From contig NZ_MJEI01000101.1 in the NCBI RefSeq assembly GCF_002095395.1, positions 1 to 64,000 on the forward strand: a stretch of DNA of 64,000 nt, read 5' to 3'. Positions 1-64,000 of the stretch are shown one piece after another. The DNA is from Williamsia sp. 1135 (GTDB lineage Bacteria > Actinomycetota > Actinomycetes > Mycobacteriales > Mycobacteriaceae). The notes under the pieces are model-generated. The model was not told where the DNA came from and did not search any database. It saw nothing but the letters and a program-made list of their open reading frames with translations. Every line of letters begins with the position of its first letter. Within the stretch, counting starts at the first letter, position 1. The position numbers and the translations under genes were made by a program.

Positions 1-800
1 ATTGGCGTGGACTCGACAATCAGGAGATCGGTTGTTCACCGCGCACGGTCTACCGAATCGCCGAACGCCACGGACTTGTCGGCGACCGCCGCCGCGGCCA
101 TCACAGCAGCCCAGGTACCAACACGCGCTCCAGACCGGTCATTCATGCCACCGGACCAGGTCAGCTGTGGTCGTGGGACATCACCGACCTGCACGGCCCG
201 ACCAACGACGACCGCTACAAGCTCTACCTCGCGATCGATGTGTTCTCTCGCTACCCGGTGTGCTGGCGCATCGAATACACCGAGAACAAACCCGACGCGA
301 TTGACATGTTCACCACCGCTATCACCGAGCACGGTCCGCCGACGGTGCTGCACTCCGACAACGGGGCGGTCATGCGTTCGCACAAGCTGATCACGGCCCT
401 CAAAAAACGAGGGGTGATCAACTCACGTTCGCCGCCCCGGGTCAGCAACGACAACCCGTTCTCCGAATCGTTGTTCAAGACCATCAAATACGACCTGTCC
501 TGCCCTGAGAAGTTCGACAGCATCGAGCACGCCCGCGCCTGGACCGCACAGTTCCTGCACAACTACGCCACCGAGCACCGCCACAGCGGGCTCAACCACT
601 ACACCCCCGAGCAAGTGCACACCGGCACCGCAGACGATGTCGCCGACCAACGACACCAACACCGCCTCGACAACTACAACAAGCACCCCGAAAGGTTCAG
701 GAAGCCACCACAACGACAAGCACCACCCACAATCGCCGGCATCAACATCAAACCGGCCAAACCACGAAAAGAACCAGCCCTGTCTTAGACAGGTTGACAA
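1..800 (+). mobile_element. IS3-type insertion sequence, right-hand part only
   Basis: The window opens inside an insertion sequence. The transposase frame is open from the first bases and stops at 788. The palindrome tgtcttagaca (781-791) overlaps the stop and a TTGACA hexamer follows at 794-799; I take this as the approximate right end of the element. The left end, and any target duplication, lies outside the window, so the boundary at about 800 is an estimate. The element sits about 100 bp before the mabR start. In mycobacteria that position is usually held by aceE, so the insertion or a rearrangement has changed the upstream context. Confidence 0.7.
3..788 (+). CDS. IS3-family transposase, DDE integrase core (5' truncated by window)
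   Basis: This reading frame is open from base 3, so the N-terminus is missing. It begins with a helix-turn-helix-like stretch (SPRTVYRIAERHGLVGDRR) and continues into an rve-type integrase core. The three acidic catalytic positions are visible: WDITDL, HSDNG and, downstream, NPFSESLFKT, in the D-D-E order of IS3 OrfB proteins. The C-terminal part holds the usual YNxxRxHSGL-like segment (YATEHRHSGLNHYTPEQVH). The product would cut and join DNA for transposition of its element. A likely internal GTG start at 240 would remove the first catalytic aspartate, so the functional protein must begin upstream of the window. No frameshift is seen inside the visible part. Confidence 0.85.
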   Translation, partial: WRGLDNQEIGCSPRTVYRIAERHGLVGDRRRGHHSSPGTNTRSRPVIHATGPGQLWSWDITDLHGPTNDDRYKLYLAIDVFSRYPVCWRIEYTENKPDAIDMFTTAITEHGPPTVLHSDNGAVMRSHKLITALKKRGVINSRSPPRVSNDNPFSESLFKTIKYDLSCPEKFDSIEHARAWTAQFLHNYATEHRHSGLNHYTPEQVHTGTADDVADQRHQHRLDNYNKHPERFRKPPQRQAPPTIAGINIKPAKPRKEPALS

Positions 801-891
801 CTACCGTATTTCGGCCGGACCTGGAGAAAACGGGTGGGTGTCTGCGTCACCGAGCACCGACGATGTCCCCCCCACCAGGTCAGCTCTGGCA

Positions 892-897
892 TAGATT
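892..897 (+). promoter_or_regulatory. Candidate -10 box for a leaderless mabR transcript
   Basis: TAGATT lies exactly 6 nt before the ATG at 904 and no Shine-Dalgarno sequence precedes that ATG. A TANNNT box at this spacing places the transcription start at or next to the A of ATG, the usual arrangement of leaderless actinobacterial mRNAs. No convincing -35 hexamer is seen. Confidence 0.45.
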
Positions 898-903
898 GAA
901 ACG

Positions 904-2208
904 ATGACTGAGTCACGCGGGGCAGAGTCGTCCGCGGGCGACCTCTTCGGGCCACGTGGTGCGCACGTACCGGCACCGGCCAACGTTCATGACGCGCTAC
1001 CGGATACGTTGCTGCGCCGCGTCAAGCAGTACAGCGGGCGCCTCGCAACGGAGGCCGTGCATTCGATGGAGGAGCAACTCCCCTATTTCTCCGACCTCGA
1101 AGCCGGTCAGCGCGCGAGTGTCCAGTTGGTGGTGCAGACGGCCGTCGTCAACTTCGTCGAGTGGTTGCAGGACCCCGAGGGCAACGTCAAGTTCACGGTT
1201 CAGGCGTTCCAGGTCGTCCCCCAGGATCTGGCTCGCCGGATCAGTCTGTTGCAGACGGTGGAGATGGTCCGCGTGGCCATGGAGTTCTTCGAGAAGTGGC
1301 TCCCACTGCTCGCCCGCAACGACGCCCAGCTGCGCGCACTGACCGAGGCGGTGTTGCGCTACGGCCGCGAGATCGGCTTCGCGGCCGCCTCGATCTACGC
1401 CTCGGCCGCGGAGTCCCGCGGCGCGTGGGACTCGCGACTCGAAGCCCTGGTTGTCGACGCGGTGGTCCGCGGCGACACCGGCCCTACTCTGTTGTCCCGT
1501 GCCGCGGCCCTGAACTGGGACGCCGAGGTGACAGCGACCGTGCTCGTCGGTATGCCGCCGCCCGAGCGCAACGTGTCGGTCCCGTTGGCGGTACACAACA
1601 CCGCCCGCCAGCACGATCGCGCGGCGCTCTCGGTGGTGCAGGGCAGTCTGCTCGTGGCGATCGTCAGCGGGCCGGTCTCCCTGGACGAGCCGTTCATCAT
1701 CGATCTGCTCAACCTCTTCGCCGACGGACCCGTCGTCATCGGACCGACGACACCGAACCTCGGCATGGCGCATACGAGTGCGATCGATGCGATGGCCGGT
1801 GTCGAAGCTGTCGCCGGCTGGCCCAGTGCGCCGCGCCCGGTGCATTCCTGGGAACTGCTCCCCGAACGCGCGCTTCTCGGCGATCAGGCAGCCATGGCGA
1901 CACTCAACGACGTTTTGATCAAGCCGCTCGAAAAGGGCGGCGACACGCTGACCACGACACTCGACGCCTACCTCGATTCCGGAGGGTCGGTGGAGTCGTG
2001 CGCTCGCGAGCTCTTCGTTCACCCCAATACTGTTAGATATCGACTAAAGCGGATTTCGGACATCACGGGCCGCGACCCCATGAACCCGCGAGATGCCTAC
2101 GTACTGAGAATCGCGACGACGGTAGGAAGACTGACACGAGTTAGACACGACATGCGCACAGTTTTCACAACAGTCACTCGCGCAACAGGCTCCGACGGCG
2201 ATAGGTGA
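904..2208 (+). CDS. mabR: MabR-type PucR/CdaR-family regulator of mycolate/FAS-II genes
   Basis: 434 aa. The C-terminal 70 residues carry a PucR-type helix-turn-helix with the segment ELFVHPNTVRYRLKRI near residues 369-384; the preceding 300 residues are an all-alpha/beta sensory region without a recognised small-molecule motif. Position and composition match M. tuberculosis Rv2242 and M. smegmatis MabR, which bind upstream of the fabD-acpM-kas operon and control mycolic acid synthesis. The gene lies 142 bp upstream of fabD on the same strand. The ATG at 904 is chosen because a TANNNT box sits 6 nt upstream, suggesting a leaderless message. A transposase remnant lies immediately upstream, so the ancestral upstream neighbour is missing. 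Family assignment is firm; the regulon is inferred from context. Confidence 0.88.
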   Translation: MTESRGAESSAGDLFGPRGAHVPAPANVHDALPDTLLRRVKQYSGRLATEAVHSMEEQLPYFSDLEAGQRASVQLVVQTAVVNFVEWLQDPEGNVKFTVQAFQVVPQDLARRISLLQTVEMVRVAMEFFEKWLPLLARNDAQLRALTEAVLRYGREIGFAAASIYASAAESRGAWDSRLEALVVDAVVRGDTGPTLLSRAAALNWDAEVTATVLVGMPPPERNVSVPLAVHNTARQHDRAALSVVQGSLLVAIVSGPVSLDEPFIIDLLNLFADGPVVIGPTTPNLGMAHTSAIDAMAGVEAVAGWPSAPRPVHSWELLPERALLGDQAAMATLNDVLIKPLEKGGDTLTTTLDAYLDSGGSVESCARELFVHPNTVRYRLKRISDITGRDPMNPRDAYVLRIATTVGRLTRVRHDMRTVFTTVTRATGSDGDR

Positions 2209-2280
2209 CGGTTGTGCATCAATTCACATTGGGGTAACGGATATCGGTGCGGTGACGATGCAGCCACACTGTCGTGCAAT

Positions 2281-2299
2281 TTTGTGGGAACCCTACAAA
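2281..2299. promoter_or_regulatory. Imperfect palindrome upstream of fabD, candidate MabR operator
   Basis: TTTGTGGGAACCCTACAAA reads as arms TTTGT/ACAAA plus GGG/CCC around AA with one extra base on the right. It is the clearest dyad in the 142-bp gap between mabR and fabD and lies about 70 bp before the fabD start. Assignment to MabR rests on position only. Confidence 0.4.
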
Positions 2300-2365
2300 G
2301 GCGTCGCCTGAGGTTTAACGCGTCCAACACCCTCACCGACGCCCAATAGGGTGTTCTCTTGTCAG

Positions 2366-3274
2366 GTGCTCTCCTTGCTTGCGCCCGGACAGGGCTCCCA
2401 GACCGTCGGCATGCTCATCCCTTGGCTTGAGCTACCCGGCGCACGCGACCAGGTTGCGACCTGGTCGAAACTGACCAAGCTCGATATCGAACGACTCGGT
2501 ACGACGGCGACGGCGGAAGAGATCACCGACACTGCCGTCACCCAGCCGCTGGTTGTCGTCTCCGCGTTGCTGGCCTACGACGAGCTGGCCAAGCGTTCGC
2601 CGCTACCCGCAGACACGCTCGTCGCGGGTCATTCGGTGGGTGAACTCGCAGCAGCCGCGATCGCCGGTGTGTTGACCGCCGATGAAGCGGTATCGCTGGC
2701 CGCAGTCCGCGGGGCGGAGATGGCGAAGGCGTGCGCACTCGAGCCCACCACGATGGCCGCCGTCCTCGGTGGAGACGAGGCAGCGGTGCTGGCCCGACTG
2801 GCCGAACTCGACCTCGTGCCGGCCAACCGGAATGCCGCGGGGCAGATCGTGGCCGCCGGCTCCGTCGAGGCCATCGACGAGTTGATCGCCAACCCACCCG
2901 AGAAGGCCCGGATCCGCAAGCTCGCGGTCGCGGGCGCCTTCCACACCGATTACATGGCGCCGGCGCAAGACGCCGTGGCCGAGGCCGCATCCGGCATCAC
3001 CCCTCAGCAGCCCGGCAAGACACTGCTGTCGAACTCCGATGGTCGGCCGGTCACCTCGGGCCGCGACGCGCTCGACAAGCTCGTCGCCCAGGTCACCAGC
3101 CCGGTGCGCTGGGACCTCTGCTCGCAGACGATGCGAGAGAGCTCCACCGCAGGACTGATCGAACTGCCGCCGGCCGGTACCCTCACCGGTATTGCCAAGC
3201 GCGAACTCAAGGGAACCCCCACCCGCGCGCTGAAGACCCCCGACGATCTCGAGGGCATCACCGAACTTGGATAG
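2366..3274 (+). CDS. fabD: Malonyl-CoA:acyl-carrier-protein transacylase
   Basis: FabD moves malonyl groups from malonyl-CoA to AcpM, supplying the extender unit for FAS-II elongation of meromycolate chains. From the GTG at 2366 the protein is 302 aa and begins MLSLLAPGQGSQ, which matches the family N-terminus; an in-frame GTG at 2351 would add five atypical residues. The nucleophile motif GHSVG is at residues 88-92 with Ser90 as catalytic serine, and GAFHT further on supplies the catalytic histidine. It is the first gene of the fabD-acpM-kasA-accD6 operon. A 139-bp gap with a stable hairpin separates it from acpM. The Shine-Dalgarno is weak, so the exact start is uncertain by a few codons. 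Confidence 0.93.
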   Translation: MLSLLAPGQGSQTVGMLIPWLELPGARDQVATWSKLTKLDIERLGTTATAEEITDTAVTQPLVVVSALLAYDELAKRSPLPADTLVAGHSVGELAAAAIAGVLTADEAVSLAAVRGAEMAKACALEPTTMAAVLGGDEAAVLARLAELDLVPANRNAAGQIVAAGSVEAIDELIANPPEKARIRKLAVAGAFHTDYMAPAQDAVAEAASGITPQQPGKTLLSNSDGRPVTSGRDALDKLVAQVTSPVRWDLCSQTMRESSTAGLIELPPAGTLTGIAKRELKGTPTRALKTPDDLEGITELG

Positions 3275-3351
3275 CGACAACGACGCGCCCGCGTCGATGT
3301 CCCCGGAAAGGTGCGAAGGCCGCGTCACGATCTGGTCCGCACCCGTCCAAA

Positions 3352-3369
3352 GCGACGCGCAAGCGTCGC
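3352..3369 (+). other. RNA hairpin with GNRA loop between fabD and acpM
   Basis: GCGACGC and GCGTCGC form a perfect 7-bp stem capped by the tetraloop GCAA. Flanking CCGGAA (about 3303-3308) and TTCCGG (3373-3378) could form an outer stem. The acpM ribosome-binding site starts about 30 nt downstream. No U-tract follows, so a terminator is unlikely; a role in mRNA processing or stability is possible. Confidence 0.45.
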
Positions 3370-3413
3370 GATTCCGGAAACACCCGAAACATGAACAAGA
3401 AGGGAGCCACATA

Positions 3414-3722
3414 GTGGCCGCCGCCCAGGAAGAAATCGTTGCCGGACTCGCTGAGATCATCGAGGAGGTCACCGGCATTGAACCCTCTGAGGTGACTGTG
3501 GAGAAGTCGTTCGTCGACGACCTGGACATCGACTCCCTGTCGATGGTCGAGATCGCCGTGCAGACCGAGGACAAGTACGGCGTGAAGATCCCCGACGAGG
3601 ATCTTGCCGGACTGCGCACCGTCGGTGACGCCGTGTCCTACATCCAGAAGCTCGAAGCCGAGAACTCCGAGGCCGCTGACGCCATTCGCGCCAAGCTGGA
3701 CGCCGACAAGACCGGTGAGTGA
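3414..3722 (+). CDS. acpM: Meromycolate extension acyl carrier protein
   Basis: 102 aa. AcpM carries growing acyl chains on a phosphopantetheine arm through the FAS-II cycle. The attachment motif DIDSLS places the modified serine at residue 41, and the surrounding DDLDIDSLSMVEI segment is typical of AcpM. Like mycobacterial AcpM it has a C-terminal extension beyond the usual 80-residue ACP fold. The start chosen is the GTG at 3414, which has AAGGGAG about 7 nt upstream (3400-3406) and gives MAAAQEEIVAG; a longer in-frame reading back to 3267 overlaps the end of fabD and lacks family similarity. kasA follows 6 bp after the stop, so the two are likely translated together. Confidence 0.95.
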   Translation: MAAAQEEIVAGLAEIIEEVTGIEPSEVTVEKSFVDDLDIDSLSMVEIAVQTEDKYGVKIPDEDLAGLRTVGDAVSYIQKLEAENSEAADAIRAKLDADKTGE

Positions 3723-3728
3723 CCAATA

Positions 3729-4994
3729 GTGACTGACTCTCTTCGCGAGTACTCCACCCTCGGCGGGAATTTCCCGAACGTGGTCGTGACCTCCATGGTT
3801 GCGACGACTTCAGTCGGCGAAGACCTCGATTCCACGTGGAAAGGTCTGCTCGCCGGAGAGAGTGGCATCAAGACGCTCACCGATGACTGGGTCGAGGAGT
3901 TCGATCTCCCGGTCCGGTTCGGTGGGCGGCTGGTCAACGATCCGACCAACGAGGTCACCCGGGTGCAAGCCCGGCGGATGGCCTACGTGGAGCGGGTCGC
4001 GTACGTCATGGGCAAGCGCTTGTGGTCCCAGGCCGGTGAACCCGAGGTCGACAAGGAGCGCCTCGGTGTCGTCATCGGCACCGGGTTAGGGGGCGGCGAC
4101 GCCCTCATCGAGGCCTACAACTCGATGCACAACACCGGCAACTACCGCAAGGTGTCGCCGCTGGCAGTACCGATGGCGATGCCGAATGGTCCCGCTGCCG
4201 TTGTGGGTCTCGAGATCGGTGCCAAGGCCGGTGTGATCACCCCTGTCTCGGCGTGTTCGTCGGGGTCGGAAGCGATCGCACACGCCTGGCGGCAGATCGT
4301 CATGGGTGACGCCGACATGGTCGTCACCGGTGGCGTCGAGGGTCACATCGACTCGGTGCCCATCGCGAGCTTCGCGATGATGCGTGCGATGAGCACCCGG
4401 AACGAAGATCCAACCGCGGCCTCACGTCCGTTCGACAAGGACCGCGATGGATTCGTCATGGGTGAGGCCGCCGCGCTCATGGTCATCGAGCGCGAGGATC
4501 ACGCCCGAGCTCGCGGGGCGCACATCCACGCGCGTCTGCTCGGCGGAGGGATCACCTCCGACGGTTACCACCTGGTCGCACCGGATCCCGAGGGCACCGG
4601 CGCGGCGCGCGCGATGACTCGGGCCATTCAGACCGCAGGTCTGGGCAAATCCGACATCACGCACGTGAACGCGCACGCCACCGCGACCTCGGTCGGCGAC
4701 ACCGCCGAGGCCTTGGCCATCAACATCGCGGTGGGCAATCGCGCCGCGGTGTACGCACCGAAGTCTGCCCTCGGGCATTCGATCGGCGCGGTGGGCGCAC
4801 TGGAATCGGTCCTGACGATCAAGTCCATCGAAGAAGGGGTCATCCCTCCGACGCTGAACCTCGAAAATCAGGATCCGGAATGTGACCTCGACGTGGTTCA
4901 CGGTGAACCGCGTTACGGCCAGATCGACTACGCCATCAACAACTCGTTCGGATTCGGTGGGCACAACGTTGCGCTCGCCTTTGGGCGCTACTGA
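3729..4994 (+). CDS. kasA: Beta-ketoacyl-ACP synthase, KasA type
   Basis: 421 aa. KasA condenses malonyl-AcpM with acyl-AcpM in FAS-II. The thiolase fold shows the Cys-His-His triad: Cys176 in VSACSSGSE, His316 in NAHAT and His350 in GHSIGAVGA. The NAHAT motif has Ala where most ketosynthases have Gly (NAHGT). The C-terminus [18 protein letters not shown] is essentially that of M. tuberculosis KasA. The GTG start lies 6 bp after acpM. Mycobacteria carry a second synthase, kasB, next in the operon; here accD6 follows after 59 bp and kasB is absent, so this enzyme may do all condensation steps in the cluster. Confidence 0.95.
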
Positions 4995-5000
4995 TCCCGT

Positions 5001-5026
5001 CGCCCCTGAACTCGTTCAGCAGGGCG
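5001..5026 (+). other. Hairpin between kasA and accD6
   Basis: CTGAAC and GTTCAG form a 6-bp stem around a TC loop, extended by CGCCC/GGGCG with a 2-nt bulge. It occupies the 59-bp gap where kasB lies in mycobacteria, and ends 16 nt before the accD6 ribosome-binding site. No U-tract follows. It may be a partial attenuator or an RNA-processing site. Confidence 0.4.
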
Positions 5027-5053
5027 CTTGCAGATCTACCTTTAGGAGATTCC

Positions 5054-6505
5054 ATGACCACCATGGCCCCGATCACCAAACACGAAGAGTCCATCGATCC
5101 CCGGGACCCCTTGCTGAGGTTGACCAACTTCTTCGACGAAGCGTCGATGTCGTTGCTCCACCCCCGAGACAAGTCCGGGGTCCAGGCCGCTGTCGGTCGC
5201 GTCAACGGTGTTCGCACCGTCGCCTACTGCACCGATGGCACCGTGATGGGCGGGGCCATGGGGATCGTGGGCTGTAAGCACATCGTCAACGCCATCGACA
5301 CCGCAATCGCCGAGCAGGCACCGGTTGTCGGTATCTGGCACTCCGGCGGTGCCCGACTCGCGGAGGGCGTCGAGGCGCTCCACGCGGTCGGTGAGGTGTT
5401 CGAGGCCATGGTGCGTGCCTCCGGTTACATCCCCCAGATCTCCGTCGTCGTCGGCTTCGCAGCCGGCGGCGCCGCCTACGGACCGGCCCTGACCGACATC
5501 GTGATCATGGCTCCGGCCGGTCGCGTTTTCGTCACCGGTCCCGACGTGGTCAAGAGCGTCACCGGCGAGGTCGTCGACATGGAGTCGCTCGGCGGGCCGC
5601 TCACCCACGGCAAGAAGTCCGGCGTCTCGCACATCACCGCCGACTCCGAGCCCGACGCCTACTGGCGGGCCCGGCGTCTGATCGGAACATTCGGTCAGCA
5701 GGGACATTTCAGCAGGCAGAAGGCCGAGGCCGGCGACACCGACCTGCGCGCCCTGATGCCGGAATCGAACCGCCGCGCCTACGACGTGCACCCCATCGTG
5801 CGGGCCCTGCTCGACACCGACATCGCCGCCGACGGTGAAACCGAGATCTCGAGTTTTGAAGAGCTGCAAGCAAAATGGGCTCCGAACATCACGATCGGTT
5901 TCGGCCGGTTGTCCGGTCGCAGCGTCGGCGTCATCGCCAACAACCCGCTGCGCATGGGCGGCTGCCTGAACTCCGAGAGCGCCGAGAAGGCCGCTCGTTT
6001 CGTGCGGCTGTGCGACGCGTTCGGCATCCCGCTCATCGTCATGACCGACGTACCGGGCTACCTGCCCGGTGTCGGACAGGAATGGGATGGCGTGGTCCGC
6101 CGCGGCGCGAAACTCCTGCACGCCTTCGCCGAGTGCTCGGTCCCCCGCGTCACCCTGGTCACCCGCAAGATCTACGGCGGTGCGTACATCGCGATGAACT
6201 CGCGTGCACTCGGCGCCACCGCAGTGTTCGCATGGCCGGGTTCTGAAGTCGCCGTCATGGGCGCCAAGGCTGCTGTCGGCATCCTGCACAAGAAGGCACT
6301 CGCCGCTGCACCCGACGATGAGCGCGAGGCACTGCACGAACGCCTCGCCGTCGAGCACGAAGCCATCGCCGGCGGCGTGGGCCGTGCACAGTCCATCGGA
6401 GTCGTCGACGAGATCATCGATCCCGCGAAGACCCGCAGCATCGTCGCCGAAGCCCTCGCATCGGCACCCGCAAGGCGTGGCCGGCACAAGAACATACCGC
6501 TATAA
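5054..6505 (+). CDS. accD6: Acyl-CoA carboxylase beta subunit (carboxyltransferase)
   Basis: 483 aa. AccD6 is the carboxyltransferase subunit that, with a biotinylated alpha subunit encoded elsewhere, makes malonyl-CoA for fatty and mycolic acid synthesis. The protein has the two-crotonase-lobe carboxyltransferase architecture: an acyl-CoA-binding half (GGARLAEGV, GFAAGGAAYGPAL) and a carboxybiotin half (VPGYLPGVGQE, then KIYGGAYIAMNSR). The ATG at 5054 has TAGGAG about 7 nt upstream. It is the last gene of the operon; a strong terminator follows at 6649. The position next to kasA matches mycobacterial accD6. Confidence 0.93.
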   Translation: MTTMAPITKHEESIDPRDPLLRLTNFFDEASMSLLHPRDKSGVQAAVGRVNGVRTVAYCTDGTVMGGAMGIVGCKHIVNAIDTAIAEQAPVVGIWHSGGARLAEGVEALHAVGEVFEAMVRASGYIPQISVVVGFAAGGAAYGPALTDIVIMAPAGRVFVTGPDVVKSVTGEVVDMESLGGPLTHGKKSGVSHITADSEPDAYWRARRLIGTFGQQGHFSRQKAEAGDTDLRALMPESNRRAYDVHPIVRALLDTDIAADGETEISSFEELQAKWAPNITIGFGRLSGRSVGVIANNPLRMGGCLNSESAEKAARFVRLCDAFGIPLIVMTDVPGYLPGVGQEWDGVVRRGAKLLHAFAECSVPRVTLVTRKIYGGAYIAMNSRALGATAVFAWPGSEVAVMGAKAAVGILHKKALAAAPDDEREALHERLAVEHEAIAGGVGRAQSIGVVDEIIDPAKTRSIVAEALASAPARRGRHKNIPL

Positions 6506-6648
6506 CTGTTCGCTTCGTCGTGGGCCTTATTGCGCGTTCTTCGCTCGTCACGTGAGCGCTGCGCGCTCGCGTTCCTCACTGCACGCGCGGCCCACCCCTG
6601 CGCTCACGGGGCGCTGCGCGCCGCCTCACGCACTGGCGTAGCAATACG

Positions 6649-6683
6649 AAACCGGCCCGGACTCATTGAGTCCGGGCCGGTTT
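6649..6683. terminator. Strong bidirectional terminator after the FAS-II operon
   Basis: A perfect 16-bp stem: AAACCGGCCCGGACTC, loop ATT, then its complement, followed by TTTGTTTGT. It ends the accD6 operon and also faces the convergent DUF3145 gene. The 140 bp between accD6 and this hairpin are rich in short GCGC dyads; I see no gene there. Confidence 0.85.
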
Positions 6684-6698
6684 GTTTGTCTTATGAAA

Positions 6699-7217
6699 TC
6701 AGCCGACGCGCTGATGCAACCAGGTGACCTCGGCGCCATCGCCGCCCATGCGGAAGTCCTCCAGCGCTTCATCCCACGCGGTACCCAGCGCGGCGTCGAG
6801 CGCTCCCGCCAGTTCTGCGCCGTTGGAGTGCGCTTCCATCAAGGCGCGCAACTGCATTTCGGCGATGATCACGTCTCCGTTGGCGCTCATGGATCCGCGC
6901 CACAGCCCTAGTCCGGGTACGAAGCAAAACCGCTCACCGTCGACGCCTTCGCTGGCGTTCTCGGTCACCTCGAAACGCAGAGTCGCCCACTCGCGCAATG
7001 CATTCGCCAGGCGGGCACCTGTACCCACAGGGCCGACCCAGTCGACCGTGGCACGCTGCAACCCCGGCCCTGCATCCTGCGCAGACCATTTCAGGTTCGC
7101 GCGAGCATCTAGGGTCGACGAAAGAGCCCACTCCACATGTGGGCACAACGCGACAGGTGCGGAGTGTATGAACACCACACCTGCTGTCACGTCCGCAAAC
7201 TGATTAAGGTTGCGCAC
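6699..7217 (-). CDS. DUF3145 family protein
   Basis: 172 aa, with no signal peptide or membrane segment. I recognise it as a DUF3145 protein, a family of unknown function found across actinobacteria, beginning MRNLNQFADVTAGVVFIHS. The sequence is soluble and slightly acidic; no catalytic motif is evident. The GTG start at 7217 is supported by GGAGGT about 6 nt upstream. It is convergent with accD6, the shared terminator lying between. The role is unknown; proximity to the mycolate operon is the only hint and is weak. Confidence 0.8.
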   Translation of the reverse strand: MRNLNQFADVTAGVVFIHSAPVALCPHVEWALSSTLDARANLKWSAQDAGPGLQRATVDWVGPVGTGARLANALREWATLRFEVTENASEGVDGERFCFVPGLGLWRGSMSANGDVIIAEMQLRALMEAHSNGAELAGALDAALGTAWDEALEDFRMGGDGAEVTWLHQRVG

Positions 7218-7341
7218 TTTCCACCTCCGGTTTCGACGAGGAACGTCTTCCCCAACGGCCTGGCGAAACCAACGGCAGATATCACACTCTTGTTGTTTAT
7301 TGTGCCTTAAGTGACCCGTGTTGCGCTAGTGGGCGATGATT

Positions 7342-8148
7342 TCAATGTGACAACGCCTCGACCACCGAGTTGTTGAAGTCGCTCCACAGTGGATTCGCCC
7401 ACGAGCCGAAGGCCCGATCTGTGAGCACCACACACGCCACGTTCAGTGCGGGATCCACCCACAGGAACGTGCCGGACTGACCGAAGTGCCCGAACGTCTG
7501 TGGGCTGTTCTGCGACCCCGTCCAGTGCGGGCTCTTGTGGGCCCGCAATTCGTAGCCGAGTCCCCAGTCGCAGGGGCGATGCTTTCCGTACCCGGGTACG
7601 AAGCCGTCGAGTCCGGGGAATTGCAACGACGTCGCCTCGGACAGCAACTCCCGGGACACGAGTTCCGGAGACAACAGCTCCCGTGCGAATACGCTCAGAT
7701 CGGCCACCGAGGACTCCGCACCGTGCCCGGCCGCGCCCTGGAGCGACGTCGCGGTCATTCCGAGCGGCTCGCAGATGGCCTGCGTCAGATACTCATCGAA
7801 GCCGATATCGGTCTCCATGGCGATGAGGTCGGCCAGCACCTCGAATCCGGCACTCGAATAGATCCGCTGCTCCCCCACACCGGCTGCCACGTCGAGTCCC
7901 TCGAAGGGCAGGCCCGATGCATGGGCCAGGAGGTGTCGCACAGTTGCACCCGGAGGACCGGCCGGCTGATCGAGTTCGATCGCGCCCTCCTCGACAGCGA
8001 CGAGCGCGGCGTGGGCCGTGAGCAGCTTGGTGACCGAGGCAAGCGGAAAGACCCGTTGCCCATCGCCGAATTCCTCCGCCACATCTGTGTCGGAGACAAT
8101 CGCCGCGGACACGTTGTCGACCGGCCAATTCCCTAGTTCTGTCAGCAC
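7342..8148 (-). CDS. Serine beta-lactamase-like hydrolase
   Basis: 268 aa, class C beta-lactamase/DD-peptidase fold. The nucleophile motif SxxK is SVTK at residues 38-41; a YSS motif near residue 97 stands where YxN is found in true class C enzymes, and HFGQSG near residue 223 corresponds to the third (KTG/HxG) motif. No signal peptide is seen, so it is probably a cytoplasmic esterase or amidase of the EstB/LpqK-like type rather than a secreted beta-lactamase. The GTG start at 8148 follows 130 bp after the alcohol dehydrogenase stop and a terminator hairpin, so it has its own promoter. The substrate cannot be read from sequence. Confidence 0.8.
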   Translation of the reverse strand: MLTELGNWPVDNVSAAIVSDTDVAEEFGDGQRVFPLASVTKLLTAHAALVAVEEGAIELDQPAGPPGATVRHLLAHASGLPFEGLDVAAGVGEQRIYSSAGFEVLADLIAMETDIGFDEYLTQAICEPLGMTATSLQGAAGHGAESSVADLSVFARELLSPELVSRELLSEATSLQFPGLDGFVPGYGKHRPCDWGLGYELRAHKSPHWTGSQNSPQTFGHFGQSGTFLWVDPALNVACVVLTDRAFGSWANPLWSDFNNSVVEALSH

Positions 8149-8216
8149 CGGTTCATCGCATCACGGGCGGCACCGAGGGAGCAAACACAGCTTCCACGAC
8201 CAAGCACAGACAGCAA

Positions 8217-8246
8217 AGCCGGCGAGCACCCAATTGCTCGCCGGCT
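8217..8246 (-). terminator. Terminator after the alcohol dehydrogenase gene
   Basis: A perfect 12-bp stem AGCCGGCGAGCA / TGCTCGCCGGCT with a 6-nt loop, followed on the minus strand by TTTGCTGTCTG. It lies 33 bp past the dehydrogenase stop codon. Confidence 0.75.
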
Positions 8247-8278
8247 CCGCCTGGACGCCGATAGGTCAGACGAACGGC

Positions 8279-9409
8279 TCAGTGATCTTCGTCGGTGAAA
8301 CGAATGACACCCCGGATGTTCTTGCCGTCCAACATGTCCTGGTACCCCTCGTTGATCTGATCGAGGCGGTACTGCCGGGTGACCATGTCATCGAGGTTGA
8401 GCTTGCCCATCTTGTACAGCGACAGCAGCTGCGGGATGTCGAGCTTGGGGCTCGCGCCGCCGAAGATCGTTCCCTGCAGGTTCTTCTGCAGCAGCGTCAG
8501 CATCGCCAGATTGAGCGTGACGTCGGATTCCATCATGCTGCCCATACCGGTGAGCACGCAGGTTCCAGCCTTGGCCGTGATCCCCATCCACAGATCGACG
8601 TCTTTGCCGTGAACCTCGCCGACGGTGACGATCACCTTCTTGGCCATCTGCCCCGCGGTGACCTCCGCGATGGTCATAGCCGCCTCTTCGACACTGGCAA
8701 ACGCATGCGTCGCACCGAACTTCAGCGCCTGCTCGCGTTTCCACTCGATCGGGTCGATGGCGAAGATGTAACGGGCACCCGAGATGACGGTGCCCTGGAG
8801 CGCGGAGATCCCGACGCCGCCGATTCCGACGATCGCCACGTCTTCGCCCGGCTGCACCTTCGCGCTGTGGGTCGCCGAACCGAAGCCGGTCGGCACACCG
8901 CAGCCGACCAGGCACGCGACCTCGAAGGGAATTGACGGATCGATCTTCACGACCGACGTCTCGTGCACCACCATGTACGGGGCGAAGGTGCCGAGCAGCG
9001 TCATCGGATAGACGTTCTCGCCGGCGGCGGTATGGACACGGAAAGTGTGGTCCGACACCGCTTCACCCTGCAAGAGCATCGCACCCATATCGCACAGGTT
9101 GCTCAGACCGGATCGACACGATGGGCATTTGCCACACGACGGGATGAACGAGAGCACGACGTGGTCGCCGACCTCGAAGTCGGTGACACCCTCACCGAGT
9201 TCCTCGACGATGCCGGCGCCTTCATGGCCGCCGAGCACCGGGAAGCCGGCCATCGGAATACCACCGGTCATCAGGTGGTGGTCCGAGTGGCACATACCGG
9301 CGGCTTCCATCCGGATCTTGACCTCGCCCTTGCGCGGGTCGCCGATCTCGATCTCCTCGACCGCCCACTTCTCGTTGAAATTCCGGAGCAAAGCGCCTTT
9401 TGTCTTCAT
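8279..9409 (-). CDS. NDMA-dependent zinc alcohol dehydrogenase
   Basis: 376 aa, medium-chain dehydrogenase. Catalytic zinc ligands are Cys40 (GMCHSD), His62-Glu63 (GGHEGAG) and the later VGCGV cysteine; the structural zinc site is the CxxCxxCxxxxxxxC set at residues 92-106. A Rossmann GxGGVG motif follows near residue 200. The sequence resembles actinobacterial NDMA-dependent alcohol dehydrogenases, which hold NAD tightly and pass electrons to an external acceptor. Electron transfer to mycofactocin is known for several members; no mycofactocin gene lies in this window. The ATG at 9409 has GGAGGG 5 nt upstream. Substrate range (primary alcohols, possibly formaldehyde-related) is not evident. 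Confidence 0.85.
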   Translation of the reverse strand: MKTKGALLRNFNEKWAVEEIEIGDPRKGEVKIRMEAAGMCHSDHHLMTGGIPMAGFPVLGGHEGAGIVEELGEGVTDFEVGDHVVLSFIPSCGKCPSCRSGLSNLCDMGAMLLQGEAVSDHTFRVHTAAGENVYPMTLLGTFAPYMVVHETSVVKIDPSIPFEVACLVGCGVPTGFGSATHSAKVQPGEDVAIVGIGGVGISALQGTVISGARYIFAIDPIEWKREQALKFGATHAFASVEEAAMTIAEVTAGQMAKKVIVTVGEVHGKDVDLWMGITAKAGTCVLTGMGSMMESDVTLNLAMLTLLQKNLQGTIFGGASPKLDIPQLLSLYKMGKLNLDDMVTRQYRLDQINEGYQDMLDGKNIRGVIRFTDEDH

Positions 9410-9492
9410 CGAAACCCTCCACTCGCGGCACGTGAGTCACGCACCGACAACCTGCGTCGCCGGCGAAAGCTCACCGGGATTTTGAGTTCGCA

Positions 9493-9506
9493 GTGACATC
9501 GGTCAC
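9493..9506. promoter_or_regulatory. Short palindrome upstream of the alcohol dehydrogenase
   Basis: GTGAC-ATCG-GTCAC, perfect 5-bp arms, about 85 bp upstream of the start. It is a candidate operator; a -10-like or operator-like TGTAACGTGTTTCAG lies just beyond it (about 9520-9534). No regulator gene is adjacent. Confidence 0.3.
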
Positions 9507-9591
9507 CGCTCTCCAGAATTGTAACGTGTTTCAGTTTTAACTCCAACGGTCGGACCCGGTCAATACGCGAGCGGGGCCCACCCACCGTCAG

Positions 9592-10575
9592 TCAGACCGG
9601 GCAACCGCCCCGCTCGTGCGGCGGCGCGGCGAAGGTGCCGAGGGAGACGCTCCGATGCATGCGCACCAATTTCTCGTACTGGAGCCGGTTATAGGCCAAC
9701 GGCGCCAACAACATCCAGTCCGGGAGTATCCGCCAGATCGCCTGCAGGGTCGCCACGTACAGGGCGAACTCGGCGTCGTGCCGTCGTTTGAGCCGGTATC
9801 CCGTCATCGCTTGAACCCGAGGGTTCATGGCTTTCGACGAACAGACCTGGACGACATGTCCGGCCACCGGTCGCACCATCCACCACAGCGGGGTCAGCGC
9901 CGTACGCGCACCAGGAGGAAGTAGCAGTGTGGGCAATGGCAGCCGGTTCAGGCCCGCGAACTGTTCGACGAGGAACGGTGTCGACGCCAACCGGGTCTCG
10001 ACCATGTTGTCGTAGTACTCCTCGGCGTCAGCGAGGGTGTCGGGGAGCTTCCCGGCCCGGCTCTCCAGCTCGAGGTCCGCGAAGCTCTCCCGCACCATCT
10101 GGTACGCCGCTTCCTGTTCGCTGCGCCGCCACTCGGTGCCCGTGCAGAAGGTGAATGTGTTCAGCGCAAGCATCATTCCGCTGACCGCGATCCACTTCCA
10201 GTTGTCCGGATCGAGCGCGCTGTAGCGGACGTCGCTGTAGTCACCAGTACCGCGGCCTCGGACGTCGCGATGCCGCATCTTGAGCCATCGCGCTTCTTCT
10301 GCTCGATCGGCTGCATCACCCCAGACCGCCAACAACGCCGAGAATCCGCTGCGCACGGCCCGGTCCGCGAAGTTCTCCGCAAAGCGCCCGGTGCGGTCGA
10401 CGGCAGCGGCGACGGGCGGCAGCGCCACTTGATCGAACGCGGCGCCGCCGAAGATTCCGGCGAGCACACTTCCCGTGTGTTTCCGGAACTCGGCGATGAC
10501 CTCGGGACGGACATCGGTCGTCTGCCGGCTACTCCCGCGCGGGTGTCCGGCCCGCGATGCGGCCTGCGTGACCAT
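9592..10575 (-). CDS. MpaB-family (DUF2236) oxygenase-like protein
   Basis: 327 aa. The protein matches the DUF2236/MpaB fold of heme-dependent oxygenases related to latex-clearing and mycophenolate enzymes: a conserved RHRDVRG segment near residues 101-107, followed by the DPDNWKW helix and a His-containing GHVVQVCSS region later on. Many actinobacteria carry several copies without known substrates. I chose the ATG at 10575 because GAGAGG lies 5 nt upstream; a GTG two codons earlier overlaps that site. An 18-bp palindrome about 65 bp upstream is a candidate operator. No membrane helix is certain, although a hydrophobic loop-helix region (LPTLLLPPGARTALTPLWW) suggests membrane association. 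Confidence 0.75.
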   Translation of the reverse strand: MVTQAASRAGHPRGSSRQTTDVRPEVIAEFRKHTGSVLAGIFGGAAFDQVALPPVAAAVDRTGRFAENFADRAVRSGFSALLAVWGDAADRAEEARWLKMRHRDVRGRGTGDYSDVRYSALDPDNWKWIAVSGMMLALNTFTFCTGTEWRRSEQEAAYQMVRESFADLELESRAGKLPDTLADAEEYYDNMVETRLASTPFLVEQFAGLNRLPLPTLLLPPGARTALTPLWWMVRPVAGHVVQVCSSKAMNPRVQAMTGYRLKRRHDAEFALYVATLQAIWRILPDWMLLAPLAYNRLQYEKLVRMHRSVSLGTFAAPPHERGGCPV

Positions 10576-10638
10576 GTTCACCTCTCGATCGACCGATAGT
10601 GACAGGACCTGATCCTATCGACCTACCGACCACCTTGG

Positions 10639-10656
10639 AACAGATTCGCGGTTTGG
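10639..10656. promoter_or_regulatory. 18-bp palindrome upstream of the MpaB-like gene
   Basis: CGGTTTGG-TT-CCAAACCG, perfect 8-bp arms around TT. It lies 64 bp upstream of the predicted start and overlaps a second dyad TTGGAAC/GTTCCAA. The symmetry and position suggest a repressor site; the binding protein is unknown. Confidence 0.5.
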
Positions 10657-10681
10657 TTCCAAACCGAACGCCAGAAACAAG

Positions 10682-10715
10682 TCGGGCCCGCTCTCCTGGC
10701 AGAGAGCGGGCCCGA
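10682..10715 (-). terminator. Terminator after the acyl-CoA synthetase gene
   Basis: A perfect 14-bp stem TCGGGCCCGCTCTC / GAGAGCGGGCCCGA with a 6-nt loop, followed on the minus strand by CTTGTTTC. It lies 33 bp after the synthetase stop. Confidence 0.8.
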
Positions 10716-10747
10716 ATCGTGTCGGTTCAAGTCAATCCCTGGAAGAC

Positions 10748-12352
10748 CTAGTGCCGCAGGCCGGCGTCCTTGCCGCCGTACTCCTTGCGCAGTGACGGCT
10801 TGACGACCTTGCCGGACGCGTTACGAGGCAACTCGTCGATGACGATCAATTCCTTGGGTTGTTTGAACCGCGCGAGATGGTCGTTCAAGAACTCGATCAG
10901 CTCCTCGAACGCCAGCTCCTCACCCGGGTTCAGAACGACGATGGCCACCGGCACCTCACCCCAGCGGTCGTCTGCCTTGCCGACCACCGCGGCTTCCAGG
11001 ATCTTCGGATGCGCAAAGAGTGCGTTCTCGACTTCGGCGCAGTAGATGTTCTCACCGCCGGAGATGATCATGTCCTTCTTGCGGTCGACGACGTAGACGA
11101 AACCTTCGTCGTCCATCCGCACCAGATCGCCGGAGTGGAACCAGCCACCGGCGAAGGCATCAGCAGTGCCCTGCGGGTTCTGCCAGTAGCCCTCCATCAT
11201 GTTCGGTCCGCGATAGACGATCTCGCCGATCTCACCCGGTTTCACGTCGTTCATCTCGACGTCGACCACTCGGGCCTGTACCGACGGGATCACCTGACCG
11301 ACCGAGCCCAGCTTCCGCAGTGCGTCTTTGCCTTCGAGGACGCAGGTGATCGGTGACATCTCGGTTTGTCCGAAGACGGCGACGTTGATCGCGTCGGGGA
11401 ACGTCTCGGCCATGGCGTGCAGCACGGTGTCGGAGGCCGGCGCGGCGCCCCAGGAGATGACCCGGAGTTTCACGTTGCGCGGCTTGGCCTTTTGCACCGC
11501 GCACACCACCTGCCACTGCGCGGGCACGAGGAAGATCGACGTGATCCCTTCGGCCTCCAGCACATCCAGCAACGCTTCGGGGTCGAATGCGCCGAGCGGA
11601 TGGATGACGGTCGGGACCCCGAGATAGAAAAGCGGCGCCATGGCGCCCATGGCCGCGATGTGGAACATCGGTGCCACGCACGAGCCGACGTCGTCGTTTC
11701 GAATTTGCAACGCAGTGATACAGGTGACGGCCTGAGCCTGCATATTGGTGTGAGAAAGCATGGAACCCTTGGGATTTCCAGTGGTTCCCGACGTGTACAT
11801 GATCATCGCGATCGAGTTCTCGGGCACGTCGATTGGCGGAAGGTCGGTGGCGTCCTCGGCGAGGAGGGTGTCGTAGTCCAACGCATCTTCGACATCGGAC
11901 GCGCCGACGATGACGAGGTTCTCAACTCCCTCGGTGCTCTTCCGGACCGCATCCGCCAACGGCGCCAGCAGAGATTCGGTCACGATGACCTTCGCGCCGC
12001 TGTCCTTGACGAGAAAGCCGACCTCGGGCGGCATCATCCTGATGTTGACCGGGACCGCGATGGCACCGATCAGGTTGGCGCCGAAGATCACCTCGACGTA
12101 TTCGCTGCGATTGAGCATCAGGACCAGCACCCGATCTCCGAAACGCACTCCCCGGCGGTACAACGCGGCGGCGAACGCGGTGGATCGATCGTTGAGCTGC
12201 GACCACGAGGTCTCGTTCCCCATGAATCGCAACGCGGTGGCGTCCGGCTTCATCGTCGCGTGCCGGCGGATGTGGGTGTTCCAGTTGTTCCGTCGTGACC
12301 GGAACGGCTCTTCGAGGAGAGGATCGGACTGGGTCAGCGTGGTACTCGTCAT
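10748..12352 (-). CDS. Long-chain acyl-CoA synthetase (ANL superfamily)
   Basis: 534 aa. It activates a carboxylic acid, probably a fatty acid, to its acyl-CoA through an acyl-adenylate. The P-loop motif YTSGTTGNPKG, the WGAAPAS and FGQTEMSP adenylate-site motifs, the hinge GDLVRMDDEGFVYVVDRKKD and the catalytic lysine segment PRNASGKVVK are all present in order. The ATG at 12352 is preceded by AAGGAAG at 6 nt spacing; an upstream start at 12388 lacks a ribosome-binding site. A crotonase gene lies 56 bp upstream on the same strand, so the two probably form a small beta-oxidation operon. It resembles mycobacterial FadD5-type enzymes, but I do not assign a specific fadD number. Confidence 0.88.
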   Translation of the reverse strand: MTSTTLTQSDPLLEEPFRSRRNNWNTHIRRHATMKPDATALRFMGNETSWSQLNDRSTAFAAALYRRGVRFGDRVLVLMLNRSEYVEVIFGANLIGAIAVPVNIRMMPPEVGFLVKDSGAKVIVTESLLAPLADAVRKSTEGVENLVIVGASDVEDALDYDTLLAEDATDLPPIDVPENSIAMIMYTSGTTGNPKGSMLSHTNMQAQAVTCITALQIRNDDVGSCVAPMFHIAAMGAMAPLFYLGVPTVIHPLGAFDPEALLDVLEAEGITSIFLVPAQWQVVCAVQKAKPRNVKLRVISWGAAPASDTVLHAMAETFPDAINVAVFGQTEMSPITCVLEGKDALRKLGSVGQVIPSVQARVVDVEMNDVKPGEIGEIVYRGPNMMEGYWQNPQGTADAFAGGWFHSGDLVRMDDEGFVYVVDRKKDMIISGGENIYCAEVENALFAHPKILEAAVVGKADDRWGEVPVAIVVLNPGEELAFEELIEFLNDHLARFKQPKELIVIDELPRNASGKVVKPSLRKEYGGKDAGLRH

Positions 12353-12408
12353 GTTGCGCTTCCTTGTTGTTGACCACCCGCGTATCAACGCCGGTGATGA
12401 GTCGAATG

Positions 12409-13224
12409 CTACTGAGTGGCGGGTGTCGGTTTTGCCGTTTTACCGCGAGCGAATGCCGCGATCAGAGCAGCGAATTCAGGCGACTGCAACAACTCGATCT
12501 GGCCTTCTCTCTCGAGTTCCAGCGCGAGGTCGAAGCCTGCCAACGTCTGCGCGTCGACGGCCTTCTTGGTGATTTTGAGAGCCCGGGGCGAGGACCCGAG
12601 CAACTTGCCGACAACGTCATCGACCCTGGCGTCCAGCGCATCTGCGTCGACGACGGCGGTCACCAGACCGTCGGCGTACGCCTGCGTCGCGGGCAGCCGT
12701 TCGCCGAGCAACGCCAATTCGTTCGCGCGGGCACGGCCGACCGCAGCCGCGACAGTTGCCGTGGCTGCTCCATCCGGCATCAGCCCGATGTTGACGAAGG
12801 CAAGTAGGAAGTACGCATCCGCAGCGGCGTAGATCAGATCGGATGCAAATGCGATCGATGCCCCGATCCCCACCGCGGGGCCGCCGACGGCCGCGATAAC
12901 GGGCACTTCGATCGCCCGGATCGCTCGGACGACCCGGGACCCGGTGTCGATGGTCCTGCTCGCTCGATCCTCGGCCTCGGCCGTCGATTGCGGTGCGGGT
13001 GCGGTCGCCATGTCGACGATGTCGGCGCCGGTGCAGAAATCCCGGCCTCCGCCGCCGATCACCACCACGCGGATGGCGTCGTTGCCCGCCCATTCACCGA
13101 GCAACTCGATGAATGCGTTACTGGTCGCCGTGTCCATCGCGTTCTTACGGTGCGGGCGGTCGATCAGCACTCGGGCGACGCCCCTGTCGTCAACCGACGC
13201 GATGAGACCGTTCAGCGCTTGCAT
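12409..13224 (-). CDS. Crotonase-family enoyl-CoA isomerase/hydratase
   Basis: 271 aa, crotonase fold with the oxyanion-hole segment (FCTGADI) and a VGIGASIAFASD helix. Classical enoyl-CoA hydratases use two glutamates; here GGGCEL is VGIGASI and the second region reads LAFVNIGLMPDGAA, so both glutamates are replaced, while the Asp of MPDGA resembles PaaG-like isomerases. An isomerase or a non-hydratase activity is therefore more likely. ATG at 13224 is preceded by GAGGG at 8 nt. The gene is first in a likely operon with the acyl-CoA synthetase and is divergent from the double TetR regulator. Confidence 0.8.
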   Translation of the reverse strand: MQALNGLIASVDDRGVARVLIDRPHRKNAMDTATSNAFIELLGEWAGNDAIRVVVIGGGGRDFCTGADIVDMATAPAPQSTAEAEDRASRTIDTGSRVVRAIRAIEVPVIAAVGGPAVGIGASIAFASDLIYAAADAYFLLAFVNIGLMPDGAATATVAAAVGRARANELALLGERLPATQAYADGLVTAVVDADALDARVDDVVGKLLGSSPRALKITKKAVDAQTLAGFDLALELEREGQIELLQSPEFAALIAAFARGKTAKPTPATQ

Positions 13225-13386
13225 GTATGCCACCCTCGGCTCAGATCTGGCTATTGCGACACAGATCACGTGAATGCACATTAACTTGTCAGATTCGGAC
13301 GTATGGCGTCAAGTGCTCACCGAACGCTCACTCGGCGGACCGCGCCGGCATTTCGGACCAGGCTGCGAGCCGCACCGCACTGCCGC

Positions 13387-13392
13387 TAACAT
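13387..13392 (+). promoter_or_regulatory. -10 box for leaderless double-TetR gene
   Basis: TAACAT lies 6 nt before the ATG at 13399 and no Shine-Dalgarno precedes that ATG. The 174-bp divergent gap with the crotonase gene probably holds both promoters; I see no strong palindrome in it. Confidence 0.45.
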
Positions 13393-13398
13393 GGACAA

Positions 13399-14682
13399 AT
13401 GGCATCTGCCGACGGTCGCGCGAATGGCGGCCACACGACCACCGGCGCGCCGCCGAAAGTTCGCCAACGTCCCAAGGACCGTCGCGAGCAGATCATCAAA
13501 GCTGCGGCCGAGTCGTTCAGCGAGCAAGGATATTTCGCTACCGGGGTCGACCAGATCGCCGGCCAGGTCGGCATCAGCGGACCGGCCCTCTATCGCCACT
13601 TCCCGAACAAATATGCGCTGTTCTCGGAGACGGTGCGCACCCTCGGTGGCGGACTCGAGCGTGCGGTCGCAGAAGTCCCGGAACTCACCGACGATCCGGA
13701 GCGAGAGCTGCGGACCCTGATCACCGAGTTGACCCGGAACACCATCGAGAACCGCTCCCGAGGAGCGCTCTACCGGTGGGAAGCGCGTTATCTCAACCCC
13801 GAGGATCGGCACGCTCTGGGCGACCTCGTGACCCGGTTGCACAACCGGTTCGCTGCGCCGCTCGGCCGTCTGCGACCCGAACTGACCGCGCCGCGACACA
13901 CCCCCGGCCGGCGCCTTGACAACGACGCCAAATACCTCGCCGGCTCCATTCTCAGTGTCATCGGGTCGATCACCACCCACCGGGCGTCCCTCCCACGCAA
14001 ACGGATCGAGGCCGTCATCCTCGCGACGAGCATGACGGTCGCCTACACCCGGCTGCCACAGGCCGACGATGCGCAGGTCAACGAGGTCGCAACCGGATCC
14101 GTTGGCCTGCAGATGGCCTCGAAACGCGAAGCGCTGCTCACCGAGGCCATCCGGTTGATGCGCGGTCGCGGCTTCCACGACGTGACGATGGAGGAGATCG
14201 GCGCGGCCGTCGGGATGAATCAATCCGGTGTCTACCGACACTTCGACACCAAGGTCGCGATGCTGACCGCAGCCTTCGCGCGCGCCAGCGAACGAATCAC
14301 GACGAGCATCCATGACTCGCTGGCAGAATCGGCGACCCCACGCGAGGCCCTGGACAACCTGGTCGCCAGATACGTGGAGTTGTCATTCGCCAACAGCGAC
14401 CTTCTCAATCTGTACCTGTCGGAACTCGGCAGTCTTCCGGAATCCTTGCGGGTCGACCTCCGCGACCAACAGCGGCGAAACGTCGAGGAGTGGGCTCAGC
14501 TGGTCGTGCAGGTACGTCCGGGGATGAACTCCGTCGAAGCCCGGTACCTGGTGCACGCCGCGTCGAACGCTGTGCTCGACCTCGGCAACTGGGAGCGCTA
14601 CGACCCGAGGCCGTCGACCCGCGACCGCATTCAGGCCGTCATGTCGGTCATCCTGCTCGGCGAGGACGCCCTGGTCAGATGA
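13399..14682 (+). CDS. TetR-family regulator with two complete TetR modules in tandem
   Basis: 427 aa, about twice the normal TetR length. The first DNA-binding domain spans about residues 27-77 (VDQIAGQVGISGPALYRHFPNK) and the second about 238-288 (MEEIGAAVGMNQSGVYRHFDTK). Each is followed by an all-helical region, so the protein looks like two fused TetR monomers; a single chain could bind as a pseudo-dimer. It is divergent from the crotonase/acyl-CoA synthetase operon and probably controls it. The last codons overlap by 8 bp with the convergent membrane-protein gene. The ATG is chosen because a TANNNT box lies 6 nt upstream. The ligand is presumably an acyl-CoA, an inference from the neighbours only. 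Confidence 0.85.
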   Translation: MASADGRANGGHTTTGAPPKVRQRPKDRREQIIKAAAESFSEQGYFATGVDQIAGQVGISGPALYRHFPNKYALFSETVRTLGGGLERAVAEVPELTDDPERELRTLITELTRNTIENRSRGALYRWEARYLNPEDRHALGDLVTRLHNRFAAPLGRLRPELTAPRHTPGRRLDNDAKYLAGSILSVIGSITTHRASLPRKRIEAVILATSMTVAYTRLPQADDAQVNEVATGSVGLQMASKREALLTEAIRLMRGRGFHDVTMEEIGAAVGMNQSGVYRHFDTKVAMLTAAFARASERITTSIHDSLAESATPREALDNLVARYVELSFANSDLLNLYLSELGSLPESLRVDLRDQQRRNVEEWAQLVVQVRPGMNSVEARYLVHAASNAVLDLGNWERYDPRPSTRDRIQAVMSVILLGEDALVR

Positions 14683-15553
14683 CCTCGAAATCCGAGATGA
14701 GCCAACGGTTGCCGTCGCGTGTCAGGGTTATCTTCACCCTCGACTGATACGGGATCCCGCCCGGGAGATCGCGGGCGGTCTGCGGCGAGGTGATGGTCTG
14801 GTCGAGAGCCACGATGAGGACCGCTTCGGTCGACGAGATCGACACGACGCCCGCATCTTTCACCAGCGCGGTAGCCACTGCCTGGGCATTGGCCGAACCT
14901 TCACGCGCCTGGCGCGAACCCTCGATGAAGTCCTTGGCGAACTCGGGGGTCGAGATGTCCGTGATGCGGGAGTCGAGGGCGCCGAAGTCGGCCGAGTCGT
15001 AGGTCAGGAGGTCGCCTGCATACTGCTTCGCGCTCTCGACCGCTGCGGGGCGGAGTTGATTGACCTGATCCGCAGCGTTCGCCCGGTCGTCCGCCTCCCG
15101 GTAGAGGTACGCGAACACACCCGCCGCCGCCAGCGCCGCGATGAGCAACACGGACAACGCGGGCACAACCCATCGAGAGCGTGTTGCGGTCGCAGCTTCA
15201 TCGACGGGTGGCGTCGTGGCGGCGTCCGGATCCTCTCGCGGCGCTTCTGATTCGACGGGTTCGGCGACCACCGCGGGTGTCCGCTTCCACCAGGGTGCCT
15301 CACGCCGACTCGCCCGCGCCGCTTCCTTCGCGCGCTTGACCGCAGCTGCGGTTCGCATCTTGTCCCGGTTTCGGCGGTTCGCCTCGAGGAACTCCTCGGC
15401 ATCGAACGGCGACGGTTCTCCGGTCGACTTCTTTCTGGTCTCGACGACGGGTTCAGGCTCGGCCACGTGGGCATCGGGGCTGGTGGACGCGGCGTAGGCC
15501 GCAGTCGCGTCGTCGCTGTCCCCGGCTCGCACCAACTTCGCTTTCGGACTCAT
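14675..15553 (-). CDS. Mce-associated-like single-pass membrane protein
   Basis: 292 aa. A long charged, Ala/Glu/Arg-rich cytoplasmic N-terminus (about 150 residues, with a basic stretch around RRNRDKMRTAAAVKRAKEAAR) is followed by one transmembrane helix (WVVPALSVLLIAALAAAGVFAYLY, broken here only by its flanks) and an extracytoplasmic domain of about 125 residues with the NTF2-like pattern of Mce-associated proteins. Such proteins accompany lipid-import Mce complexes, though no mce genes are present here. The ATG at 15553 is preferred; a GTG 33 bp upstream is possible. The 3' end overlaps the TetR gene by 8 bp on the opposite strand. Confidence 0.7.
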   Translation of the reverse strand: MSPKAKLVRAGDSDDATAAYAASTSPDAHVAEPEPVVETRKKSTGEPSPFDAEEFLEANRRNRDKMRTAAAVKRAKEAARASRREAPWWKRTPAVVAEPVESEAPREDPDAATTPPVDEAATATRSRWVVPALSVLLIAALAAAGVFAYLYREADDRANAADQVNQLRPAAVESAKQYAGDLLTYDSADFGALDSRITDISTPEFAKDFIEGSRQAREGSANAQAVATALVKDAGVVSISSTEAVLIVALDQTITSPQTARDLPGGIPYQSRVKITLTRDGNRWLISDFEVI

Positions 15554-15632
15554 GACAGCCAATGTAGGCGCTGTGCCCTGGACCACAAGCTCCGCAGGTA
15601 CCGAGAGGGCGGCTAGTCACATCAAGAATCCC

Positions 15633-15648
15633 ATCACATATATGTGAT
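15633..15648. promoter_or_regulatory. 16-bp perfect palindrome upstream of acyl-CoA dehydrogenase
   Basis: ATCACATATATGTGAT is its own reverse complement. It lies 47 bp upstream of the dehydrogenase ATG, where a repressor would block the promoter. The gene after the dehydrogenase encodes a GntR regulator, the obvious candidate ligand-responsive binder. The arms are TCACA then TGTGA, the reverse order of a CRP/GlxR site. Confidence 0.55.
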
Positions 15649-15694
15649 CTGATACCTTCGGGCGAGCCGCACTTTCTCATCTAGGAGCACCGTC

Positions 15695-16834
15695 ATGACC
15701 ACTTTCACCCCCGAACAAACCGATTTCGCAAAGTCGGTCGCCGACTTCTGTCAGCGTGAGGCCGGAACCCGCGAGCAGCGCGACGCACTCACCGCAGGAG
15801 GCGCTGAACTCCACTCCGTCGAGCTGTACAAGAAGATGGCCGAACTCGGCTGGGCCGGGATCCTGGTCCCCGAGGAGTTCGGTGGCGCCGGCGCCGGAAA
15901 CGTAGAGATGTGCATCCTGCTCGAAGAAGCCATGCGCGGCAATGCACCCATCGGGGGCATCGGCCCCACCCTCATCGCCGCGGGGGCCTACCAGAAGTTC
16001 GCCGACGACCAGCTCAAGAAAGAGGTCCTCGGCGATGTGGTGGCCGGCGAATCCCTCTCCATCTCCATGTCGGAACCCGAAGCCGGATCCGATGTTGCTG
16101 CGCTGACCTGCCGGGCCGAAAAGGTCGACGGTGGCTGGGTCATCAACGGCCAGAAGACTTGGTGCTCCAACGCTCATTTCGCCAAGAGCATCCTGCTCGT
16201 GGCCCGGACCGACCGATCCGGCAAGAAGCACGAGGGGCTGACGTTCTTCCACATCCCGGCCGGCACCGAGGGACTCTCGATCAACGGGATCGACACCCTG
16301 GGTGGTCGCGAGGTCAACGACCTGTTCTTCGAGAACGTCAAGGTTCCCGACAGCGCCGTGGTCGGCGAGGTGGGCAACGGATGGACCCAACTGATGAGCG
16401 GACTGAACACCGAACGCCTCATCCTGGCGGCAATGCAACTCGGGGTCGCCGAACGATCCTTCTCGAACACCCTCGAGTTCGTCACTGAGCGCAAGCAATT
16501 CGGCAAGCCGATCGGTACCTTCCAGTCGCTGCGGCATCGGCTGGCGGACCACGCCACCGAGATCGAGTGCACCAAACTCCTCGTCTACAGCGTCGCCCAG
16601 AAATCCGACGACAACCCGACGAAAATGCTGCCGCGTGAGGCCTCGATGGCCAAGCTCAAGGCCACTGAGGTGTCGAAGGCGATGACCATAGACGGCATGC
16701 AGATGATGGGTGGATACGGCTATGCCACCGAGTTCGATGCGGAGCGTCTGATGCGGGGTGCGATCATTTCCACCGTGTATGGCGGAACCAACGAGATCCA
16801 GCGCGACATCATCGGCAAGACCTACGGTTTGTAG
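15695..16834 (+). CDS. Acyl-CoA dehydrogenase
   Basis: 379 aa, FAD-dependent acyl-CoA dehydrogenase catalysing alpha,beta-desaturation of an acyl-CoA. FAD- and substrate-binding segments SISMSEPEAGSDVA, WVINGQKTWCSNA and RKQFGKPIG are in order. In medium-chain enzymes the catalytic Glu lies in YEGT; here that position is Gly (VYGGTNEIQ). The alternative catalytic Glu of isovaleryl-CoA-dehydrogenase-type enzymes is present as Glu240 in LNTERLILAA, so the base is probably on that helix, pointing to a branched or long-chain substrate. The ATG has TAGGAG about 7 nt upstream. A GntR regulator follows within 30 bp, and a palindrome lies upstream. Confidence 0.9.
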   Translation: MTTFTPEQTDFAKSVADFCQREAGTREQRDALTAGGAELHSVELYKKMAELGWAGILVPEEFGGAGAGNVEMCILLEEAMRGNAPIGGIGPTLIAAGAYQKFADDQLKKEVLGDVVAGESLSISMSEPEAGSDVAALTCRAEKVDGGWVINGQKTWCSNAHFAKSILLVARTDRSGKKHEGLTFFHIPAGTEGLSINGIDTLGGREVNDLFFENVKVPDSAVVGEVGNGWTQLMSGLNTERLILAAMQLGVAERSFSNTLEFVTERKQFGKPIGTFQSLRHRLADHATEIECTKLLVYSVAQKSDDNPTKMLPREASMAKLKATEVSKAMTIDGMQMMGGYGYATEFDAERLMRGAIISTVYGGTNEIQRDIIGKTYGL

Positions 16835-16861
16835 ACCTTGACGTCCCTTCCGCGAGCGGCG

Positions 16862-17536
16862 ATGCGCCGGCGACCTCAGCTGTCCGAGGAGGTCGCCGGT
16901 CTGCTGCGCAACCGCATCATGTCCGGCGCCATCCGGCCGGGAGAGTTCATCAGGATGGACGAGACCGCCGTCGAGTTGGAGGTCAGCGTCACGCCGGTCC
17001 GCGAGGCGCTGCTGACGTTGCGTGGTGAGGGCATGGTCCAGCTTGCTCCCCATCGTGGATATGTGGTTGCCGAGCTGAGCCGCCAGGATGTCCGCGACAT
17101 CTTCTGGCTGCAGGGCGTCATGGCCGTCGAACTCGCGATCCGTATCGCCGCCATCATCACCCCCGCTCAGCTCGAGCAACTGACGCGGCTCAACGAGGAG
17201 TTGCACGACGTCCTGGCCACCGGGCGGGCGTCGGACATCGCCACCGCCGAGTTCGAGTTCCACCGGGTCCACAACCGCATCGCCACCGACGGCAAACTGG
17301 CTTGGTTTCTGCTCAATGCCACGCGATACACCCCCCACGACCTGTACGCGAACGACCAGGAATGGGGTCAGGTCGCCTATGACAGTCACGTCAAGCTCAT
17401 CGACGCGTACCGGCGCGGGGACCGCGACGAGGTCGTCGAACAGACACGGCGGCAGTTCACCGACGGTGCGCAGCGCCTGATGGCACACCTGGAGAGCATC
17501 GGGTTGTGGGCCGACCCGGACGATGGACCGAATTGA
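16862..17536 (+). CDS. GntR-family (FadR/FCD-type) regulator
   Basis: 224 aa from the ATG at 16862; a TTG at 16838 would add eight residues and neither has a clear ribosome-binding site. The N-terminal winged helix-turn-helix covers residues about 5-70 (IRPGEFIRMDETAVELEVSVTPVREALLTLRGEGMV), with the VTPVREAL signature of GntR proteins. The C-terminal half is an all-helical FCD domain with metal-binding-type His residues (EFHRVHNRIA and later DSHVKLIDA). It lies directly after the acyl-CoA dehydrogenase in the same direction, so it is probably co-transcribed and autoregulated through the palindrome at 15633. The ligand is likely an organic acid or acyl-CoA. Confidence 0.85.
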   Translation: MRRRPQLSEEVAGLLRNRIMSGAIRPGEFIRMDETAVELEVSVTPVREALLTLRGEGMVQLAPHRGYVVAELSRQDVRDIFWLQGVMAVELAIRIAAIITPAQLEQLTRLNEELHDVLATGRASDIATAEFEFHRVHNRIATDGKLAWFLLNATRYTPHDLYANDQEWGQVAYDSHVKLIDAYRRGDRDEVVEQTRRQFTDGAQRLMAHLESIGLWADPDDGPN

Positions 17537-17550
17537 TGGTTGCGCGTTGA

Positions 17551-17612
17551 TCGGATAGCCCGGTTCAAGATCGTGAACTCGGATACCGCGGAGCGTCCGA
17601 TTTCTCTATCGT
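17551..17612 (+). promoter_or_regulatory. SARP gene promoter region: direct repeats, dyad and -10 box
   Basis: TCGGATA occurs at 17551-17557 and 17579-17585, flanking the near-palindrome GTTCAAGATCGTGAAC (17563-17578, 14 of 16 positions symmetrical). A TATCGT -10 box at 17607-17612 lies exactly 6 nt before the ATG, predicting a leaderless message. The repeats could be an autoregulatory site of the SARP protein. Confidence 0.45.
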
Positions 17613-17618
17613 CTTTCT

Positions 17619-20447
17619 ATGCCTGACATCTCGGTGCGAGTCCTCGGCGCGCTCACAGTGATCCGGGACGGTGAACCAGTCGCGCTGGGCGGACCGCTCC
17701 CCCGAGCCCTGCTGGCCAGACTGATCATGGCTCGAGGCCAGATGGTGCCCGACGCAACACTCATCGATGATCTGTGGCGGGACAGGCCCCCACGGTCGGC
17801 GCAGTTGACCTTGCAGGGATACGTGGCGTCTCTACGTAAGGCTCTCGAGCCCGAGCGGGGCCGCGCCGCGCCGCAGATCCTGACACGCCAGGGCACCGGC
17901 TACGCCCTGGTCGTGGACCGCCAGCACGTCGACTCCGGCAGGTTCGAGACGCTTGCCGCCTTCGGTCACGACCAGCTGATCACAGGAGACGCGGACGGAG
18001 CTCGCCGAACGCTGACCGAAGCACTCGAGCTGTGGTGGGGTCCCGCCTACGCGGATGCGGCCAACTGGGACTTTGCATCCATCGAGGCCACCAGGCTCGA
18101 GCGCTTGCGCGCCGACGTCGTCGAAGACCAGCTCGCCGCACGCTCGGACTGCGGCGAGTTCACCGCCGCGATCGCTCAGCTCGAAGCCGTCACCACCGCC
18201 GACCCCCTGCGCGAGCGGGCCTGGGAGCTGCTGGCCCTGGCACAGTATCGCGCGGGAAACCAGGGCGACGCGCTGGCGACCCTACGATCGGCGCGTGGTC
18301 GGATCGCCACCGAGCTCGGCGCCGATCCTCGGCAGAGTCTGCTTGATCTGCAAGATGCGATTCTGCGCCAGGACCCGACCCTGATGCCCGACACCGACAT
18401 CGCCACCCTCGCCGGCGCGCCGGCGCCGACAGTCAACCCGGAACGCCCGACCGGGAACATCCCGTTGGCGTTGACGTCGTTGGTGGGCCGCGAAGAGCAG
18501 ATCAACCAGATCGGCGAATTGCTCGCCACCCGTCGAATGGTCACGCTGACCGGCCCCGGCGGCATGGGAAAGACCCGTGCCGCAATGGAAGTCGCTCGTT
18601 ACCGCAAGGATGCCGACGGCCCCTGGTTGATCGAGCTCGCAGGTGCGCACAACGCCGCTGCCGCGCTCGACACGGTGGTCTCGTCGCTCGGCTTGACCAT
18701 CAGCGGCGGTATCCCGGTACTGACCTCCCTACTCCACGACCGCAGCTTCGTCCTCGTACTCGACAACTGCGAGCACCTCCTCGACGAGGTGGCCACGATG
18801 GCCACTGCGATCCTGCGGACCTGCCCGAAGATCCGGATCCTGGCAACCAGTCGCGAAGCACTCGGAGTCGCCGGCGAGACACTCTTCGAGATGCCGCCGC
18901 TGGCGGACTCGGCACAGTTGTTTCACGAACGCGCCGGCGCGGCAGCCGCGGATGCCGACCCGGAGGACGTCGAGAGGCTGTGTACGGCGCTCGACCACAT
19001 GCCACTGGCGATCGAACTCGCGGCCGGTCAGTCGTCGGCGTTGTCCGTTCGTCAGATCATCGACATGCTCGACGATCGTTTCGAAGTCCTCCGAGGCGGC
19101 CCCCGCACCAACGCTCGCCACGCCACCATGCAAGCGGCCATCGACGGTTCGTACCAGTCGCTCACCGAGAGCGAGCGGCGTCTGTTCTGCGACCTCGCGG
19201 TGTTCCAGGGCGGCTTCGACCTGGAGGCGGCGCGCCTGGTCACCGGACATCGCGGTCTGCTCGGCGACCTGAGTGCGCTGATCGCCAAGTCGATGCTCAA
19301 AGCAGTCGGAGGCGACCCCCGGCGCTATCTCATGCTTGAAACCCTGCGCAGTTATGCGGCGGTGCAACAGGACTCACAGCGGCTGGAAGAATTGCGCGCA
19401 GCGCATACCGAGTGGGTCGTCGGTATGGCGACCGAGGCCTATCTAGGGCTCCGGGGTCCGCAGTGTCTGGCATGGACCCGCAAGCTCGACGCCGACATGG
19501 CCAATGTCCGGGCCGCGCTCGATCGCGTCGATCCCCACTCCGAGACGTACCTCGAAATCGTCGGGAACGTCTACTGGTTCTGGTTCCGTCGAGGATTCGC
19601 CGACGAGGGTATGCGGATGCTCGCACCTGCTCTCACTGCGCCGCCCGAGGTCCCGATCGCGACCCGGGTCCGGGCTGTGGCGGGCAGCGCCATCACCAGC
19701 TACCTGGGCGCCGATCTACCCGCACTGTTCGCCGCCCTCACCCGGCTCGGTGAGATGTACGGTGAGTTCGACGTCGACGCAGCCGACCCGGTGGTGCAGG
19801 TCGCGCGCGGTGACGCCGCGGTCACGCTGGCCTTCTTCGAGGCCGGATCCGGGCTCGTCGAACCTGCCCGGCAGCACGCCCACGACTCCCTCGAGATCGC
19901 CCGCCGATACAACTCACCGTGGACTGCCGCCGAATCGCTGATGTCGTTGGGTACGGCCGATTTCCGGTCCGGTGACCACGCTTCCGCGGGTGACTATTTC
20001 GATTCTGCGGTCGAGGTCGCACGCAGCTGCGGGTACGACTGGTGCGCCGCGTCCATCTTGTGGATCCACGCGAAAAGCGATATAGCGCAGGAGAAGTGGG
20101 ACGGACCGGCCGAGAACAAACTCGCGTGGATGGTCGGCTACTGCGAGCGCGCCTACGATCTGACCTCCTGGATGGTCGCCCTGTTCACCCTGTCCTACGT
20201 CCTCTTCCGCCGCGGTGAGCACAGGCCCGCAGCCAGGCTGATCGGTGTGGTCGACGGCATGACCGACCTGACCGGATACTCGCCCGAAAAGATGGACGTG
20301 GTCGAACTCGCGGGATTCGGAGCCACCATGCGCCGCGAGATCGACCCCACGATGCTCGCCGAAGAAGGCAGCCAGGGCCGCGCGTTGTCTCGCGACGAGG
20401 TCCGCGAGCTCGTCGTCGAATGGGCGGGCCCCACCGACGTTCGGTGA
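17619..20447 (+). CDS. Large SARP/AfsR-like transcriptional regulator with NB-ARC ATPase
   Basis: 942 aa. Residues 1-95 form an OmpR-type winged helix and 100-255 a bacterial transcriptional activator domain, the SARP arrangement. A linker leads to an NB-ARC/STAND ATPase: Walker A GPGGMGKT near residues 312-319 and Walker B FVLVLDNCEH near 375-384, with an ATSREALG sensor. The last 350 residues are helical and TPR-like, ending without a kinase or GGDEF domain. Such proteins integrate a ligand or protein signal, hydrolyse ATP, and activate promoters carrying 11-bp-spaced direct repeats. A membrane-protein gene with such repeats lies 87 bp downstream and is the likely target. Unlike many SARPs this one is not in a recognisable antibiotic cluster. 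Confidence 0.88.
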   Translation: MPDISVRVLGALTVIRDGEPVALGGPLPRALLARLIMARGQMVPDATLIDDLWRDRPPRSAQLTLQGYVASLRKALEPERGRAAPQILTRQGTGYALVVDRQHVDSGRFETLAAFGHDQLITGDADGARRTLTEALELWWGPAYADAANWDFASIEATRLERLRADVVEDQLAARSDCGEFTAAIAQLEAVTTADPLRERAWELLALAQYRAGNQGDALATLRSARGRIATELGADPRQSLLDLQDAILRQDPTLMPDTDIATLAGAPAPTVNPERPTGNIPLALTSLVGREEQINQIGELLATRRMVTLTGPGGMGKTRAAMEVARYRKDADGPWLIELAGAHNAAAALDTVVSSLGLTISGGIPVLTSLLHDRSFVLVLDNCEHLLDEVATMATAILRTCPKIRILATSREALGVAGETLFEMPPLADSAQLFHERAGAAAADADPEDVERLCTALDHMPLAIELAAGQSSALSVRQIIDMLDDRFEVLRGGPRTNARHATMQAAIDGSYQSLTESERRLFCDLAVFQGGFDLEAARLVTGHRGLLGDLSALIAKSMLKAVGGDPRRYLMLETLRSYAAVQQDSQRLEELRAAHTEWVVGMATEAYLGLRGPQCLAWTRKLDADMANVRAALDRVDPHSETYLEIVGNVYWFWFRRGFADEGMRMLAPALTAPPEVPIATRVRAVAGSAITSYLGADLPALFAALTRLGEMYGEFDVDAADPVVQVARGDAAVTLAFFEAGSGLVEPARQHAHDSLEIARRYNSPWTAAESLMSLGTADFRSGDHASAGDYFDSAVEVARSCGYDWCAASILWIHAKSDIAQEKWDGPAENKLAWMVGYCERAYDLTSWMVALFTLSYVLFRRGEHRPAARLIGVVDGMTDLTGYSPEKMDVVELAGFGATMRREIDPTMLAEEGSQGRALSRDEVRELVVEWAGPTDVR

Positions 20448-20467
20448 ACAGGGCTTCCCTGCGGTCT

Positions 20468-20485
20468 CCCAGTGCATTCCCAGTG
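20468..20485 (+). promoter_or_regulatory. 11-bp-periodic direct repeat, candidate SARP site
   Basis: CCCAGTG at 20468-20474 and again at 20479-20485, start to start 11 bp, with a related CACAGTG at 20494-20500. Heptamers repeated at 11-bp steps are the known form of SARP binding sites. They lie 50 bp upstream of the membrane-protein start and just after the SARP gene. Confidence 0.45.
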
Positions 20486-20534
20486 AGTCACCTCACAGTG
20501 ATCGCAGTACCGACCACTGACCAAGGAGCTCTCG

Positions 20535-21140
20535 ATGACCACAAGCCTCACTTCCGGAACCACCTTCACGGCAGACACCGCCGCCGTCCACCCCACCCGC
20601 GCGGTCGGCATCTCGCTGACCGGTGCCACCCTCGCCTGGCTGACCGCAACGACGCTCTGGGCCGATAATGAAGGGTTCGGCCTCGGTTCGATCGTTGGCG
20701 GGGCTTCCGCACTCGCCTTTCAGGCTGCGCTCATCGGCCTGCTCACGCTCCAGGTTCGCACCAGGGCAATGGGGGCGGGCAAGGTGGCGCGCAGTTTTCA
20801 CCAACTGCAGTTCGGCCTGATGGGCGGCGCCGTCGTGTCGTCGATACTCGACATGTTCTGGCTCGCCCACGGGTCCATTGTCTGGGCCGTGTTCGACGTG
20901 TGCTGGCCACTGTCGATGCTCGGGATGTTCGGAATCGGGATCCGGATCGCCATCGCCGGCCGCTGGACCGGTGCCCTGCGGTGGCAGACTCTGTTCGCAC
21001 AAAGCTGGCTGTTCTGGGCGATCCCTCTGATGGCGGTGCCGGCGATCGGGCAGTTCGCGCCCGCAGCGCAACTGCTGCTGGGATACACCGTCCTGGGAGT
21101 CGTCCTCTACCGCCGCGGTGAACTCGGTACCTCGGTCTGA
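20535..21140 (+). CDS. Polytopic membrane protein of unknown function
   Basis: 201 aa. Five to six predicted transmembrane segments: about residues 24-42, 50-73, 94-112, 115-140, 152-170 and 173-193. It has no recognised catalytic motif; a few small-residue runs and two conserved-looking Trp residues lie in the helices. The ATG at 20535 has AAGGAG about 7 nt upstream. It stands alone between the SARP regulator and the flavin oxidase, both on the same strand. The direct repeats upstream make it a probable SARP target. I do not recognise the family; it could be a small transporter or a sensor partner. Confidence 0.7.
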   Translation: MTTSLTSGTTFTADTAAVHPTRAVGISLTGATLAWLTATTLWADNEGFGLGSIVGGASALAFQAALIGLLTLQVRTRAMGAGKVARSFHQLQFGLMGGAVVSSILDMFWLAHGSIVWAVFDVCWPLSMLGMFGIGIRIAIAGRWTGALRWQTLFAQSWLFWAIPLMAVPAIGQFAPAAQLLLGYTVLGVVLYRRGELGTSV

Positions 21141-21301
21141 CCACGTCCCGCGCATACCACCATCCGGGCGAACTCGTTCGAGTGGACAACCATCGCCCAG
21201 CGTTCCATTCTGTTTAGGCAGTGACCCAATAGTGGTCCTCGAAGGACAACAAGGGTGGGGATTTCGATGGGCACATCACAGACAGAGTGGGATCTGTCTC
21301 G

Positions 21302-22441
21302 ATGAGCATTCACCGGGTTGACGTCGCGATCGTCGGTGCCGGACTGATGGGGTCATGCGCCGCTTGGCAATTGGCCTCGCGGGGGTTGACCGTCGCCGTT
21401 CTCGAGGCCTATGAGGTCGGACACGACCACGGCAGCTCACACGGCCGGTCGCGCAGCTTCCGGCGCGCCTATGCCGATCCGTTGTACGCGGCGATGACCG
21501 GACTCGCCCTCGAGCAGTGGCAACGACTGCAGGACGAGTCCGGTACGCAATTGTTGACCGGCACCGGCGGCATCGATCACGGTCCGGACTACGACACCGA
21601 GACATTGTCATCCCTGATGACCGCGCACGGGGTACCCAATGAACTCCTATCCGCTCGACAGGCCGAGATACGCTGGCCGGGAATGCGATTCGAGACAGAC
21701 GCGATATTTCACACGTGTGCTGGTGTGTTCGATCCGGAAAGTACCATCGTCGCGACGACGTCGCTGGCCGCCGCCGCGGGCGCCGAGATCATGCCGATGA
21801 CAAGGGTCGTCGACGCCAACGTGGCACCCAGCGGCGAAGTCGCCCTCCACAGCTCCGGCGGCGATCAGATCATCGCCGACTTCGCGGTCCTGACCACCGG
21901 CGCGTGGCTACCCGACTTCTCCTCCGCCGTTGCCGAGTTCGCAGGAAATTCCGAGCCGGTGTTGCCGCCCTTGACGATTCGACAGCAGCAGACTTTTCAC
22001 TTCGCACTGCGACCGGGCGAGGACTCGCTCCCCACCTTTGTCCACAAGAACGGCAAGCAGATGTATGGCATGCCATCAGGATCAGATGTTCCGGTGCCCG
22101 CCATGAAGGTCGGGTGCTTCCACGACGGCGACGTCACCACCACCGAGGTGCGCGACCAACGCATCACCGACGAACAGCGGCAGGCTGTCGTCGACTACGT
22201 GTCCGAATGGATGCCCGCCCTGGACCCGACGCCTCTCGCCGAATCCAGCGGCCTGATCACGATGACCCCCGACGGTGATTTCATCCTCGACCGCAGTGGT
22301 CCGCTTGTCGTCGCAGCGACGTGCTCGGGTCACGGCGCCAAGTTCGCGCCGCTCATCGGCAGCATGATCGCCGATCTGGTGACCGGTGCCGCGCAACCCA
22401 CTCCCCGGTTCCAGATGGATCGGGGCGCATCGGCCCACTGA
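21302..22441 (+). CDS. Monomeric sarcosine oxidase / N-methylamino-acid oxidase-like flavoprotein
   Basis: 379 aa, DAO-fold flavoprotein. The N-terminal dinucleotide site is VDVAIVGAGLMGSCAAW at about residues 6-22, followed by GSSHGRSRSFRRAY, which is diagnostic of the sarcosine/N-methyltryptophan oxidase group. Near the C-terminus GLITMTPDGDFILD and ATCSGHGAKFAP line the flavin. In classical monomeric sarcosine oxidase a Cys two or three residues before the TMTPD motif binds FAD covalently; here that region reads AESSGLITMTPD with no Cys, so FAD is probably non-covalent. The ATG at 21302 is preferred over a GTG at 21287. A cluster of inverted repeats follows the gene. Substrate: a secondary amine, unproven. 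Confidence 0.82.
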   Translation: MSIHRVDVAIVGAGLMGSCAAWQLASRGLTVAVLEAYEVGHDHGSSHGRSRSFRRAYADPLYAAMTGLALEQWQRLQDESGTQLLTGTGGIDHGPDYDTETLSSLMTAHGVPNELLSARQAEIRWPGMRFETDAIFHTCAGVFDPESTIVATTSLAAAAGAEIMPMTRVVDANVAPSGEVALHSSGGDQIIADFAVLTTGAWLPDFSSAVAEFAGNSEPVLPPLTIRQQQTFHFALRPGEDSLPTFVHKNGKQMYGMPSGSDVPVPAMKVGCFHDGDVTTTEVRDQRITDEQRQAVVDYVSEWMPALDPTPLAESSGLITMTPDGDFILDRSGPLVVAATCSGHGAKFAPLIGSMIADLVTGAAQPTPRFQMDRGASAH

Positions 22442-22442
22442 A

Positions 22443-22520
22443 GTCGGAGGACGTCGCACATCCTCCGACATTCGCCACATCCTCCGACTGCAACGGGAGG
22501 AACTCACCGATGTCGGAGGA
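22443..22520. repeat. Cluster of inverted GTCGGAGGA repeats (terminator-like)
   Basis: GTCGGAGGA at 22443-22451 and 22512-22520 face TCCTCCGAC at 22461-22469 and 22480-22488. The first pair forms a 9-bp stem with a 9-nt loop directly after the oxidase stop; the second pair forms a larger loop. Together they look like two head-to-head hairpins. They probably end oxidase transcription and that of the facing tRNA gene. Confidence 0.6.
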
Positions 22521-22541
22521 AGTGTCGCCGGCCGACACGAG

Positions 22542-22615
22542 TGGGGCGGGCGGGGCTCGAACCCGCGACCAATGGATTATGAGTCCACGGCTCTAACCAA
22601 CTGAGCTACCGCCCC
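22542..22615 (-). tRNA. tRNA with CAT anticodon (tRNA-Met, or tRNA-Ile2)
   Basis: 74 nt on the minus strand. The acceptor GGGGCGG pairs with CCGCCCC, the D arm reads GCTCAGTTGGTTAGAGC and the T arm GCGGGTTCGAGCCCCGC. The anticodon loop is CTCATAA, giving anticodon CAT. The genome does not encode the 3' CCA. CAT tRNAs can be elongator Met, initiator Met or lysidine-modified Ile2. The first pair is G-C and the anticodon stem lacks the three G-C pairs of initiator tRNA, so it is not the initiator. Elongator Met is my preferred reading. Confidence 0.88.
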
Positions 22616-22685
22616 AGTCATGGCGGGTGACCGCCACAAACCTCGCTGATGCTACCGAGCGGAGCCGACCGCCGCGAAACCGGCC

Positions 22686-23834
22686 CTACACCGGTTTGGC
22701 GAGGGCATCGCCTGGCGGCGCCTCGCCGTCGGCCTTGTCGGCACTGTCATCGGGCGGCGATGGGTCGTCCTTGGGCGGAGCATCACTGAGCAACACATCC
22801 GCCCACCGGGTCGCGGGATCCATGTCGATCAGCAGCGCCTTGCACATCAGCGTCAGCGGGATGGCCAAGATGGCGCCGAGTGGGCCGAGCACCCACGCCC
22901 AGAACACCAGCGACAAGAACGTCAGGGTCACCGACAATCCGACGGCATCGCCGACGAACTTGGGTTGGATGATGGATTGGATTATCACGTTGATGGCGGA
23001 GTAGATGATGATCACCCACAGCATCAGCGCCCAGCCACCGTCGAGCAAGGCGAGTAGGGCCGGCGGCACCAGGCCGATGACGAATCCGATGTTGGGGATG
23101 TAGTTGGTGATGAACGCCAGCAGCCCCCAGAGGAACGGCAGCGGTATCCCCATCGCCCACAGGACCCCGACATCCAAGACGGCAACGATGAGGCCGAAGA
23201 TCGTCGACACGATCAGGTAGGTACGGGTGCCGGACGCGAAGCCCTGAAACGCGCTGACAACGTCCGGGCGCATGTTGCCGAGGATGGTCATACGTTTGTC
23301 GTAGGTGATCGCGTCGACCGTCATGAATAGCAGGAGCACCAGGACGAACACCAGGTTCGAGAAGACACCGAGCGCACTGCCGACGATGTCGCTGACGATG
23401 GAGATCACCTTCGACGAATCGACATTCGACAGCAGTTTGTGGATCTGGTCGGATCCGATGCCGTGGTCTTTCAGGGTCTGTTGTAGGTCGTTGACGATGT
23501 CATCGAACTTGTCGCTGTACTGCGGGAGGATCGTCGACAACCTTGCGACCGAGTACACCAGCGAGAGCACCAGCGCCACGAGGATTCCCCACACGGCGAG
23601 CAGCGTCGTGAGCAGCGCAAGCCAGCCAGGAAACCCTTTGCGGCGCAACCAACCCGGGAGCGGGTGGACCGCCACGGTGAGCATCAGTGCAAGGAATGTC
23701 GGGCCGACTACCCCGGAGAAGCTCTTGATCCCGGCGACCGTCACAACCAACGCGGCGATGGCCAACAGGACGATGACCCCGCGCGGCATGCTCCACTGCG
23801 GAATCGGTGGCGGCGACGCTGTCTCTGACCTCAA
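22686..23834 (-). CDS. AI-2E family transporter (YdiK/TqsA-like permease)
   Basis: 382 aa integral membrane protein. About eight transmembrane segments, in three groups: residues 18-38, 44-56 and 70-95 at the N-terminus; around 155-175; and several from 210 to 320. The NYIPNIGFVIGLVPPALLALL segment and the QPKFVGDAVGLSVTLTFLSL region are typical of PF01594 proteins. The C-terminus is a 40-residue acidic, Pro-rich tail. Members export autoinducer-2, other small solutes or act as Na+/H+ antiporters. The TTG start is chosen because GGAGGG lies 7 nt upstream. It lies alone between two tRNA genes. Confidence 0.85.
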   Translation of the reverse strand: MRSETASPPPIPQWSMPRGVIVLLAIAALVVTVAGIKSFSGVVGPTFLALMLTVAVHPLPGWLRRKGFPGWLALLTTLLAVWGILVALVLSLVYSVARLSTILPQYSDKFDDIVNDLQQTLKDHGIGSDQIHKLLSNVDSSKVISIVSDIVGSALGVFSNLVFVLVLLLFMTVDAITYDKRMTILGNMRPDVVSAFQGFASGTRTYLIVSTIFGLIVAVLDVGVLWAMGIPLPFLWGLLAFITNYIPNIGFVIGLVPPALLALLDGGWALMLWVIIIYSAINVIIQSIIQPKFVGDAVGLSVTLTFLSLVFWAWVLGPLGAILAIPLTLMCKALLIDMDPATRWADVLLSDAPPKDDPSPPDDSADKADGEAPPGDALAKPV

Positions 23835-24015
23835 CTGTTTACCCTCCGGAAGCTACGTGTTGAACCTGGAAGAGCTCTCGGTCGGGTGGCTCACCCACCG
23901 CGGATGAGTCGTGACCTCAGGAGAACCATAAGCGAGTTCCGGGCTCGCCACCCGACGTTCGCCACTGCCCACCCGCGGCCGGGCATCCGATCGGTAAGCG
24001 ATGGGTAGATGCAGA

Positions 24016-24049
24016 AACGGCACCTTCCGATCTTCCGGAAAGTGCCGTT
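24016..24049 (-). terminator. Terminator after tRNA-Asn
   Basis: AACGGCACCTTCC and GGAAAGTGCCGTT form a 13-bp stem with one mismatch and an 8-nt loop, 16 nt past the tRNA 3' end on the minus strand, followed by TTTCTGC. The 180 bp between this and the permease start hold no gene that I can see. Confidence 0.7.
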
Positions 24050-24065
24050 ACGCTGGTAATACTTG

Positions 24066-24138
24066 CTCCCCCAACTGGACTCGAACCAGTAACCGTCCGA
24101 TTAACAGTCGGAAGCTCTGCCAATTGAGCTATGGGGGA
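24066..24138 (-). tRNA. tRNA-Asn (GTT anticodon)
   Basis: 73 nt on the minus strand. The acceptor TCCCCCA pairs with TGGGGGA, the D arm is GCTCAATTGGCAGAGC, the anticodon loop CTGTTAA gives GTT, and the T arm is ACTGGTTCGAGTCCAGT. The discriminator base is G and the 3' CCA is not encoded in full. The 190 bp between it and the next gene (24328) hold only its promoter region as far as I can see. Confidence 0.95.
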
Positions 24139-24327
24139 ATATCTGACCCTGGGGCCGGTGAATGACTTTAGCGCATAGGGGCGGTCCCATGCCAAATCGC
24201 GCTGGTGGCGGGGGCGCTAGCAGGGTAGATTCCGCACTTCCGGTTTCGATCAGGCAGGATGGGGAAACCACATTTGCGGGCGCCACGTCGGTGTCCGCTC
24301 CGTACAGCACTGGAGGCCTGAGTCCCT

Positions 24328-24573
24328 ATGGTTCGATTCCTCGCCGCCCTCGGCGTCGGCTATGTCCTCGGGGCAAAAGCAGGGCGCAAGCGCTACGAGC
24401 AGATCAATCGCGCCTACCGGTCCGTCGCAGAGTCACCCGCCACCAAAAAGGCCGTGGACGTCGGCAGGCAGAAGCTGTCCGAGAAACTCAGCACCCAGCC
24501 CAAGTTGACAGAGCTGCGGGAGATCGATGACGCCACCACGGTGCTCGGCCCCGAGGAGAGCCGCAACAACTGA
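24328..24573 (+). CDS. Small conserved membrane-anchored protein (Rv2342-like)
   Basis: 81 aa. The N-terminus FLAALGVGYVLGAKAGRKRYEQI combines a glycine-rich hydrophobic segment with a basic, YtxH-like stretch, followed by a charged helix. The family is small and uncharacterised; a gene of this size and position (Rv2342) flanks dnaG in M. tuberculosis. It is convergent with dnaG, the stops being only 5 bp apart. GGAGG lies 11 nt before the ATG. The likely location is the inner face of the membrane. Function unknown. Confidence 0.75.
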   Translation: MVRFLAALGVGYVLGAKAGRKRYEQINRAYRSVAESPATKKAVDVGRQKLSEKLSTQPKLTELREIDDATTVLGPEESRNN

Positions 24574-24578
24574 TCGAA

Positions 24579-26525
24579 CTAGCCGGTGTTCTCGTCCGGG
24601 CCCACGGCCAGTTCGAGAAGGCTACGGCGGTAGGCCTCAAGTGCCACCAGATCGCCGAACAACGCGTTGTAGGCATCGGGGTCGTCACCGGGAGACATCC
24701 GCCGCAGCTTCGATTTGAGGTCCGCGATCTGCGAGCCGACCCAGACCTCCTGCAGCCGTGCCAGGACGCTACCGATGTACCTCGGAATCATGTACTCCGA
24801 CACCGACATCGGCTCGACCGCCAACTCGGTCATCAACGACTCCAGCACAGCGCCTTCCACCAGCTGGCCGACGCTGTCGACCCACTGCGCTCCCCCGTGA
24901 GAAGCACCGGTGCCGCCTGCAGTCGCGATCGCCTCGCGAATGACCTGGTAAGCGGGCTCGGTGAAGCACTCAGGGGGCAGTGAATCGAACACGGTGCCGG
25001 CGATGGCCGGATACTGCAGCGCGGCTTTGAGCGCTTCACGCTGCGGCCACAGCCGTGGATCCGAGGGGCGGGGTCGCAGCACCGTCGGGGTCTTGGAATC
25101 GGGATCGACGACGGGGGCGGCCGGCTCTACAGACTGCACCCGGCGGTCCCGTGACTTCGAGGTGTCGGGTCCGCCGGAGCGAGCGTTCCTTGCCTGCTTG
25201 CCTGCCTCTTCGCGCACCCGTTTGAGGACCTGCGCCACTTCGTCCCAGCCCACCCAGCCGGCCAGTTGCCGGGCGTATTCGTCCCTCAGCGCGACGTCGC
25301 GGATGCGGGCCACCACGGGCACCGCTTCACGCAGCGCGTGCACACGCCCCTCGGCGGTGTCGAGATCGTAGTTGCCGAGCAGCGCCTTCACCGCGAACTC
25401 GAACATCGGGATGCGGCGCGCGATCAGATCGCGAACCGCGGCGTCGCCGTGGTTCTGACGTAGCTCACACGGGTCCATCCCGTCGGGCGCGACGGCGACG
25501 AACGTCTGTCCGGCGATGCTCTGTTCACCTTCAAAGGCTCTGAGCGCGGCGGCTTTTCCGGCGTCGTCACCGTCGAAGGTATAGATGACCTCGCCGCGGA
25601 AGTAACTGTCGTCCATCATCAAACGCCGGAGCAGCGCGAGGTGATCTTCACCGAACGCGGTACCGCACGACGCTATTGCGGTGGTGACCCCTGCAAGATG
25701 CATGGCCATCACATCGGTGTATCCCTCGACCACCACCGCCTGGTGCCCTTTGGCGATGTGCTTCTTCGCATGGTCGAGCCCGAACAGCACCTGAGACTTC
25801 TTGTACAGCATCGTCTCCGGGGTGTTCATGTACTTGCCCATGTTGTCGTCGTCGAAGAGTTTGCGGGCACCGAAACCGATGATGTCGCCGCCCAGGTTCT
25901 TGATGGGCCACAGCAGCCGACGGTGGAACCGGTCGATCGGGCCACGCTGCCCCTGCTTGGAGAGGCCGGCCGCATCGAGCTCGGCGAACTCGAACCCCTG
26001 GGCCAGCAGTGCTTTGGTCATCTTGTCCCAGCCGGCGGGCGCGTAGCCCAGGCCGAACTTCAACGCCACCGCGCCGTCGAAGGAACGCTCGGTCAGGTAG
26101 TCGCGGGCGGTCTGCGCCTCGGGAGTGGAGAGCTGCTCTGCGTAGTACTTCTGCGCTGCGGCATTCGCGGCAACCAGGCGGGCCCGGGTCCCTCGGTCGC
26201 GGGCAACGCTGGTGCCACCACCTTCGAAGCTGATCGAGTAGCCGACGCGGTCGGCCAGTTGTTCGACGGCCTCGACAAAGCTGACGTGCTCGACCTTCTG
26301 CAGGAACGTGTAGACGTCGCCGCCTTCGCCGCATCCGAAGCAATGGAAGTGCCCATGGTTGGGACGCACGTGAAAGGACGGCGACTTCTCGTCGTGGAAC
26401 GGGCACAGGCCCTTGAGGGAATCGGCACCCGCTTTGCGGAGCGCCACGTATTCGCCGACGATCTCCTCGATGTGCGCGCGTTCACGAATAGCCGTGATGT
26501 CACGATCGGGAATTCGGCCTGCCAC
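24579..26525 (-). CDS. dnaG: DNA primase
   Basis: 648 aa. DnaG makes RNA primers at the replication fork. The N-terminal CHC2 zinc finger has Cys41-x2-His44 and Cys62-x2-Cys65. The TOPRIM catalytic core follows, with VVVEGYTDVMAMH and YTFDGDDAGKAA carrying the acidic metal ligands. The last 140 residues form the helical DnaB-interaction domain after a basic, low-complexity linker (about residues 440-490). GTG start at 26525; a TAGACT box lies 6 nt upstream, predicting a leaderless mRNA, though TGAGG within the gap could act as a weak ribosome-binding site. A 65-bp palindromic repeat separates it from dgt upstream on the same strand. Confidence 0.95.
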   Translation of the reverse strand: MAGRIPDRDITAIRERAHIEEIVGEYVALRKAGADSLKGLCPFHDEKSPSFHVRPNHGHFHCFGCGEGGDVYTFLQKVEHVSFVEAVEQLADRVGYSISFEGGGTSVARDRGTRARLVAANAAAQKYYAEQLSTPEAQTARDYLTERSFDGAVALKFGLGYAPAGWDKMTKALLAQGFEFAELDAAGLSKQGQRGPIDRFHRRLLWPIKNLGGDIIGFGARKLFDDDNMGKYMNTPETMLYKKSQVLFGLDHAKKHIAKGHQAVVVEGYTDVMAMHLAGVTTAIASCGTAFGEDHLALLRRLMMDDSYFRGEVIYTFDGDDAGKAAALRAFEGEQSIAGQTFVAVAPDGMDPCELRQNHGDAAVRDLIARRIPMFEFAVKALLGNYDLDTAEGRVHALREAVPVVARIRDVALRDEYARQLAGWVGWDEVAQVLKRVREEAGKQARNARSGGPDTSKSRDRRVQSVEPAAPVVDPDSKTPTVLRPRPSDPRLWPQREALKAALQYPAIAGTVFDSLPPECFTEPAYQVIREAIATAGGTGASHGGAQWVDSVGQLVEGAVLESLMTELAVEPMSVSEYMIPRYIGSVLARLQEVWVGSQIADLKSKLRRMSPGDDPDAYNALFGDLVALEAYRRSLLELAVGPDENTG

Positions 26526-26565
26526 ACCTCAAGTCTAGCCGCCGTCCGACCACTGTCCCGCATCC

Positions 26566-26630
26566 CCGAAAGTGGTGGCTTTTGGCGAGCGCGACCTGCG
26601 GAAACAGTCGCCAGAAGCCACCAAAATCGG
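26566..26630 (-). repeat. 65-bp palindromic intergenic repeat, copy A (inverted)
   Basis: Arms at 26566-26588 and 26608-26630 with a 19-nt loop at 26589-26607. On the minus strand it reads CCGATTTTGGTGGCTTCTGG, then the loop with CCGCAGGTC, then the complementary arm. It aligns over all 65 positions with copies at 51193 and 59434. The central GGTGGC/GCCACC pair differs from GGTGGG/CCCACC in the other copies on both arms, so pairing is kept. It lies 2 nt past the dgt stop and may terminate dgt transcription. Confidence 0.7.
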
Positions 26631-26631
26631 G

Positions 26632-27951
26632 CTAGCCCAGGTGCGCGGAGGCACCCATGCTCTGCCGATCCATCCGTTCGAGGCGGCCTTCGGTCATCGA
26701 TGCGATCTGGTCGATGATGACCCGCATCCGGGCGGCGTCGTCCCCGGCCGCATGCCAGTCGGGTACCAGCAGCGGATCCAGCCCGCCAGGCGCGGCATGG
26801 AGCAACCAGTTGGCGACGCGGTGGATACGGTCCCGCTGGCGCGCCTGATGGGCACGATGCCGGGCATCGGAGAAGATGAAACGCAGCGCCAGAGTCTTCA
26901 GGACGGCGACCTCGGCCGCGACCATCGGCGGGATGACCAGGTCCGCCTGGTAACGACTGATCCCACACTCCCCCGCCTCGCGCCGGGTCATCGTGATCGC
27001 CGCCGAGGCGAAGCGGCCGACCAACTCACTGGTCAGACGTTTGAGCGCGACCAGTCGGGTCAGGGTGCCGTCATAATCGCCGACGTCGTGCACGATCTCC
27101 ATCTCCCAGAGTCGCGCGGCAGCCTCGATGAGGACGTTCTCCTCGAGACCGGGAAACTCCTTCACCCCGACCGCAGCGAGATCGCGCTGCTCGGCACGAG
27201 CACCGAGACTCCGCAGATCGATACGTCCGGCCATCACGCCGTCTTCGACGTCATGGACCGAGTAGGCGACGTCGTCGGACCAGTCCATCACCTGGCATTC
27301 GAGCGATTGCCTGGTGTCGGTACGGCCGCCTCGAATCCAGGCCAGCACTTCCGAATCATCGCTGTAGGCACCGAACTTGGCACCCGGCTTCGGGCGGGTC
27401 CACGGGTACTTCAGCGTGGCGTCGAGTGACGCACGGGTCAGATTCAGTCCCACGCTGCGACCGTGCTCATCAAGGAGTTTCGGCTCCAGACGGGTGAGGA
27501 TGCGCAGATTCTGCGCATTGCCCTCGAACCCGCCGAAGTCGGTGCTGACCTCGTCGAGTGCACGTTCGCCGTTGTGTCCGTAGGGCGGATGGCCGATGTC
27601 GTGTGCGAGCCCGGCCAGATCGACCAGGTCGGGGTCGCAGCCGACGCCGATCGCGATACCGCGACCGATCTGCCCGACCTCGAGCGAATGGGTCAGCCGG
27701 GTACGCGGCGTATCGCCTTCGTGTGGGCCGACCACCTGGGTCTTGTCCGCGAGACGACGCAGCGCAGCACAATGCAACACCCGCGCGCGGTCGCGCGCAA
27801 AAGCGCTGCGGTAGTCGTTTCGGGTACCTGCCAACCCCGCGACCTTCGCACCCTCGGGAACGAGCCGCTCGACGTCGGACTCGTCATACTCGGCGCGAAG
27901 GACCTGCGGCGGCGATCCCGCAGACACGTCGGTCACCGGACGGTCAGTCAA
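26632..27951 (-). CDS. dgt: Deoxyguanosinetriphosphate triphosphohydrolase-like protein
   Basis: 439 aa from a TTG at 27951, which overlaps the end of the cold-shock gene by 8 bp; a GTG at 28002 is also open but lies deep within that gene. The HD-domain motif is complete: RLTHSLEV, then [16 protein letters not shown], and later [17 protein letters not shown], supplying the His/Asp metal ligands. The enzyme hydrolyses dNTPs to deoxynucleoside and triphosphate, and the mycobacterial homologue accepts several dNTPs. The order dnaG-dgt is conserved in mycobacteria. The N-terminal 30 residues are variable and the start is uncertain. Confidence 0.88.
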
Positions 27952-28426
27952 ACACCCAACCCCGGGCGATGGCGAAGTCGGTGACGCGTTGCCGGATCGC
28001 AAGGATCTGCGACGCCGTCAGAGTGCCAGAGGCATCGAGGAGCAGTTCGGTGATCTCCTCGGAGAACGTGCCAGAGTCGAGTGTTGCCGCGTCGCCGCTG
28101 CGAGCAGGCTTGCGACGGTCGTCACGGGCGCTGCCGCGATCATCATGTCGACGATCCGGGCGTCCGCCGTCGCGAGCACCTTCGGTACGCCGCGGACGAT
28201 CGGGTGCACCGGCCGGGGCTCCACCCGTCACGACGAGATTGACCGCTTTGGAACCACGGTCGGTCTCTTCGATGTCGAACTCAACTGCCGCACCGGGCTT
28301 GAGCGAATGCTCGTCGATGTCGATGTCATTGATGTGCAGGAAGACATCCGAGCCACCGGCGTCGGGTGCCAAGAATCCGAAGCCCTTGTTGGCATCGAAA
28401 TGAACGATCTTTCCACTCACGGACAC
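27944..28426 (-). CDS. Cold-shock-domain protein with long C-terminal extension
   Basis: 160 aa. Residues 1-66 are a cold-shock domain with RNP1 KGFGFL at 14-19 and RNP2 DVFLH at 27-31, binding single-stranded nucleic acids. A linker rich in Arg, Asp and Gly (about residues 68-112) follows, then a helical tail ([20 protein letters not shown] and on). Ordinary Csp proteins stop near residue 70, so the extension more than doubles the length; it resembles the CspB-like extended proteins of actinobacteria. GTG start at 28426 or the GTG two codons later. It overlaps dgt downstream. The charged linker may promote condensation with RNA, an inference. Confidence 0.82.
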
Positions 28427-28571
28427 GATTTACCCACTCTCTCGCCGCCACTGCTGGCCACACCCCATGCGCGACCCGACGACTTACTACGAATGCCGAG
28501 TATCCCAGACTTGACTGAATTGAGACAGTTCACCTGGCGAGCGGGCCGGACCAGACCCGCTGACAGGCTGG

Positions 28572-29072
28572 TTACCGGTTGTCTTTCTTGGCCTGCCGAC
28601 GCTTGCCTGCCGCCTTCGACGACGCCTCGTGCTTCTTGCGTCCTGACGACTTGCGGGTGGCATCGACCCGGTCCTTGCCTGCGGAGATGACCTTGCCCTG
28701 CCCCTTGGCGCCGGAGCTCGACTTCGTCGACTTCCCACTCGCCGCCTTCAGCCGCGCGTCCTTGAGTTCAGCGGCACTGCGTTTGGCAACAGTGCTCAGC
28801 CGCTTGCTCACCCGACCCAGGGCCGCCTCGAAGGCCTCCGCTTTCGCGGCGTTGTGCTTGTTGGCGGGTCGAGCGGCGCCCCTGCCGCCTTTCTTGGCGA
28901 CCTTCGCGGCGCCGGCCTGGCGGTAGTTGGTCACGTGCTTGTTGCGAGCCCGTCGAACCCTGGTGTGGAGCTTGATCAATCGCTCTTCGTCGAGATCGGC
29001 CAGCTGCTTTTTCTTGGTCTCCCGAATCAGCACGTACTCATCTTCGGACAGGGACTTCAGAACTGCATTCAT
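28572..29072 (-). CDS. Basic, Lys/Ala-rich histone-like protein
   Basis: 166 aa. Residues 1-55 are a folded-looking helical domain (LSEDEYVLIRETKKKQLADL, then HTRVRRARNKH), followed by a 110-residue tail rich in Lys, Ala, Ser and Gly with repeated KxAAKK-like patterns. Net charge is strongly positive. It resembles actinobacterial nucleoid- or RNA-associated proteins with lysine-rich tails, but I do not assign a named family. ATG at 29072 is chosen because GGGAG lies 5-8 nt upstream; an ATG four codons earlier lacks one. It lies 62 bp downstream of glyS with a terminator between. The 144 bp between it and the cold-shock gene hold no feature that I recognise. Confidence 0.65.
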   Translation of the reverse strand: MNAVLKSLSEDEYVLIRETKKKQLADLDEERLIKLHTRVRRARNKHVTNYRQAGAAKVAKKGGRGAARPANKHNAAKAEAFEAALGRVSKRLSTVAKRSAAELKDARLKAASGKSTKSSSGAKGQGKVISAGKDRVDATRKSSGRKKHEASSKAAGKRRQAKKDNR

Positions 29073-29092
29073 GAGCGCTCCCAACTCGACAA

Positions 29093-29129
29093 GGCACCGT
29101 TGCCTACAGCGATCATAGGCAGCGGTGCC
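29093..29129 (-). terminator. Terminator after glyS
   Basis: GGCACCGTTGCCTA and TAGGCAGCGGTGCC form a 14-bp stem with one mismatch and a 9-nt loop, 5 nt past the glyS stop on the minus strand. The T-tract is weak. Confidence 0.6.
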
Positions 29130-29134
29130 CTATG

Positions 29135-30523
29135 TCAGCAGCCGATCAGTCGCGGTGCCAGGTACTCGACGACCTTGTCGAGCGCCACCCGTTCCTGCGT
29201 CATGGTGTCGCGTTCGCGGACCGTGACGGCCTGATCGTCGAGGGTGTCGAAGTCGACGGTGACGCAGAACGGCGTGCCGACCTCGTCCTGGCGGCGATAC
29301 CGCTTACCGATGCCCTGTGCGTCGTCGAAGTCGACGTTCCAGTACTTCCGCAATTCCGCTGCCAGGTCTTTCGCCTTCGGCGAGAGCTGCTCGTTGCGAG
29401 AGAGCGGAAGGACCGCGACCTTGACCGGCGACAGCCGTCGATCCAGTTTCAGCACCGTGCGGGAGTCCGTGCCGCCCTTGGCATTCGGAACCTGTTCCTC
29501 GGTGTATGCGTCGCACAGGAATGCCATCAGCGATCGGGTCAGGCCCGCAGCCGGTTCGATGACGTACGGCACGTACTTCTCGCCGGACGCCTGATCGAAG
29601 AACGACAGATCCTCACCGGAGTGCTTCATATGGGTGCTGAGGTCGAAGTCGGTGCGATTGGCCACACCCTCGAGCTCGCCCCACTCGCCACCGGCGAATC
29701 CGAACCGGTACTCCACGTCGACCGTGCGCTTGGAGTAGTGCGAGAGCTTCTCTTTGGGGTGATCGAACAGACGCAGGTTGTCGGGGTCGATTCCCAGGTC
29801 GACGTACCACTGGTGGCGGTAGTCGATCCAGTACTGGTGCCAGTCCTCGTCGTCACCTGGCTTGACGAAGAACTCCATCTCCATCTGCTCGAACTCACGG
29901 GTCCGGAAGATGAAGTTGCCCGGGGTGATCTCGTTCCGGAAGCTCTTGCCGATCTGGCCGATGCCGAACGGCGGCTTCTTACGCGCCGTCGTCATCACGT
30001 TCTTGAAGTTGATGAAGATGCCCTGCGCGGTCTCGGGACGCAGGTAGTGCAGTCCCGCTTCATCGTCGACGGGGCCCAGAAAGGTCTTCAGCAGACCGGA
30101 GAACGCACGCGGTTCGGTCCACGAGCCGGGCTGGCCGGTGTCGGGGTCGTTGATGTCGGCCAGGCCGTTGGGCGGCAGGTGACCGTGCTTGTTCTCGTAC
30201 GCCTCGATCAGGTGATCGGCACGGTAGCGCTTGTGAGTGTGCAGCGATTCCACCAAGGGGTCACTGAAGGTCTCGACGTGCCCGGAGGCCTCCCACACCT
30301 GGCGGGGCAGGATCACCGACGAGTCGAGTCCCACGACATCGTCGCGCGAGGTGACCATGTTGCGCCACCACTGCTTCTTGATGTTGTCCTTGAGTTCGAC
30401 GCCCAGGGGGCCGTAGTCCCACGCCGATTTCGTACCGCCATAGATCTCGCCGCACTGGTACACCAACCCCCGGCGCTTCGAGAGGTTGACAACGGAATCC
30501 ACGAGATTGGTTTTGCCTGCCAC
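29135..30523 (-). CDS. glyS: Glycyl-tRNA synthetase (alpha2 type)
   Basis: 462 aa class II synthetase charging tRNA-Gly. Motif 2 ([21 protein letters not shown], split by the loop) and motif 3 ([14 protein letters not shown]) are present, along with the glycine-specific GPLGVELK and RPETAQGIF segments. The C-terminal 120 residues are the anticodon-binding domain ([11 protein letters not shown] and on). GTG start at 30523 has TAGGCT exactly 6 nt upstream, suggesting a leaderless mRNA. It is divergent from smtB-zur, as in M. tuberculosis Rv2357c/Rv2358. Confidence 0.95.
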
Positions 30524-30602
30524 GGGCCCAGCCTATCGGTCCCCGTGGGCGCGCCTTCCGCCCGCCGGACACTTGCCGCGAGCAGGGCACGCGGGGGCGC
30601 GT

Positions 30603-30639
30603 TTGACATAGCGCCGAACGCATATGAAAATGGTTGCCA
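30603..30639 (+). promoter_or_regulatory. smtB-zur promoter with overlapping metal-regulator-like dyad
   Basis: A perfect TTGACA (-35) at 30603-30608 is followed after 17 nt by GAAAAT (30626-30631). TGAAAATGGTTGCCA (30625-30639), overlapping the -10, partly matches the TGAAAA...TTTTCA symmetry of mycobacterial Zur boxes. A SmtB or Zur repressor could sit here. Confidence 0.5.
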
Positions 30640-30679
30640 ACAGCCCGCTCGATCAAACAGTTCCCATTCTGGAGTGCTC

Positions 30680-31030
30680 GTGACCCCACAGCCAGTCCAC
30701 AGCGAACCGCCGACCAATGTCTCGGGATCGGCTGCCGTCGACAAGAAAGCCCTCGATGCTGCAGGCGATCTCCTCCGGGCGTTGTCCGCCCCGGTCCGGA
30801 TCGCGATCGTGCTGGAGCTGCTGACCGGCGGCCGGTGCGTCCACGAGTTGGTGGGGGCCCTGTCGGTGCCGCAACCTCTGATCAGCCAGCACCTGCGGGT
30901 CCTGAAGTCCGCCGGCGTCGTCGAGGGGCAGCGCTCAGGTCGTGAGGTGCTCTACACGCTCGTCGACGACCACCTCGCCCACATCGTCACCGACGCCATC
31001 GCTCACGCCAATGAAGAGCCGAAGTCATGA
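30680..31030 (+). CDS. smtB: ArsR/SmtB-type metal-sensing repressor
   Basis: 116 aa winged-helix repressor. The recognition helix region is SVPQPLISQHLRVLKSAGVV and the wing RSGREVLYTL. Candidate alpha5 zinc ligands are the D/H residues of DDHLAHIV near the C-terminus, as in mycobacterial SmtB (Rv2358). It releases DNA when zinc is high, relieving zur repression. The GTG start at 30680 has GGAG 5 nt upstream; N-terminal extensions in the same frame run antisense to glyS and are not credible. The stop overlaps the zur start (ATGA), so the pair is translationally coupled. Confidence 0.88.
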   Translation: MTPQPVHSEPPTNVSGSAAVDKKALDAAGDLLRALSAPVRIAIVLELLTGGRCVHELVGALSVPQPLISQHLRVLKSAGVVEGQRSGREVLYTLVDDHLAHIVTDAIAHANEEPKS

Positions 31031-31440
31031 GTTCGGAGACGCAACAGCGGCCGGTGACCGGGGTGCGTTCCACCCGGCAGCGCAGTGCGATCGCCGAATT
31101 ACTCTCTGGCAGCGAAGAGTTCCGCTCGGCGCAAGATCTGCACGACAATCTCAAGGCCGCTGGACAGTCCATCGGGCTCACCACCGTCTACCGCAACCTG
31201 CAGGCTCTCGCCGATGCCGGCCAGGTCGACGTACTGCGCACCGACTCCGGCGAGTCCCTGTACCGGCACTGCTCCACCGGACATCATCACCACCATCTGG
31301 TCTGCCGCCTCTGTGGGAACACCGTCGAAGTCCAGGCCGATGTCGTGGAGAAATGGGCGATCGACGTCGCCGCCGAACACGGGTTCACCGAGATCAGTCA
31401 TACCGTCGAGGTCTTCGGGCGCTGCAACTCCTGCGCCTAG
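31027..31440 (+). CDS. zur: Zinc uptake regulator (Fur family)
   Basis: 137 aa Fur-family protein. DNA-binding helix: SIGLTTVYRNLQALADAG at residues 48-65. The structural zinc site is Cys93-x2-Cys96 with Cys133-x2-Cys136. The regulatory site includes the His-rich run at 86-90 and His81/Cys82. Zur with zinc represses zinc-uptake and alternative ribosomal-protein genes. It is coupled to smtB by a 4-bp overlap, matching Rv2358-Rv2359. It is convergent with the next gene at 31468; no terminator hairpin is evident in the 27-bp gap. Confidence 0.93.
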   Translation: MSSETQQRPVTGVRSTRQRSAIAELLSGSEEFRSAQDLHDNLKAAGQSIGLTTVYRNLQALADAGQVDVLRTDSGESLYRHCSTGHHHHHLVCRLCGNTVEVQADVVEKWAIDVAAEHGFTEISHTVEVFGRCNSCA

Positions 31441-31467
31441 GCGTTGATCGTGCTCTTCCGATGACAG

Positions 31468-31872
31468 CTAGCCGCGGATGCTCACACCCACATCGGCACC
31501 TGCACCTAGCACCATCAGCAGCATCGTGGCCAGGGCTTCGTCGCTGAGTGTGCTGGCAGGAAATGTGTAGTGCAGCAGCACATCCGCTGTCACCTCGTTG
31601 ACAGCGAGTTTGATCGTCCCGAAGTTCGACGCACTCGAGGCCGCCTCGACGTCGGTTCGCAACTGTTCGGTGACGGGTAGATCCCAGGCCAGTACCTGGG
31701 TCAGCGACAGCACCTCGAGGCCGGGAGCGAGCGCCAGCGCACGTATCGAGACGACGGTGCCCTGGTGATACACCGTCAGCGAGTCGTCCTCGCCGGACTG
31801 TACCGACATCTGCGTGGACAGCATCGCCGCCGTGCGAGCGATCAGGCCTGGTCCGTCGTCGACATCAGCCAC
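31468..31872 (-). CDS. Conserved hypothetical protein (Rv2360c-like)
   Basis: 134 aa, soluble, with no known catalytic motif. It begins [18 protein letters not shown] at a GTG (31872) that overlaps the uppS stop by 8 bp; longer readings in the same frame run through uppS out of frame and are not credible. Alternating hydrophobic strands ([18 protein letters not shown], then [17 protein letters not shown]) suggest a mixed alpha/beta fold. The gene order zur-Rv2360c-uppS-recO is conserved in mycobacteria. Function unknown. Confidence 0.7.
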
Positions 31873-32689
31873 CGGACGACCCCGGTACCCCGCCGAAGCG
31901 TCGGTCGCGACTGGCGTACTCGATGCAGGCCTCCCACAGGTCGCGACGATCGAAGTCGGGAAACAGCTTGTGCTGATACACCATTTCGGCGTACGCGGAC
32001 TGCCACAGCAGGAAGTTGGAGATCCGCTGCTCCCCCGACGGTCGCAGGAACAGGTCGACGTCGGGCATGTCGGGTTCGTCGAGGTAGCGCGCGAAGGACG
32101 CCTCGGTGATCCGCTCGGGGTCGAGGGTGCCCGCAGCAGCCCTGCGGGCGATCTCCTTGGCGGCGTCGGCGATCTCCGCTCTGCCGCCGTAGTTGACACA
32201 CATCGTCAGAGTCATCACGGTGTTGTCCTTGGTGAGTTCCTCCGCAACCTCGAGCTCGCGAATGACACTGCGCCACAGCCTCGGCCGACGGCCCGCCCAG
32301 CGGACCCGGACACCCATCTCGTTCATCTCGTCTCGCCTACGGCGGATGACATCGCGGTTGAAGCCCATCAGGAACTTCACCTCATCCGGGCTTCGGCTCC
32401 AGTTCTCGGTGGAGAACGCATAGGCCGACAGCCATCCGACCCCGAGTTCGATACAACCGCAGACGGCGTCCATCAGGACCGCCTCGCCACGTTTGTGCCC
32501 TTCGGTGCGGGGTAGACCCCGGTCGGTTGCCCAGCGACCGTTCCCGTCCATCACCAATGCCACGTGCTTGGGCACGAACTCGGCCGGGATGGCAGGCGGA
32601 CGCGCGCCGGATGGGTGTGGATCGGGCGGCCGAACCTGACGTACTACCGGTTCAGCTTGCCGCGCCGTGTTGCGCCGTCGCTGGATCAC
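31865..32689 (-). CDS. uppS: Decaprenyl (undecaprenyl-type) diphosphate synthase
   Basis: 274 aa cis-prenyltransferase. It makes the polyprenyl diphosphate that carries cell-wall precursors (peptidoglycan and arabinogalactan). The signature MDGNGRWA is at residues 47-54, with catalytic Asp48, followed by [10 protein letters not shown], and [19 protein letters not shown] near the C-terminus. The N-terminal 40 residues are a variable extension. It overlaps recO by 38 bp upstream and the hypothetical gene by 8 bp downstream, so the three are one operon. Chain length (C50 in mycobacteria) cannot be read from the sequence alone. Confidence 0.94.
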
Positions 32690-33479
32690 GTGTGTCCTTC
32701 CTTCCGGTGTCGGCGTTCACACCGGAGAAGGTGAGACCGCGGTGCGGCGCCTCGCGCTCGATCAGCGGCAGCGTGCGCAGTTGGCGCTCCAGATGCCACT
32801 GCAGATGCGCCGCGGTCAGGCCACTGGCCTGCCGACGAGCCGACTCGGTCACCTCGGTGGTGTGTTCCCACTGGCCACGGTAGAGCGCATCCATCAGATC
32901 CAGGACCCCGGGTGACGGAGTGGCCGCACCGGGAGGTCGACAATGCACACAGACCGCTCCACCGACGGCGACGTGAAAAGCGCGGTGAGGCCCGGGATCG
33001 CCGCAGCGTGCGCAGTTCTCCAGGGCAGGCATCCAGCCGGCGAAATCCATTGCCCGCAGCAAGAAGGCGTCGAGGACGAGTTCTTTGGGGCGCTCGCCGC
33101 CTGCGACCGCCCGTAGCGCGCCAACCGTCAGTCGCTGGAGCCGGGCGGCCGGCGCCCGCTCTTCTCCGGCGAGCCGCTCCGCGGTTTCCAGGATCGCGCA
33201 CGCCGTGGTGTATCGGCCGTAGTCGGACACGATGGCAGAGGCGAAGGTGTCGAGGCTGTAGACCTGCGTGACGATGTCGAGGTTGCGGCCCGGATGCAGC
33301 AGGACGTCGACGTGGGCGAACGGTTCGAGGCGCGCCCCGAACTTCGAGCGGGTACGCCGCACACCCTTGGCGACCGCGCGGACTAGACCGTGCTCCTTGG
33401 TCAACAGCGTGATGATGCGGTCGGCCTCCCCCAGCTTGTGCTGGCGAAGCACGACTGCCTCATCCCGATACAACCTCAC
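32652..33479 (-). CDS. recO: DNA repair protein RecO
   Basis: 275 aa. RecO loads RecA on SSB-coated DNA with RecR. The N-terminal OB fold begins [20 protein letters not shown]; the helical C-terminal part has a four-Cys zinc site: CARCGDPG near residues 151-158 and CVHC near 170-180. GTG start at 33479. The C-terminus is overlapped by uppS. It lies 50 bp downstream of the DUF3533-type membrane gene; in M. tuberculosis an amidase gene takes that place. Confidence 0.93.
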
Positions 33480-33529
33480 CGGGTCATTCTTCCACCGACC
33501 ACCGACGAAGTGGTCCGCGACATGCGTCC

Positions 33530-34909
33530 TCAGGCGTCCGCGGCATGAGCGGGCGCTGCCACCGGCTCCGGTGGCCGCCGGATCAGACCCTTACGGTCAT
33601 AGAAGATGCAGGCGATCGGACCGATCACCAGCCCGACCACAACGAAGATCGAGAACATGATCAGGGCGTTGCCCAGACCGGCAGCGGCGTTGGCGTCGAA
33701 GAAGAGAATCGACCGGGCACCCATGAACGCCTGATGCAGCGGTTCGATCACGGCCAGTCCGCGGAAGAATCCGGCTTCGGCTTCCAGCGGCACGGTGCCG
33801 CCGGAGGTCGGCAGTCCCAGGATCACGAAGAACACGAGATTGATGATCAGTCCGGCACTGCCGAAGATCGCGATGATCGATGTCGCCATCACACCGACCG
33901 CGGTGATGACCAGCACCCCGAACATCCAGAGCGCCATTTTGTTCGGGGTGTACATGCCCACCCAGGTGCAGATCCCCACGAAGAGCGCCGACACGATCAA
34001 CGCGACCAGGAAGACGGTCCACCACTTGACCACCAGCGTCCCCAGCCTGGAGATGGGTATGCGCTTTCGGAGTTCGTAGACGGGGCCCAACTCGATGGGG
34101 CCGAATCCGAGCCGCCCGTCGATGATGGTCTGGATGATCATGGTGCCGGTGAAACCCGCCAGGATCAGCAGCAGGGCGTAGTAGAAGGCCGTCAGACCGC
34201 TACCGGCGTTGTCGGGCAGTGGATTCGCCGCGCTGACCTGCACGTCGATGGGGTTCGCGATGGCCGTCAGACCAGCCCCGGTGATCGTCACGCCCGCCGC
34301 GTCGGTCTGCGCGGTGAGTGCCGCGGTCAGCTGCTGCCCGAACTGTTCGTTCAACTGCGGCATCGCCTGGGTGAAGAAGGTCGCGGTGATCTCGTTCGCG
34401 ATGGCACCGACCCCCGGATTGGTCAGCACCTCGATCACCGGTTGAGCGACTTTGTCGTTGCCGATGGCCGAGCCGAGGAAGGCGAAGCTCGACGCGCTGA
34501 AGTCGCTCGGAATCATCATGGCGCCGTATGCCTGCGCGTTGTCCAGGCGGGTCAGTGCGGTGTTCCGGTCGACCACCTCGGGGTCGAACTTCCCGGGATA
34601 CTGCTTCTCGACGCTGCTCCTGAAACCGTCGACCAGCTGGGTGCCGAGGTTCTGCTCCGCACCGCCACCGGGTTCCGGCGCCCCGACGTCGTCGTTGACG
34701 ATCACGATCGGATAGTCGGTCAGGTGCTCTTGTGGATTGACGACGGGCGCCATGTACATCCCGCCGAGCAGTCCCATCACACCGATGACGACCGCCAACG
34801 GCAGAATCCACAGCTTCCACGACCGCAGCGCAGCCTGGACACCGAGATCCAGGGCGCCCGGCGGACGTTCGTGCTTGTGCTCGGACTCGCCCCGCTCAGC
34901 ATCTCCCAT
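33530..34909 (-). CDS. YhgE/Pip- or DUF3533-type membrane protein
   Basis: 459 aa. One N-terminal transmembrane helix (about residues 34-55) is followed by a 190-residue extracytoplasmic domain (YPIVIVNDD, SSVEKQYPGKFDPEVVDRN), then a bundle of five or six helices from residue 243 to 438. This is the layout of the YhgE/Pip and DUF3533 group, distant relatives of ABC-2 permeases and of type VII secretion accessory proteins such as EsaA. No ATPase is adjacent, so it may function alone or with a distant partner. ATG at 34909. It is placed between recO and era, interrupting the mycobacterial order. Confidence 0.72.
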   Translation of the reverse strand: MGDAERGESEHKHERPPGALDLGVQAALRSWKLWILPLAVVIGVMGLLGGMYMAPVVNPQEHLTDYPIVIVNDDVGAPEPGGGAEQNLGTQLVDGFRSSVEKQYPGKFDPEVVDRNTALTRLDNAQAYGAMMIPSDFSASSFAFLGSAIGNDKVAQPVIEVLTNPGVGAIANEITATFFTQAMPQLNEQFGQQLTAALTAQTDAAGVTITGAGLTAIANPIDVQVSAANPLPDNAGSGLTAFYYALLLILAGFTGTMIIQTIIDGRLGFGPIELGPVYELRKRIPISRLGTLVVKWWTVFLVALIVSALFVGICTWVGMYTPNKMALWMFGVLVITAVGVMATSIIAIFGSAGLIINLVFFVILGLPTSGGTVPLEAEAGFFRGLAVIEPLHQAFMGARSILFFDANAAAGLGNALIMFSIFVVVGLVIGPIACIFYDRKGLIRRPPEPVAAPAHAADA

Positions 34910-34960
34910 ACGGGATATTGAACCCTGCCGTTCTCGGTCCTGTCCTACGGCCCGACAGAT

Positions 34961-35875
34961 CTAGAAACCGAGCTTTCCCATCTGCTTCGGATCGCGTTGC
35001 CAGTCCTTGGCGATCTTCACGTGGAGATCGAGGTAAACCTTGGCGCCGAGCACCTTCTCGATCTGCTTGCGGGCAACAGTCCCGACCTCTTTGAGCCTGG
35101 CACCGTGCTTGCCGATGATGATGCCCTTCTGGCTGCTGCGCTCGACGTAGAGAATCGCGTGGACATCGATCATCGGGGTCTGGTTGTCGCCGCGCTCGCG
35201 CTCGATGACCTCCTCGATGACCACGGCCAGGGAGTGCGGCAGCTCGTCGTGGATGCCCTCGAGTGCCGCTTCCCGGATGAACTCCGCCATCAACGTCTCT
35301 TCGGGCTCGTCGGTGAGTTCGCCGTCCGGGTAGAACGCCGGGCCCGGTTCCATCAGGCCGCGGAGTACGTCCACGACGACGTCGAGTTGTTTGCCTTTGA
35401 CTGCCGAGACCGGCACCACCTCCGCGTCCGGCCCGAGCAGAGCAGAGATCGCCATCAGCTGCTGCGCGATGCGCTCCGGCTTCACCTTGTCGATCTTCGT
35501 GACCAGCCCGACAATCGGGGTCTTGGGCGCCATCTCCTTGAGCTGCTCGGCGATCCAGCGGTCCCCTGGACCGATCTTCTCGTCGGCAGGGATGCAGAGT
35601 CCGATCGCGTCGACCTCCGAATACGTGTCCCGCACCAGGTCGTTGAGCCGCTTGCCGAGCAGGGTTCGGGGCCGGTGCAGACCCGGGGTGTCGACGAGGA
35701 TCAATTGGGTGTCATCCCGATTGACGATGCCGCGGATCGTGTGCCTCGTCGTCTGCGGGCGACTCGAGGTGATTGCGATCTTCTCGCCCACCAGCGCATT
35801 GGTCAGCGTCGACTTGCCCGTGTTGGGCCTGCCGACGAAACACACGAAACCTGAACGGAACTCGTTGTCGCTCAT
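34961..35875 (-). CDS. era: GTPase Era
   Basis: 304 aa. Era binds 16S rRNA near its 3' end and assists 30S assembly. G1 GRPNTGKS at residues 15-22, G3 DTPG, G4 TKID and G5 SAVKG are in order; the KH RNA-binding domain follows with the IIIGKHGARLKEVG loop. ATG overlaps the stop of the upstream small gene (ATGA at 35872-35875). The cluster phoH-ybeY-CBS protein-cytidine-deaminase-like-era is conserved in actinobacteria, coupling rRNA processing and 30S assembly. Confidence 0.95.
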   Translation of the reverse strand: MSDNEFRSGFVCFVGRPNTGKSTLTNALVGEKIAITSSRPQTTRHTIRGIVNRDDTQLILVDTPGLHRPRTLLGKRLNDLVRDTYSEVDAIGLCIPADEKIGPGDRWIAEQLKEMAPKTPIVGLVTKIDKVKPERIAQQLMAISALLGPDAEVVPVSAVKGKQLDVVVDVLRGLMEPGPAFYPDGELTDEPEETLMAEFIREAALEGIHDELPHSLAVVIEEVIERERGDNQTPMIDVHAILYVERSSQKGIIIGKHGARLKEVGTVARKQIEKVLGAKVYLDLHVKIAKDWQRDPKQMGKLGF

Positions 35876-36201
35876 ACGGTGGCGACCATGACCGCGTAGG
35901 CGTCGGCGCTGACCTCGGTGAGCGCGGCCAGACCCGGATCGTCGGCGTCATCCGCTGTTCCCACCAACACCGCGGCCTCGAATCCGGGGGCTCCGCTCGA
36001 AACGGCCATCGCCACGGCCACCTGCAAGGCGGACAGATGGAGTGCCGCCAGCGACACCGGGCCTGCCGCGTACGTCCGGCCATCGGTGTCGCGTACTGCG
36101 GCGCCGGTCTTCGCCTCGGCGCGACCCATCGCGCCCCGGGCAAGCGTCAACAACTTCTGGTCCTCGTCATCGAGCTCTGGTGCGGCTGTCTGTGTGCTCA
36201 T
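35872..36201 (-). CDS. Cytidine-deaminase-like protein lacking the zinc site (Rv2365c-like)
   Basis: 109 aa. Start [18 protein letters not shown] and the following [20 protein letters not shown] region align in pattern with cytidine deaminase (NxENASYG... then HAE and PCxxC). The zinc ligands are missing: no CAE/HAE and no PCxxC. It is therefore probably catalytically dead and keeps only the fold. It is coupled on both sides by 4-bp overlaps, with the CBS protein upstream and era downstream, so it is made in fixed ratio with Era and could be a structural or regulatory partner. This is an inference. Confidence 0.7.
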
Positions 36202-37682
36202 GACGCTTCCTCGTGTAGGTGCGTGGTTCGTTCGGCGGTCCCGGTGGTGTCCGGCTGATCGGAACTCGCAAGCGCCGCAGCATCGTCATCGCTCTCCGGA
36301 CTGCCCGATTCCGCATTGTCCGCCGCGTCGGCGTCGGCCTGCGCGGCCGCGGCTTCGTCGGCGCGCTCCTCACGCTTCTTCTTGCGCTTCTTCTTCTTCT
36401 CTTGTTCCTTCTCGACCACCTTGTGCACGACGACCGACGTGATACGCACCCGCCCTTGACGATTGGGGCCGCCCTCGGCCAACAGTTGCAGACCATGCAG
36501 GGTCACGGTCGCACCGGGCAGGGGCACCCGGCCCAGCACCAGACCGAACAGGCCCCCGACCGTCTCCACCTCGTCTTCGTCGATCTCGACGTCGAACAAC
36601 TCGGCCAGGTCATCGATCGGCAGGCGCGACGAGACCCGATAACCGCCGGACTCGTCGTCGAGGGCCTCGATGGGTGGCACCTCGTCGGTGTCGTATTCGT
36701 CGTTGATCTCACCGACGATCTCTTCCAGCACATCCTCGATGGTGACCAGGCCGGCGATGCCGCCGTATTCGTCCACCAGCAACGCCATGTGGTTTCGGCT
36801 GCGCTGCATGTCGGCGAGCACCTTGTCGAGAGGCTTGGAGTCCGGGATGAACTCGGGCTCGCGCATCAATTCGCGTACCTCGACAGCGGTCGGTTGCGCC
36901 GGCGGCAAACCACGCTGGACGAGGTCTTTGAGATAGACGACGCCGAGGACGTCGTCCGGGTTCTCACCGATCACCGGCAATCGTGAATGGCCGGAGCGCA
37001 CCGCAAGGGAGGTCGCTTGAGCGGCCGTCTTGTCCGCCTCGATCCAGACCATTTCCCCGCGGGGAACCATCACTTCGCGAGCGCTGGTGTCGCCGAGGTC
37101 GAATACGGACTGGATCATCCGTCGCTCACCGGCGGCGACCACACCGGTGAGTTCGGCCATGTCGACCACTTCCCGAAGCTCGACTTCGGTGGCGAACGGT
37201 CCGTTGCGAAATCCCTTACCCGGCGTCACCGCGTTACCGATCATGATGAGCAACCGGGTCAACGGCGTCAACAGCACGCCGATCCCCTGCAGCACGGCAG
37301 CGGAGTTCACCGCGATTGAATACGCGTGCTGACTGCCGAGGGTGCGCGGACCCACGCCGATGATCACGTAGCTGACCACCGCCATCACGGCTATCGCCAG
37401 CACGATCCCCCAGGGTGATCCGAGCACCCCCATCGCGTACACCGCTGCGAATACCGTTGCTGCCGTTTCACATCCGATGCGCAGCAGGACCGTCAGCGCC
37501 ACGTATTTCGGCCGGTCGGAGAGCACTTCGCGCAGTCTGCGCGCACCCGGTCTGCCGTCCTTGATGAGATCGTCGACGCGAGCGGGCGACACGGTCATCA
37601 GGGCGTTGTCGATGGCGGCGAACAACCCGCCGATAGGCACGAGCGCCACTGCGGCAAGCAGTGGTAACACGTCAGACAACAC
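36198..37682 (-). CDS. Hemolysin-C/CorC-type CNNM transporter with CBS domains
   Basis: 494 aa. The N-terminal DUF21 (CNNM) domain has about four membrane segments (residues 5-25, 60-85, 93-113, 128-150). A CBS pair follows (about 205-330, with [15 protein letters not shown] and [20 protein letters not shown]), then a CorC/HlyC domain ([16 protein letters not shown]). The tail (about 425-494) is a Lys/Glu run then an acidic Ala/Asp/Ser-rich stretch. Such proteins are linked to magnesium or cobalt export. It overlaps the deaminase-like gene by 4 bp and follows ybeY by 6 bp. Confidence 0.9.
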
Positions 37683-37688
37683 GGTTGA

Positions 37689-38243
37689 TCAGCTCTCCCC
37701 GGCGTCCGGGGTGTTTTCTCCGAAGCCAGTACTGTGCAGCAGTTTTGCGTCTTTTTCGGCCATCCGGGCGGCGCGCGCGCGGGCGCGGCGGTCGTCGTAC
37801 CAGTCCTCGATGATCTGCCCCTGCAAACCGAACATCGCCTTTTCCTCTTCGGGTTCGGCGTGATCGAAACCCAGGAGGTGCAGCACGCCGTGCACGGTCA
37901 GCACCGACAGCTCGTGATCGGTCGAGTGCCGCGCCGTCGCGGCCTGCTCCGCCGCGAACTCTGGGCACAACACGATGTCGCCGAGCATCGACGGTCCGGG
38001 ACCGGCGGTGTCGGGGCGGCCTCCGGGACTGAGCTCGTCCATCGGGAAACTCATGACGTCGGTCGGCCCGGGCAGGTCCATCCACCGCATGTGGAGTTCG
38101 GCCATCGTCTCGTTGTCCACGAGCACCATCGACAGTTCCGCGGCCGGATGCACGTCCATACGACCGAGAGCGAAGGTCGCGACGTCGATCAACATCTCCT
38201 CCGGCACGTCCACGCCGGATTCGTTGGACACCTCGATACTCAA
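37689..38243 (-). CDS. ybeY: Endoribonuclease YbeY (16S rRNA maturation)
   Basis: 184 aa. YbeY is a zinc endoribonuclease needed for 16S rRNA 3'-end maturation and 70S quality control. The [11 protein letters not shown] motif gives zinc ligands His118, His122 and His128. The [19 protein letters not shown] segment is the typical conserved loop. The start is a TTG at 38243 with GGAGG about 6 nt upstream, giving [10 protein letters not shown], the same N-terminus as mycobacterial YbeY; a longer ATG reading to 38396 runs through phoH and is not credible. phoH ends 28 bp upstream. Confidence 0.93.
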
Positions 38244-38271
38244 GGCAGCCTCCTGGCGTCGGCAGGGATAC

Positions 38272-39339
38272 TCATCGGCTGCGTCCACCGCCGGCGCGCC
38301 GCTGGGCGCGATTGCCGTGCAGCTCGTTGGTGGCCTCTTCCCTGCCGTACGCGTCGACGATGTCGGCCACCAGGCGGTGCCGCACCACGTCGGCACTGGT
38401 CAGTTGCGAGAACTGGATGTCCTCGATGCCCTCGAGGATGCGCGCCGCGGCCCGCAAACCACTTTCCGAGCCACCCGAGGGGAGGTCGACTTGGGTGACG
38501 TCGCCGGTGACGACGATCTTCGAGCCGAATCCGAGCCTGGTGAGGAACATCTTCATCTGCTCGGCGGTCGTGTTCTGCGCCTCGTCGAGAATGATGAACG
38601 CGTCGTTCAGGGTGCGGCCACGCATGTAGGCCAACGGGGCGACCTCGATGACACCGGCCTCCATCAGCTTCGGGATCGCCTCCGGGTCCATCATGTCGTG
38701 CAGCGCATCGTGGAGCGGGCGCAGATACGGGTCGATCTTGTCGTGCAGGGTGCCGGGCAGGAATCCGAGTCGCTCGCCCGCCTCCACGGCGGGCCTGGTC
38801 AGGATGATGCGGCTGACCTCTTTCTTCTGCAACGACTGGACTGCCTTGGCCATCGCGAGATAGGTCTTACCCGTGCCCGCCGGTCCCATCCCGAACACGA
38901 TCGTGTTCTTGTCGATGGCGTCCACGTAGTGCTTCTGGTTGAGCGTCTTGGGCCGAATGGTCTTGCCGCGCCGGGAGAGGATGTCCAGGCTCAGCACCTC
39001 GGCCGGGGATTCTCCGGAGCCGTCGGTGAGCATACGGACGCTGTGCCGCACGAGATCGGGGTTCAGCTCTGTACCGCGACGGACCACGGACACCAGTTCG
39101 GACACAACTCGCTCGGCGATCGCCACATCCGCCGGTTCGCCGGTGAACTTCACCGCGTTACCGCGCACGTGTATGTCGGCCACGAGATGCGACTCGAGTT
39201 CTCGGAGGTTCTTGTCGCCGGCACCGAGCAGTCCGAAAATGACATCGGGCGACACTTCGAGCGTTGTGGTCACCGCGCCGCGCACCTGAGTCCCGGCCGC
39301 GCTGTGATCAGCCCGGGTTGCGCTGTTGTCATCTCTCAC
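38272..39339 (-). CDS. phoH: PhoH-family ATPase
   Basis: 355 aa. An N-terminal KH-like segment is followed by a RecA-like ATPase: Walker A GPAGTGKT at residues 152-159, Walker [10 protein letters not shown], and a sensor [13 protein letters not shown]. PhoH proteins are RNA-linked ATPases, often beside ybeY; an RNA-helicase-type role is likely. GTG start at 39339 with AGGAGA about 10 nt upstream. It is the first gene of the phoH-ybeY-CBS-deaminase-like-era run. About 70 bp separate it from the alpha/beta hydrolase, with no terminator seen. Confidence 0.92.
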
Positions 39340-39412
39340 GAAAGTTGCTTCTCCTGCTCTGCCAGTGATGCTTGTGTCACGATTCTACGTCCACCGAACG
39401 TCCAGTTTCGCC

Positions 39413-40195
39413 TCAATATTTCGTCCGCCGCGGCAATCCGAGGACGCGGACGGTCTCGAGGTGGCCACGACTGCGTGGATCGACGAACACGTCGTGGCCC
39501 TCACCAGCGACGATGATCAATTCCGCGGACTGACCGGCGGCCGATGCCCGGCGAACATAGTCCCGGCTGATCTCAGCGGGCAGGGAGGTGTCGAGGTCGC
39601 CGTGGATGGCCACCACATGGGCGGGAAACGGTGGTTGATCCACAGGTGAGGCGTCGGCGTAGAGCTGGGGCGCCTGCGCGATCGATGCACCCATGAGTGC
39701 CCGCAGCGACGGTCGGGCCGGACGATCGCCGAAGCACAGGTCCAGCGCCGCGGCTTGAGCGATGACGGTGGTGACCGAGGCCCGCTTTGTCCTTGCTCCC
39801 AACCGGGACACCGCCCAGACGGCGAGCTGTCCTCCTGCGGAATGACCGATCACGCTGACATCCGACCAGGCAACCCGGCCTGCGATGTCCTCCGGCAGGG
39901 CATATCGGACCGGGGCGTCGAGGGCCGAGAGTGCGGCGATCACGTCGTTGCCGGTCCGCGGCCACCCACCGCCGTCCTCCCCTACCCTGCGGTACTCGAT
40001 GTTCCACACGATCGCCCCGCGGTCGGCGAGGTCTCTGGCGATGGCGGACTCGATCGTGAGGGCGAACTCGGTACTCCAATACCCGCCGTGCACCAACACG
40101 ATGAGCGGCACCGGTCCGTCAGCTGGGGCGGGCGGAAGGTAGAGGTGCCCGAACTGCGAGTTACGTTCGCCATAAGCGAGTTTGACGCGTTTCAC
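39413..40195 (-). CDS. Alpha/beta hydrolase, carboxylesterase or peptidase-like
   Basis: 260 aa. The oxyanion motif HGGYW, the nucleophile elbow GHSAGG, an acidic residue in HGDLDTSLP and the histidine of GEGHDVF make a complete Ser-Asp-His triad. The HGGYW pattern resembles kynurenine-formamidase-like and lipase-related enzymes. Start GTG at 40195, whose bases overlap the rsmE stop (GTGA), so it is coupled to rsmE. The gene is not in the standard mycobacterial order here. Substrate unknown. Confidence 0.82.
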   Translation of the reverse strand: MKRVKLAYGERNSQFGHLYLPPAPADGPVPLIVLVHGGYWSTEFALTIESAIARDLADRGAIVWNIEYRRVGEDGGGWPRTGNDVIAALSALDAPVRYALPEDIAGRVAWSDVSVIGHSAGGQLAVWAVSRLGARTKRASVTTVIAQAAALDLCFGDRPARPSLRALMGASIAQAPQLYADASPVDQPPFPAHVVAIHGDLDTSLPAEISRDYVRRASAAGQSAELIIVAGEGHDVFVDPRSRGHLETVRVLGLPRRTKY

Positions 40196-40965
40196 GGTGC
40201 CCGCCAGCCCGGTCCGACATCCCACCTGGACGTCAGCGCACCGATCGCCCCCAAGGCGACGGCCCCCGCACTGGAGGTGCGCAGCACCTCGGGACCGAGC
40301 AGGACCGAGGTCGCGCCGACCGCCACCAGGGCTGCGATCTCGGAGTCGTCCAGTCCACCTTCGGGTCCGATCACCAGCATGATCTGGGTCGCCGTCGCCA
40401 GTGCTAGTGCGGACAGACTCGTCGCCGCTCCCTCATGGAGAACAGCGACCACTCCTCCGCTGTCGATCACGGCCTGCGCTCGCGCGACAACATCTTTGGT
40501 GGTGGCGAGCGGTGAGATCTCGGGGATGTAGGCGCGTCGGCTCTGCTTGGCTGCCGCCCTGGCGGCGAACTGCCACTTGGCAACCCCTTTATCCGCCTTG
40601 GGCCCAACCCATTTCGACACACAGCGCGCACTCTGCCACGGCACGACCGCGTCGACGCCTGCCTCGGTGGCGAGGTCGACCGCCAACTCTGAACGCTCCG
40701 ACTTCGGCAGTGCCTGCACGATCGTCACGGCCGGTTTCGGCATCGGCGTCACCGCGACCTCGAGAACCCGGGCCTCGAGCGAACTCTTCCCGGCGGTGTG
40801 GATCACTTCGCAGAGCCCAGCGGTACCGGCACCGTCGGAGATGATGATCCGTTCTCCCGCAACGAGTCTGGTCACGGTCACCGCGTGACGACCTTCATCG
40901 CCGTCCAGTCGCACCGTGGACTCCGCACCGGGAACCGCCTCGACCCAGAACACCGGTGGGCTCAT
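40192..40965 (-). CDS. rsmE: 16S rRNA (uracil-1498-N3)-methyltransferase
   Basis: 257 aa SPOUT-class methyltransferase. The PUA-like N-terminus (FWVEAVPG, GDEGRHAVTVTRL) is followed by the knotted SAM-binding domain: SERSELAVDLATEAGVDAVVPW, and the signature VIGPEGGLDDSEIAAL near residues 195-212 and LGPEVLRTSSA. It methylates U1498 of 16S rRNA. It lies 9 bp downstream of dnaJ and overlaps the following hydrolase by 4 bp. Order hrcA-dnaJ-rsmE is shared with M. tuberculosis. Confidence 0.93.
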   Translation of the reverse strand: MSPPVFWVEAVPGAESTVRLDGDEGRHAVTVTRLVAGERIIISDGAGTAGLCEVIHTAGKSSLEARVLEVAVTPMPKPAVTIVQALPKSERSELAVDLATEAGVDAVVPWQSARCVSKWVGPKADKGVAKWQFAARAAAKQSRRAYIPEISPLATTKDVVARAQAVIDSGGVVAVLHEGAATSLSALALATATQIMLVIGPEGGLDDSEIAALVAVGATSVLLGPEVLRTSSAGAVALGAIGALTSRWDVGPGWRAP

Positions 40966-40974
40966 CGACAGTGG

Positions 40975-42129
40975 TCAGCGCCCGGCAAAGGCGTTACGCA
41001 GCCGCGAGAACAGTCCACCGGTGTTGGAGGATCCTGCGGTTACCAGCTCGATCTGCTCGCCGACCGCCAGCTTCTGATATTCCTTGAGTTTCGCCACCTG
41101 CTGGGCATCGAGGCGCGTCGGCACGACAACGTCGAGATGCACGTGCAGCGCCCCTCGGACACCCGTGTGCAGATGCGGCATGCCCTGCCCACGCACCTTG
41201 GCGATCTGACCCGGCTGCGTGCCCGGGTCGATCGTGACGTTGGTGGACCCTCCGAGGATGGTGTCGATGTCGATCGATCCGCCGAGCGCGGCGTCGACCA
41301 GGGGAACCCGGACCGTGCAATGCAGGTCGTCGCCATCTCGGACGAACACCGGGTGCTGCTTTTCCGCCACCTCGACGTAGAGGTCGCCGGCTGCACCGCC
41401 ACCGGGGCCGACCTCACCCTGACCGACCAGGCGCACCCGCATGCCTTCGCCGACACCGGCGGGGATCTTCACCGTCAGTGTCCGCTCGGACCGCACCCGC
41501 CCGTCGCCGCCGCATTTGTGGCAAGGATCCGGAATGGTCTCGCCGGCACCGTTACAGGTCGGGCAGGGGCGTGACGTCATGACCTGGCCGAGGAACGACC
41601 GCTGGACCGACTGGATCTCGCCTGCGCCCTTACAGGTGCTGCAGGTCACCGGCTTGCTGTTGCCGTTGGTTCCCTTGCCGGTGCACACGTCACACAGGAC
41701 CGCGGTGTCCACGCGGACCTCTTTGCTGACGCCCGCGGCGCATTCGTCGAGGTCGAGCTTCATGCGCAGCAGCGCGTCCGAACCGGGTTGTACACGACCC
41801 CGGGGCCCTCTGCTGCCTCCGCCGGCCCCACCGAAGAATGCCTCGAAGACGTCTCCGAGGCCACCGGTGCGGCCGCCGTTGCCGAACCCACCGAACCCGC
41901 CGGCGCCGGCCGATTCCAGCGGATCCCCACCGGCATCGACGATGCGGCGTTTGTCCGGGTCTGTCAGGACCTCATATGCGGCCGACACATCCTGGAATCT
42001 GGTCTGGGCAGACTCGTCAGGGTTGACGTCGGGATGCAGTTCGCGGGCGAGCTTGCGGTAGGCGCGTTTGATCTCCTGATCGCTCGCGCCCCTGTCCACC
42101 CCAAGAATCCCGTAGTAATCACGTGCCAC
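40975..42129 (-). CDS. dnaJ: Chaperone DnaJ (DnaJ2 type)
   Basis: 384 aa. The J domain carries the HPD motif ([13 protein letters not shown]) near residue 33. A Gly/Phe-rich region (about 75-110) follows, then four zinc-finger repeats [24 protein letters not shown] and CHKCGGDG, and the C-terminal substrate-binding domains. It stimulates DnaK ATPase. Its place next to hrcA and rsmE marks it as the second, DnaJ2-like copy. GTG at 42129. The 69-bp gap to hrcA holds no CIRCE element. Confidence 0.95.
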
Positions 42130-42198
42130 GGCGGTGTGTTGTCCGTTCTCTCTTCGTAAGCGTCTTGTGTGTTTGCGGCGTGCGTGCGGCTCTGCACG

Positions 42199-43233
42199 TC
42201 ACCGGTCGGCCAGGACCTCGCCGACATATCTGGCAACGGCGGCGACCGAGGCAATCGTTCCCGGATAGTCCATTCGGGTCGGGCCGAGTACCCCGAGACC
42301 ACCGAATACTGTTCCCGAGGCACCGTACCCGGTGGAAACCACCGCGGTTCCCCGCAGGTTCTCTTCGCGGGTCTCTTCGCCGATCTGAACCGTGACGGTC
42401 CCGGAGTTCTGGGTGGCCGCCAACAGTTTGAGCACCACCACCTGCTCTTCGAGCGCTTCGAGGACCGAGCCCATCGCACCGGCCATCGGCGCGAAGTCCG
42501 CGGCGGCCCTGGTCAGATTCGAGGTACCACCGAGCACGAGCCGGTCCGCGGACCGCTCGACGAGCGTCTCGACCAGGACCGTCGCGACCCGGATGAACGG
42601 CTGCCGGAGGTCTTCGGGAGCCTGGTTCGCCAGCTCTGCCACCGCGTGTGAGGCGACCTCGAGCCGCTGCCCGTTCAGCGCCGCCGAGAACATGTCGCGC
42701 AACCGCGCGATGTCGTTGTCTCCGAGGTCAGCGCCCAATTCGACCATGCGTTGCTCGACGCGCCCGGTGTCGGTGATGACCACCAGGAGCAGTCGGGACG
42801 GGGTCAGCGCGACGACTTCGAGGTGCCGCACCGCCGACGACGAGAGCACCGGATACTGGATGACAGCGACCTGCCGGGTCAGCTGCGCAAGGAGTTGTAC
42901 CGAGCGGCGCAGGACGTCGTCGAGATCGACGCCGGAATCGAGGAAGCTCAGGATCGCCCGACGTTCGACCTGAGAGATCGGCTTGACCTCACTGATCCGG
43001 TCGACGAACAGCCGATACCCCTTGTCGGTGGGAACCCGACCCGAGCTCGTGTGTGGCTGTGTGATGTATCCCTCGGCCTCGAGCACCGCCATGTCGTTGC
43101 GGACTGTGGCACTGGACACACCGAGATGGTGACGCTCGACGAGCGCTTTCGATCCGATCGGCTCCTGGGTCGCCACGTAATCGGTGACAATCGCGCGCAA
43201 GACCTCGAAGCGACGTTCATCGGTGCTCGACAT
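42199..43233 (-). CDS. hrcA: Heat-inducible transcription repressor HrcA
   Basis: 344 aa. HrcA represses groE-type operons by binding CIRCE and is kept active by GroEL. An N-terminal winged helix ([36 protein letters not shown], split around residues 35-70) is followed by a GAF-like and inserted dimerisation domain. ATG at 43233 has GGAGGTG about 8 nt upstream. No CIRCE sequence (TTAGCACTC-N9-GAGTGCTAA) is seen upstream of hrcA or dnaJ in this window, so the regulated operons are elsewhere. Confidence 0.94.
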
Positions 43234-43301
43234 GAGCAGTTCACCTCCAACCCTCAGTGTTGATCCAGTCTACGGCGACCCGGAACGGATACGGTGAACC
43301 G

Positions 43302-43739
43302 GTGATCTTCAAAGGTGTCCGCGATGGCAAGCCGTACCCGGACCATCAGCTGTCGATCCGCGATTGGGCCAAGATCCCGCCGCGGCAACTGCGGCTCGAC
43401 CAACTGATCACCGTCACCACGGTGTTGGCTCTGGACAAGCTCCTCTCGGAGGACTCGACGTTCTACGGCGACCTCTTCGCGCACGCGGTGCGCTGGAACG
43501 GCGACATGTACCTCGAGGACGGTCTCCACCGGGCCGTCCGTTCTGCACTGCGTAACCGTCACGTCATCCACGCCCGGTTGCTCGACCTCGACAACATGTC
43601 CGCGCTCACGCAACAGAGCGCGTCACCGGCGCCCCCGGCGGACGACTTCGCTACCCCGCCAACAGGTTTCGAACCACCCCATCGGCAAGCAGACGACCAC
43701 GGCTGGACAGAACCAGGGACTGTCCGACGAGTTCGGTGA
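43302..43739 (+). CDS. Conserved hypothetical protein (Rv2375-like)
   Basis: 145 aa. The conserved core (MIFKGVRDGKPYPDHQLSIR, then LAEDSTFYGDLF-like SEDSTFYGDLF and YLEDGLHRAVRSALR) covers residues 1-105 and matches the small protein Rv2375 of M. tuberculosis. The last 35 residues are Pro/Ala-rich and overlap hemW by 89 bp on the other strand, so the C-terminus may be dispensable. GTG at 43302 is preferred; a further-upstream start at 43257 has no support. It is divergent from hrcA, separated by 68 bp. Function unknown. Confidence 0.72.
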   Translation: MIFKGVRDGKPYPDHQLSIRDWAKIPPRQLRLDQLITVTTVLALDKLLSEDSTFYGDLFAHAVRWNGDMYLEDGLHRAVRSALRNRHVIHARLLDLDNMSALTQQSASPAPPADDFATPPTGFEPPHRQADDHGWTEPGTVRRVR

Positions 43740-44823
43740 GCCCATCGGCGATGCTCTGGCGCGCCCGCCGCTGCTCGGTGGCGTCGAGTTCGTCCCACGG
43801 CAGCCCCGTCGAACGGCGCAGGGTGAGCATCACGCGTTCGGTGTGCTGATCATCTGTCGTCAACTCCTCCGTGCCGGCGACCGGGAGTTCGCCTGCTCCG
43901 ACCGCCGCGGCATATTTCGCCGGGTGCTTGTGATTCCACCAGCGGACACCGGCCACATGTGAGTGCGCTCCCGGGCCCGCGCCCCACCAGTCCGCGCTGT
44001 CCCAGTAGCCGAGATTGTGGCGGCACAGAGCGTCGGGAACGCCGATACTCGCCCAGTTCGACACCTCGTACCACTGCATTCCGGCCGCGGTGAGGGCTGA
44101 ATCGATCATCTCGTAGCGCGAGGCCAGCACGTCGTCGTCCGGAGCCGGTAGCTCGCCGCGGCGGACCTTGCGCGCCAGCGCCGTGCCGTCTTCGACGATC
44201 AGCGCGTAGGCGGAGACGTGGTCCACTCCGGCTGCGAGGACGGCATCGAGTGATGCGCGCAGGTCTTCGTCTCGCTCCCCCGGCGTTCCGTAGATGAGAT
44301 CGAGGTTCACGTGCTCGAGGCCTGCGGCGCGCGCCTCGAGGGCTGCAGCCACCGCGCGGCCCGGGGTGTGCGTGCGGTCGAGAACCTTGAGCACGTGACT
44401 TGCGGCCGACTGCATGCCCAGCGAGACACGGGTGAAACCGCTCGCGGCGATCCCCTCGAAAAACGCCGGCGAGGTCGACTCCGGATTCGACTCGGTGGTG
44501 ATCTCGGCGCCCGGCGCGATGTCGAAGTACCGCCGCACCGAGGCCAGGACGTCGCCGAGCCCCTCGGCCCCCAGCAGCGACGGGGTGCCACCGCCGACGA
44601 AGATCGTGGACACCGGACGCACGGGTGCCAGTTGTCGCGCCGCCATCGCCAGCTCGCCGTCGAGGGCGCTCAGCCACTGATCGGTCGACGCAGCCGTTCC
44701 GAGCTCGCCGGCCGTATAGGTGTTGAAGTCGCAGTATCCACAGCGCGTCGCGCAGAACGGGACGTGAATGTAGAGCCCGAGAGGCGTCTCGGTGTGCGAT
44801 CGCGGGATCAGAATGTTCGACAT
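43651..44823 (-). CDS. hemW: Radical SAM heme chaperone HemW
   Basis: 390 aa. The radical-SAM cluster motif is Cys24-x3-Cys28-x2-Cys31 (CATRCGYC). GGGTPS, the NPES segment and the GTPGE motif follow. Proteins of this type resemble oxygen-independent coproporphyrinogen dehydrogenase HemN but lack its N-terminal determinants and act as heme chaperones; the M. tuberculosis counterpart is annotated hemN (Rv2388c). The ATG is at 44823. The 3' end overlaps the convergent hypothetical gene. In M. tuberculosis the mycobactin genes separate these two; here they adjoin. Confidence 0.88.
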   Translation of the reverse strand: MSNILIPRSHTETPLGLYIHVPFCATRCGYCDFNTYTAGELGTAASTDQWLSALDGELAMAARQLAPVRPVSTIFVGGGTPSLLGAEGLGDVLASVRRYFDIAPGAEITTESNPESTSPAFFEGIAASGFTRVSLGMQSAASHVLKVLDRTHTPGRAVAAALEARAAGLEHVNLDLIYGTPGERDEDLRASLDAVLAAGVDHVSAYALIVEDGTALARKVRRGELPAPDDDVLASRYEMIDSALTAAGMQWYEVSNWASIGVPDALCRHNLGYWDSADWWGAGPGAHSHVAGVRWWNHKHPAKYAAAVGAGELPVAGTEELTTDDQHTERVMLTLRRSTGLPWDELDATEQRRARQSIADGLTELVGQSLVLSSRGRLLADGVVRNLLAG

Positions 44824-44895
44824 CGTGGTTCGATCATCCCAGCAGGGCCGGTCGCAACGCCAAACGCGCCGGCCGCGATCGACCGGGGGTCCGCG

Positions 44896-45453
44896 ATGAC
44901 AGCGTCCAGCAGGGCAAACACGAAGATCGAATGGCCGAAGCGTCTTCTCGTACTGACGTCGCTGCGATCGCTCGCCACGGTCGTCGTGTATCTCGTGGCG
45001 TACTTCGCACTGCCGTGGAAGTCCTTCGACGACTGGGCGGGATTGGCCATTGTGGTGGCGTTTCTCGGGGTCGCCCTGCTGACCGCGGTATGGCAGATCG
45101 GTCAGATCATGCGGTCGGCCACGCCCGCGGTCAAGGCCATCGAGGCATTGGCGATCATCGCGCCGATCTACCTGCTCGCGTTCTCCCTCGGGTACTACAT
45201 GCTCTCGGTCAACGACCCGGCTCAGTTCAACGAGCCACTGTCGCGGATGAGCTCGCTGTACTTCACGATCTCGGTGTTCGCGACCGTCGGTTTCGGCGAC
45301 ATCACCGCCTCGGTCGACGTGTCGCGCGCGGTGGTGACCGTGCAGATGGTGCTCAACCTGATCGTGGTGGGCGTGGGGATCAAGATCATCCTGGCCGCGG
45401 TGAAGTGGGGGCGCGACCTCAAGAAGTCACAAACTCCGCCGCCCGGGGAATGA
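44896..45453 (+). CDS. Potassium-channel-like membrane protein (Ion_trans_2)
   Basis: 185 aa. Four hydrophobic segments lie at about residues 17-38, 47-67, 82-103 and 145-168. A selectivity filter TVGFGD at 130-135, in a pore loop FTISVFATVGFGDITA, comes before the last helix, so the pore unit is the third and fourth helices. No cytoplasmic RCK domain is present; the tail is short and basic (WGRDLKK). It should assemble as a tetramer. ATG at 44896; longer in-frame readings run antisense to hemW. It lies 72 bp after the divergent hemW start. Confidence 0.8.
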   Translation: MTASSRANTKIEWPKRLLVLTSLRSLATVVVYLVAYFALPWKSFDDWAGLAIVVAFLGVALLTAVWQIGQIMRSATPAVKAIEALAIIAPIYLLAFSLGYYMLSVNDPAQFNEPLSRMSSLYFTISVFATVGFGDITASVDVSRAVVTVQMVLNLIVVGVGIKIILAAVKWGRDLKKSQTPPPGE

Positions 45454-45561
45454 GCCTCACAGCGTCGTTGTTGGAAATGCAAAGACCGGCTGGCAATGCA
45501 CTTCGACTCGCCATGAGTCGAACTAAGCCCAAGTAGACGCACCAAGGGAGGCCGTGGCACT

Positions 45562-45651
45562 ATGGGCGACGTGACTTCTCAAGGGGTGTGGCTCGCGATG
45601 CGGCGGCACATTGATCTCAAGCGCGCATGCAGCGCGCTGTGTCATAACTAG
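45562..45651 (+). CDS. Cysteine leader peptide upstream of the sulfite reductase operon
   Basis: 29 codons. The peptide begins MGDVTSQGVW and its second half reads RRHIDLKRACSALC, ending HN. The RRHxDLxRxxSALC pattern matches short peptides annotated as putative leader peptides before sulfur and cysteine genes in Streptomyces and relatives. Two Cys codons at positions 23 and 27 would stall ribosomes when cysteinyl-tRNA is short. AAGGGAGG lies 10 nt before the ATG. The sirA start is 148 nt beyond the stop. The gap holds the stem GGAC-T-CCGGG (45738-45747) / CCCGG-GTCC just before the sirA ribosome-binding site, and a CCCTCC tract that could pair with it. Confidence 0.7.
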   Translation: MGDVTSQGVWLAMRRHIDLKRACSALCHN

Positions 45652-45798
45652 TCCGTACGTTCCGTAGCGACCCGCAGCCCGGGTTCGCGCAGGTCTGAAC
45701 ACGTGCGACTTCCGCCCTCCCCTTCATCCATTTGCAGGACTCCGGGTGCCATCGGCACTTGTTCGCGGCTGCCCCGGGTCCGCCAGACAGGAGCATTC

Positions 45799-47499
45799 AT
45801 GACGTCGACAGCCGACGCCCCCGGGAAACCGGCCAAGCGCGCACGACCCGCGAAACGGCGCGCAGAAGGGCAGTGGGCTCTCGGATATCGCGAGCCGCTC
45901 AACGCCAACGAGCAGGCCAAGAAGGACGACAATCCGCTCAACGTCCGGGCCCGGATCGAGAACATCTACTCCAAGCAGGGCTTCGACTCTATCGACAAGG
46001 GCGATCTGCGCGGCCGGATGCGCTGGTGGGGGCTCTATACCCAGCGCGCCGAGGGTTACGACGGCACGTGGACCGGCGATGACAACCTCGACCTCCTCGA
46101 GGCCCGGCATTTCATGATGCGGGTCCGCTGCGACGGCGGGGCCCTGACCACCGATCAGCTCCGCACGGTCGGGCAGTTGTCCACCGAGTTCGCCCGTGAC
46201 ACCGCCGATCTCTCCGATCGCGAGAACGTCCAGTACCACTGGATCAACATCGAGAACGTCCCCGAGATCTTCGAGCGGCTCGAATCGGTCGGTCTCAAGA
46301 CCACCGAGGCCTGCGGCGACTGCCCGCGCATCATCCTCGGTTCACCGCTGGCCGGGGAAGCCACCGACGAGGTCCTCGACCCCACCCCGGCGATCGACGA
46401 GATCGTCCGCCGGTACATCGGCGACCCGAAGTACTCCAACCTCCCCCGCAAGTTCAAAACGGCCATCTCCGGTCTGCAGGACGTCGCCCACGAGATCAAC
46501 GACGTCGCCTTCATCGGCGTCAACCACCCCGAACACGGTCCGGGACTGGATCTCTGGGTCGGTGGCGGCCTTTCCACCAACCCGATGCTCGCCCAACGCG
46601 TCGGCGCCTGGATCCCACTCGACGAGGTCCCCGACGTGTGGGAGGCCGTCGTCTCGGTCTTCCGCGACTACGGTTACCGCCGGCTGCGCACCAAGGCTCG
46701 CCTGAAGTTCCTGATCAAGGACTGGGGCATCGAGAAGTTCCGCCAGGTGCTCGAGGACGAGTACCTCGGCCGCAAACTGGTCGACGGTCCCGCCCCGATC
46801 CCGCTGACCGCGCCGCGTGACCACATCGGTGTCCAGAAACTCAAGAGCGGGCTGAACTCCGTCGGATTCGCCGCCATCGCAGGCCGTGTGTCCGGGACGA
46901 AGCTGACCGCTGTGGCCGACGCCGCCGAGCGCGCAGGGTCGAATCGGATCCGCTTCACGCCGTACCAGAAGCTGGTCGTTCTCGACGTTCCCGACGACAA
47001 GGTCGAGCAGCTCATCGAGGAGATCGCCCCGCACGGACTCGAGGCCCGGCCCTCGCCGTGGCGACGGAACCTGATGGCCTGCTCGGGTATCGAGTTCTGC
47101 AAGCTCTCGTTCACCGAGACCCGTAAGCGGTCGCAGGTGCTGGTGCCCGAGCTCGAGAAGCGACTCGCGGATGTCAACGAGCAGCTCGATGTGCCGATCA
47201 CCGTCAACATCAACGGTTGCCCCAACTCGTGCGCCCGCGCTCAGATCGCCGACATCGGCTTCAAGGGCATGTTGGTCGAGGATGGCGACGGCAACACCGT
47301 TGACGGGTTCCAGGTCCATCTCGGCGGCAGCCTCGGACAAGATTCGGCTTTCGGCCGAAAGTTGCGCCAGCACAAGGTGCTCTCGGGTGAGATCGGCGAC
47401 TACATGGACCGGGTGGTCCGGAACTTCATCAAGGAACGGAACGAGGGCGAACGGTTTGCGGAGTGGGCGGTTCGCGCCGATGAGGAGGAATTGCGATGA
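45799..47499 (+). CDS. sirA: Ferredoxin-dependent sulfite reductase
   Basis: 566 aa. SirA reduces sulfite to sulfide with six electrons from ferredoxin, using siroheme bridged to a 4Fe-4S cluster. The cluster cysteines are Cys428 and Cys434 (ACSGIEFC) and Cys474 and Cys478 (GCPNSC). An N-terminal ferrodoxin-like repeat and the second ferredoxin-like half are both present. The ATG at 45799 has ACAGGAG about 6 nt upstream; an in-frame GTG at 45703 is too far from any site. The stop overlaps cysH (ATGA). This corresponds to M. tuberculosis sirA/nirA (Rv2391). Confidence 0.93.
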   Translation: MTSTADAPGKPAKRARPAKRRAEGQWALGYREPLNANEQAKKDDNPLNVRARIENIYSKQGFDSIDKGDLRGRMRWWGLYTQRAEGYDGTWTGDDNLDLLEARHFMMRVRCDGGALTTDQLRTVGQLSTEFARDTADLSDRENVQYHWINIENVPEIFERLESVGLKTTEACGDCPRIILGSPLAGEATDEVLDPTPAIDEIVRRYIGDPKYSNLPRKFKTAISGLQDVAHEINDVAFIGVNHPEHGPGLDLWVGGGLSTNPMLAQRVGAWIPLDEVPDVWEAVVSVFRDYGYRRLRTKARLKFLIKDWGIEKFRQVLEDEYLGRKLVDGPAPIPLTAPRDHIGVQKLKSGLNSVGFAAIAGRVSGTKLTAVADAAERAGSNRIRFTPYQKLVVLDVPDDKVEQLIEEIAPHGLEARPSPWRRNLMACSGIEFCKLSFTETRKRSQVLVPELEKRLADVNEQLDVPITVNINGCPNSCARAQIADIGFKGMLVEDGDGNTVDGFQVHLGGSLGQDSAFGRKLRQHKVLSGEIGDYMDRVVRNFIKERNEGERFAEWAVRADEEELR

Positions 47500-48227
47500 G
47501 TACCGCTATTCGCGATGAGGCGAAGTTGCGTGACCTTGCCGAGCAGGGTGCCGCTCAACTCGGGCCGGACGCGTCGGCACAGGACCTGTTGCGGTGGACC
47601 GCCGACACGTTCGGCAGCGATTTCATCGTCGCGTCGAACATGCAGGATGCCGTGCTGATCGATGTCGCGGCCGCGGCGATCGACTCCGAGCAACTCGGAG
47701 GGGACAAGCTCAAGGTGCTGTTCCTCGACACGGGATATCACTTCGCCGAAACCCTCGGCACGCGCGATGCCGTCGAACACGTCTACGGCGTCGAGATCGT
47801 GAACGCGAAAGCCGAACAGTCTGTCGCGCAACAGGATGCCACCGTCGGTCGCAATCTGTTCGCCACCAACCCCGGAGAGTGCTGCCGCCTGCGTAAGGTG
47901 GTGCCGCTCAAGCGTGAGCTGTCCGGCTACCAGGCCTGGGTCAGCGGTATCCGCCGGGTCGAGTCGCCCACCCGCGCCAACGCACCGCTGATCTCCTTCG
48001 ACGACGCCTTCGGACTGGTGAAGATCAACCCCCTCGCGGCGTGGTCGGACGAGCAGTTCCAGGAGTACATCGACACCAACGGTGTCCTGGTCAATCCCCT
48101 TGTCGATGAGGGCTACCCCTCGATCGGCTGCGCGCCGTGCACCAGTAAGCCGGTGGAAGGCGCTGATCCTCGAAGCGGCCGTTGGGCCGGTCTTGCCAAA
48201 ACAGAATGCGGGTTGCACGCCTCATGA
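47496..48227 (+). CDS. cysH: APS reductase (thioredoxin-dependent)
   Basis: 243 aa. CysH reduces adenylyl-sulfate to sulfite and AMP. Two cysteine pairs ligate a 4Fe-4S cluster: Cys129-Cys130 (ECCRLRK) and Cys212-x2-Cys215 (GCAPC). The catalytic C-terminal Cys is Cys238 in TECGLH. The cluster pair marks an APS rather than PAPS reductase, so no APS kinase is needed in this route, consistent with the shortened cysN. ATGA overlaps on both sides with sirA and cysD show translational coupling. Confidence 0.94.
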   Translation: MSTAIRDEAKLRDLAEQGAAQLGPDASAQDLLRWTADTFGSDFIVASNMQDAVLIDVAAAAIDSEQLGGDKLKVLFLDTGYHFAETLGTRDAVEHVYGVEIVNAKAEQSVAQQDATVGRNLFATNPGECCRLRKVVPLKRELSGYQAWVSGIRRVESPTRANAPLISFDDAFGLVKINPLAAWSDEQFQEYIDTNGVLVNPLVDEGYPSIGCAPCTSKPVEGADPRSGRWAGLAKTECGLHAS

Positions 48228-49162
48228 CCGTTGAACAGAGCACCGACCTGCTGCCGGTGGACACAGACGACGAGTTCACCACCCTCGATGCCCTCGAGTC
48301 CGAGGCCATCCACATCTTCCGCGAGGTCGCGGGCGAGTTCGAGCGCCCCGTGATCCTCTTCTCGGGTGGCAAGGACTCCACGGTGCTGCTGCACGTGGCA
48401 TTGAAGGCGTTCTGGCCTGCGCCGCTGCCGTTTTCGCTGCTGCACGTCGACACCGGACACAACCTGCCCGAGGTGCTGGAGTTCCGCGATGACGTCGTCG
48501 AACGCCACAACCTCCGGCTGCATGTAGCCAAGGTCGAGGACTACCTCGCCGACGGGCGGCTGTCGGAGCGGCCCGACGGGATCCGGAATCCGTTGCAGAC
48601 CGTGCCGTTGCTCGACGGGATCACCGAGAACCGTTTCGATGCGGTCTTCGGTGGCGCCCGCCGCGACGAGGAACGCTCTCGCGCCAAGGAGCGGATCTTT
48701 TCGCTGCGCAACGCGTTCGGCCAATGGGACCCCAAACGTCAGCGACCCGAGCTGTGGAACTTGTACAACGGCAAGCACGCACCGGGCGAGCATGTCCGCG
48801 TTTTCCCGCTGTCGAACTGGACCGAGCTCGACGTGTGGCGGTACATCGCTCGCGAACAGGTACTCCTGCCCTCGATCTACTACGCGCACGAGCGGCCCGT
48901 CTACTCACGCGACGGCATGTGGATGACCCCCGGCCCCTGGGGCGGTCCTGCCGAAGGCGAAGAGCTGAAGACCCTCTCGGTGCGCTACCGCACAGTGGGC
49001 GACGGATCCACCACCGGTGCCGTGCTGTCCGACGCCACCGACAACGAGATGGTTCTCGCCGAGGTCGCCGCATCCCGCCTGACCGAGCGCGGTGCCACCC
49101 GCGGCGACGACCGGGTGTCCGAGGCTGCCATGGAAGACCGTAAACGCGAAGGCTATTTCTGA
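48224..49162 (+). CDS. cysD: Sulfate adenylyltransferase subunit 2
   Basis: 312 aa. CysD is the ATP-pyrophosphatase half that makes APS from sulfate and ATP with CysN. The PP-loop SGGKDS spans residues 47-52. HVDTGHN and the RRDEERSRAKER basic segment line the active site. The ATG at 48224 overlaps the cysH stop (ATGA); an in-frame upstream ATG at 48182 is inside cysH. The gene order cysD-cysN is standard. The stop overlaps cysN (TGATG). Confidence 0.95.
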   Translation: MTVEQSTDLLPVDTDDEFTTLDALESEAIHIFREVAGEFERPVILFSGGKDSTVLLHVALKAFWPAPLPFSLLHVDTGHNLPEVLEFRDDVVERHNLRLHVAKVEDYLADGRLSERPDGIRNPLQTVPLLDGITENRFDAVFGGARRDEERSRAKERIFSLRNAFGQWDPKRQRPELWNLYNGKHAPGEHVRVFPLSNWTELDVWRYIAREQVLLPSIYYAHERPVYSRDGMWMTPGPWGGPAEGEELKTLSVRYRTVGDGSTTGAVLSDATDNEMVLAEVAASRLTERGATRGDDRVSEAAMEDRKREGYF

Positions 49163-50472
49163 TGACAAACGCCTCTGAATTGCACGCTCCGGATCTACTG
49201 CGCCTCGCCACTGCGGGCAGCGTCGACGACGGCAAGTCCACCCTGGTGGGCCGGCTGCTCTACGACACGAAGTCTGTGCTCGCCGACCAGATCGACGCGG
49301 TCACCCGCGCCTCTGTCGACCGCGGGCTGGATCAGCCGGACCTGTCTCTGTTGGTCGACGGCCTGCGTGCCGAGCGTGAACAAGGCATCACCATCGACGT
49401 CGCCTACCGGTACTTCGCTACGCCGACAAGGTCTTTCGTACTCGCCGACACTCCCGGGCACGTCCAGTACACCCGAAACACCGTCTCCGGGGCATCAACT
49501 GCCGGGTTGGTGATCCTGCTCGTCGACGCGCGTAAGGGTGTCATCTCGCAGACCCGTCGCCACGCCGCGGTGATGGCGTTGCTCGGGGTCCCGCGTCTCG
49601 TGCTCGCGGTCAACAAGATCGACCTCGTCGATGACCCCGAGAAGGTGTTCGGCGAGATCCGCACCGAGTTCACCGACATGACCACCTCGCTCGGGTGGAG
49701 TGCCGACCGGGTCGTGTCCATCCCGGTGTCCGCTCTGCACGGCGACAACGTGGCGATCCGCTCCGAGAACACCCCGTTCTACGACGGTCCCACCCTCATC
49801 GAACACCTCGAATCCGTTCCGGCCAGCGAAGATCGCAAGCCGGTCGGCTTCCGCTTCCCCGTCCAGTACGTGATCCGTCCCCGTACCGCCGAGTACCCGG
49901 ACTACCGCGGTTACGCCGGTCAGGTCGCTGCCGGCCGGGTCACCGTCGGCGACGAGGTCGTGGTGTTGCCCTCGGGTACGCACACCACGGTCGAGCGCAT
50001 CGACACCGCTGACGGATCTCTGCAGTCGGCACACACCGGCCGCAGCATCACCGTGGTCCTCGCCGATGACGTCGACGTCTCCCGCGGCGACGTGATCGCA
50101 GCGGTCGCCGATGCGCCCGAACCGATCTCACAGTTCAGCGCGACCGTCTGCTGGCTGGGCGACAAGCCGTTGCGCCCCGGTGCGCGGCTGCTGCTGAAGC
50201 ACGGCGCCCGCACCACGCAAGCCATCGTCGGAGGACTCGAGGTCTTGTTCGACGAGCAGGAACTGGTCCTGCGTGACGCCCCGGACGCGTTGGAGCTCAA
50301 TCAGATCGGCCGCATCTCGGTCCAGACCGCTCAGCCGGTCAGCGCTGACGACTACAACACCAATCGTGAGACCGGTAGCTTCCTGCTGATCGATCCGCAG
50401 GGCGGAAACACCCTCGGGGCCGGGCTCGTGGGTGATGCACTGTCGTCATTGCACCTGAAAGAACTTGTGTGA
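49162..50472 (+). CDS. cysN: Sulfate adenylyltransferase subunit 1 (GTPase), no APS-kinase domain
   Basis: 436 aa elongation-factor-like GTPase that drives sulfate adenylylation with CysD. G1 GSVDDGKS at residues 19-26, G3 DTPGH, G4 NKID. The M. tuberculosis protein CysNC is about 614 aa with an APS kinase fused at the C-terminus; here the chain ends after the two beta-barrel domains and no kinase gene follows in the operon. With an APS-type CysH, PAPS is not needed for assimilation; sulfotransferase metabolism would then need a separate cysC elsewhere. ATG overlaps cysD. Confidence 0.93.
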   Translation: MTNASELHAPDLLRLATAGSVDDGKSTLVGRLLYDTKSVLADQIDAVTRASVDRGLDQPDLSLLVDGLRAEREQGITIDVAYRYFATPTRSFVLADTPGHVQYTRNTVSGASTAGLVILLVDARKGVISQTRRHAAVMALLGVPRLVLAVNKIDLVDDPEKVFGEIRTEFTDMTTSLGWSADRVVSIPVSALHGDNVAIRSENTPFYDGPTLIEHLESVPASEDRKPVGFRFPVQYVIRPRTAEYPDYRGYAGQVAAGRVTVGDEVVVLPSGTHTTVERIDTADGSLQSAHTGRSITVVLADDVDVSRGDVIAAVADAPEPISQFSATVCWLGDKPLRPGARLLLKHGARTTQAIVGGLEVLFDEQELVLRDAPDALELNQIGRISVQTAQPVSADDYNTNRETGSFLLIDPQGGNTLGAGLVGDALSSLHLKELV

Positions 50473-51191
50473 CAACACTTGTTCTCGCCGCTCACGGGAG
50501 CCGTGATCCGCGGTTCGCGGTGACCGTCGAGCGCATCGCGCACGCGGTCAGCGAGCGACTCGCCTGCGTCGACGTGCGCCTCGCCTATCTGGACCTCAAC
50601 GGCCCGATGGTCCAGCAGGTGCTCGCCGATTGCGAAGGCGACGTCGTGGTAGCTCCCCTATTGCTGTCGGCCGCGTTTCACAGCAAGGTCGACCTGCCTG
50701 CGATCATCGACGAAGCCTGCGCGACGAATCCGGCGATCAATGTTCGGCAGTTGCCGACGTTGGGCAGCGACCCCCGTCTGATCACTGCGCTCGCCGACCG
50801 CCTCGACGAGGTCGGGTTGCGGCCCACAGACGGTGTGCTGTTCACGGCGGTGGGCTCGAGCGATGACGCCGCCGACGGGTCTGTTCACCGACGCGCATCC
50901 GAGCTTGCGGCCGAGCTCGGCAATCCCCTCGTCCAGACGGTATTCGCCACTCGTCTGGGTACCGACAACAGCAATGTGCGCGCCGCCGTGCACCGCTTGC
51001 GTCTCGGCGGTGCACGGCGCATCGTCGTGAGCCCCTACTTCCTGTCGGCCGGGTTGCTGACGGAGCGCGTGGACGCTGCCGTCGATGCACTCGCCCCGGG
51101 GGCACAGATCGCCGGACCTCTTGGCGCGCACCCGCAATTGGTGGACGTCGTGTGCGATCGCTACCTGACCGCGGTTCACGCCACCGTCTGA
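50469..51191 (+). CDS. CbiX/SirB-type sirohydrochlorin chelatase
   Basis: 240 aa with two CbiX-like halves. The first half has LAAHGSRDPRF with the metal-binding His and PLLLSAAFHSKVDLP with the second; the second half repeats FTAVGSSDDAADG and VSPYFLSAGLLTERV but lacks the matching histidines. The family inserts Fe2+ or Co2+ into sirohydrochlorin. In an operon with sirA the obvious product is siroheme for sulfite reductase. GTG at 50469 overlaps the cysN stop (GTGA). The M. tuberculosis homologue is Rv2393. Confidence 0.85.
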   Translation: MTTLVLAAHGSRDPRFAVTVERIAHAVSERLACVDVRLAYLDLNGPMVQQVLADCEGDVVVAPLLLSAAFHSKVDLPAIIDEACATNPAINVRQLPTLGSDPRLITALADRLDEVGLRPTDGVLFTAVGSSDDAADGSVHRRASELAAELGNPLVQTVFATRLGTDNSNVRAAVHRLRLGGARRIVVSPYFLSAGLLTERVDAAVDALAPGAQIAGPLGAHPQLVDVVCDRYLTAVHATV

Positions 51192-51192
51192 G

Positions 51193-51257
51193 CCGATTTC
51201 GGTGGGTTTTGGTGGGCGTTTGCCCAGGTCGGCCTCACCAGAACCCACCAATTCCGG
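51193..51257 (+). repeat. 65-bp palindromic intergenic repeat, copy B
   Basis: Arms at 51193-51215 and 51235-51257 (CCGATTTCGGTGGGTTTTGG on the left; CCAGAACCCACCAATTCCGG on the right) with a loop containing GCCCAGGTC. It starts 2 nt after the chelatase stop and ends 5 nt before the convergent TetR stop. Pairing is less perfect than in copies A and C. It may terminate both genes. Confidence 0.7.
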
Positions 51258-51261
51258 CCGG

Positions 51262-51864
51262 CTACTGGATCGCCTGGCGGCTACCGACTGGATCTAGCCC
51301 AACGCCCTCATACCGCGCCGACAGTGCGGTTCCGGCGGCGATCAGCGGCCGTGTGTCGCGCAACGTCCGTGCCATCACGAATGCCCCCTCCAGCGAGCAG
51401 ACGATTGCGGTGATCGCCTCCTCGGCCATCTCAGACTTCAATCCCCGGCTCTCGAAGTAGGCTTGCCCCAACGTGATCCAGTCGGTGAACACCCCTGCAG
51501 CCGCACGCCGAAGCGACTCGTCAGAGTTCGCGACCTCCCCCGCGACCGTCGACACCGGACACCTGTTGGCGAAACCGGTCTGCTCGGTGACCTCGGCGGC
51601 CTGGGCGAACGCAGCCCTGATTCCCGCTCCGAGATCGACCTGATCGGCGAGCACCGCCGGGATGACGGCTGCATATGCGATGCCCGCATTGACCAGGGCC
51701 TCCCGCGCGATCTGAGACTTCCCTTCAGGAAAATGGTGGTAGATCGAGCCGATCGGAGCGCCGGAGCCCGCCACGATCTGCTTCATACTCAGGGCCGAGT
51801 AGCCGTGGACGCGCATGAGTTCGATCGCGGTCGTCAGAATCGTTTCTCGCGTACCTCTTGCCAT
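51262..51864 (-). CDS. TetR-family repressor (LmrA/YxaF-like)
   Basis: 200 aa. The N-terminal helix-turn-helix (SALSMKQIVAGSGAPIGSIYHHFPEGK, spanning about residues 23-50) has the GAPIGSIYHHF pattern typical of the LmrA/YxaF subgroup. The C-terminal domain has a TGFANRCPVSTVAGEV stretch, also conserved in this subgroup. ATG at 51864 has GGAGGT about 5 nt upstream. It is divergent from an alpha/beta hydrolase and the gap holds two overlapping palindromes resembling YxaF-type boxes (TAGA...TCTA). It very likely represses itself and the hydrolase. Confidence 0.88.
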   Translation of the reverse strand: MARGTRETILTTAIELMRVHGYSALSMKQIVAGSGAPIGSIYHHFPEGKSQIAREALVNAGIAYAAVIPAVLADQVDLGAGIRAAFAQAAEVTEQTGFANRCPVSTVAGEVANSDESLRRAAAGVFTDWITLGQAYFESRGLKSEMAEEAITAIVCSLEGAFVMARTLRDTRPLIAAGTALSARYEGVGLDPVGSRQAIQ

Positions 51865-51885
51865 CTCTACCTCCTTCCTCCCATA

Positions 51886-51917
51886 CTAGAACAGTCACTC
51901 TAGAACAGTCGCTCTAG
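51886..51917. promoter_or_regulatory. Overlapping twin operator between TetR and hydrolase genes
   Basis: CTAGA at 51886-51890, TCTAGA at 51899-51904 and TCTAG at 51913-51917 form two CTAGA-N8-TCTAG palindromes that share the middle. The unit TAGAACAGTCRCTC is repeated in tandem with a 14-bp step. TAGTAT, a -10-like box of the TetR gene, overlaps the left edge. Confidence 0.7.
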
Positions 51918-51932
51918 TTTCTGGGAGGTCCG

Positions 51933-52772
51933 ATGCGCACGGTTGAGCTCGAGGCGGGAACCATCGAGTACCGCGAAGAAGGCGATCCGAACGGGCCGCC
52001 GGTGGTGTTCACGCACGGATTGCTGATGAACGACCATCAGTGGGATCTCGTATTGCCGCTGCTCCCCAACGGTTTTCGTTACCTGCTGCCGGTACTGCCA
52101 CTCGGTGGGCACCGGATACCGATGAAGGCCGGCGCCGATCTGACGATGCCGGGGATGGTCGCCATCCTGTCCGAGTTCCTGAGTTCACTGAAATTGCAGG
52201 ACGTGACCCTGGTCCTCAGCGATTGGGGCGGACCACTGTTCCTCCCTGAACTGTCGAACGGTGAGCGGATCAGCCGGTTGGTCATCTGTCCCGCCGAGGC
52301 CTACGACAATTTCCCTCCGGGGTTCCCCGGCAAGGTCGTCAAGGTGGCAACCTCGGTACCCGGCGGGATCCTGTTCGCGCTCCATCAATTTCGCAATCGT
52401 GTTCTCCGCCGCACGCCCATGGTGCTGGGCCTCATGGCCAAGAAACCGATCTCCGACGACATCATCCGGCAATGGACCGACCCCGGCATCGCTTCGGCAG
52501 GAGTCCGCCGCGACGTACTCGCCTACTGCAGAACGAAATTCGACAACGCAGAGCTCGTCGCCGCCACCGAGAAGCTGCGCGACTTCACCGGCCCTGCCCT
52601 GGTCATCTGGGCACCGAGAACCAACGTGATGCGCCGCGAGCACGGCGAGCAACTCGCGACCCTGCTCCCCAAAGGCGACCTCGCCGAAGTCGACGACGCC
52701 TACGTGCTGATCATGCTCGACCAGCCGCAGCGCACCGCCGATCTCATCAGCGAGTTCCTGCAGTCGACCTGA
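51933..52772 (+). CDS. Alpha/beta hydrolase, dehalogenase-like, with altered catalytic His
   Basis: 279 aa. The oxyanion region is FTHGLLMN and the nucleophile elbow is SDWGGP, with Asp97 in the nucleophile position as in haloalkane dehalogenases and epoxide hydrolases. At the place of the catalytic His near the C-terminus the sequence reads DDAYVLIMLDQPQ, with no His, so classical two-step hydrolysis is unlikely or the base lies elsewhere. ATG at 51933 has GGGAGG about 6 nt upstream. It is divergent from the TetR repressor and shares its operator. A long hairpin follows the stop. Substrate unknown. Confidence 0.78.
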   Translation: MRTVELEAGTIEYREEGDPNGPPVVFTHGLLMNDHQWDLVLPLLPNGFRYLLPVLPLGGHRIPMKAGADLTMPGMVAILSEFLSSLKLQDVTLVLSDWGGPLFLPELSNGERISRLVICPAEAYDNFPPGFPGKVVKVATSVPGGILFALHQFRNRVLRRTPMVLGLMAKKPISDDIIRQWTDPGIASAGVRRDVLAYCRTKFDNAELVAATEKLRDFTGPALVIWAPRTNVMRREHGEQLATLLPKGDLAEVDDAYVLIMLDQPQRTADLISEFLQST

Positions 52773-52775
52773 CCG

Positions 52776-52849
52776 CCGCACACGCGCCGGAACCACGAAG
52801 ACGATCCACCTGTAGGTGGATCGCCTTCGTAAAGGTGGCGCGTGTGCGG
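52776..52849. terminator. Two-tier bidirectional terminator
   Basis: Inner stem: ACGAAGACGATCCACC / GGTGGATCGCCTTCGT (16 bp, one mismatch) with loop TGTA. Outer stem: CCGCACACGCGCC / GGCGCGTGTGCGG, perfect 13 bp, separated by 6-nt internal loops. It fills the gap between the convergent hydrolase and cysA stops, which lie 3 and 1 nt outside the outer stem. Confidence 0.75.
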
Positions 52850-52850
52850 G

Positions 52851-53849
52851 TCAGGCGAGCGCGGCGTCGGGAACCCGGGTCGCGCGAACGTAGACTTCGT
52901 CACCGTCGTTCAGCCCTAGCGCGGACGCATCGCCGCGGGTGATCTGCGCGTGGAAGTCCTCGCCGGTGGCACCGTTCTCCAACTCCACGCGCACCTCGAA
53001 GCCCAGGTACACCACGCGCTTGACGCGGGCTTTGAGAACGCCCGTCTCGGCCGCGTTCGGCTCCGCCGATTCCAGCGCCAGATCAGGCGTACGTCCGACG
53101 CGAATGTCGTGCGGCCGCACCAGGACTCCGTTGAGCTTGGCGACGGAACCGAGGAACGACATGACGAACTTGTTGTCGGGACGGTCGTAGAGGTCGGCCG
53201 GAGAACCGATCTGCTCGATGCGGCCCTTGTTCAGCACCGCGATCCGGTCGGCGACGTCGAGCGCCTCCTGTTGATCGTGGGTGACCAGCACGGTCGTCAC
53301 CTGCACCTCGTCGTGTAGCCGCCGCAGCCACGCCCGCAGGTCCTCACGAACCTTGGCGTCGAGGGCACCGAACGGCTCGTCGAGCAGGAGCACCTTGGGA
53401 TCGACCGCGAGTGCCCTGGCCAACGCCATGCGCTGCCGCTGACCACCGGAGAGCTGTGCGGGGTAACGAGTTTGGAAGCCTGCGAGTCCGACGACCTCCA
53501 GGAGTTCGTCGACCTTGGCCTTGACCTCGTCTTTCGGACGCTTGCGGATCTTCAGGCCGAAGGCGACGTTGTCGCGCACCGTCATGTGCTTGAACGCGGC
53601 GTAGTGCTGGAACACGAATCCGATGTCGCGGCGCTGCGGCGAAACCGTGGTCACGTCGTCCCCGTTGATCAGCACCGTGCCCGAGTCGAGTTGATCCAGA
53701 CCGGCAATGGCTCGCAACAGGGTCGACTTTCCCGAACCCGACGGCCCGAGAAGCGCTGTCAGTGACCCAACCGGGATGTCGATCGAGACATTGTCGAGTG
53801 CGGCAAAGTCGCCGTATCGCTTGTTCGCATCAATCACCGAGATCGTCAT
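52851..53849 (-). CDS. cysA: Sulfate/thiosulfate ABC transporter ATPase
   Basis: 332 aa. Walker A GPSGSGKS at residues 35-42, signature [15 protein letters not shown], Walker [13 protein letters not shown] and the switch His ([10 protein letters not shown]). The C-terminal part is the TOBE-like domain ([12 protein letters not shown] and [13 protein letters not shown]). It powers sulfate import with CysT and CysW. It is last in the operon subI-cysT-cysW-cysA, overlapping cysW by 4 bp. Corresponds to Rv2397c. Confidence 0.95.
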
Positions 53850-54742
53850 ACCAGTTCACTCTCCTGCGTTTTCGGGGCTGTCTCGCTCGGGGCGGTGACC
53901 GCGTCGGTCTCGTTGCTCGCCTTGCGACGTTCGATTTTGTTGGTACCGGTGCGCTTTTCGACCAGGGTCATGAGCAGCAGCACCAGGATTGCGATCATCA
54001 TCAGTAGAGTCGCGGCCGCATAGGCGCCGTACTCGTTGTAATCGTCGGTGTACCGCGACGACACCAGCAGCGTGAGGGTCTGCGAGACGCCCGGCAGATT
54101 GGACGACACCATGATCACGGCCCCGTATTCACCGAGTGCCCGGGCCACGGTGAGGACGACACCGTAGGACAGGCCCCACCGGATGGCCGGCAAGGTGATC
54201 CGCCAAAACGTCTGCCAGCCACTGGCACCGAGGGTCGCAGCGGCCTCTTCCTGCTCGGTCCCGATCTCACGGAGCACCGGCTCGACCTCGCGGACCACAA
54301 AGGGCAAGGTCACGAACAGAGTCGCCAGCACCATGCCCGGGAGCCCGAAGATGACGGTGAACCCGGCGCTCTCCAGACCGCCGAACCAGCCCCCGTATCC
54401 CCACAGCAGGATCAGGGCAACTCCGACGACGATCGGCGAGACCGCGAACGGCAGGTCGACGATGGCCTCGACGACCCCGCGTCCGCGGAATCGTCCGCGG
54501 ACGATAGCGAGCGCGGTGAACACACCGAAGACCACGTTCAGCGGGACCACGATCGCGACGATCAACAGACTCAGCTGCAGCGCCGAGATCGCGGCGGGGG
54601 TGGTGATCCACTCCCAGAACTGAACGATGCCGTGTTCAAAAGAGCGGTAGAAGATCAGCGCCACCGGCACGACCAGGAGGACGAACAGATAGAGAAGCGC
54701 AATCGTGCGCAGGGTGAGTCGCGGGAATGTGGACAGTTTCAT
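53846..54742 (-). CDS. cysW: Sulfate ABC transporter permease CysW
   Basis: 298 aa with six membrane segments; the EAA loop ([22 protein letters not shown] region, [17 protein letters not shown]) contacts CysA. The C-terminal 40 residues are a cytoplasmic charged tail ([10 protein letters not shown] and on). It overlaps cysA and cysT by 4 bp each. Partner permease CysT shows the same EAA pattern. Confidence 0.93.
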
Positions 54743-55587
54743 CGGCTCTGCTCCTCGCGCTTGGACGTGCGGCGACCGACGACGCGCAACACCAGTAGCA
54801 CCACGAAGGCGATGAGCAACAGCACCACCGAGATGGCAGAGGCGTCGACGGGTGAGTCGATCTCGATCTGCTGCTGGATGTACTGCGACGCCACCTGCGT
54901 CTCACCGGGGATGTTGCCGCCGATCAGGACGACCGAGCCGAATTCACCGATGGCGCGGGTGAATGCCAGGCCGGCACCCGACAGCACCGCAGGCGCCAGC
55001 GCGGGGAAGATGATCTTCCACCAGATGACCCAGTTGGTGGCGCCGAGAGAGGCCGCGGCCTCCTCGACCTCTTTGTCGATCTCGATCAGCACGGGCTGCA
55101 CCTGACGCACCACGAACGGCAGGGTGACGAAGGCGAGCGCGATGACCAGCGCAGGCCGGGTCGCGTTCAATTCGATGTCGATCGGGCTGTTCGGTCCGTA
55201 GAGCGACAGCAGCACCAGGCTGGCGACGATCGTGGGCAACGCGAACGGCAGGTCGATGAGCGAGTTGACGAACCGCTTGCCGGGAAACTCGTCGCGGACG
55301 AGAACCCAGGCGATGAGGGTGCCCATCACGACATTGATCAGAGCCACCACCAGCGACACGAGAACGGTCACCTTGAGCGTGTCGATCGCGTTCTCATCGG
55401 TGACCGCGGTCCAGAACCCGCTCCATCCGTCGTCGAACGCCTCACTGGTGATCGCGGCGAGCGGCAGGAGCACGATGATGCTCAGCCACAGGCCCGCGAC
55501 ACCCACGCCGAGCGGCCCGACGCTGCCCCACGTGCGTTTCGCCGGCCCCGAAGGCAGCGGTTTGAGCGGTGTAACCGTGGTTGTCAT
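54739..55587 (-). CDS. cysT: Sulfate ABC transporter permease CysT
   Basis: 282 aa, six membrane segments. The coupling-helix motif is EVEEAAASLGATNWVIWWK (residues about 192-210). The PIDLPFALPTIVASL-like segment (DLPFALPTIVASLVLL) is typical of CysT. It overlaps cysW and subI by 4 bp each, so the transporter is translated as one coupled unit. Corresponds to Rv2399c. Confidence 0.93.
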   Translation of the reverse strand: MTTTVTPLKPLPSGPAKRTWGSVGPLGVGVAGLWLSIIVLLPLAAITSEAFDDGWSGFWTAVTDENAIDTLKVTVLVSLVVALINVVMGTLIAWVLVRDEFPGKRFVNSLIDLPFALPTIVASLVLLSLYGPNSPIDIELNATRPALVIALAFVTLPFVVRQVQPVLIEIDKEVEEAAASLGATNWVIWWKIIFPALAPAVLSGAGLAFTRAIGEFGSVVLIGGNIPGETQVASQYIQQQIEIDSPVDASAISVVLLLIAFVVLLVLRVVGRRTSKREEQSR

Positions 55588-56732
55588 ACCTTGCCTCCGG
55601 CGTCATAGATCCCCGTGATTGCGCCCGATGTTCCGAACAGCGCCTTGTCCACCGCGGGCCACCCCTTGAGGTCTTTGCCCTTGTTCTCCTCGGCTGTGCC
55701 CTCCCCGAGCACCGCACCGAGTTCCTTGATCGTCCACAGCTTTGCGATCTCACCCGGGAACAGGTCCTTGGTTTCCTCGATGACGGTCTCGTCGACCGGC
55801 CGGAAGCCCTGCTCCGCCCAGATCCGCTGCGCGGCAGGTGTGAAGAGGTAGCTGACGAACTCGTTGGCGGCTTCCTTCTCTTTGCTGAAATTCACCACCG
55901 CGACCGGGTTCTCGATCTTGAACGTCTCCGGAGGGATGACGTAGTCGACGCGCTGACCCGGCTTCGCAGTCGCGTTCTGGTTCTTGAGGAAGATCGCTTC
56001 GTTCTCGTAACTGATCAACACATCGCCTTGCCCCTGCTCGAACGCCGTGGTCGCCTCGCGACCCGACTTCGGCTGGATGCGGGTGTGGTCACGGACCAGC
56101 TCGGCCACGTAATCCAGGCCCGCCTGCTCGTCGACGCCACCATTGCTCTTAGCGGAGAACGGTGCGAGCAGATTCCACTTGGCAGAGCCGGAGCTACCCG
56201 GGTTCGGGGTCACCACCTGGATGCCCGGCTTGAGCAGGTCGTCCCAGGTCCGGATGTTCAAAGGATTGCCCTCCCGAACGACCAACGCCACGACAGATCC
56301 GAACGGAGTGCTGCCGTTCGGATACTGCTCGGCCCAGTCCTTGTCCACCACACCTGCTTTCACCAGGCGGGTGATGTCAGGAGCCACCGAGAAGTTGACG
56401 ACGTCGGCAGGAACACGGCGCGCGACCTTGCGCGACTGATCACCGGACGCACCGTAGGACGCGGCGAAGCCGATGTCCTTGCCTTCCTCGGTGTCGCGGA
56501 ACGCCGGGATGATCTCGTCGTAACCGATCTTCGGCACCGCGTACGCGTACAGGTTCAGGTGCTTGGAGCCACTGGAGATGTCCTGGCCGCCGGGCTCATC
56601 TGTGGAGCCGCCGCCGCAGCCGGACAGGACCAGCGCGGAGACGGCGAGAACGATGATCGAAGCGGCGGCGGATCTACCTCGCCGGCTCCGCCCTCGCTTT
56701 CGCGGTGCGGATCGAGTGGATCGAAAAAACAC
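55584..56732 (-). CDS. subI: Sulfate-binding lipoprotein
   Basis: 382 aa. A basic N-terminus, hydrophobic segment and lipobox LSGC (Cys39) show export and lipid anchoring. The mature protein is a type-2 periplasmic-binding fold, with NLYAYAVPKIGYDEIIPAF at its start, then YGASGDQSRKVA and NPGSSGSAKWNLLA, which build the sulfate site. It delivers sulfate to CysT/CysW. The start is a GTG at 56732 with AGGGGA about 8 nt upstream. A 29-codon leader ORF and a 21-bp-spaced direct repeat lie in its 5' region. Confidence 0.93.
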   Translation of the reverse strand: MFFRSTRSAPRKRGRSRRGRSAAASIIVLAVSALVLSGCGGGSTDEPGGQDISSGSKHLNLYAYAVPKIGYDEIIPAFRDTEEGKDIGFAASYGASGDQSRKVARRVPADVVNFSVAPDITRLVKAGVVDKDWAEQYPNGSTPFGSVVALVVREGNPLNIRTWDDLLKPGIQVVTPNPGSSGSAKWNLLAPFSAKSNGGVDEQAGLDYVAELVRDHTRIQPKSGREATTAFEQGQGDVLISYENEAIFLKNQNATAKPGQRVDYVIPPETFKIENPVAVVNFSKEKEAANEFVSYLFTPAAQRIWAEQGFRPVDETVIEETKDLFPGEIAKLWTIKELGAVLGEGTAEENKGKDLKGWPAVDKALFGTSGAITGIYDAGGKV

Positions 56733-56751
56733 GGTTGTGTCCCCTAGTTTT

Positions 56752-56784
56752 GTTCAGGTCAGAATCAGTTGTGTTCAGGTCAGA
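56752..56784. repeat. 21-bp-spaced direct repeat in the subI 5' region
   Basis: GTTCAGGTCAGA occurs identically at 56752-56763 and 56773-56784 (TCTGACCTGAAC on the transcribed minus strand). Start-to-start distance is 21 bp, two helical turns. It lies between the leader-ORF stop and the subI ribosome-binding site, so it is either a repressor site in the transcribed leader or part of an RNA switch. Confidence 0.5.
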
Positions 56785-56832
56785 GTCTTCAGATGCTGAT
56801 CGGCGGCAGAACGAAGCCCGCGAGAATGTCGA

Positions 56833-56922
56833 TCAGCGACACAGAACGTCAAAAACGCAGCGATAGTCGACCGCGAACAGCGCCAGGGTGTGGCGCACGC
56901 GGTAACCGCCGGGTGCTGACAT
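56833..56922 (-). CDS. Candidate cysteine leader peptide upstream of subI
   Basis: 29 codons. The peptide starts MSAPGGYRVRHTLALF and ends DYRCVFDVLCR; cysteines are at positions 22 and 28, near the end as in the sirA leader (23 and 27), which has the same length. No Shine-Dalgarno precedes the ATG, but TAATGT (56930-56935) lies 7 nt upstream, as in leaderless messages, with a TTCTGA-like -35 16 nt further. The stop is 100 nt before subI. Cys-codon stalling could control transporter expression. Similarity to the sirA leader is limited to length, an RH pair and Cys placement. Confidence 0.5.
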   Translation of the reverse strand: MSAPGGYRVRHTLALFAVDYRCVFDVLCR

Positions 56923-56929
56923 AGGCGGA

Positions 56930-56935
56930 ACATTA
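56930..56935 (-). promoter_or_regulatory. -10 box for the subI leader transcript
   Basis: TAATGT on the minus strand, 7 nt before the leader ATG. TTCTGA 16 nt upstream could be the -35. Confidence 0.4.
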
Positions 56936-56988
56936 GCAGCTGAAATTCGGGTCAGAACGTAGCGAGTGAGGTCTTGCTCACGTCGCAT

Positions 56989-57066
56989 TCAGCGCAGCAA
57001 CAACCAGGCCACGACGACGAGCACGATCAGTGCGATCAACGCCACGGTCACCTTAGATCGGGGCAT
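56989..57066 (-). CDS. 25-residue single-helix membrane peptide
   Basis: 25 aa: a short basic start (MPRSKV) and one hydrophobic helix (TVALIALIVLVVVAWLLLR). Its ATG overlaps the stop of the 66-aa membrane gene upstream (TGATG), so translation is coupled. A very small gene sits in the same place, between subI and the GH15 gene, in M. tuberculosis (Rv2401/Rv2401A). The conserved position supports a real gene in spite of its size. Confidence 0.55.
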   Translation of the reverse strand: MPRSKVTVALIALIVLVVVAWLLLR

Positions 57067-57266
57067 CACTGTTCTCCGGGGTCGACGTCGGCGGATTCGC
57101 GGCGGTCCAGGAGCCGGAACGAGCCGTCTACCAGGAGGTTCATCAGATACGAAAGTCCGATGGCAAGTGGTACGACGATCGCTGCGGACACCAGGATCTG
57201 TGGAACGAAGGACAACGACGTCAACCATTCCTCGACGCCGTCCCACCATCGGGTCACTTCATCCAC
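57066..57266 (-). CDS. 66-residue membrane protein
   Basis: 66 aa. An amphipathic N-terminus (MDEVTRWWDGVEEWL) is followed by one long membrane helix (about residues 18-45) and a charged tail (RLLDRRESADVD). GGAG lies just before the ATG at 57266. It overlaps the 25-aa gene by TGATG. The pair is upstream of the subI leader on the same strand and could be co-transcribed with it or have an unrelated role. Function unknown. Confidence 0.6.
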   Translation of the reverse strand: MDEVTRWWDGVEEWLTSLSFVPQILVSAAIVVPLAIGLSYLMNLLVDGSFRLLDRRESADVDPGEQ

Positions 57267-57412
57267 TCCGTCACCCTACCGCCTCGACTTTTGTTCACGG
57301 TGATTCAAAATCCTGCACCGCCCTGACCTGGCCGCCCCATCGCCAGAAAATGACTGTGACGAGAATCGTCGCATCGGTGGCAGACGGCATCGCCCGACAG
57401 CATGATAGATCC

Positions 57413-59425
57413 ATGACAACCACATCCGAGGGCAGCAGCAACTCTGACCTCACCGCCACCAGACCGAGAACAGCGTCTCACGGCGGCAACTCACCGTTGA
57501 ACAGCCCGTCGCCGGCGTCGGCGCCACCGGTGGCACAGAACGCCTTCCCACCCATCGGCGACTACGCGTTCCTCTCCGATTGCGAGTGCAACTGCCTGAT
57601 CGCCCGCAACGGTTCGGTCGAGTGGATGTGTTTCCCCCGCCCCGATTCGCCGAGCGTCTTCGGAGCCGTCCTCGATCGCAGTGCCGGCCACTTCAAGCTG
57701 GCGCCATACGGGGTCAACGTCCCGGTCGACCGTCGTTACCTGCCCGGCAGCCTGATGGTCGAGACCACCTGGCAGACCGACACCGGATGGCTGATCGTTC
57801 GTGATGCACTGGTGATGGGTCCTTGGCATGACAACGAGGCGCGATCACGCACGCACCGACGCACCCCGACGGATTGGGACGCCAAACACATTCTGCTCCG
57901 AACAGTGCGCTGTGTGAACGGCACCGTCGAACTGGCCCTCAGTTGCGAGCCGGCCTTCGACTACCACCGGGGTGGCACCAAATGGGAGTACTCGGGGCCG
58001 GCGTACGGCGAGGCGATCGCGACCGCCACCGGCGTGAAAGGCGACGCCCAGTCACTCCGGTTGACCACCAGCCTGAAACTCGGACTGGAAGGCCGAGAAG
58101 CGCGGGCACGTACTCGAATGGTCGAGGGCGACAACGAGTTCGTCGCGATGAGCTGGGGCAGCCCCGCGGCCCCGCAGGACTGGGCCGAAGCAGCCCAGAT
58201 GATGTGGGAGACGTCCGAGTCATGGCGTCAGTGGATCAACGTCGGCCGGTTCCCCGACCACCCGTGGCGTAACTATCTACAGCGCAGCGCCCTCACGCTG
58301 AAAGGCCTCACCTACTCCCCGACCGGCGCCCTGCTCGCGGCCGCCACGACATCATTGCCGGAAACTCCGCAGGGTGAACGCAACTGGGACTACCGCTACG
58401 CCTGGGTGCGCGACTCCACCTTCGCGTTGTGGGGCCTGTACACACTCGGACTCGACCGTGAGGCCAGCGACTTCTTCTCGTTCATCGCCGACGTCTCCGG
58501 CGCGAACAACGGCGAACACCATCCGCTGCAGGTGATGTACGGCGTGGGCGGTGAGCGCACACTCGAGGAATCCGAGCTCAACCACCTCTCCGGCTACGAC
58601 GGCGCGCGACCGGTGCGTATCGGCAACGGCGCGTACGACCAACAGCAGCATGACATCTGGGGCACCATGCTCGACTCGGTGTACCTCAACACCAAAGCCA
58701 CGGAGACGGTGTCGGAAACCCTCTGGCCTGTCCTCAAGGCTCAGGTCGAAGAGGCGATCAAGCATTGGCGCCAGCCCGACCGCGGCATCTGGGAAGTACG
58801 CGGCGCGCCCCAGCACTTCACCTCGTCGAAGGTCATGTGCTGGATCGCGCTCGATCGCGGCGCCAAGCTGGCCGCCATCCACGGCGAGAAGTCCTACGTC
58901 TTCCAGTGGACCGAGATCGCCGAGGAGATCAAGGCCGACATCCTCGAGTTCGGTGTCAACGATCGCGGCATCTTCACGCAGCGCTATGGCAGCGATGCCC
59001 TCGACGCGTCACTGCTGCTCGTACCTCTCCTACGGTTCCTCCCCGCCGAGGATCCGCGGGTACGCAACACCGTCCTCGCCATCGCCGACGAACTCAGCGA
59101 GGACGGCCTCGTCCTGCGTTATCGGGTCGAAGAAACCGACGACGGGCTCTCCGGCGAGGAGGGCACGTTCACGATCTGTTCGTTCTGGTTGGTGTCCGCG
59201 CTGGTCGAGATCGGCGAACTGGCCCGCGCCAAGGTGCTGTGCGAACGGCTGCTGTCGTTCGCCAGCCCACTCAAGCTCTACGCCGAAGAGATCGAACCGC
59301 ACACCGGTCGCCACCTGGGGAACTTTCCTCAGGCGTTCACCCACCTGGCCTTGATCAACGCGGTCATGCATGTGATCCGTGCCGAAGAAGCTCAGGGGCA
59401 CGGCACCTTCATCCCCGCAAACTGA
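57413..59425 (+). CDS. GH15-family glucosidase, trehalase type
   Basis: 670 aa from the ATG at 57413; in-frame starts upstream (57350) have no better signal. A 45-residue Ser/Thr/Pro-rich, disordered N-terminus precedes a beta-sandwich (FPPIGDYAFLSDCECNCLI and on) and an (alpha/alpha)6 barrel. Catalytic-region motifs are RNWDYRYAWVRDS and EEGTFTICSFWLVSAL, the latter carrying the general acid/base side. The nearest known relative by position is Rv2402, an active trehalase in M. tuberculosis, so trehalose hydrolysis to glucose is likely. No signal peptide. A palindromic repeat follows the stop. Confidence 0.88.
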   Translation: MTTTSEGSSNSDLTATRPRTASHGGNSPLNSPSPASAPPVAQNAFPPIGDYAFLSDCECNCLIARNGSVEWMCFPRPDSPSVFGAVLDRSAGHFKLAPYGVNVPVDRRYLPGSLMVETTWQTDTGWLIVRDALVMGPWHDNEARSRTHRRTPTDWDAKHILLRTVRCVNGTVELALSCEPAFDYHRGGTKWEYSGPAYGEAIATATGVKGDAQSLRLTTSLKLGLEGREARARTRMVEGDNEFVAMSWGSPAAPQDWAEAAQMMWETSESWRQWINVGRFPDHPWRNYLQRSALTLKGLTYSPTGALLAAATTSLPETPQGERNWDYRYAWVRDSTFALWGLYTLGLDREASDFFSFIADVSGANNGEHHPLQVMYGVGGERTLEESELNHLSGYDGARPVRIGNGAYDQQQHDIWGTMLDSVYLNTKATETVSETLWPVLKAQVEEAIKHWRQPDRGIWEVRGAPQHFTSSKVMCWIALDRGAKLAAIHGEKSYVFQWTEIAEEIKADILEFGVNDRGIFTQRYGSDALDASLLLVPLLRFLPAEDPRVRNTVLAIADELSEDGLVLRYRVEETDDGLSGEEGTFTICSFWLVSALVEIGELARAKVLCERLLSFASPLKLYAEEIEPHTGRHLGNFPQAFTHLALINAVMHVIRAEEAQGHGTFIPAN

Positions 59426-59433
59426 CTCCCGCC

Positions 59434-59498
59434 CCGATCTTGGTGGGTTCTGGCGAGCATTCCCGCAGGTCAGCATCGCCAAAACCCACCAAGATCGG
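59434..59498 (+). repeat. 65-bp palindromic intergenic repeat, copy C
   Basis: Arms at 59434-59456 and 59476-59498 match at 22 of 23 positions; the left arm reads CCGATCTTGGTGGGTTCTGG. The loop, 59457-59475, holds CCCGCAGGTC. It begins 8 nt after the GH15 stop and ends 9 nt before the convergent aldo-keto reductase stop. It is the most symmetrical of the three copies. Confidence 0.75.
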
Positions 59499-59507
59499 AG
59501 CATACGG

Positions 59508-60542
59508 TCACACCAGGGGCGGATTGAGCTGGGCGAACGCTGCTTGGCGTCGGTAGGGAAAATACGGATACGGGGCGTCTCTGGCGCTCACGACATCGAG
59601 ACGGGCGATCTGCTCGGGGTCGAGTTCCCAGCCCACGGCTCCCAGATTGTCCCGCAGTTGGTGCTCGTCGCGCGCCCCGATGATCACCGACGACACCGTC
59701 GGCCTACGTAACAGCCAATTCAGGGCGACCTGAGGGACAGTGCGGCCTGTCTCCTCGGCGATGGCTGCGAGAACGTCGACCACCGAGAACAGCACATCGT
59801 CGTCCACCGGCGGTCCGGCAGCGGCCGTGGCGTGGAGCCGGCTGCCTTCTGGAATCGGTTGTCCGCGTCGGACCTTCCCGGTCAGCCGTCCCCACCCGAG
59901 GGGACTCCAGACGAGTGCTCCCACACCTTCCTCGGCGGCGAGCGGCATCAGCTCCCACTCATAGTCTCGGCCGATCAGTGAGTAATACACCTGATGCGCC
60001 ACGTAACGCGAGAATCGTTGTCGTTCAGCAATTGCGCGCGATTTCATCAGTTGCCAACCGGAAAAGTTCGACACACCCGTGTATCGAATCTTGCCTTGTC
60101 TCTGCAGCAGATCCAGCGTGCCGAGCACCTCGTCGATCGGCGTCCGGGCATCGAAGGCGTGCAACTGGAACAAGTCGATACGATCGGTCCGAAGCCGACG
60201 CAGCGCGAGTTCGACAGCCCGGATCAGGCGCGATCGTGACGATCCCGCATCGAAGGGGCCGTCGCCGGTCGGCAGGCTCGCCTTCGTCGAGATGAGCACG
60301 TCATCCCTGCGGCCTTCCAGGGCCGCGCCGAGAACTTCCTCCGACGCTCCCGCCGAGTACACGTCCGCGGTGTCGAAAAGGGTGATCCCGGCATCCATAC
60401 AGAGGCCGACGATTGTTTTGGCCTGTTCGACCCCGGTGTCACCCCAGGCACCGAACAGTTCACCCGCCCCGCCGAATGTGCCTGCGCCAAAACTCAATTC
60501 GGACACGACAAGACCTGACTGACCTACCCGCCGATACTCCAT
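59508..60542 (-). CDS. Aldo/keto reductase
   Basis: 344 aa TIM barrel. The catalytic tetrad can be read as Asp in DTADVYS with its Tyr, Lys in STKAS and His in QLHAF. The NADPH-binding motif in the last third is SSVIIGARDEHQL. Members reduce aldehydes or ketones; this one resembles YajO/perakine-reductase-like proteins. ATG at 60542 has AAAGGAG 5 nt upstream. It is divergent from a TetR regulator with a pair of 22-bp operators between them, so it is likely inducible by an electrophile or aldehyde. Confidence 0.88.
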   Translation of the reverse strand: MEYRRVGQSGLVVSELSFGAGTFGGAGELFGAWGDTGVEQAKTIVGLCMDAGITLFDTADVYSAGASEEVLGAALEGRRDDVLISTKASLPTGDGPFDAGSSRSRLIRAVELALRRLRTDRIDLFQLHAFDARTPIDEVLGTLDLLQRQGKIRYTGVSNFSGWQLMKSRAIAERQRFSRYVAHQVYYSLIGRDYEWELMPLAAEEGVGALVWSPLGWGRLTGKVRRGQPIPEGSRLHATAAAGPPVDDDVLFSVVDVLAAIAEETGRTVPQVALNWLLRRPTVSSVIIGARDEHQLRDNLGAVGWELDPEQIARLDVVSARDAPYPYFPYRRQAAFAQLNPPLV

Positions 60543-60553
60543 CACAACTCCTT

Positions 60554-60622
60554 TAATGGGACATGTTTCCCGTTAGACGAACGTAGCACGTCCAGCGCAC
60601 TAAAGGAACTATCTTCCCGTTA
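60554..60622. promoter_or_regulatory. Two 22-bp TetR operators in the aldo-keto reductase/TetR gap
   Basis: TAATGGGA-N5-TTCCCGTTA (60554-60575) and TAAAGGAA-N5-TTCCCGTTA (60601-60622) share the identical right half TTCCCGTTA, 47 bp apart. The second overlaps the TACACT -10 box (60621-60626) of the TetR gene, which lies 6 nt before its ATG; the first borders the reductase ribosome-binding site. Confidence 0.7.
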
Positions 60623-60632
60623 CACTCGATGG

Positions 60633-61232
60633 ATGACCGAACCCGGAACCACCCGACCCGGCGGGCGAACCGCCGCCGTCCGAGCATCGGTCCTTCGCGC
60701 AGCGGGCGATGTGATGGCCGCATCCGGATTGTCGGGACTCGACCTCACCGACGTCGCCGTGCGCGCCGGTGTCGGAAAAACGACGGTCTATCGGCGGTGG
60801 GGGTCAGCGGCGAACCTGGTCACAGACCTGCTGTCGGAGATGGCGGCCGAGTCCTCGCCCCGCTCGGACACCGGTTCGTTGTCAGGCGATCTGCACGCCA
60901 ACGCAGCACTGGTTTACAGAACCCTGTCAGACGAACGCCAGGGACCGCTGTTCAAGGCGATGATCGCCGCAGCAACGTGCGACCCCGTCACCGCTTCGGC
61001 GTTGGAGCACTTCTACGACACCCGAGTGGCGGAATGGGCGCCATGCGTCACCGACGCCATCTCTCGTGGCGATGCCCCCGAGGGAACGAACTCGGAGTCG
61101 GCCATCCGACAGGTCTCGGCACCTCTCTACTACCAATTTCTCACCACGACAAAACGACTCACCCCGGCCGATGCGGAACGAGCGGCGGACGCTGCTTTGG
61201 CCGCGATCGCTGCAGGCCTCTTCCGAAACTAG
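60633..61232 (+). CDS. TetR-family regulator
   Basis: 199 aa. Helix-turn-helix: LDLTDVAVRAGVGKTTVYRRW (about residues 36-56), then a TetR_C_11-like helical ligand domain (LFKAMIAAATCDPVTAS and on). ATG at 60633 follows a TACACT box by exactly 6 nt, suggesting a leaderless message. It probably represses itself and the divergent aldo-keto reductase through the twin operators. The stop is followed by a short tandem repeat. Confidence 0.87.
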   Translation: MTEPGTTRPGGRTAAVRASVLRAAGDVMAASGLSGLDLTDVAVRAGVGKTTVYRRWGSAANLVTDLLSEMAAESSPRSDTGSLSGDLHANAALVYRTLSDERQGPLFKAMIAAATCDPVTASALEHFYDTRVAEWAPCVTDAISRGDAPEGTNSESAIRQVSAPLYYQFLTTTKRLTPADAERAADAALAAIAAGLFRN

Positions 61233-61257
61233 TTCCCGTCGAGCTACTTTCGGCACA

Positions 61258-61316
61258 CTCGACGGTGATATCGGCACGGTCGGCGGTGATATCGGCCCGC
61301 TCGACGGCGGGATCAG
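61258..61316. repeat. 21-bp tandem repeat after the TetR gene
   Basis: Units at 61258-61278 (CTCGACGGTGATATCGGCAC plus G) and 61279-61299 match at 17 of 21 positions; a partial third (from 61300) runs into the M3 peptidase stop. A weaker unit precedes at 61238. In one plus frame they encode a short repeated VISARS-like peptide, but that frame is outside the regulator gene. Purpose unknown. Confidence 0.5.
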
Positions 61317-63343
61317 GTGGGTAGCAGCCCTCGGCGGCGTAGCAGGGGCTCGATCTCGGCGGGGCGACCCAGCAGTTCTTGATGCGCGACGATCGGATCG
61401 ACGCTGTCGCCGCGGGACAGGGTGGTCTCGGCGAATCGCTGACCCAGTTCTGCCGACAAGCCGCCACCGGTCAGGAACCACTGTTCGGTTTCCGCGTCGA
61501 GGACTTCGGACCAGATGTACGAGTAGTACCCGGCCGAGTACCCACCGCCGAAGATGTGATAGAAGTACGAGCTCCGGTACCGCGGCGGGATGAGCTCGGC
61601 CGAGGCTCCGGCCTTCGTCAACGCAGCTTTCTCGAAGGCCTCGACGTCGGTGATGTCGTCTTCGACCGTGACCCGGTGCCACGCCATGTCGAGGATCGCC
61701 GCCGCCAGGTACTCGATGGTCCCGTGCGCGGACTCCACATCGGCGTTGGCACGGGCGGCATCCGCCAGTTCCTGAGGAATCGGGGCACCTGTCTCATGGT
61801 GTTTGGCGTACTGCTGCAACACCTTCGGGTGCAGCGCCCACATCTCGTTCACCTGCGACGGGAATTCGACGAAGTCACGGGGCACCGAAGTCCCTGACTG
61901 CGACGGATAGCGGACGGTGGACAGGAGTCCGTGCAGGGCATGACCGAACTCGTGGAACAGCGTCGTCAACTGGTCCATCGTGAGCAAACACGGTTGTCCC
62001 GCTTCGGGTTTCGTGAGGTTGAGAACGTTGACGATGACGGGCCTGCTCTTGAGCAGCAGACTCTGGTCGATGAAATTGTTCATCCATGCGCCACCCCGTT
62101 TACTGGGCCTGGCAAAGAAGTCACCGAGGAACAGACCGATGGACGTGTCCGACCGATCGAAGACCTCCCATACGCGGACATCCGGGTGATACGTCGGCAG
62201 GCCTGCACGCTCGATGAACCGCAGGCCGTAGAGCTGACCGGCAGCGAAGAACACACCCTGGGTGAGCACCCTGTCGAGTTCGAGGTAGTCGGAGAACCCA
62301 CCCAGCGGGACCGCTGAGCGTTGCTGCTCGTCCTTGGCCAACCAGTACGTGAGATCGGAGGGCCCGATGTCCGTACCGACGTCCTTCGCGAGCCGGGTGA
62401 GTTCACGTCCACCCGCACGCATCGCCGACGACATCAAGTCGGTCAGCAGATCTTCGACTGCTTCGGGGCTCGGTGCGGTCTCCTCGGCGATGACGAACTC
62501 GGCGTGATCGCGATAACCGAGCAACCTGGCACGTTCGGCGCGGAGCCGGACGATCTCGAGAACCATCTCCCGGGTGTCGTGCGGACCGCCTCGCGCACAA
62601 CGGTTCACCGACGCATCGAAGACTCGTCGACGAGTTTCCGGGTCTTCGAGCGACGTCACGGTGGATTGACTCGTCGGCAACTCGATGGCGAGCAGGTACC
62701 CGGACTCGTGCCCCGCTTCGGCCGCCGAGCGGCGTGCAGCGGCGATCTGTCCGGACGAGAGGCCGGCGAGCTTGTCCACGTCGTCGACGAAGACCGCCGA
62801 GTCGTTGCTGTCGTCGAGAATCCGTTGCCCGAATGCGGTGGTCAGCGTCGCCAGCCGTTCGGAGATCTCCCTCATCCGGACCTGTTCCGCCGCGTCGAGG
62901 CCTGCGCCTGCGCGGATCGATCCCCGGTGCCGCTTCTCGAGCAATCGTAGTGACGGCTCGTCGAGATCGAGGGATTCCCGGTCCTCGAACAGGGTGTTGA
63001 TCCGGGCGAACAAGCCTGGATGCAGCGCAATGGTGTTGCCGTGCGCGGTCAACTTCGGCGCGAGCACCGTGGAGATCGCGTTGCGCTCCGGGTTGGTGTC
63101 AGCGCCACTGAGATTGAAGAAGATGCCGGCCGCCCGTGCGAGCAACTGACCACTGGTCTCGAGCGCTTCGATGGTGTTCGCGAACGTCGGCTGCGCCTTG
63201 TCACCCGCGATCTTCTCGACCTCCCGCAGGTGTGCGGCCATCGCCTCGTCGAAAGCAGGCAAGAAGTCGTCGTCGCTGATCGACGGGAAATCAGGCAGGC
63301 CGTGCAGATGCGGGCTCGGGGCGAGAACCGGGTTCGAAGACAT
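61313..63343 (-). CDS. M3-family metallopeptidase (oligopeptidase A / Dcp type)
   Basis: 676 aa. The zinc motif HEFGH is at residues 464-468 (LFHEFGHALHG), with the third ligand Glu in the following helix (SAHGTIEYLAAAILD). The N-terminal half is helical and forms the lid of the thimet-peptidase fold. It degrades short peptides in the cytoplasm; Dcp removes C-terminal dipeptides, oligopeptidase A cleaves internally, and sequence alone does not decide. ATG at 63343. It lies 20 bp after the lepA stop on the same strand, so it may be expressed with lepA. The stop lies inside the tandem repeat. Confidence 0.92.
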   Translation of the reverse strand: MSSNPVLAPSPHLHGLPDFPSISDDDFLPAFDEAMAAHLREVEKIAGDKAQPTFANTIEALETSGQLLARAAGIFFNLSGADTNPERNAISTVLAPKLTAHGNTIALHPGLFARINTLFEDRESLDLDEPSLRLLEKRHRGSIRAGAGLDAAEQVRMREISERLATLTTAFGQRILDDSNDSAVFVDDVDKLAGLSSGQIAAARRSAAEAGHESGYLLAIELPTSQSTVTSLEDPETRRRVFDASVNRCARGGPHDTREMVLEIVRLRAERARLLGYRDHAEFVIAEETAPSPEAVEDLLTDLMSSAMRAGGRELTRLAKDVGTDIGPSDLTYWLAKDEQQRSAVPLGGFSDYLELDRVLTQGVFFAAGQLYGLRFIERAGLPTYHPDVRVWEVFDRSDTSIGLFLGDFFARPSKRGGAWMNNFIDQSLLLKSRPVIVNVLNLTKPEAGQPCLLTMDQLTTLFHEFGHALHGLLSTVRYPSQSGTSVPRDFVEFPSQVNEMWALHPKVLQQYAKHHETGAPIPQELADAARANADVESAHGTIEYLAAAILDMAWHRVTVEDDITDVEAFEKAALTKAGASAELIPPRYRSSYFYHIFGGGYSAGYYSYIWSEVLDAETEQWFLTGGGLSAELGQRFAETTLSRGDSVDPIVAHQELLGRPAEIEPLLRRRGLLPT

Positions 63344-63362
63344 GAAGCCGATCCTAGTGTCG

Positions 63363-64000
<638 letters not shown>

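Follow-up and report, generated by a model that had tools for sequence, protein, structure and literature searches.

A putative cysteine leader peptide with a near-invariant UGU codon before the sirA operon of Williamsia sp. 1135

Introduction

Canestrari and co-workers are said to have described cysteine-responsive attenuation in Mycobacterium smegmatis in 2020. Cysteine leaders before actinobacterial cys operons had been predicted in 2005, in a paper that calls their mode of control unknown (PMC1262725). In another paper, RNA-seq and ribosome profiles accompany a cysteine uORF that precedes nirA/MSMEG_4527 on a leaderless mRNA (PMC4633059). To judge by its name, the NCBIfam family NF042936 (leader_Ms4527A) would correspond to this published uORF. 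In Rhodobacterales, the uORFC-8-2 motif before cysS is reported to use mostly UGC (PMC8632094).

Here, we analyse a short open reading frame (ORF) before the sulfite reductase gene sirA in a stretch of 64,000 nt from Williamsia sp. 1135 (hereafter the window). Like the Ms4527A family of Mycobacterium, this leader stands before sirA/nirA, has a probably leaderless layout and an RRHxDLKRxCS..C core, and carries cysteine codons just before its stop codon. Unlike that family, it has no contiguous cysteine run, only Cys20 and Cys24, and its match to NF042936 (E-value 9e-9, 34.8 bits) falls under the cut-off of 45. With the polycysteine leaderless sORFs of M. smegmatis, as papers citing them describe them, it shares a place at the head of a sulfur/cysteine operon and probably a leaderless start; it differs from them in lacking a run of adjacent cysteines. 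Against the second family, NF042934 (cis_reg_atten), it scores 18.2 bits, under the cut-off of 27. It has the R-x3-D-L-x-R-x5-C spacing of NF042934 leaders in Actinomycetes and their UGU at the last profile cysteine, whereas many other members have cysteine at profile position 12 (30/68) or 17 (27/68). The uORFC-8-2 motif is likewise a uORF with cysteine codons for which ribosome-mediated attenuation is proposed; it differs in its two tandem cysteine codons, dominant UGC and intrinsic terminator (PMC8632094), while UGU is fixed here and no terminator was found in 45400-45900.

Leader Reading Frame and Operon

The earlier note on this DNA had proposed a 29-codon ORF at 45562..45651 on the forward strand, translated as MGDVTSQGVWLAMRRHIDLKRACSALCHN, with an ATG start, a good ribosome-binding site and cysteine codons at positions 23 and 27. 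The reading frame is real and conserved, but the alignment of relatives moves the start to a GTG at 45571, which shortens the ORF and renumbers the cysteines as 20 and 24. For this analysis we aligned 19 Williamsia and Gordonia leaders, and 169 of 171 loci could be read (L076 and L132, both cut before the leader, were dropped). Of 145 unique upstream regions, 143 contain a CANNAT-type hexamer that follows GG and stands 6-7 nt 5' of an in-frame GTG or ATG (9/9 in Williamsia, 49/50 in Gordonia and 85/86 in the others). In the window this hexamer is CACTAT (45558..45563, +), a −10-like element with three of six matches to TATAAT, and the proposed ATG at 45562 is its final AT followed by G. An open in-frame ATG at the equivalent position occurs in 8/9 Williamsia and 47/49 Gordonia, and in 36/85 of the others; W. 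deligens (L073) and one Gordonia locus (L203) have a 6-nt spacer that puts the ATG out of frame, from where it runs into TGA. Nor did the ribosome-binding site hold up, as an RBS-like string precedes the ATG in only 4/9 Williamsia, 5/49 Gordonia and 0/85 others. The string itself, GGGAGG (45546..45551, +), lies in the promoter spacer, is mostly not conserved in Gordonia and is probably outside the mRNA. On the grounds of the alignment, the hexamer overlap and the poor conservation of the RBS-like string, we reject ATG 45562 with GGGAGG as the start. Given the hexamer-to-GTG layout across relatives, the leader is most likely a 26-codon ORF plus TAG (45571..45651, +), predicted to encode VTSQGVWLAMRRHIDLKRACSALCHN with fMet as first residue.

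Eighteen nucleotides 5' of the hexamer is a putative −35-like element, TAGACG, inside CAAGTAGACG (45534..45539, +), and the block AAGTAGAC is near-invariant at this distance in the 19-sequence alignment. The promoter reading rests on such conservation because a consensus scan of 45400-45900 gave zero sigma-70-type promoters. A leaderless start, with RTG at the 5' end as in polycysteine attenuators, is favoured by the conserved hexamer/GTG layout, while the scan gave no consensus promoter; the mRNA would then be leaderless, with its 5' end at or near 45571. An ORF upstream on the same strand (44311-45453) ends about 80 nt before the −35-like element and holds a TVGFGD motif, which we take to be a filter-like motif of the K+ channel type.

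The leader lies just before sirA, as the earlier note had stated; we count 147 nt between its stop codon and the gene. A Shine-Dalgarno (SD) sequence, AGGAG (45789..45793, +), precedes the ATG of sirA at 45799. This sirA/nirA-type sulfite/nitrite reductase gene (45799..47499, +) keeps the name that it was given before; its best NCBIfam match is a ferredoxin--nitrite reductase at 327.5 bits, under the cut-off of 594, and the best named relatives of the protein are from W. soli (100%) and W. limnetica (98%). It is followed on the same strand by cysH (47496..48227), cysD (longest ORF 48182..49162) and cysN (49162..50472), all three with profile matches over cut-off, and by a sirohydrochlorin chelatase-like gene (50469..51191) with matches below cut-offs. 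In cysD, the profile match starts only at residue 30-35, which places the true start further in. All five ORFs touch or overlap.

Distribution of the Leader

We next looked at how widespread the leader is. NF042936 matches are found in all nine genomes of the genus (E ≤ 1, best E-values 5e-10 to 7e-6), and the conservation in relatives that the earlier note had named as a check goes beyond chance, at E = 9e-9 for the leader in the window. At E ≤ 0.001, 316 of the 401 genomes sampled from the family have matches, and these cover 27 of 31 genera. In a set of 59 Gordonia genomes, 52 match at this threshold. None of the nine genus genomes and none of the 59 Gordonia genomes has a match over the curated cut-off. 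All seven non-matching Gordonia genomes possess sirA, and before it a diverged leader (RRHIDLMRCDSASC) can be read in six; at the seventh locus, the script found no readable N-terminal region. This subtype, found in the Gordonia subgroup L199-L204, L196 and L197, has cysteine at codon 19 instead of 20 and is missed or scored low by NF042936. Genus labels of the relatives' loci are our assignments; we regard the L028-L057 set as partly Mycobacterium.

Across the class, 50 of 60 sampled genomes contain an NF042934 match. The pattern RRHxDLxRxxSxxC, which the earlier note had given as RRHxDLxRxxSALC for short peptides before sulfur-assimilation genes in Streptomyces, does mark leader peptides across Actinomycetes. 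Members of NF042936 are expected directly before sirA/nirA, and this is where the leader is located. By sequence comparison, it is a homologue of the published cysteine leader, below the formal cut-off and lacking a poly-Cys run. No match at E ≤ 1 to any of 4227 Rfam models was found in 44800-46200.

A Near-Invariant UGU Codon

The most interesting result to emerge from the aligned sequences is a near-invariant UGU codon at a fixed distance from a motif conserved at the peptide level. In the window, Cys24 is encoded by UGU (45640..45642, +) and Cys20 by UGC (45628..45630, +). Codon 24 is cysteine in 135 of 137 unique sirA leaders, and all 135 use UGU. Codon 20 in the same leaders, where it is cysteine, is UGC in 81 and UGU in 36, and cysteine at codon 23 is similarly mixed (37 UGC, 29 UGU). 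Within the first 500 codons of SirA from 81 loci, UGC outnumbers UGU by 564 to 7 (571 cysteine codons), and 45 long high-GC3 ORFs of the window contain 101 UGC and 37 UGU (138 cysteine codons). Where sirA leaders have a cysteine at codon 22, it is also UGU (39/39).

Class-wide, the last profile cysteine of NF042934-type leaders is UGU in 106 of 108 matches; these come from other families and are not all independent. UGU was found in 68 of the 68 read from the 69 best-scoring matches, which come from 39 genomes and 23 families, and in 38 of 40 weaker ones, some under cut-off. The other cysteine codons within these matches are 63 UGC and 10 UGU. The 108 were read out of 123 listed; those left aside were one at a contig end, five short of the last profile position, the eight weakest and the window genome's own match on contig C49, where the codon is UGU. 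As the profile was built on amino acids, the search cannot favour UGU. The sole two UGC codons at the key cysteine are in L339 and L349, the latter carrying a CCC run, so that its register may differ.

The draft of the window genome (107 contigs, 46 tRNA matches) has one tRNA-Cys, with anticodon GCA. With this as the only tRNA-Cys found, UGU needs a G-U wobble pair. A second tRNA-Cys for UGU was considered, and the 46 matches contain none. We also considered pairing with the SD as a general cause of UGU and rejected it: UGC would pair better in the group of other genera (−7.22 vs. −5.91), and across the class the base that follows is variable (C 52, T 13, A 2 and G 1 of 68). No report of the UGU rule was seen among the papers listed in searches of an open-licence library, although Canestrari 2020 may mention it. 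A near-invariant synonymous codon over 23 sampled families would offer a rare view of wobble decoding in amino-acid sensing, and if the rule is functional, replacing UGU with the synonymous UGC at codon 24 ought to have an effect.

Natural variants show which features of the leader may be dispensable. In 19 of 46 unique Gordonia leaders, codon 20 is Asn, Ala or Asp; 17 of the 46, with Asn or Ala there, are single-Cys leaders that keep Cys24 alone. One Williamsia genome (G008; L007/L198) has a one-base insertion after which the second UGU is no longer in frame; Cys20 remains, and the leader ends in RVCSALLS. This insertion is possibly a sequencing error.

Proposed Mechanism

The earlier note had suggested that cysteine supply controls the operon by ribosome-stalling attenuation. 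This gains from the homology to the published cysteine leader, but the folding model described below does not bear out the release of the SD. We consider cysteine-responsive attenuation of the sirA operon, through stalling on the leader and SD release, to be the best explanation and would give it even chances. It starts from what the alignments display, namely the leader, its conserved position, the hexamer-to-GTG layout, the peptide conservation and the fixed UGU. Transcription would begin at or near 45571, giving a leaderless mRNA on which the GTG is translated into a 26-residue leader. With plentiful Cys-tRNA, ribosomes would complete the leader and depart, and the RNA around codon 24 and/or 45687-45698 could then pair with the SD region of sirA, holding down translation of sirA and, through sirA, of the operon. 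Under a shortage of Cys-tRNA, a ribosome would stall at the cysteine codons, above all at UGU24, cover the codon-24 region and leave the SD free. We infer the transcription start, translation, stalling and direction of control, and likewise that control is translational rather than transcriptional. The sub-cut-off NF042936 score and the presence of just two separate cysteine codons count against this explanation.

Peptide Conservation and Possible Stalling

Selection on the leader is not limited to its cysteines. Codons 11-18 (45601..45624, +) encode RRHIDLKR, conserved at the amino-acid level. On a tree of SirA from 79 loci, which were picked by SirA similarity rather than by leader, codons 11, 12, 13, 15 and 18 (R11, R12, H13, D15 and R18) underwent 58 codon changes and no amino-acid changes. 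Codon 20 changed 16 times, four of these being amino-acid changes, and codon 24 a single time, in a locus with a shortened tract (L126, where codon 24 consequently reads CCC). In Gordonia, pN/pS is 0.08 at codons 11-18 and 0.38 at codons 2-10. Codon changes without amino-acid changes and the low pN/pS indicate, at the level of aligned codons, that the peptide itself is under selection beyond the cysteine codons alone.

The near-invariant UGU at a fixed distance from the peptide motif points to one stall site, perhaps aided by the nascent peptide. R11, R12/H13, D15 and R18 might sit in the exit tunnel and halt the ribosome at UGU24 under low Cys-tRNA, in which case one codon would suffice and poly-Cys would be an optional booster. 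TnaC-type arrest peptides carry conserved residues in the tunnel, roughly a dozen positions ahead of the codon at which they stall, and the putative leader would match them in this; their signal is free tryptophan, unlike in the candidate arrest here. Such assisted arrest would account for the 58 codon changes against none in amino acids, for Cys24 as the sole cysteine in 17 of 46 unique Gordonia leaders and for UGU at a fixed distance in 106 of 108 class-wide leaders. Against this, the conservation could serve another role of the peptide, among the class-wide matches the amino-acid motif is what the profile search itself picks out, and the Williamsia genome with the insertion keeps Cys20 rather than Cys24. 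We regard nascent-peptide-assisted arrest as possible, if somewhat unlikely; it is compatible with stalling and SD release, as it concerns the stall and not the switch.

More broadly, and as a tentative proposal, Actinomycete cysteine leaders may be single-site cysteine sensors, composed of a nascent R-x3-D-L-x-R and an obligatory UGU, rather than codon-counting poly-Cys attenuators. R-x3-D-L-x-R would set the ribosome, which would stop at UGU, at a fixed distance, when the level of Cys-tRNA drops; the UGU codon would double as part of the anti-SD in Gordonia, Williamsia and Nocardia. The leader in the window would then be a stripped-down version with two cysteine codons.

RNA Structure and Alternative Modes of Control

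The stems that the earlier note had seen between leader and sirA did not stand out: compared with shuffles, the RNA has no folding advantage (z −1.0 and −0.4). CCCTCC, which it had taken for an anti-SD, is within a C-rich, G-poor tract (45709..45733, +) that pairs with the SD region at −5.4 kcal/mol, while two other leader segments reach −10.4 and −7.3. For this weaker pairing we reject CCCTCC as the main anti-SD. The strongest complementary segment is GCGCAGGTCTGA (45687..45698, +; −10.4 kcal/mol), also the best in L006, L008 and L010. Second-best in the window is a candidate anti-SD overlapping Cys24 (45633..45647, +; −7.3 kcal/mol, in the top 9% of leader blocks).

Good SD complementarity at codon 24 is seen in the sequences of Williamsia, Gordonia and Nocardia. 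The 12-mers beginning 4-9 nt 5' of codon 24 rank high as SD partners, with lowest mean percentiles of.15 (9 Williamsia),.14 (44 Gordonia) and.10 (34 Nocardia) in a ranking that treats loci as independent. In Williamsia, the far-upstream offsets −65 and −54 come close to this rank. The Rhodococcus-like set has weak complementarity at codon 24, and in the L028-L057 set it lies a few bases further 3'. Compared with shuffled flanks of the SD, the true flank was equalled in 0 of 200 shuffles in Gordonia and 8 of 200 in Williamsia. When SD regions were swapped between loci, a leader's own was better in Gordonia (9/300), and not better in Williamsia (241/300) or the others (135/300).

The folding model addressed the switch directly. 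It computes, from whole-leader equilibrium folding, the cost of opening the SD with a ribosome footprint at chosen codons. In Gordonia (n = 58), the cost was 4.44 with the leader free and 4.35 with a ribosome at the first cysteine; in Williamsia (n = 12), it was 3.40 free, 3.46 at the first cysteine and 3.40 at the last. Placing the ribosome at the leader stop codon lowered the Williamsia value to 2.88. For the leader in the window, the costs were 3.9 free, 3.6 at the first cysteine, 3.9 at the last and 2.5 at the stop. The Williamsia means exclude L003, L007 and L061, where the script chose a wrong upstream GTG as sirA start, and the starts of the 58 Gordonia and 86 other rows are as picked by the script. 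In this model, a ribosome at the stop codon opens the SD more, which is opposite to the stall model. Sequestration of the ribosome-binding site thus finds SD complementarity at codon 24 in its favour and a folding model without SD release at the cysteine codons against it, and the switch is therefore supported in part only. The folding rows and the promoter scan both speak against parts of the best explanation.

The earlier note had also proposed comparing alternative stems in relatives, and a covarying hairpin at the stop codon did appear in Gordonia, but it is absent from the window's own clade. It begins at the Cys24 codon and closes just 3' of the leader stop codon. Its inner position pairs in 17 of 17 distinct versions (63 records; G-C 7, U-A 6, C-G 4), which was reached by 0 of 2000 shuffles, in which relatedness is lost; to place the 3' arm, the best fit of the five outer pairs was taken and the inner pair left unused. 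This count left out L196 and L197, and one analysis step left out L159, L196 and L197. The covariation thus joins the wobble base of codon 25 to a base close to the stop codon. In the L177 version, an outer pair is broken. RNAalifold on 28 of 43 unique Gordonia leaders found both-sided changes at just 2 of 24 pairs and a covariation term of −0.16, which is low because the aligner shifts the hairpin by one column.

Two further hairpins were noted in the window. In the predicted minimum free energy fold, a 7-bp hairpin, P0 (45620..45638, +; AGCGCGC-AUGCA-GCGCGCU), encloses the Cys20 codon; it belongs to the window clade, where sequences are few. A putative hairpin with CAGCC in its loop (45667..45688, +) was drawn by eye from the sequence, and CAGCC(C) in apparent hairpin loops between leader and sirA was also seen by eye in Gordonia, Rhodococcus and Nocardia.

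The failure of SD release in the folding runs is also a point in favour of Rho-dependent attenuation. After termination on the leader, Rho would load on the C-rich stretch before sirA and end transcription, whereas a stalled ribosome would alter RNA folding or coupling and let the polymerase pass. The tract at 45709-45733 is a possible loading site. A search for intrinsic terminators in 45400-45900 gave zero terminator-like sites (shuffles 0.4), and inspection of the Gordonia alignments by eye showed none either. Rho was proposed for mycobacterial cys leaders by Seliverstov in 2005, who called the prediction weak (PMC1262725). On the other hand, the C-rich tract starts about 57 nt 3' of the stop codon, probably beyond the cover of a ribosome on the leader, and the codon-24 SD complementarity is better than controls in three genera. 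We consider Rho-dependent attenuation unlikely.

A role of the leader product as a trans-acting small protein is very improbable: conservation of RRHxDLKR at the amino-acid level would suit it, but the place before sirA is conserved too, the peptide has a short, variable C-terminus, and a codon fixed at the RNA level is something that a trans-acting peptide would not need. That the ORF is incidental and only promoter DNA is conserved is barely credible, since although the ATG and RBS of the earlier note look like promoter parts, the substitutions after the GTG follow codon positions (pN/pS 0.08 at codons 11-18 in Gordonia).

Further Cysteine Leaders in the Genome

Two more cysteine leaders were observed in the window genome. 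One, on the minus strand of contig C49 (28678-28734), has the peptide MLTRRRAIDFCRIANCCCLSR with UGU at the key cysteine. The genes after it presumably encode a CysA2-like thiosulfate sulfurtransferase and an SseC-like protein, named from their translations, and it is likely the counterpart of the M. smegmatis cysA2 leader. The other, MLVRRLAVDLCRLGAQNCCL, on the plus strand of contig C91 (152969-153010), precedes an ABC permease that by eye is sulfonate/taurine-like.
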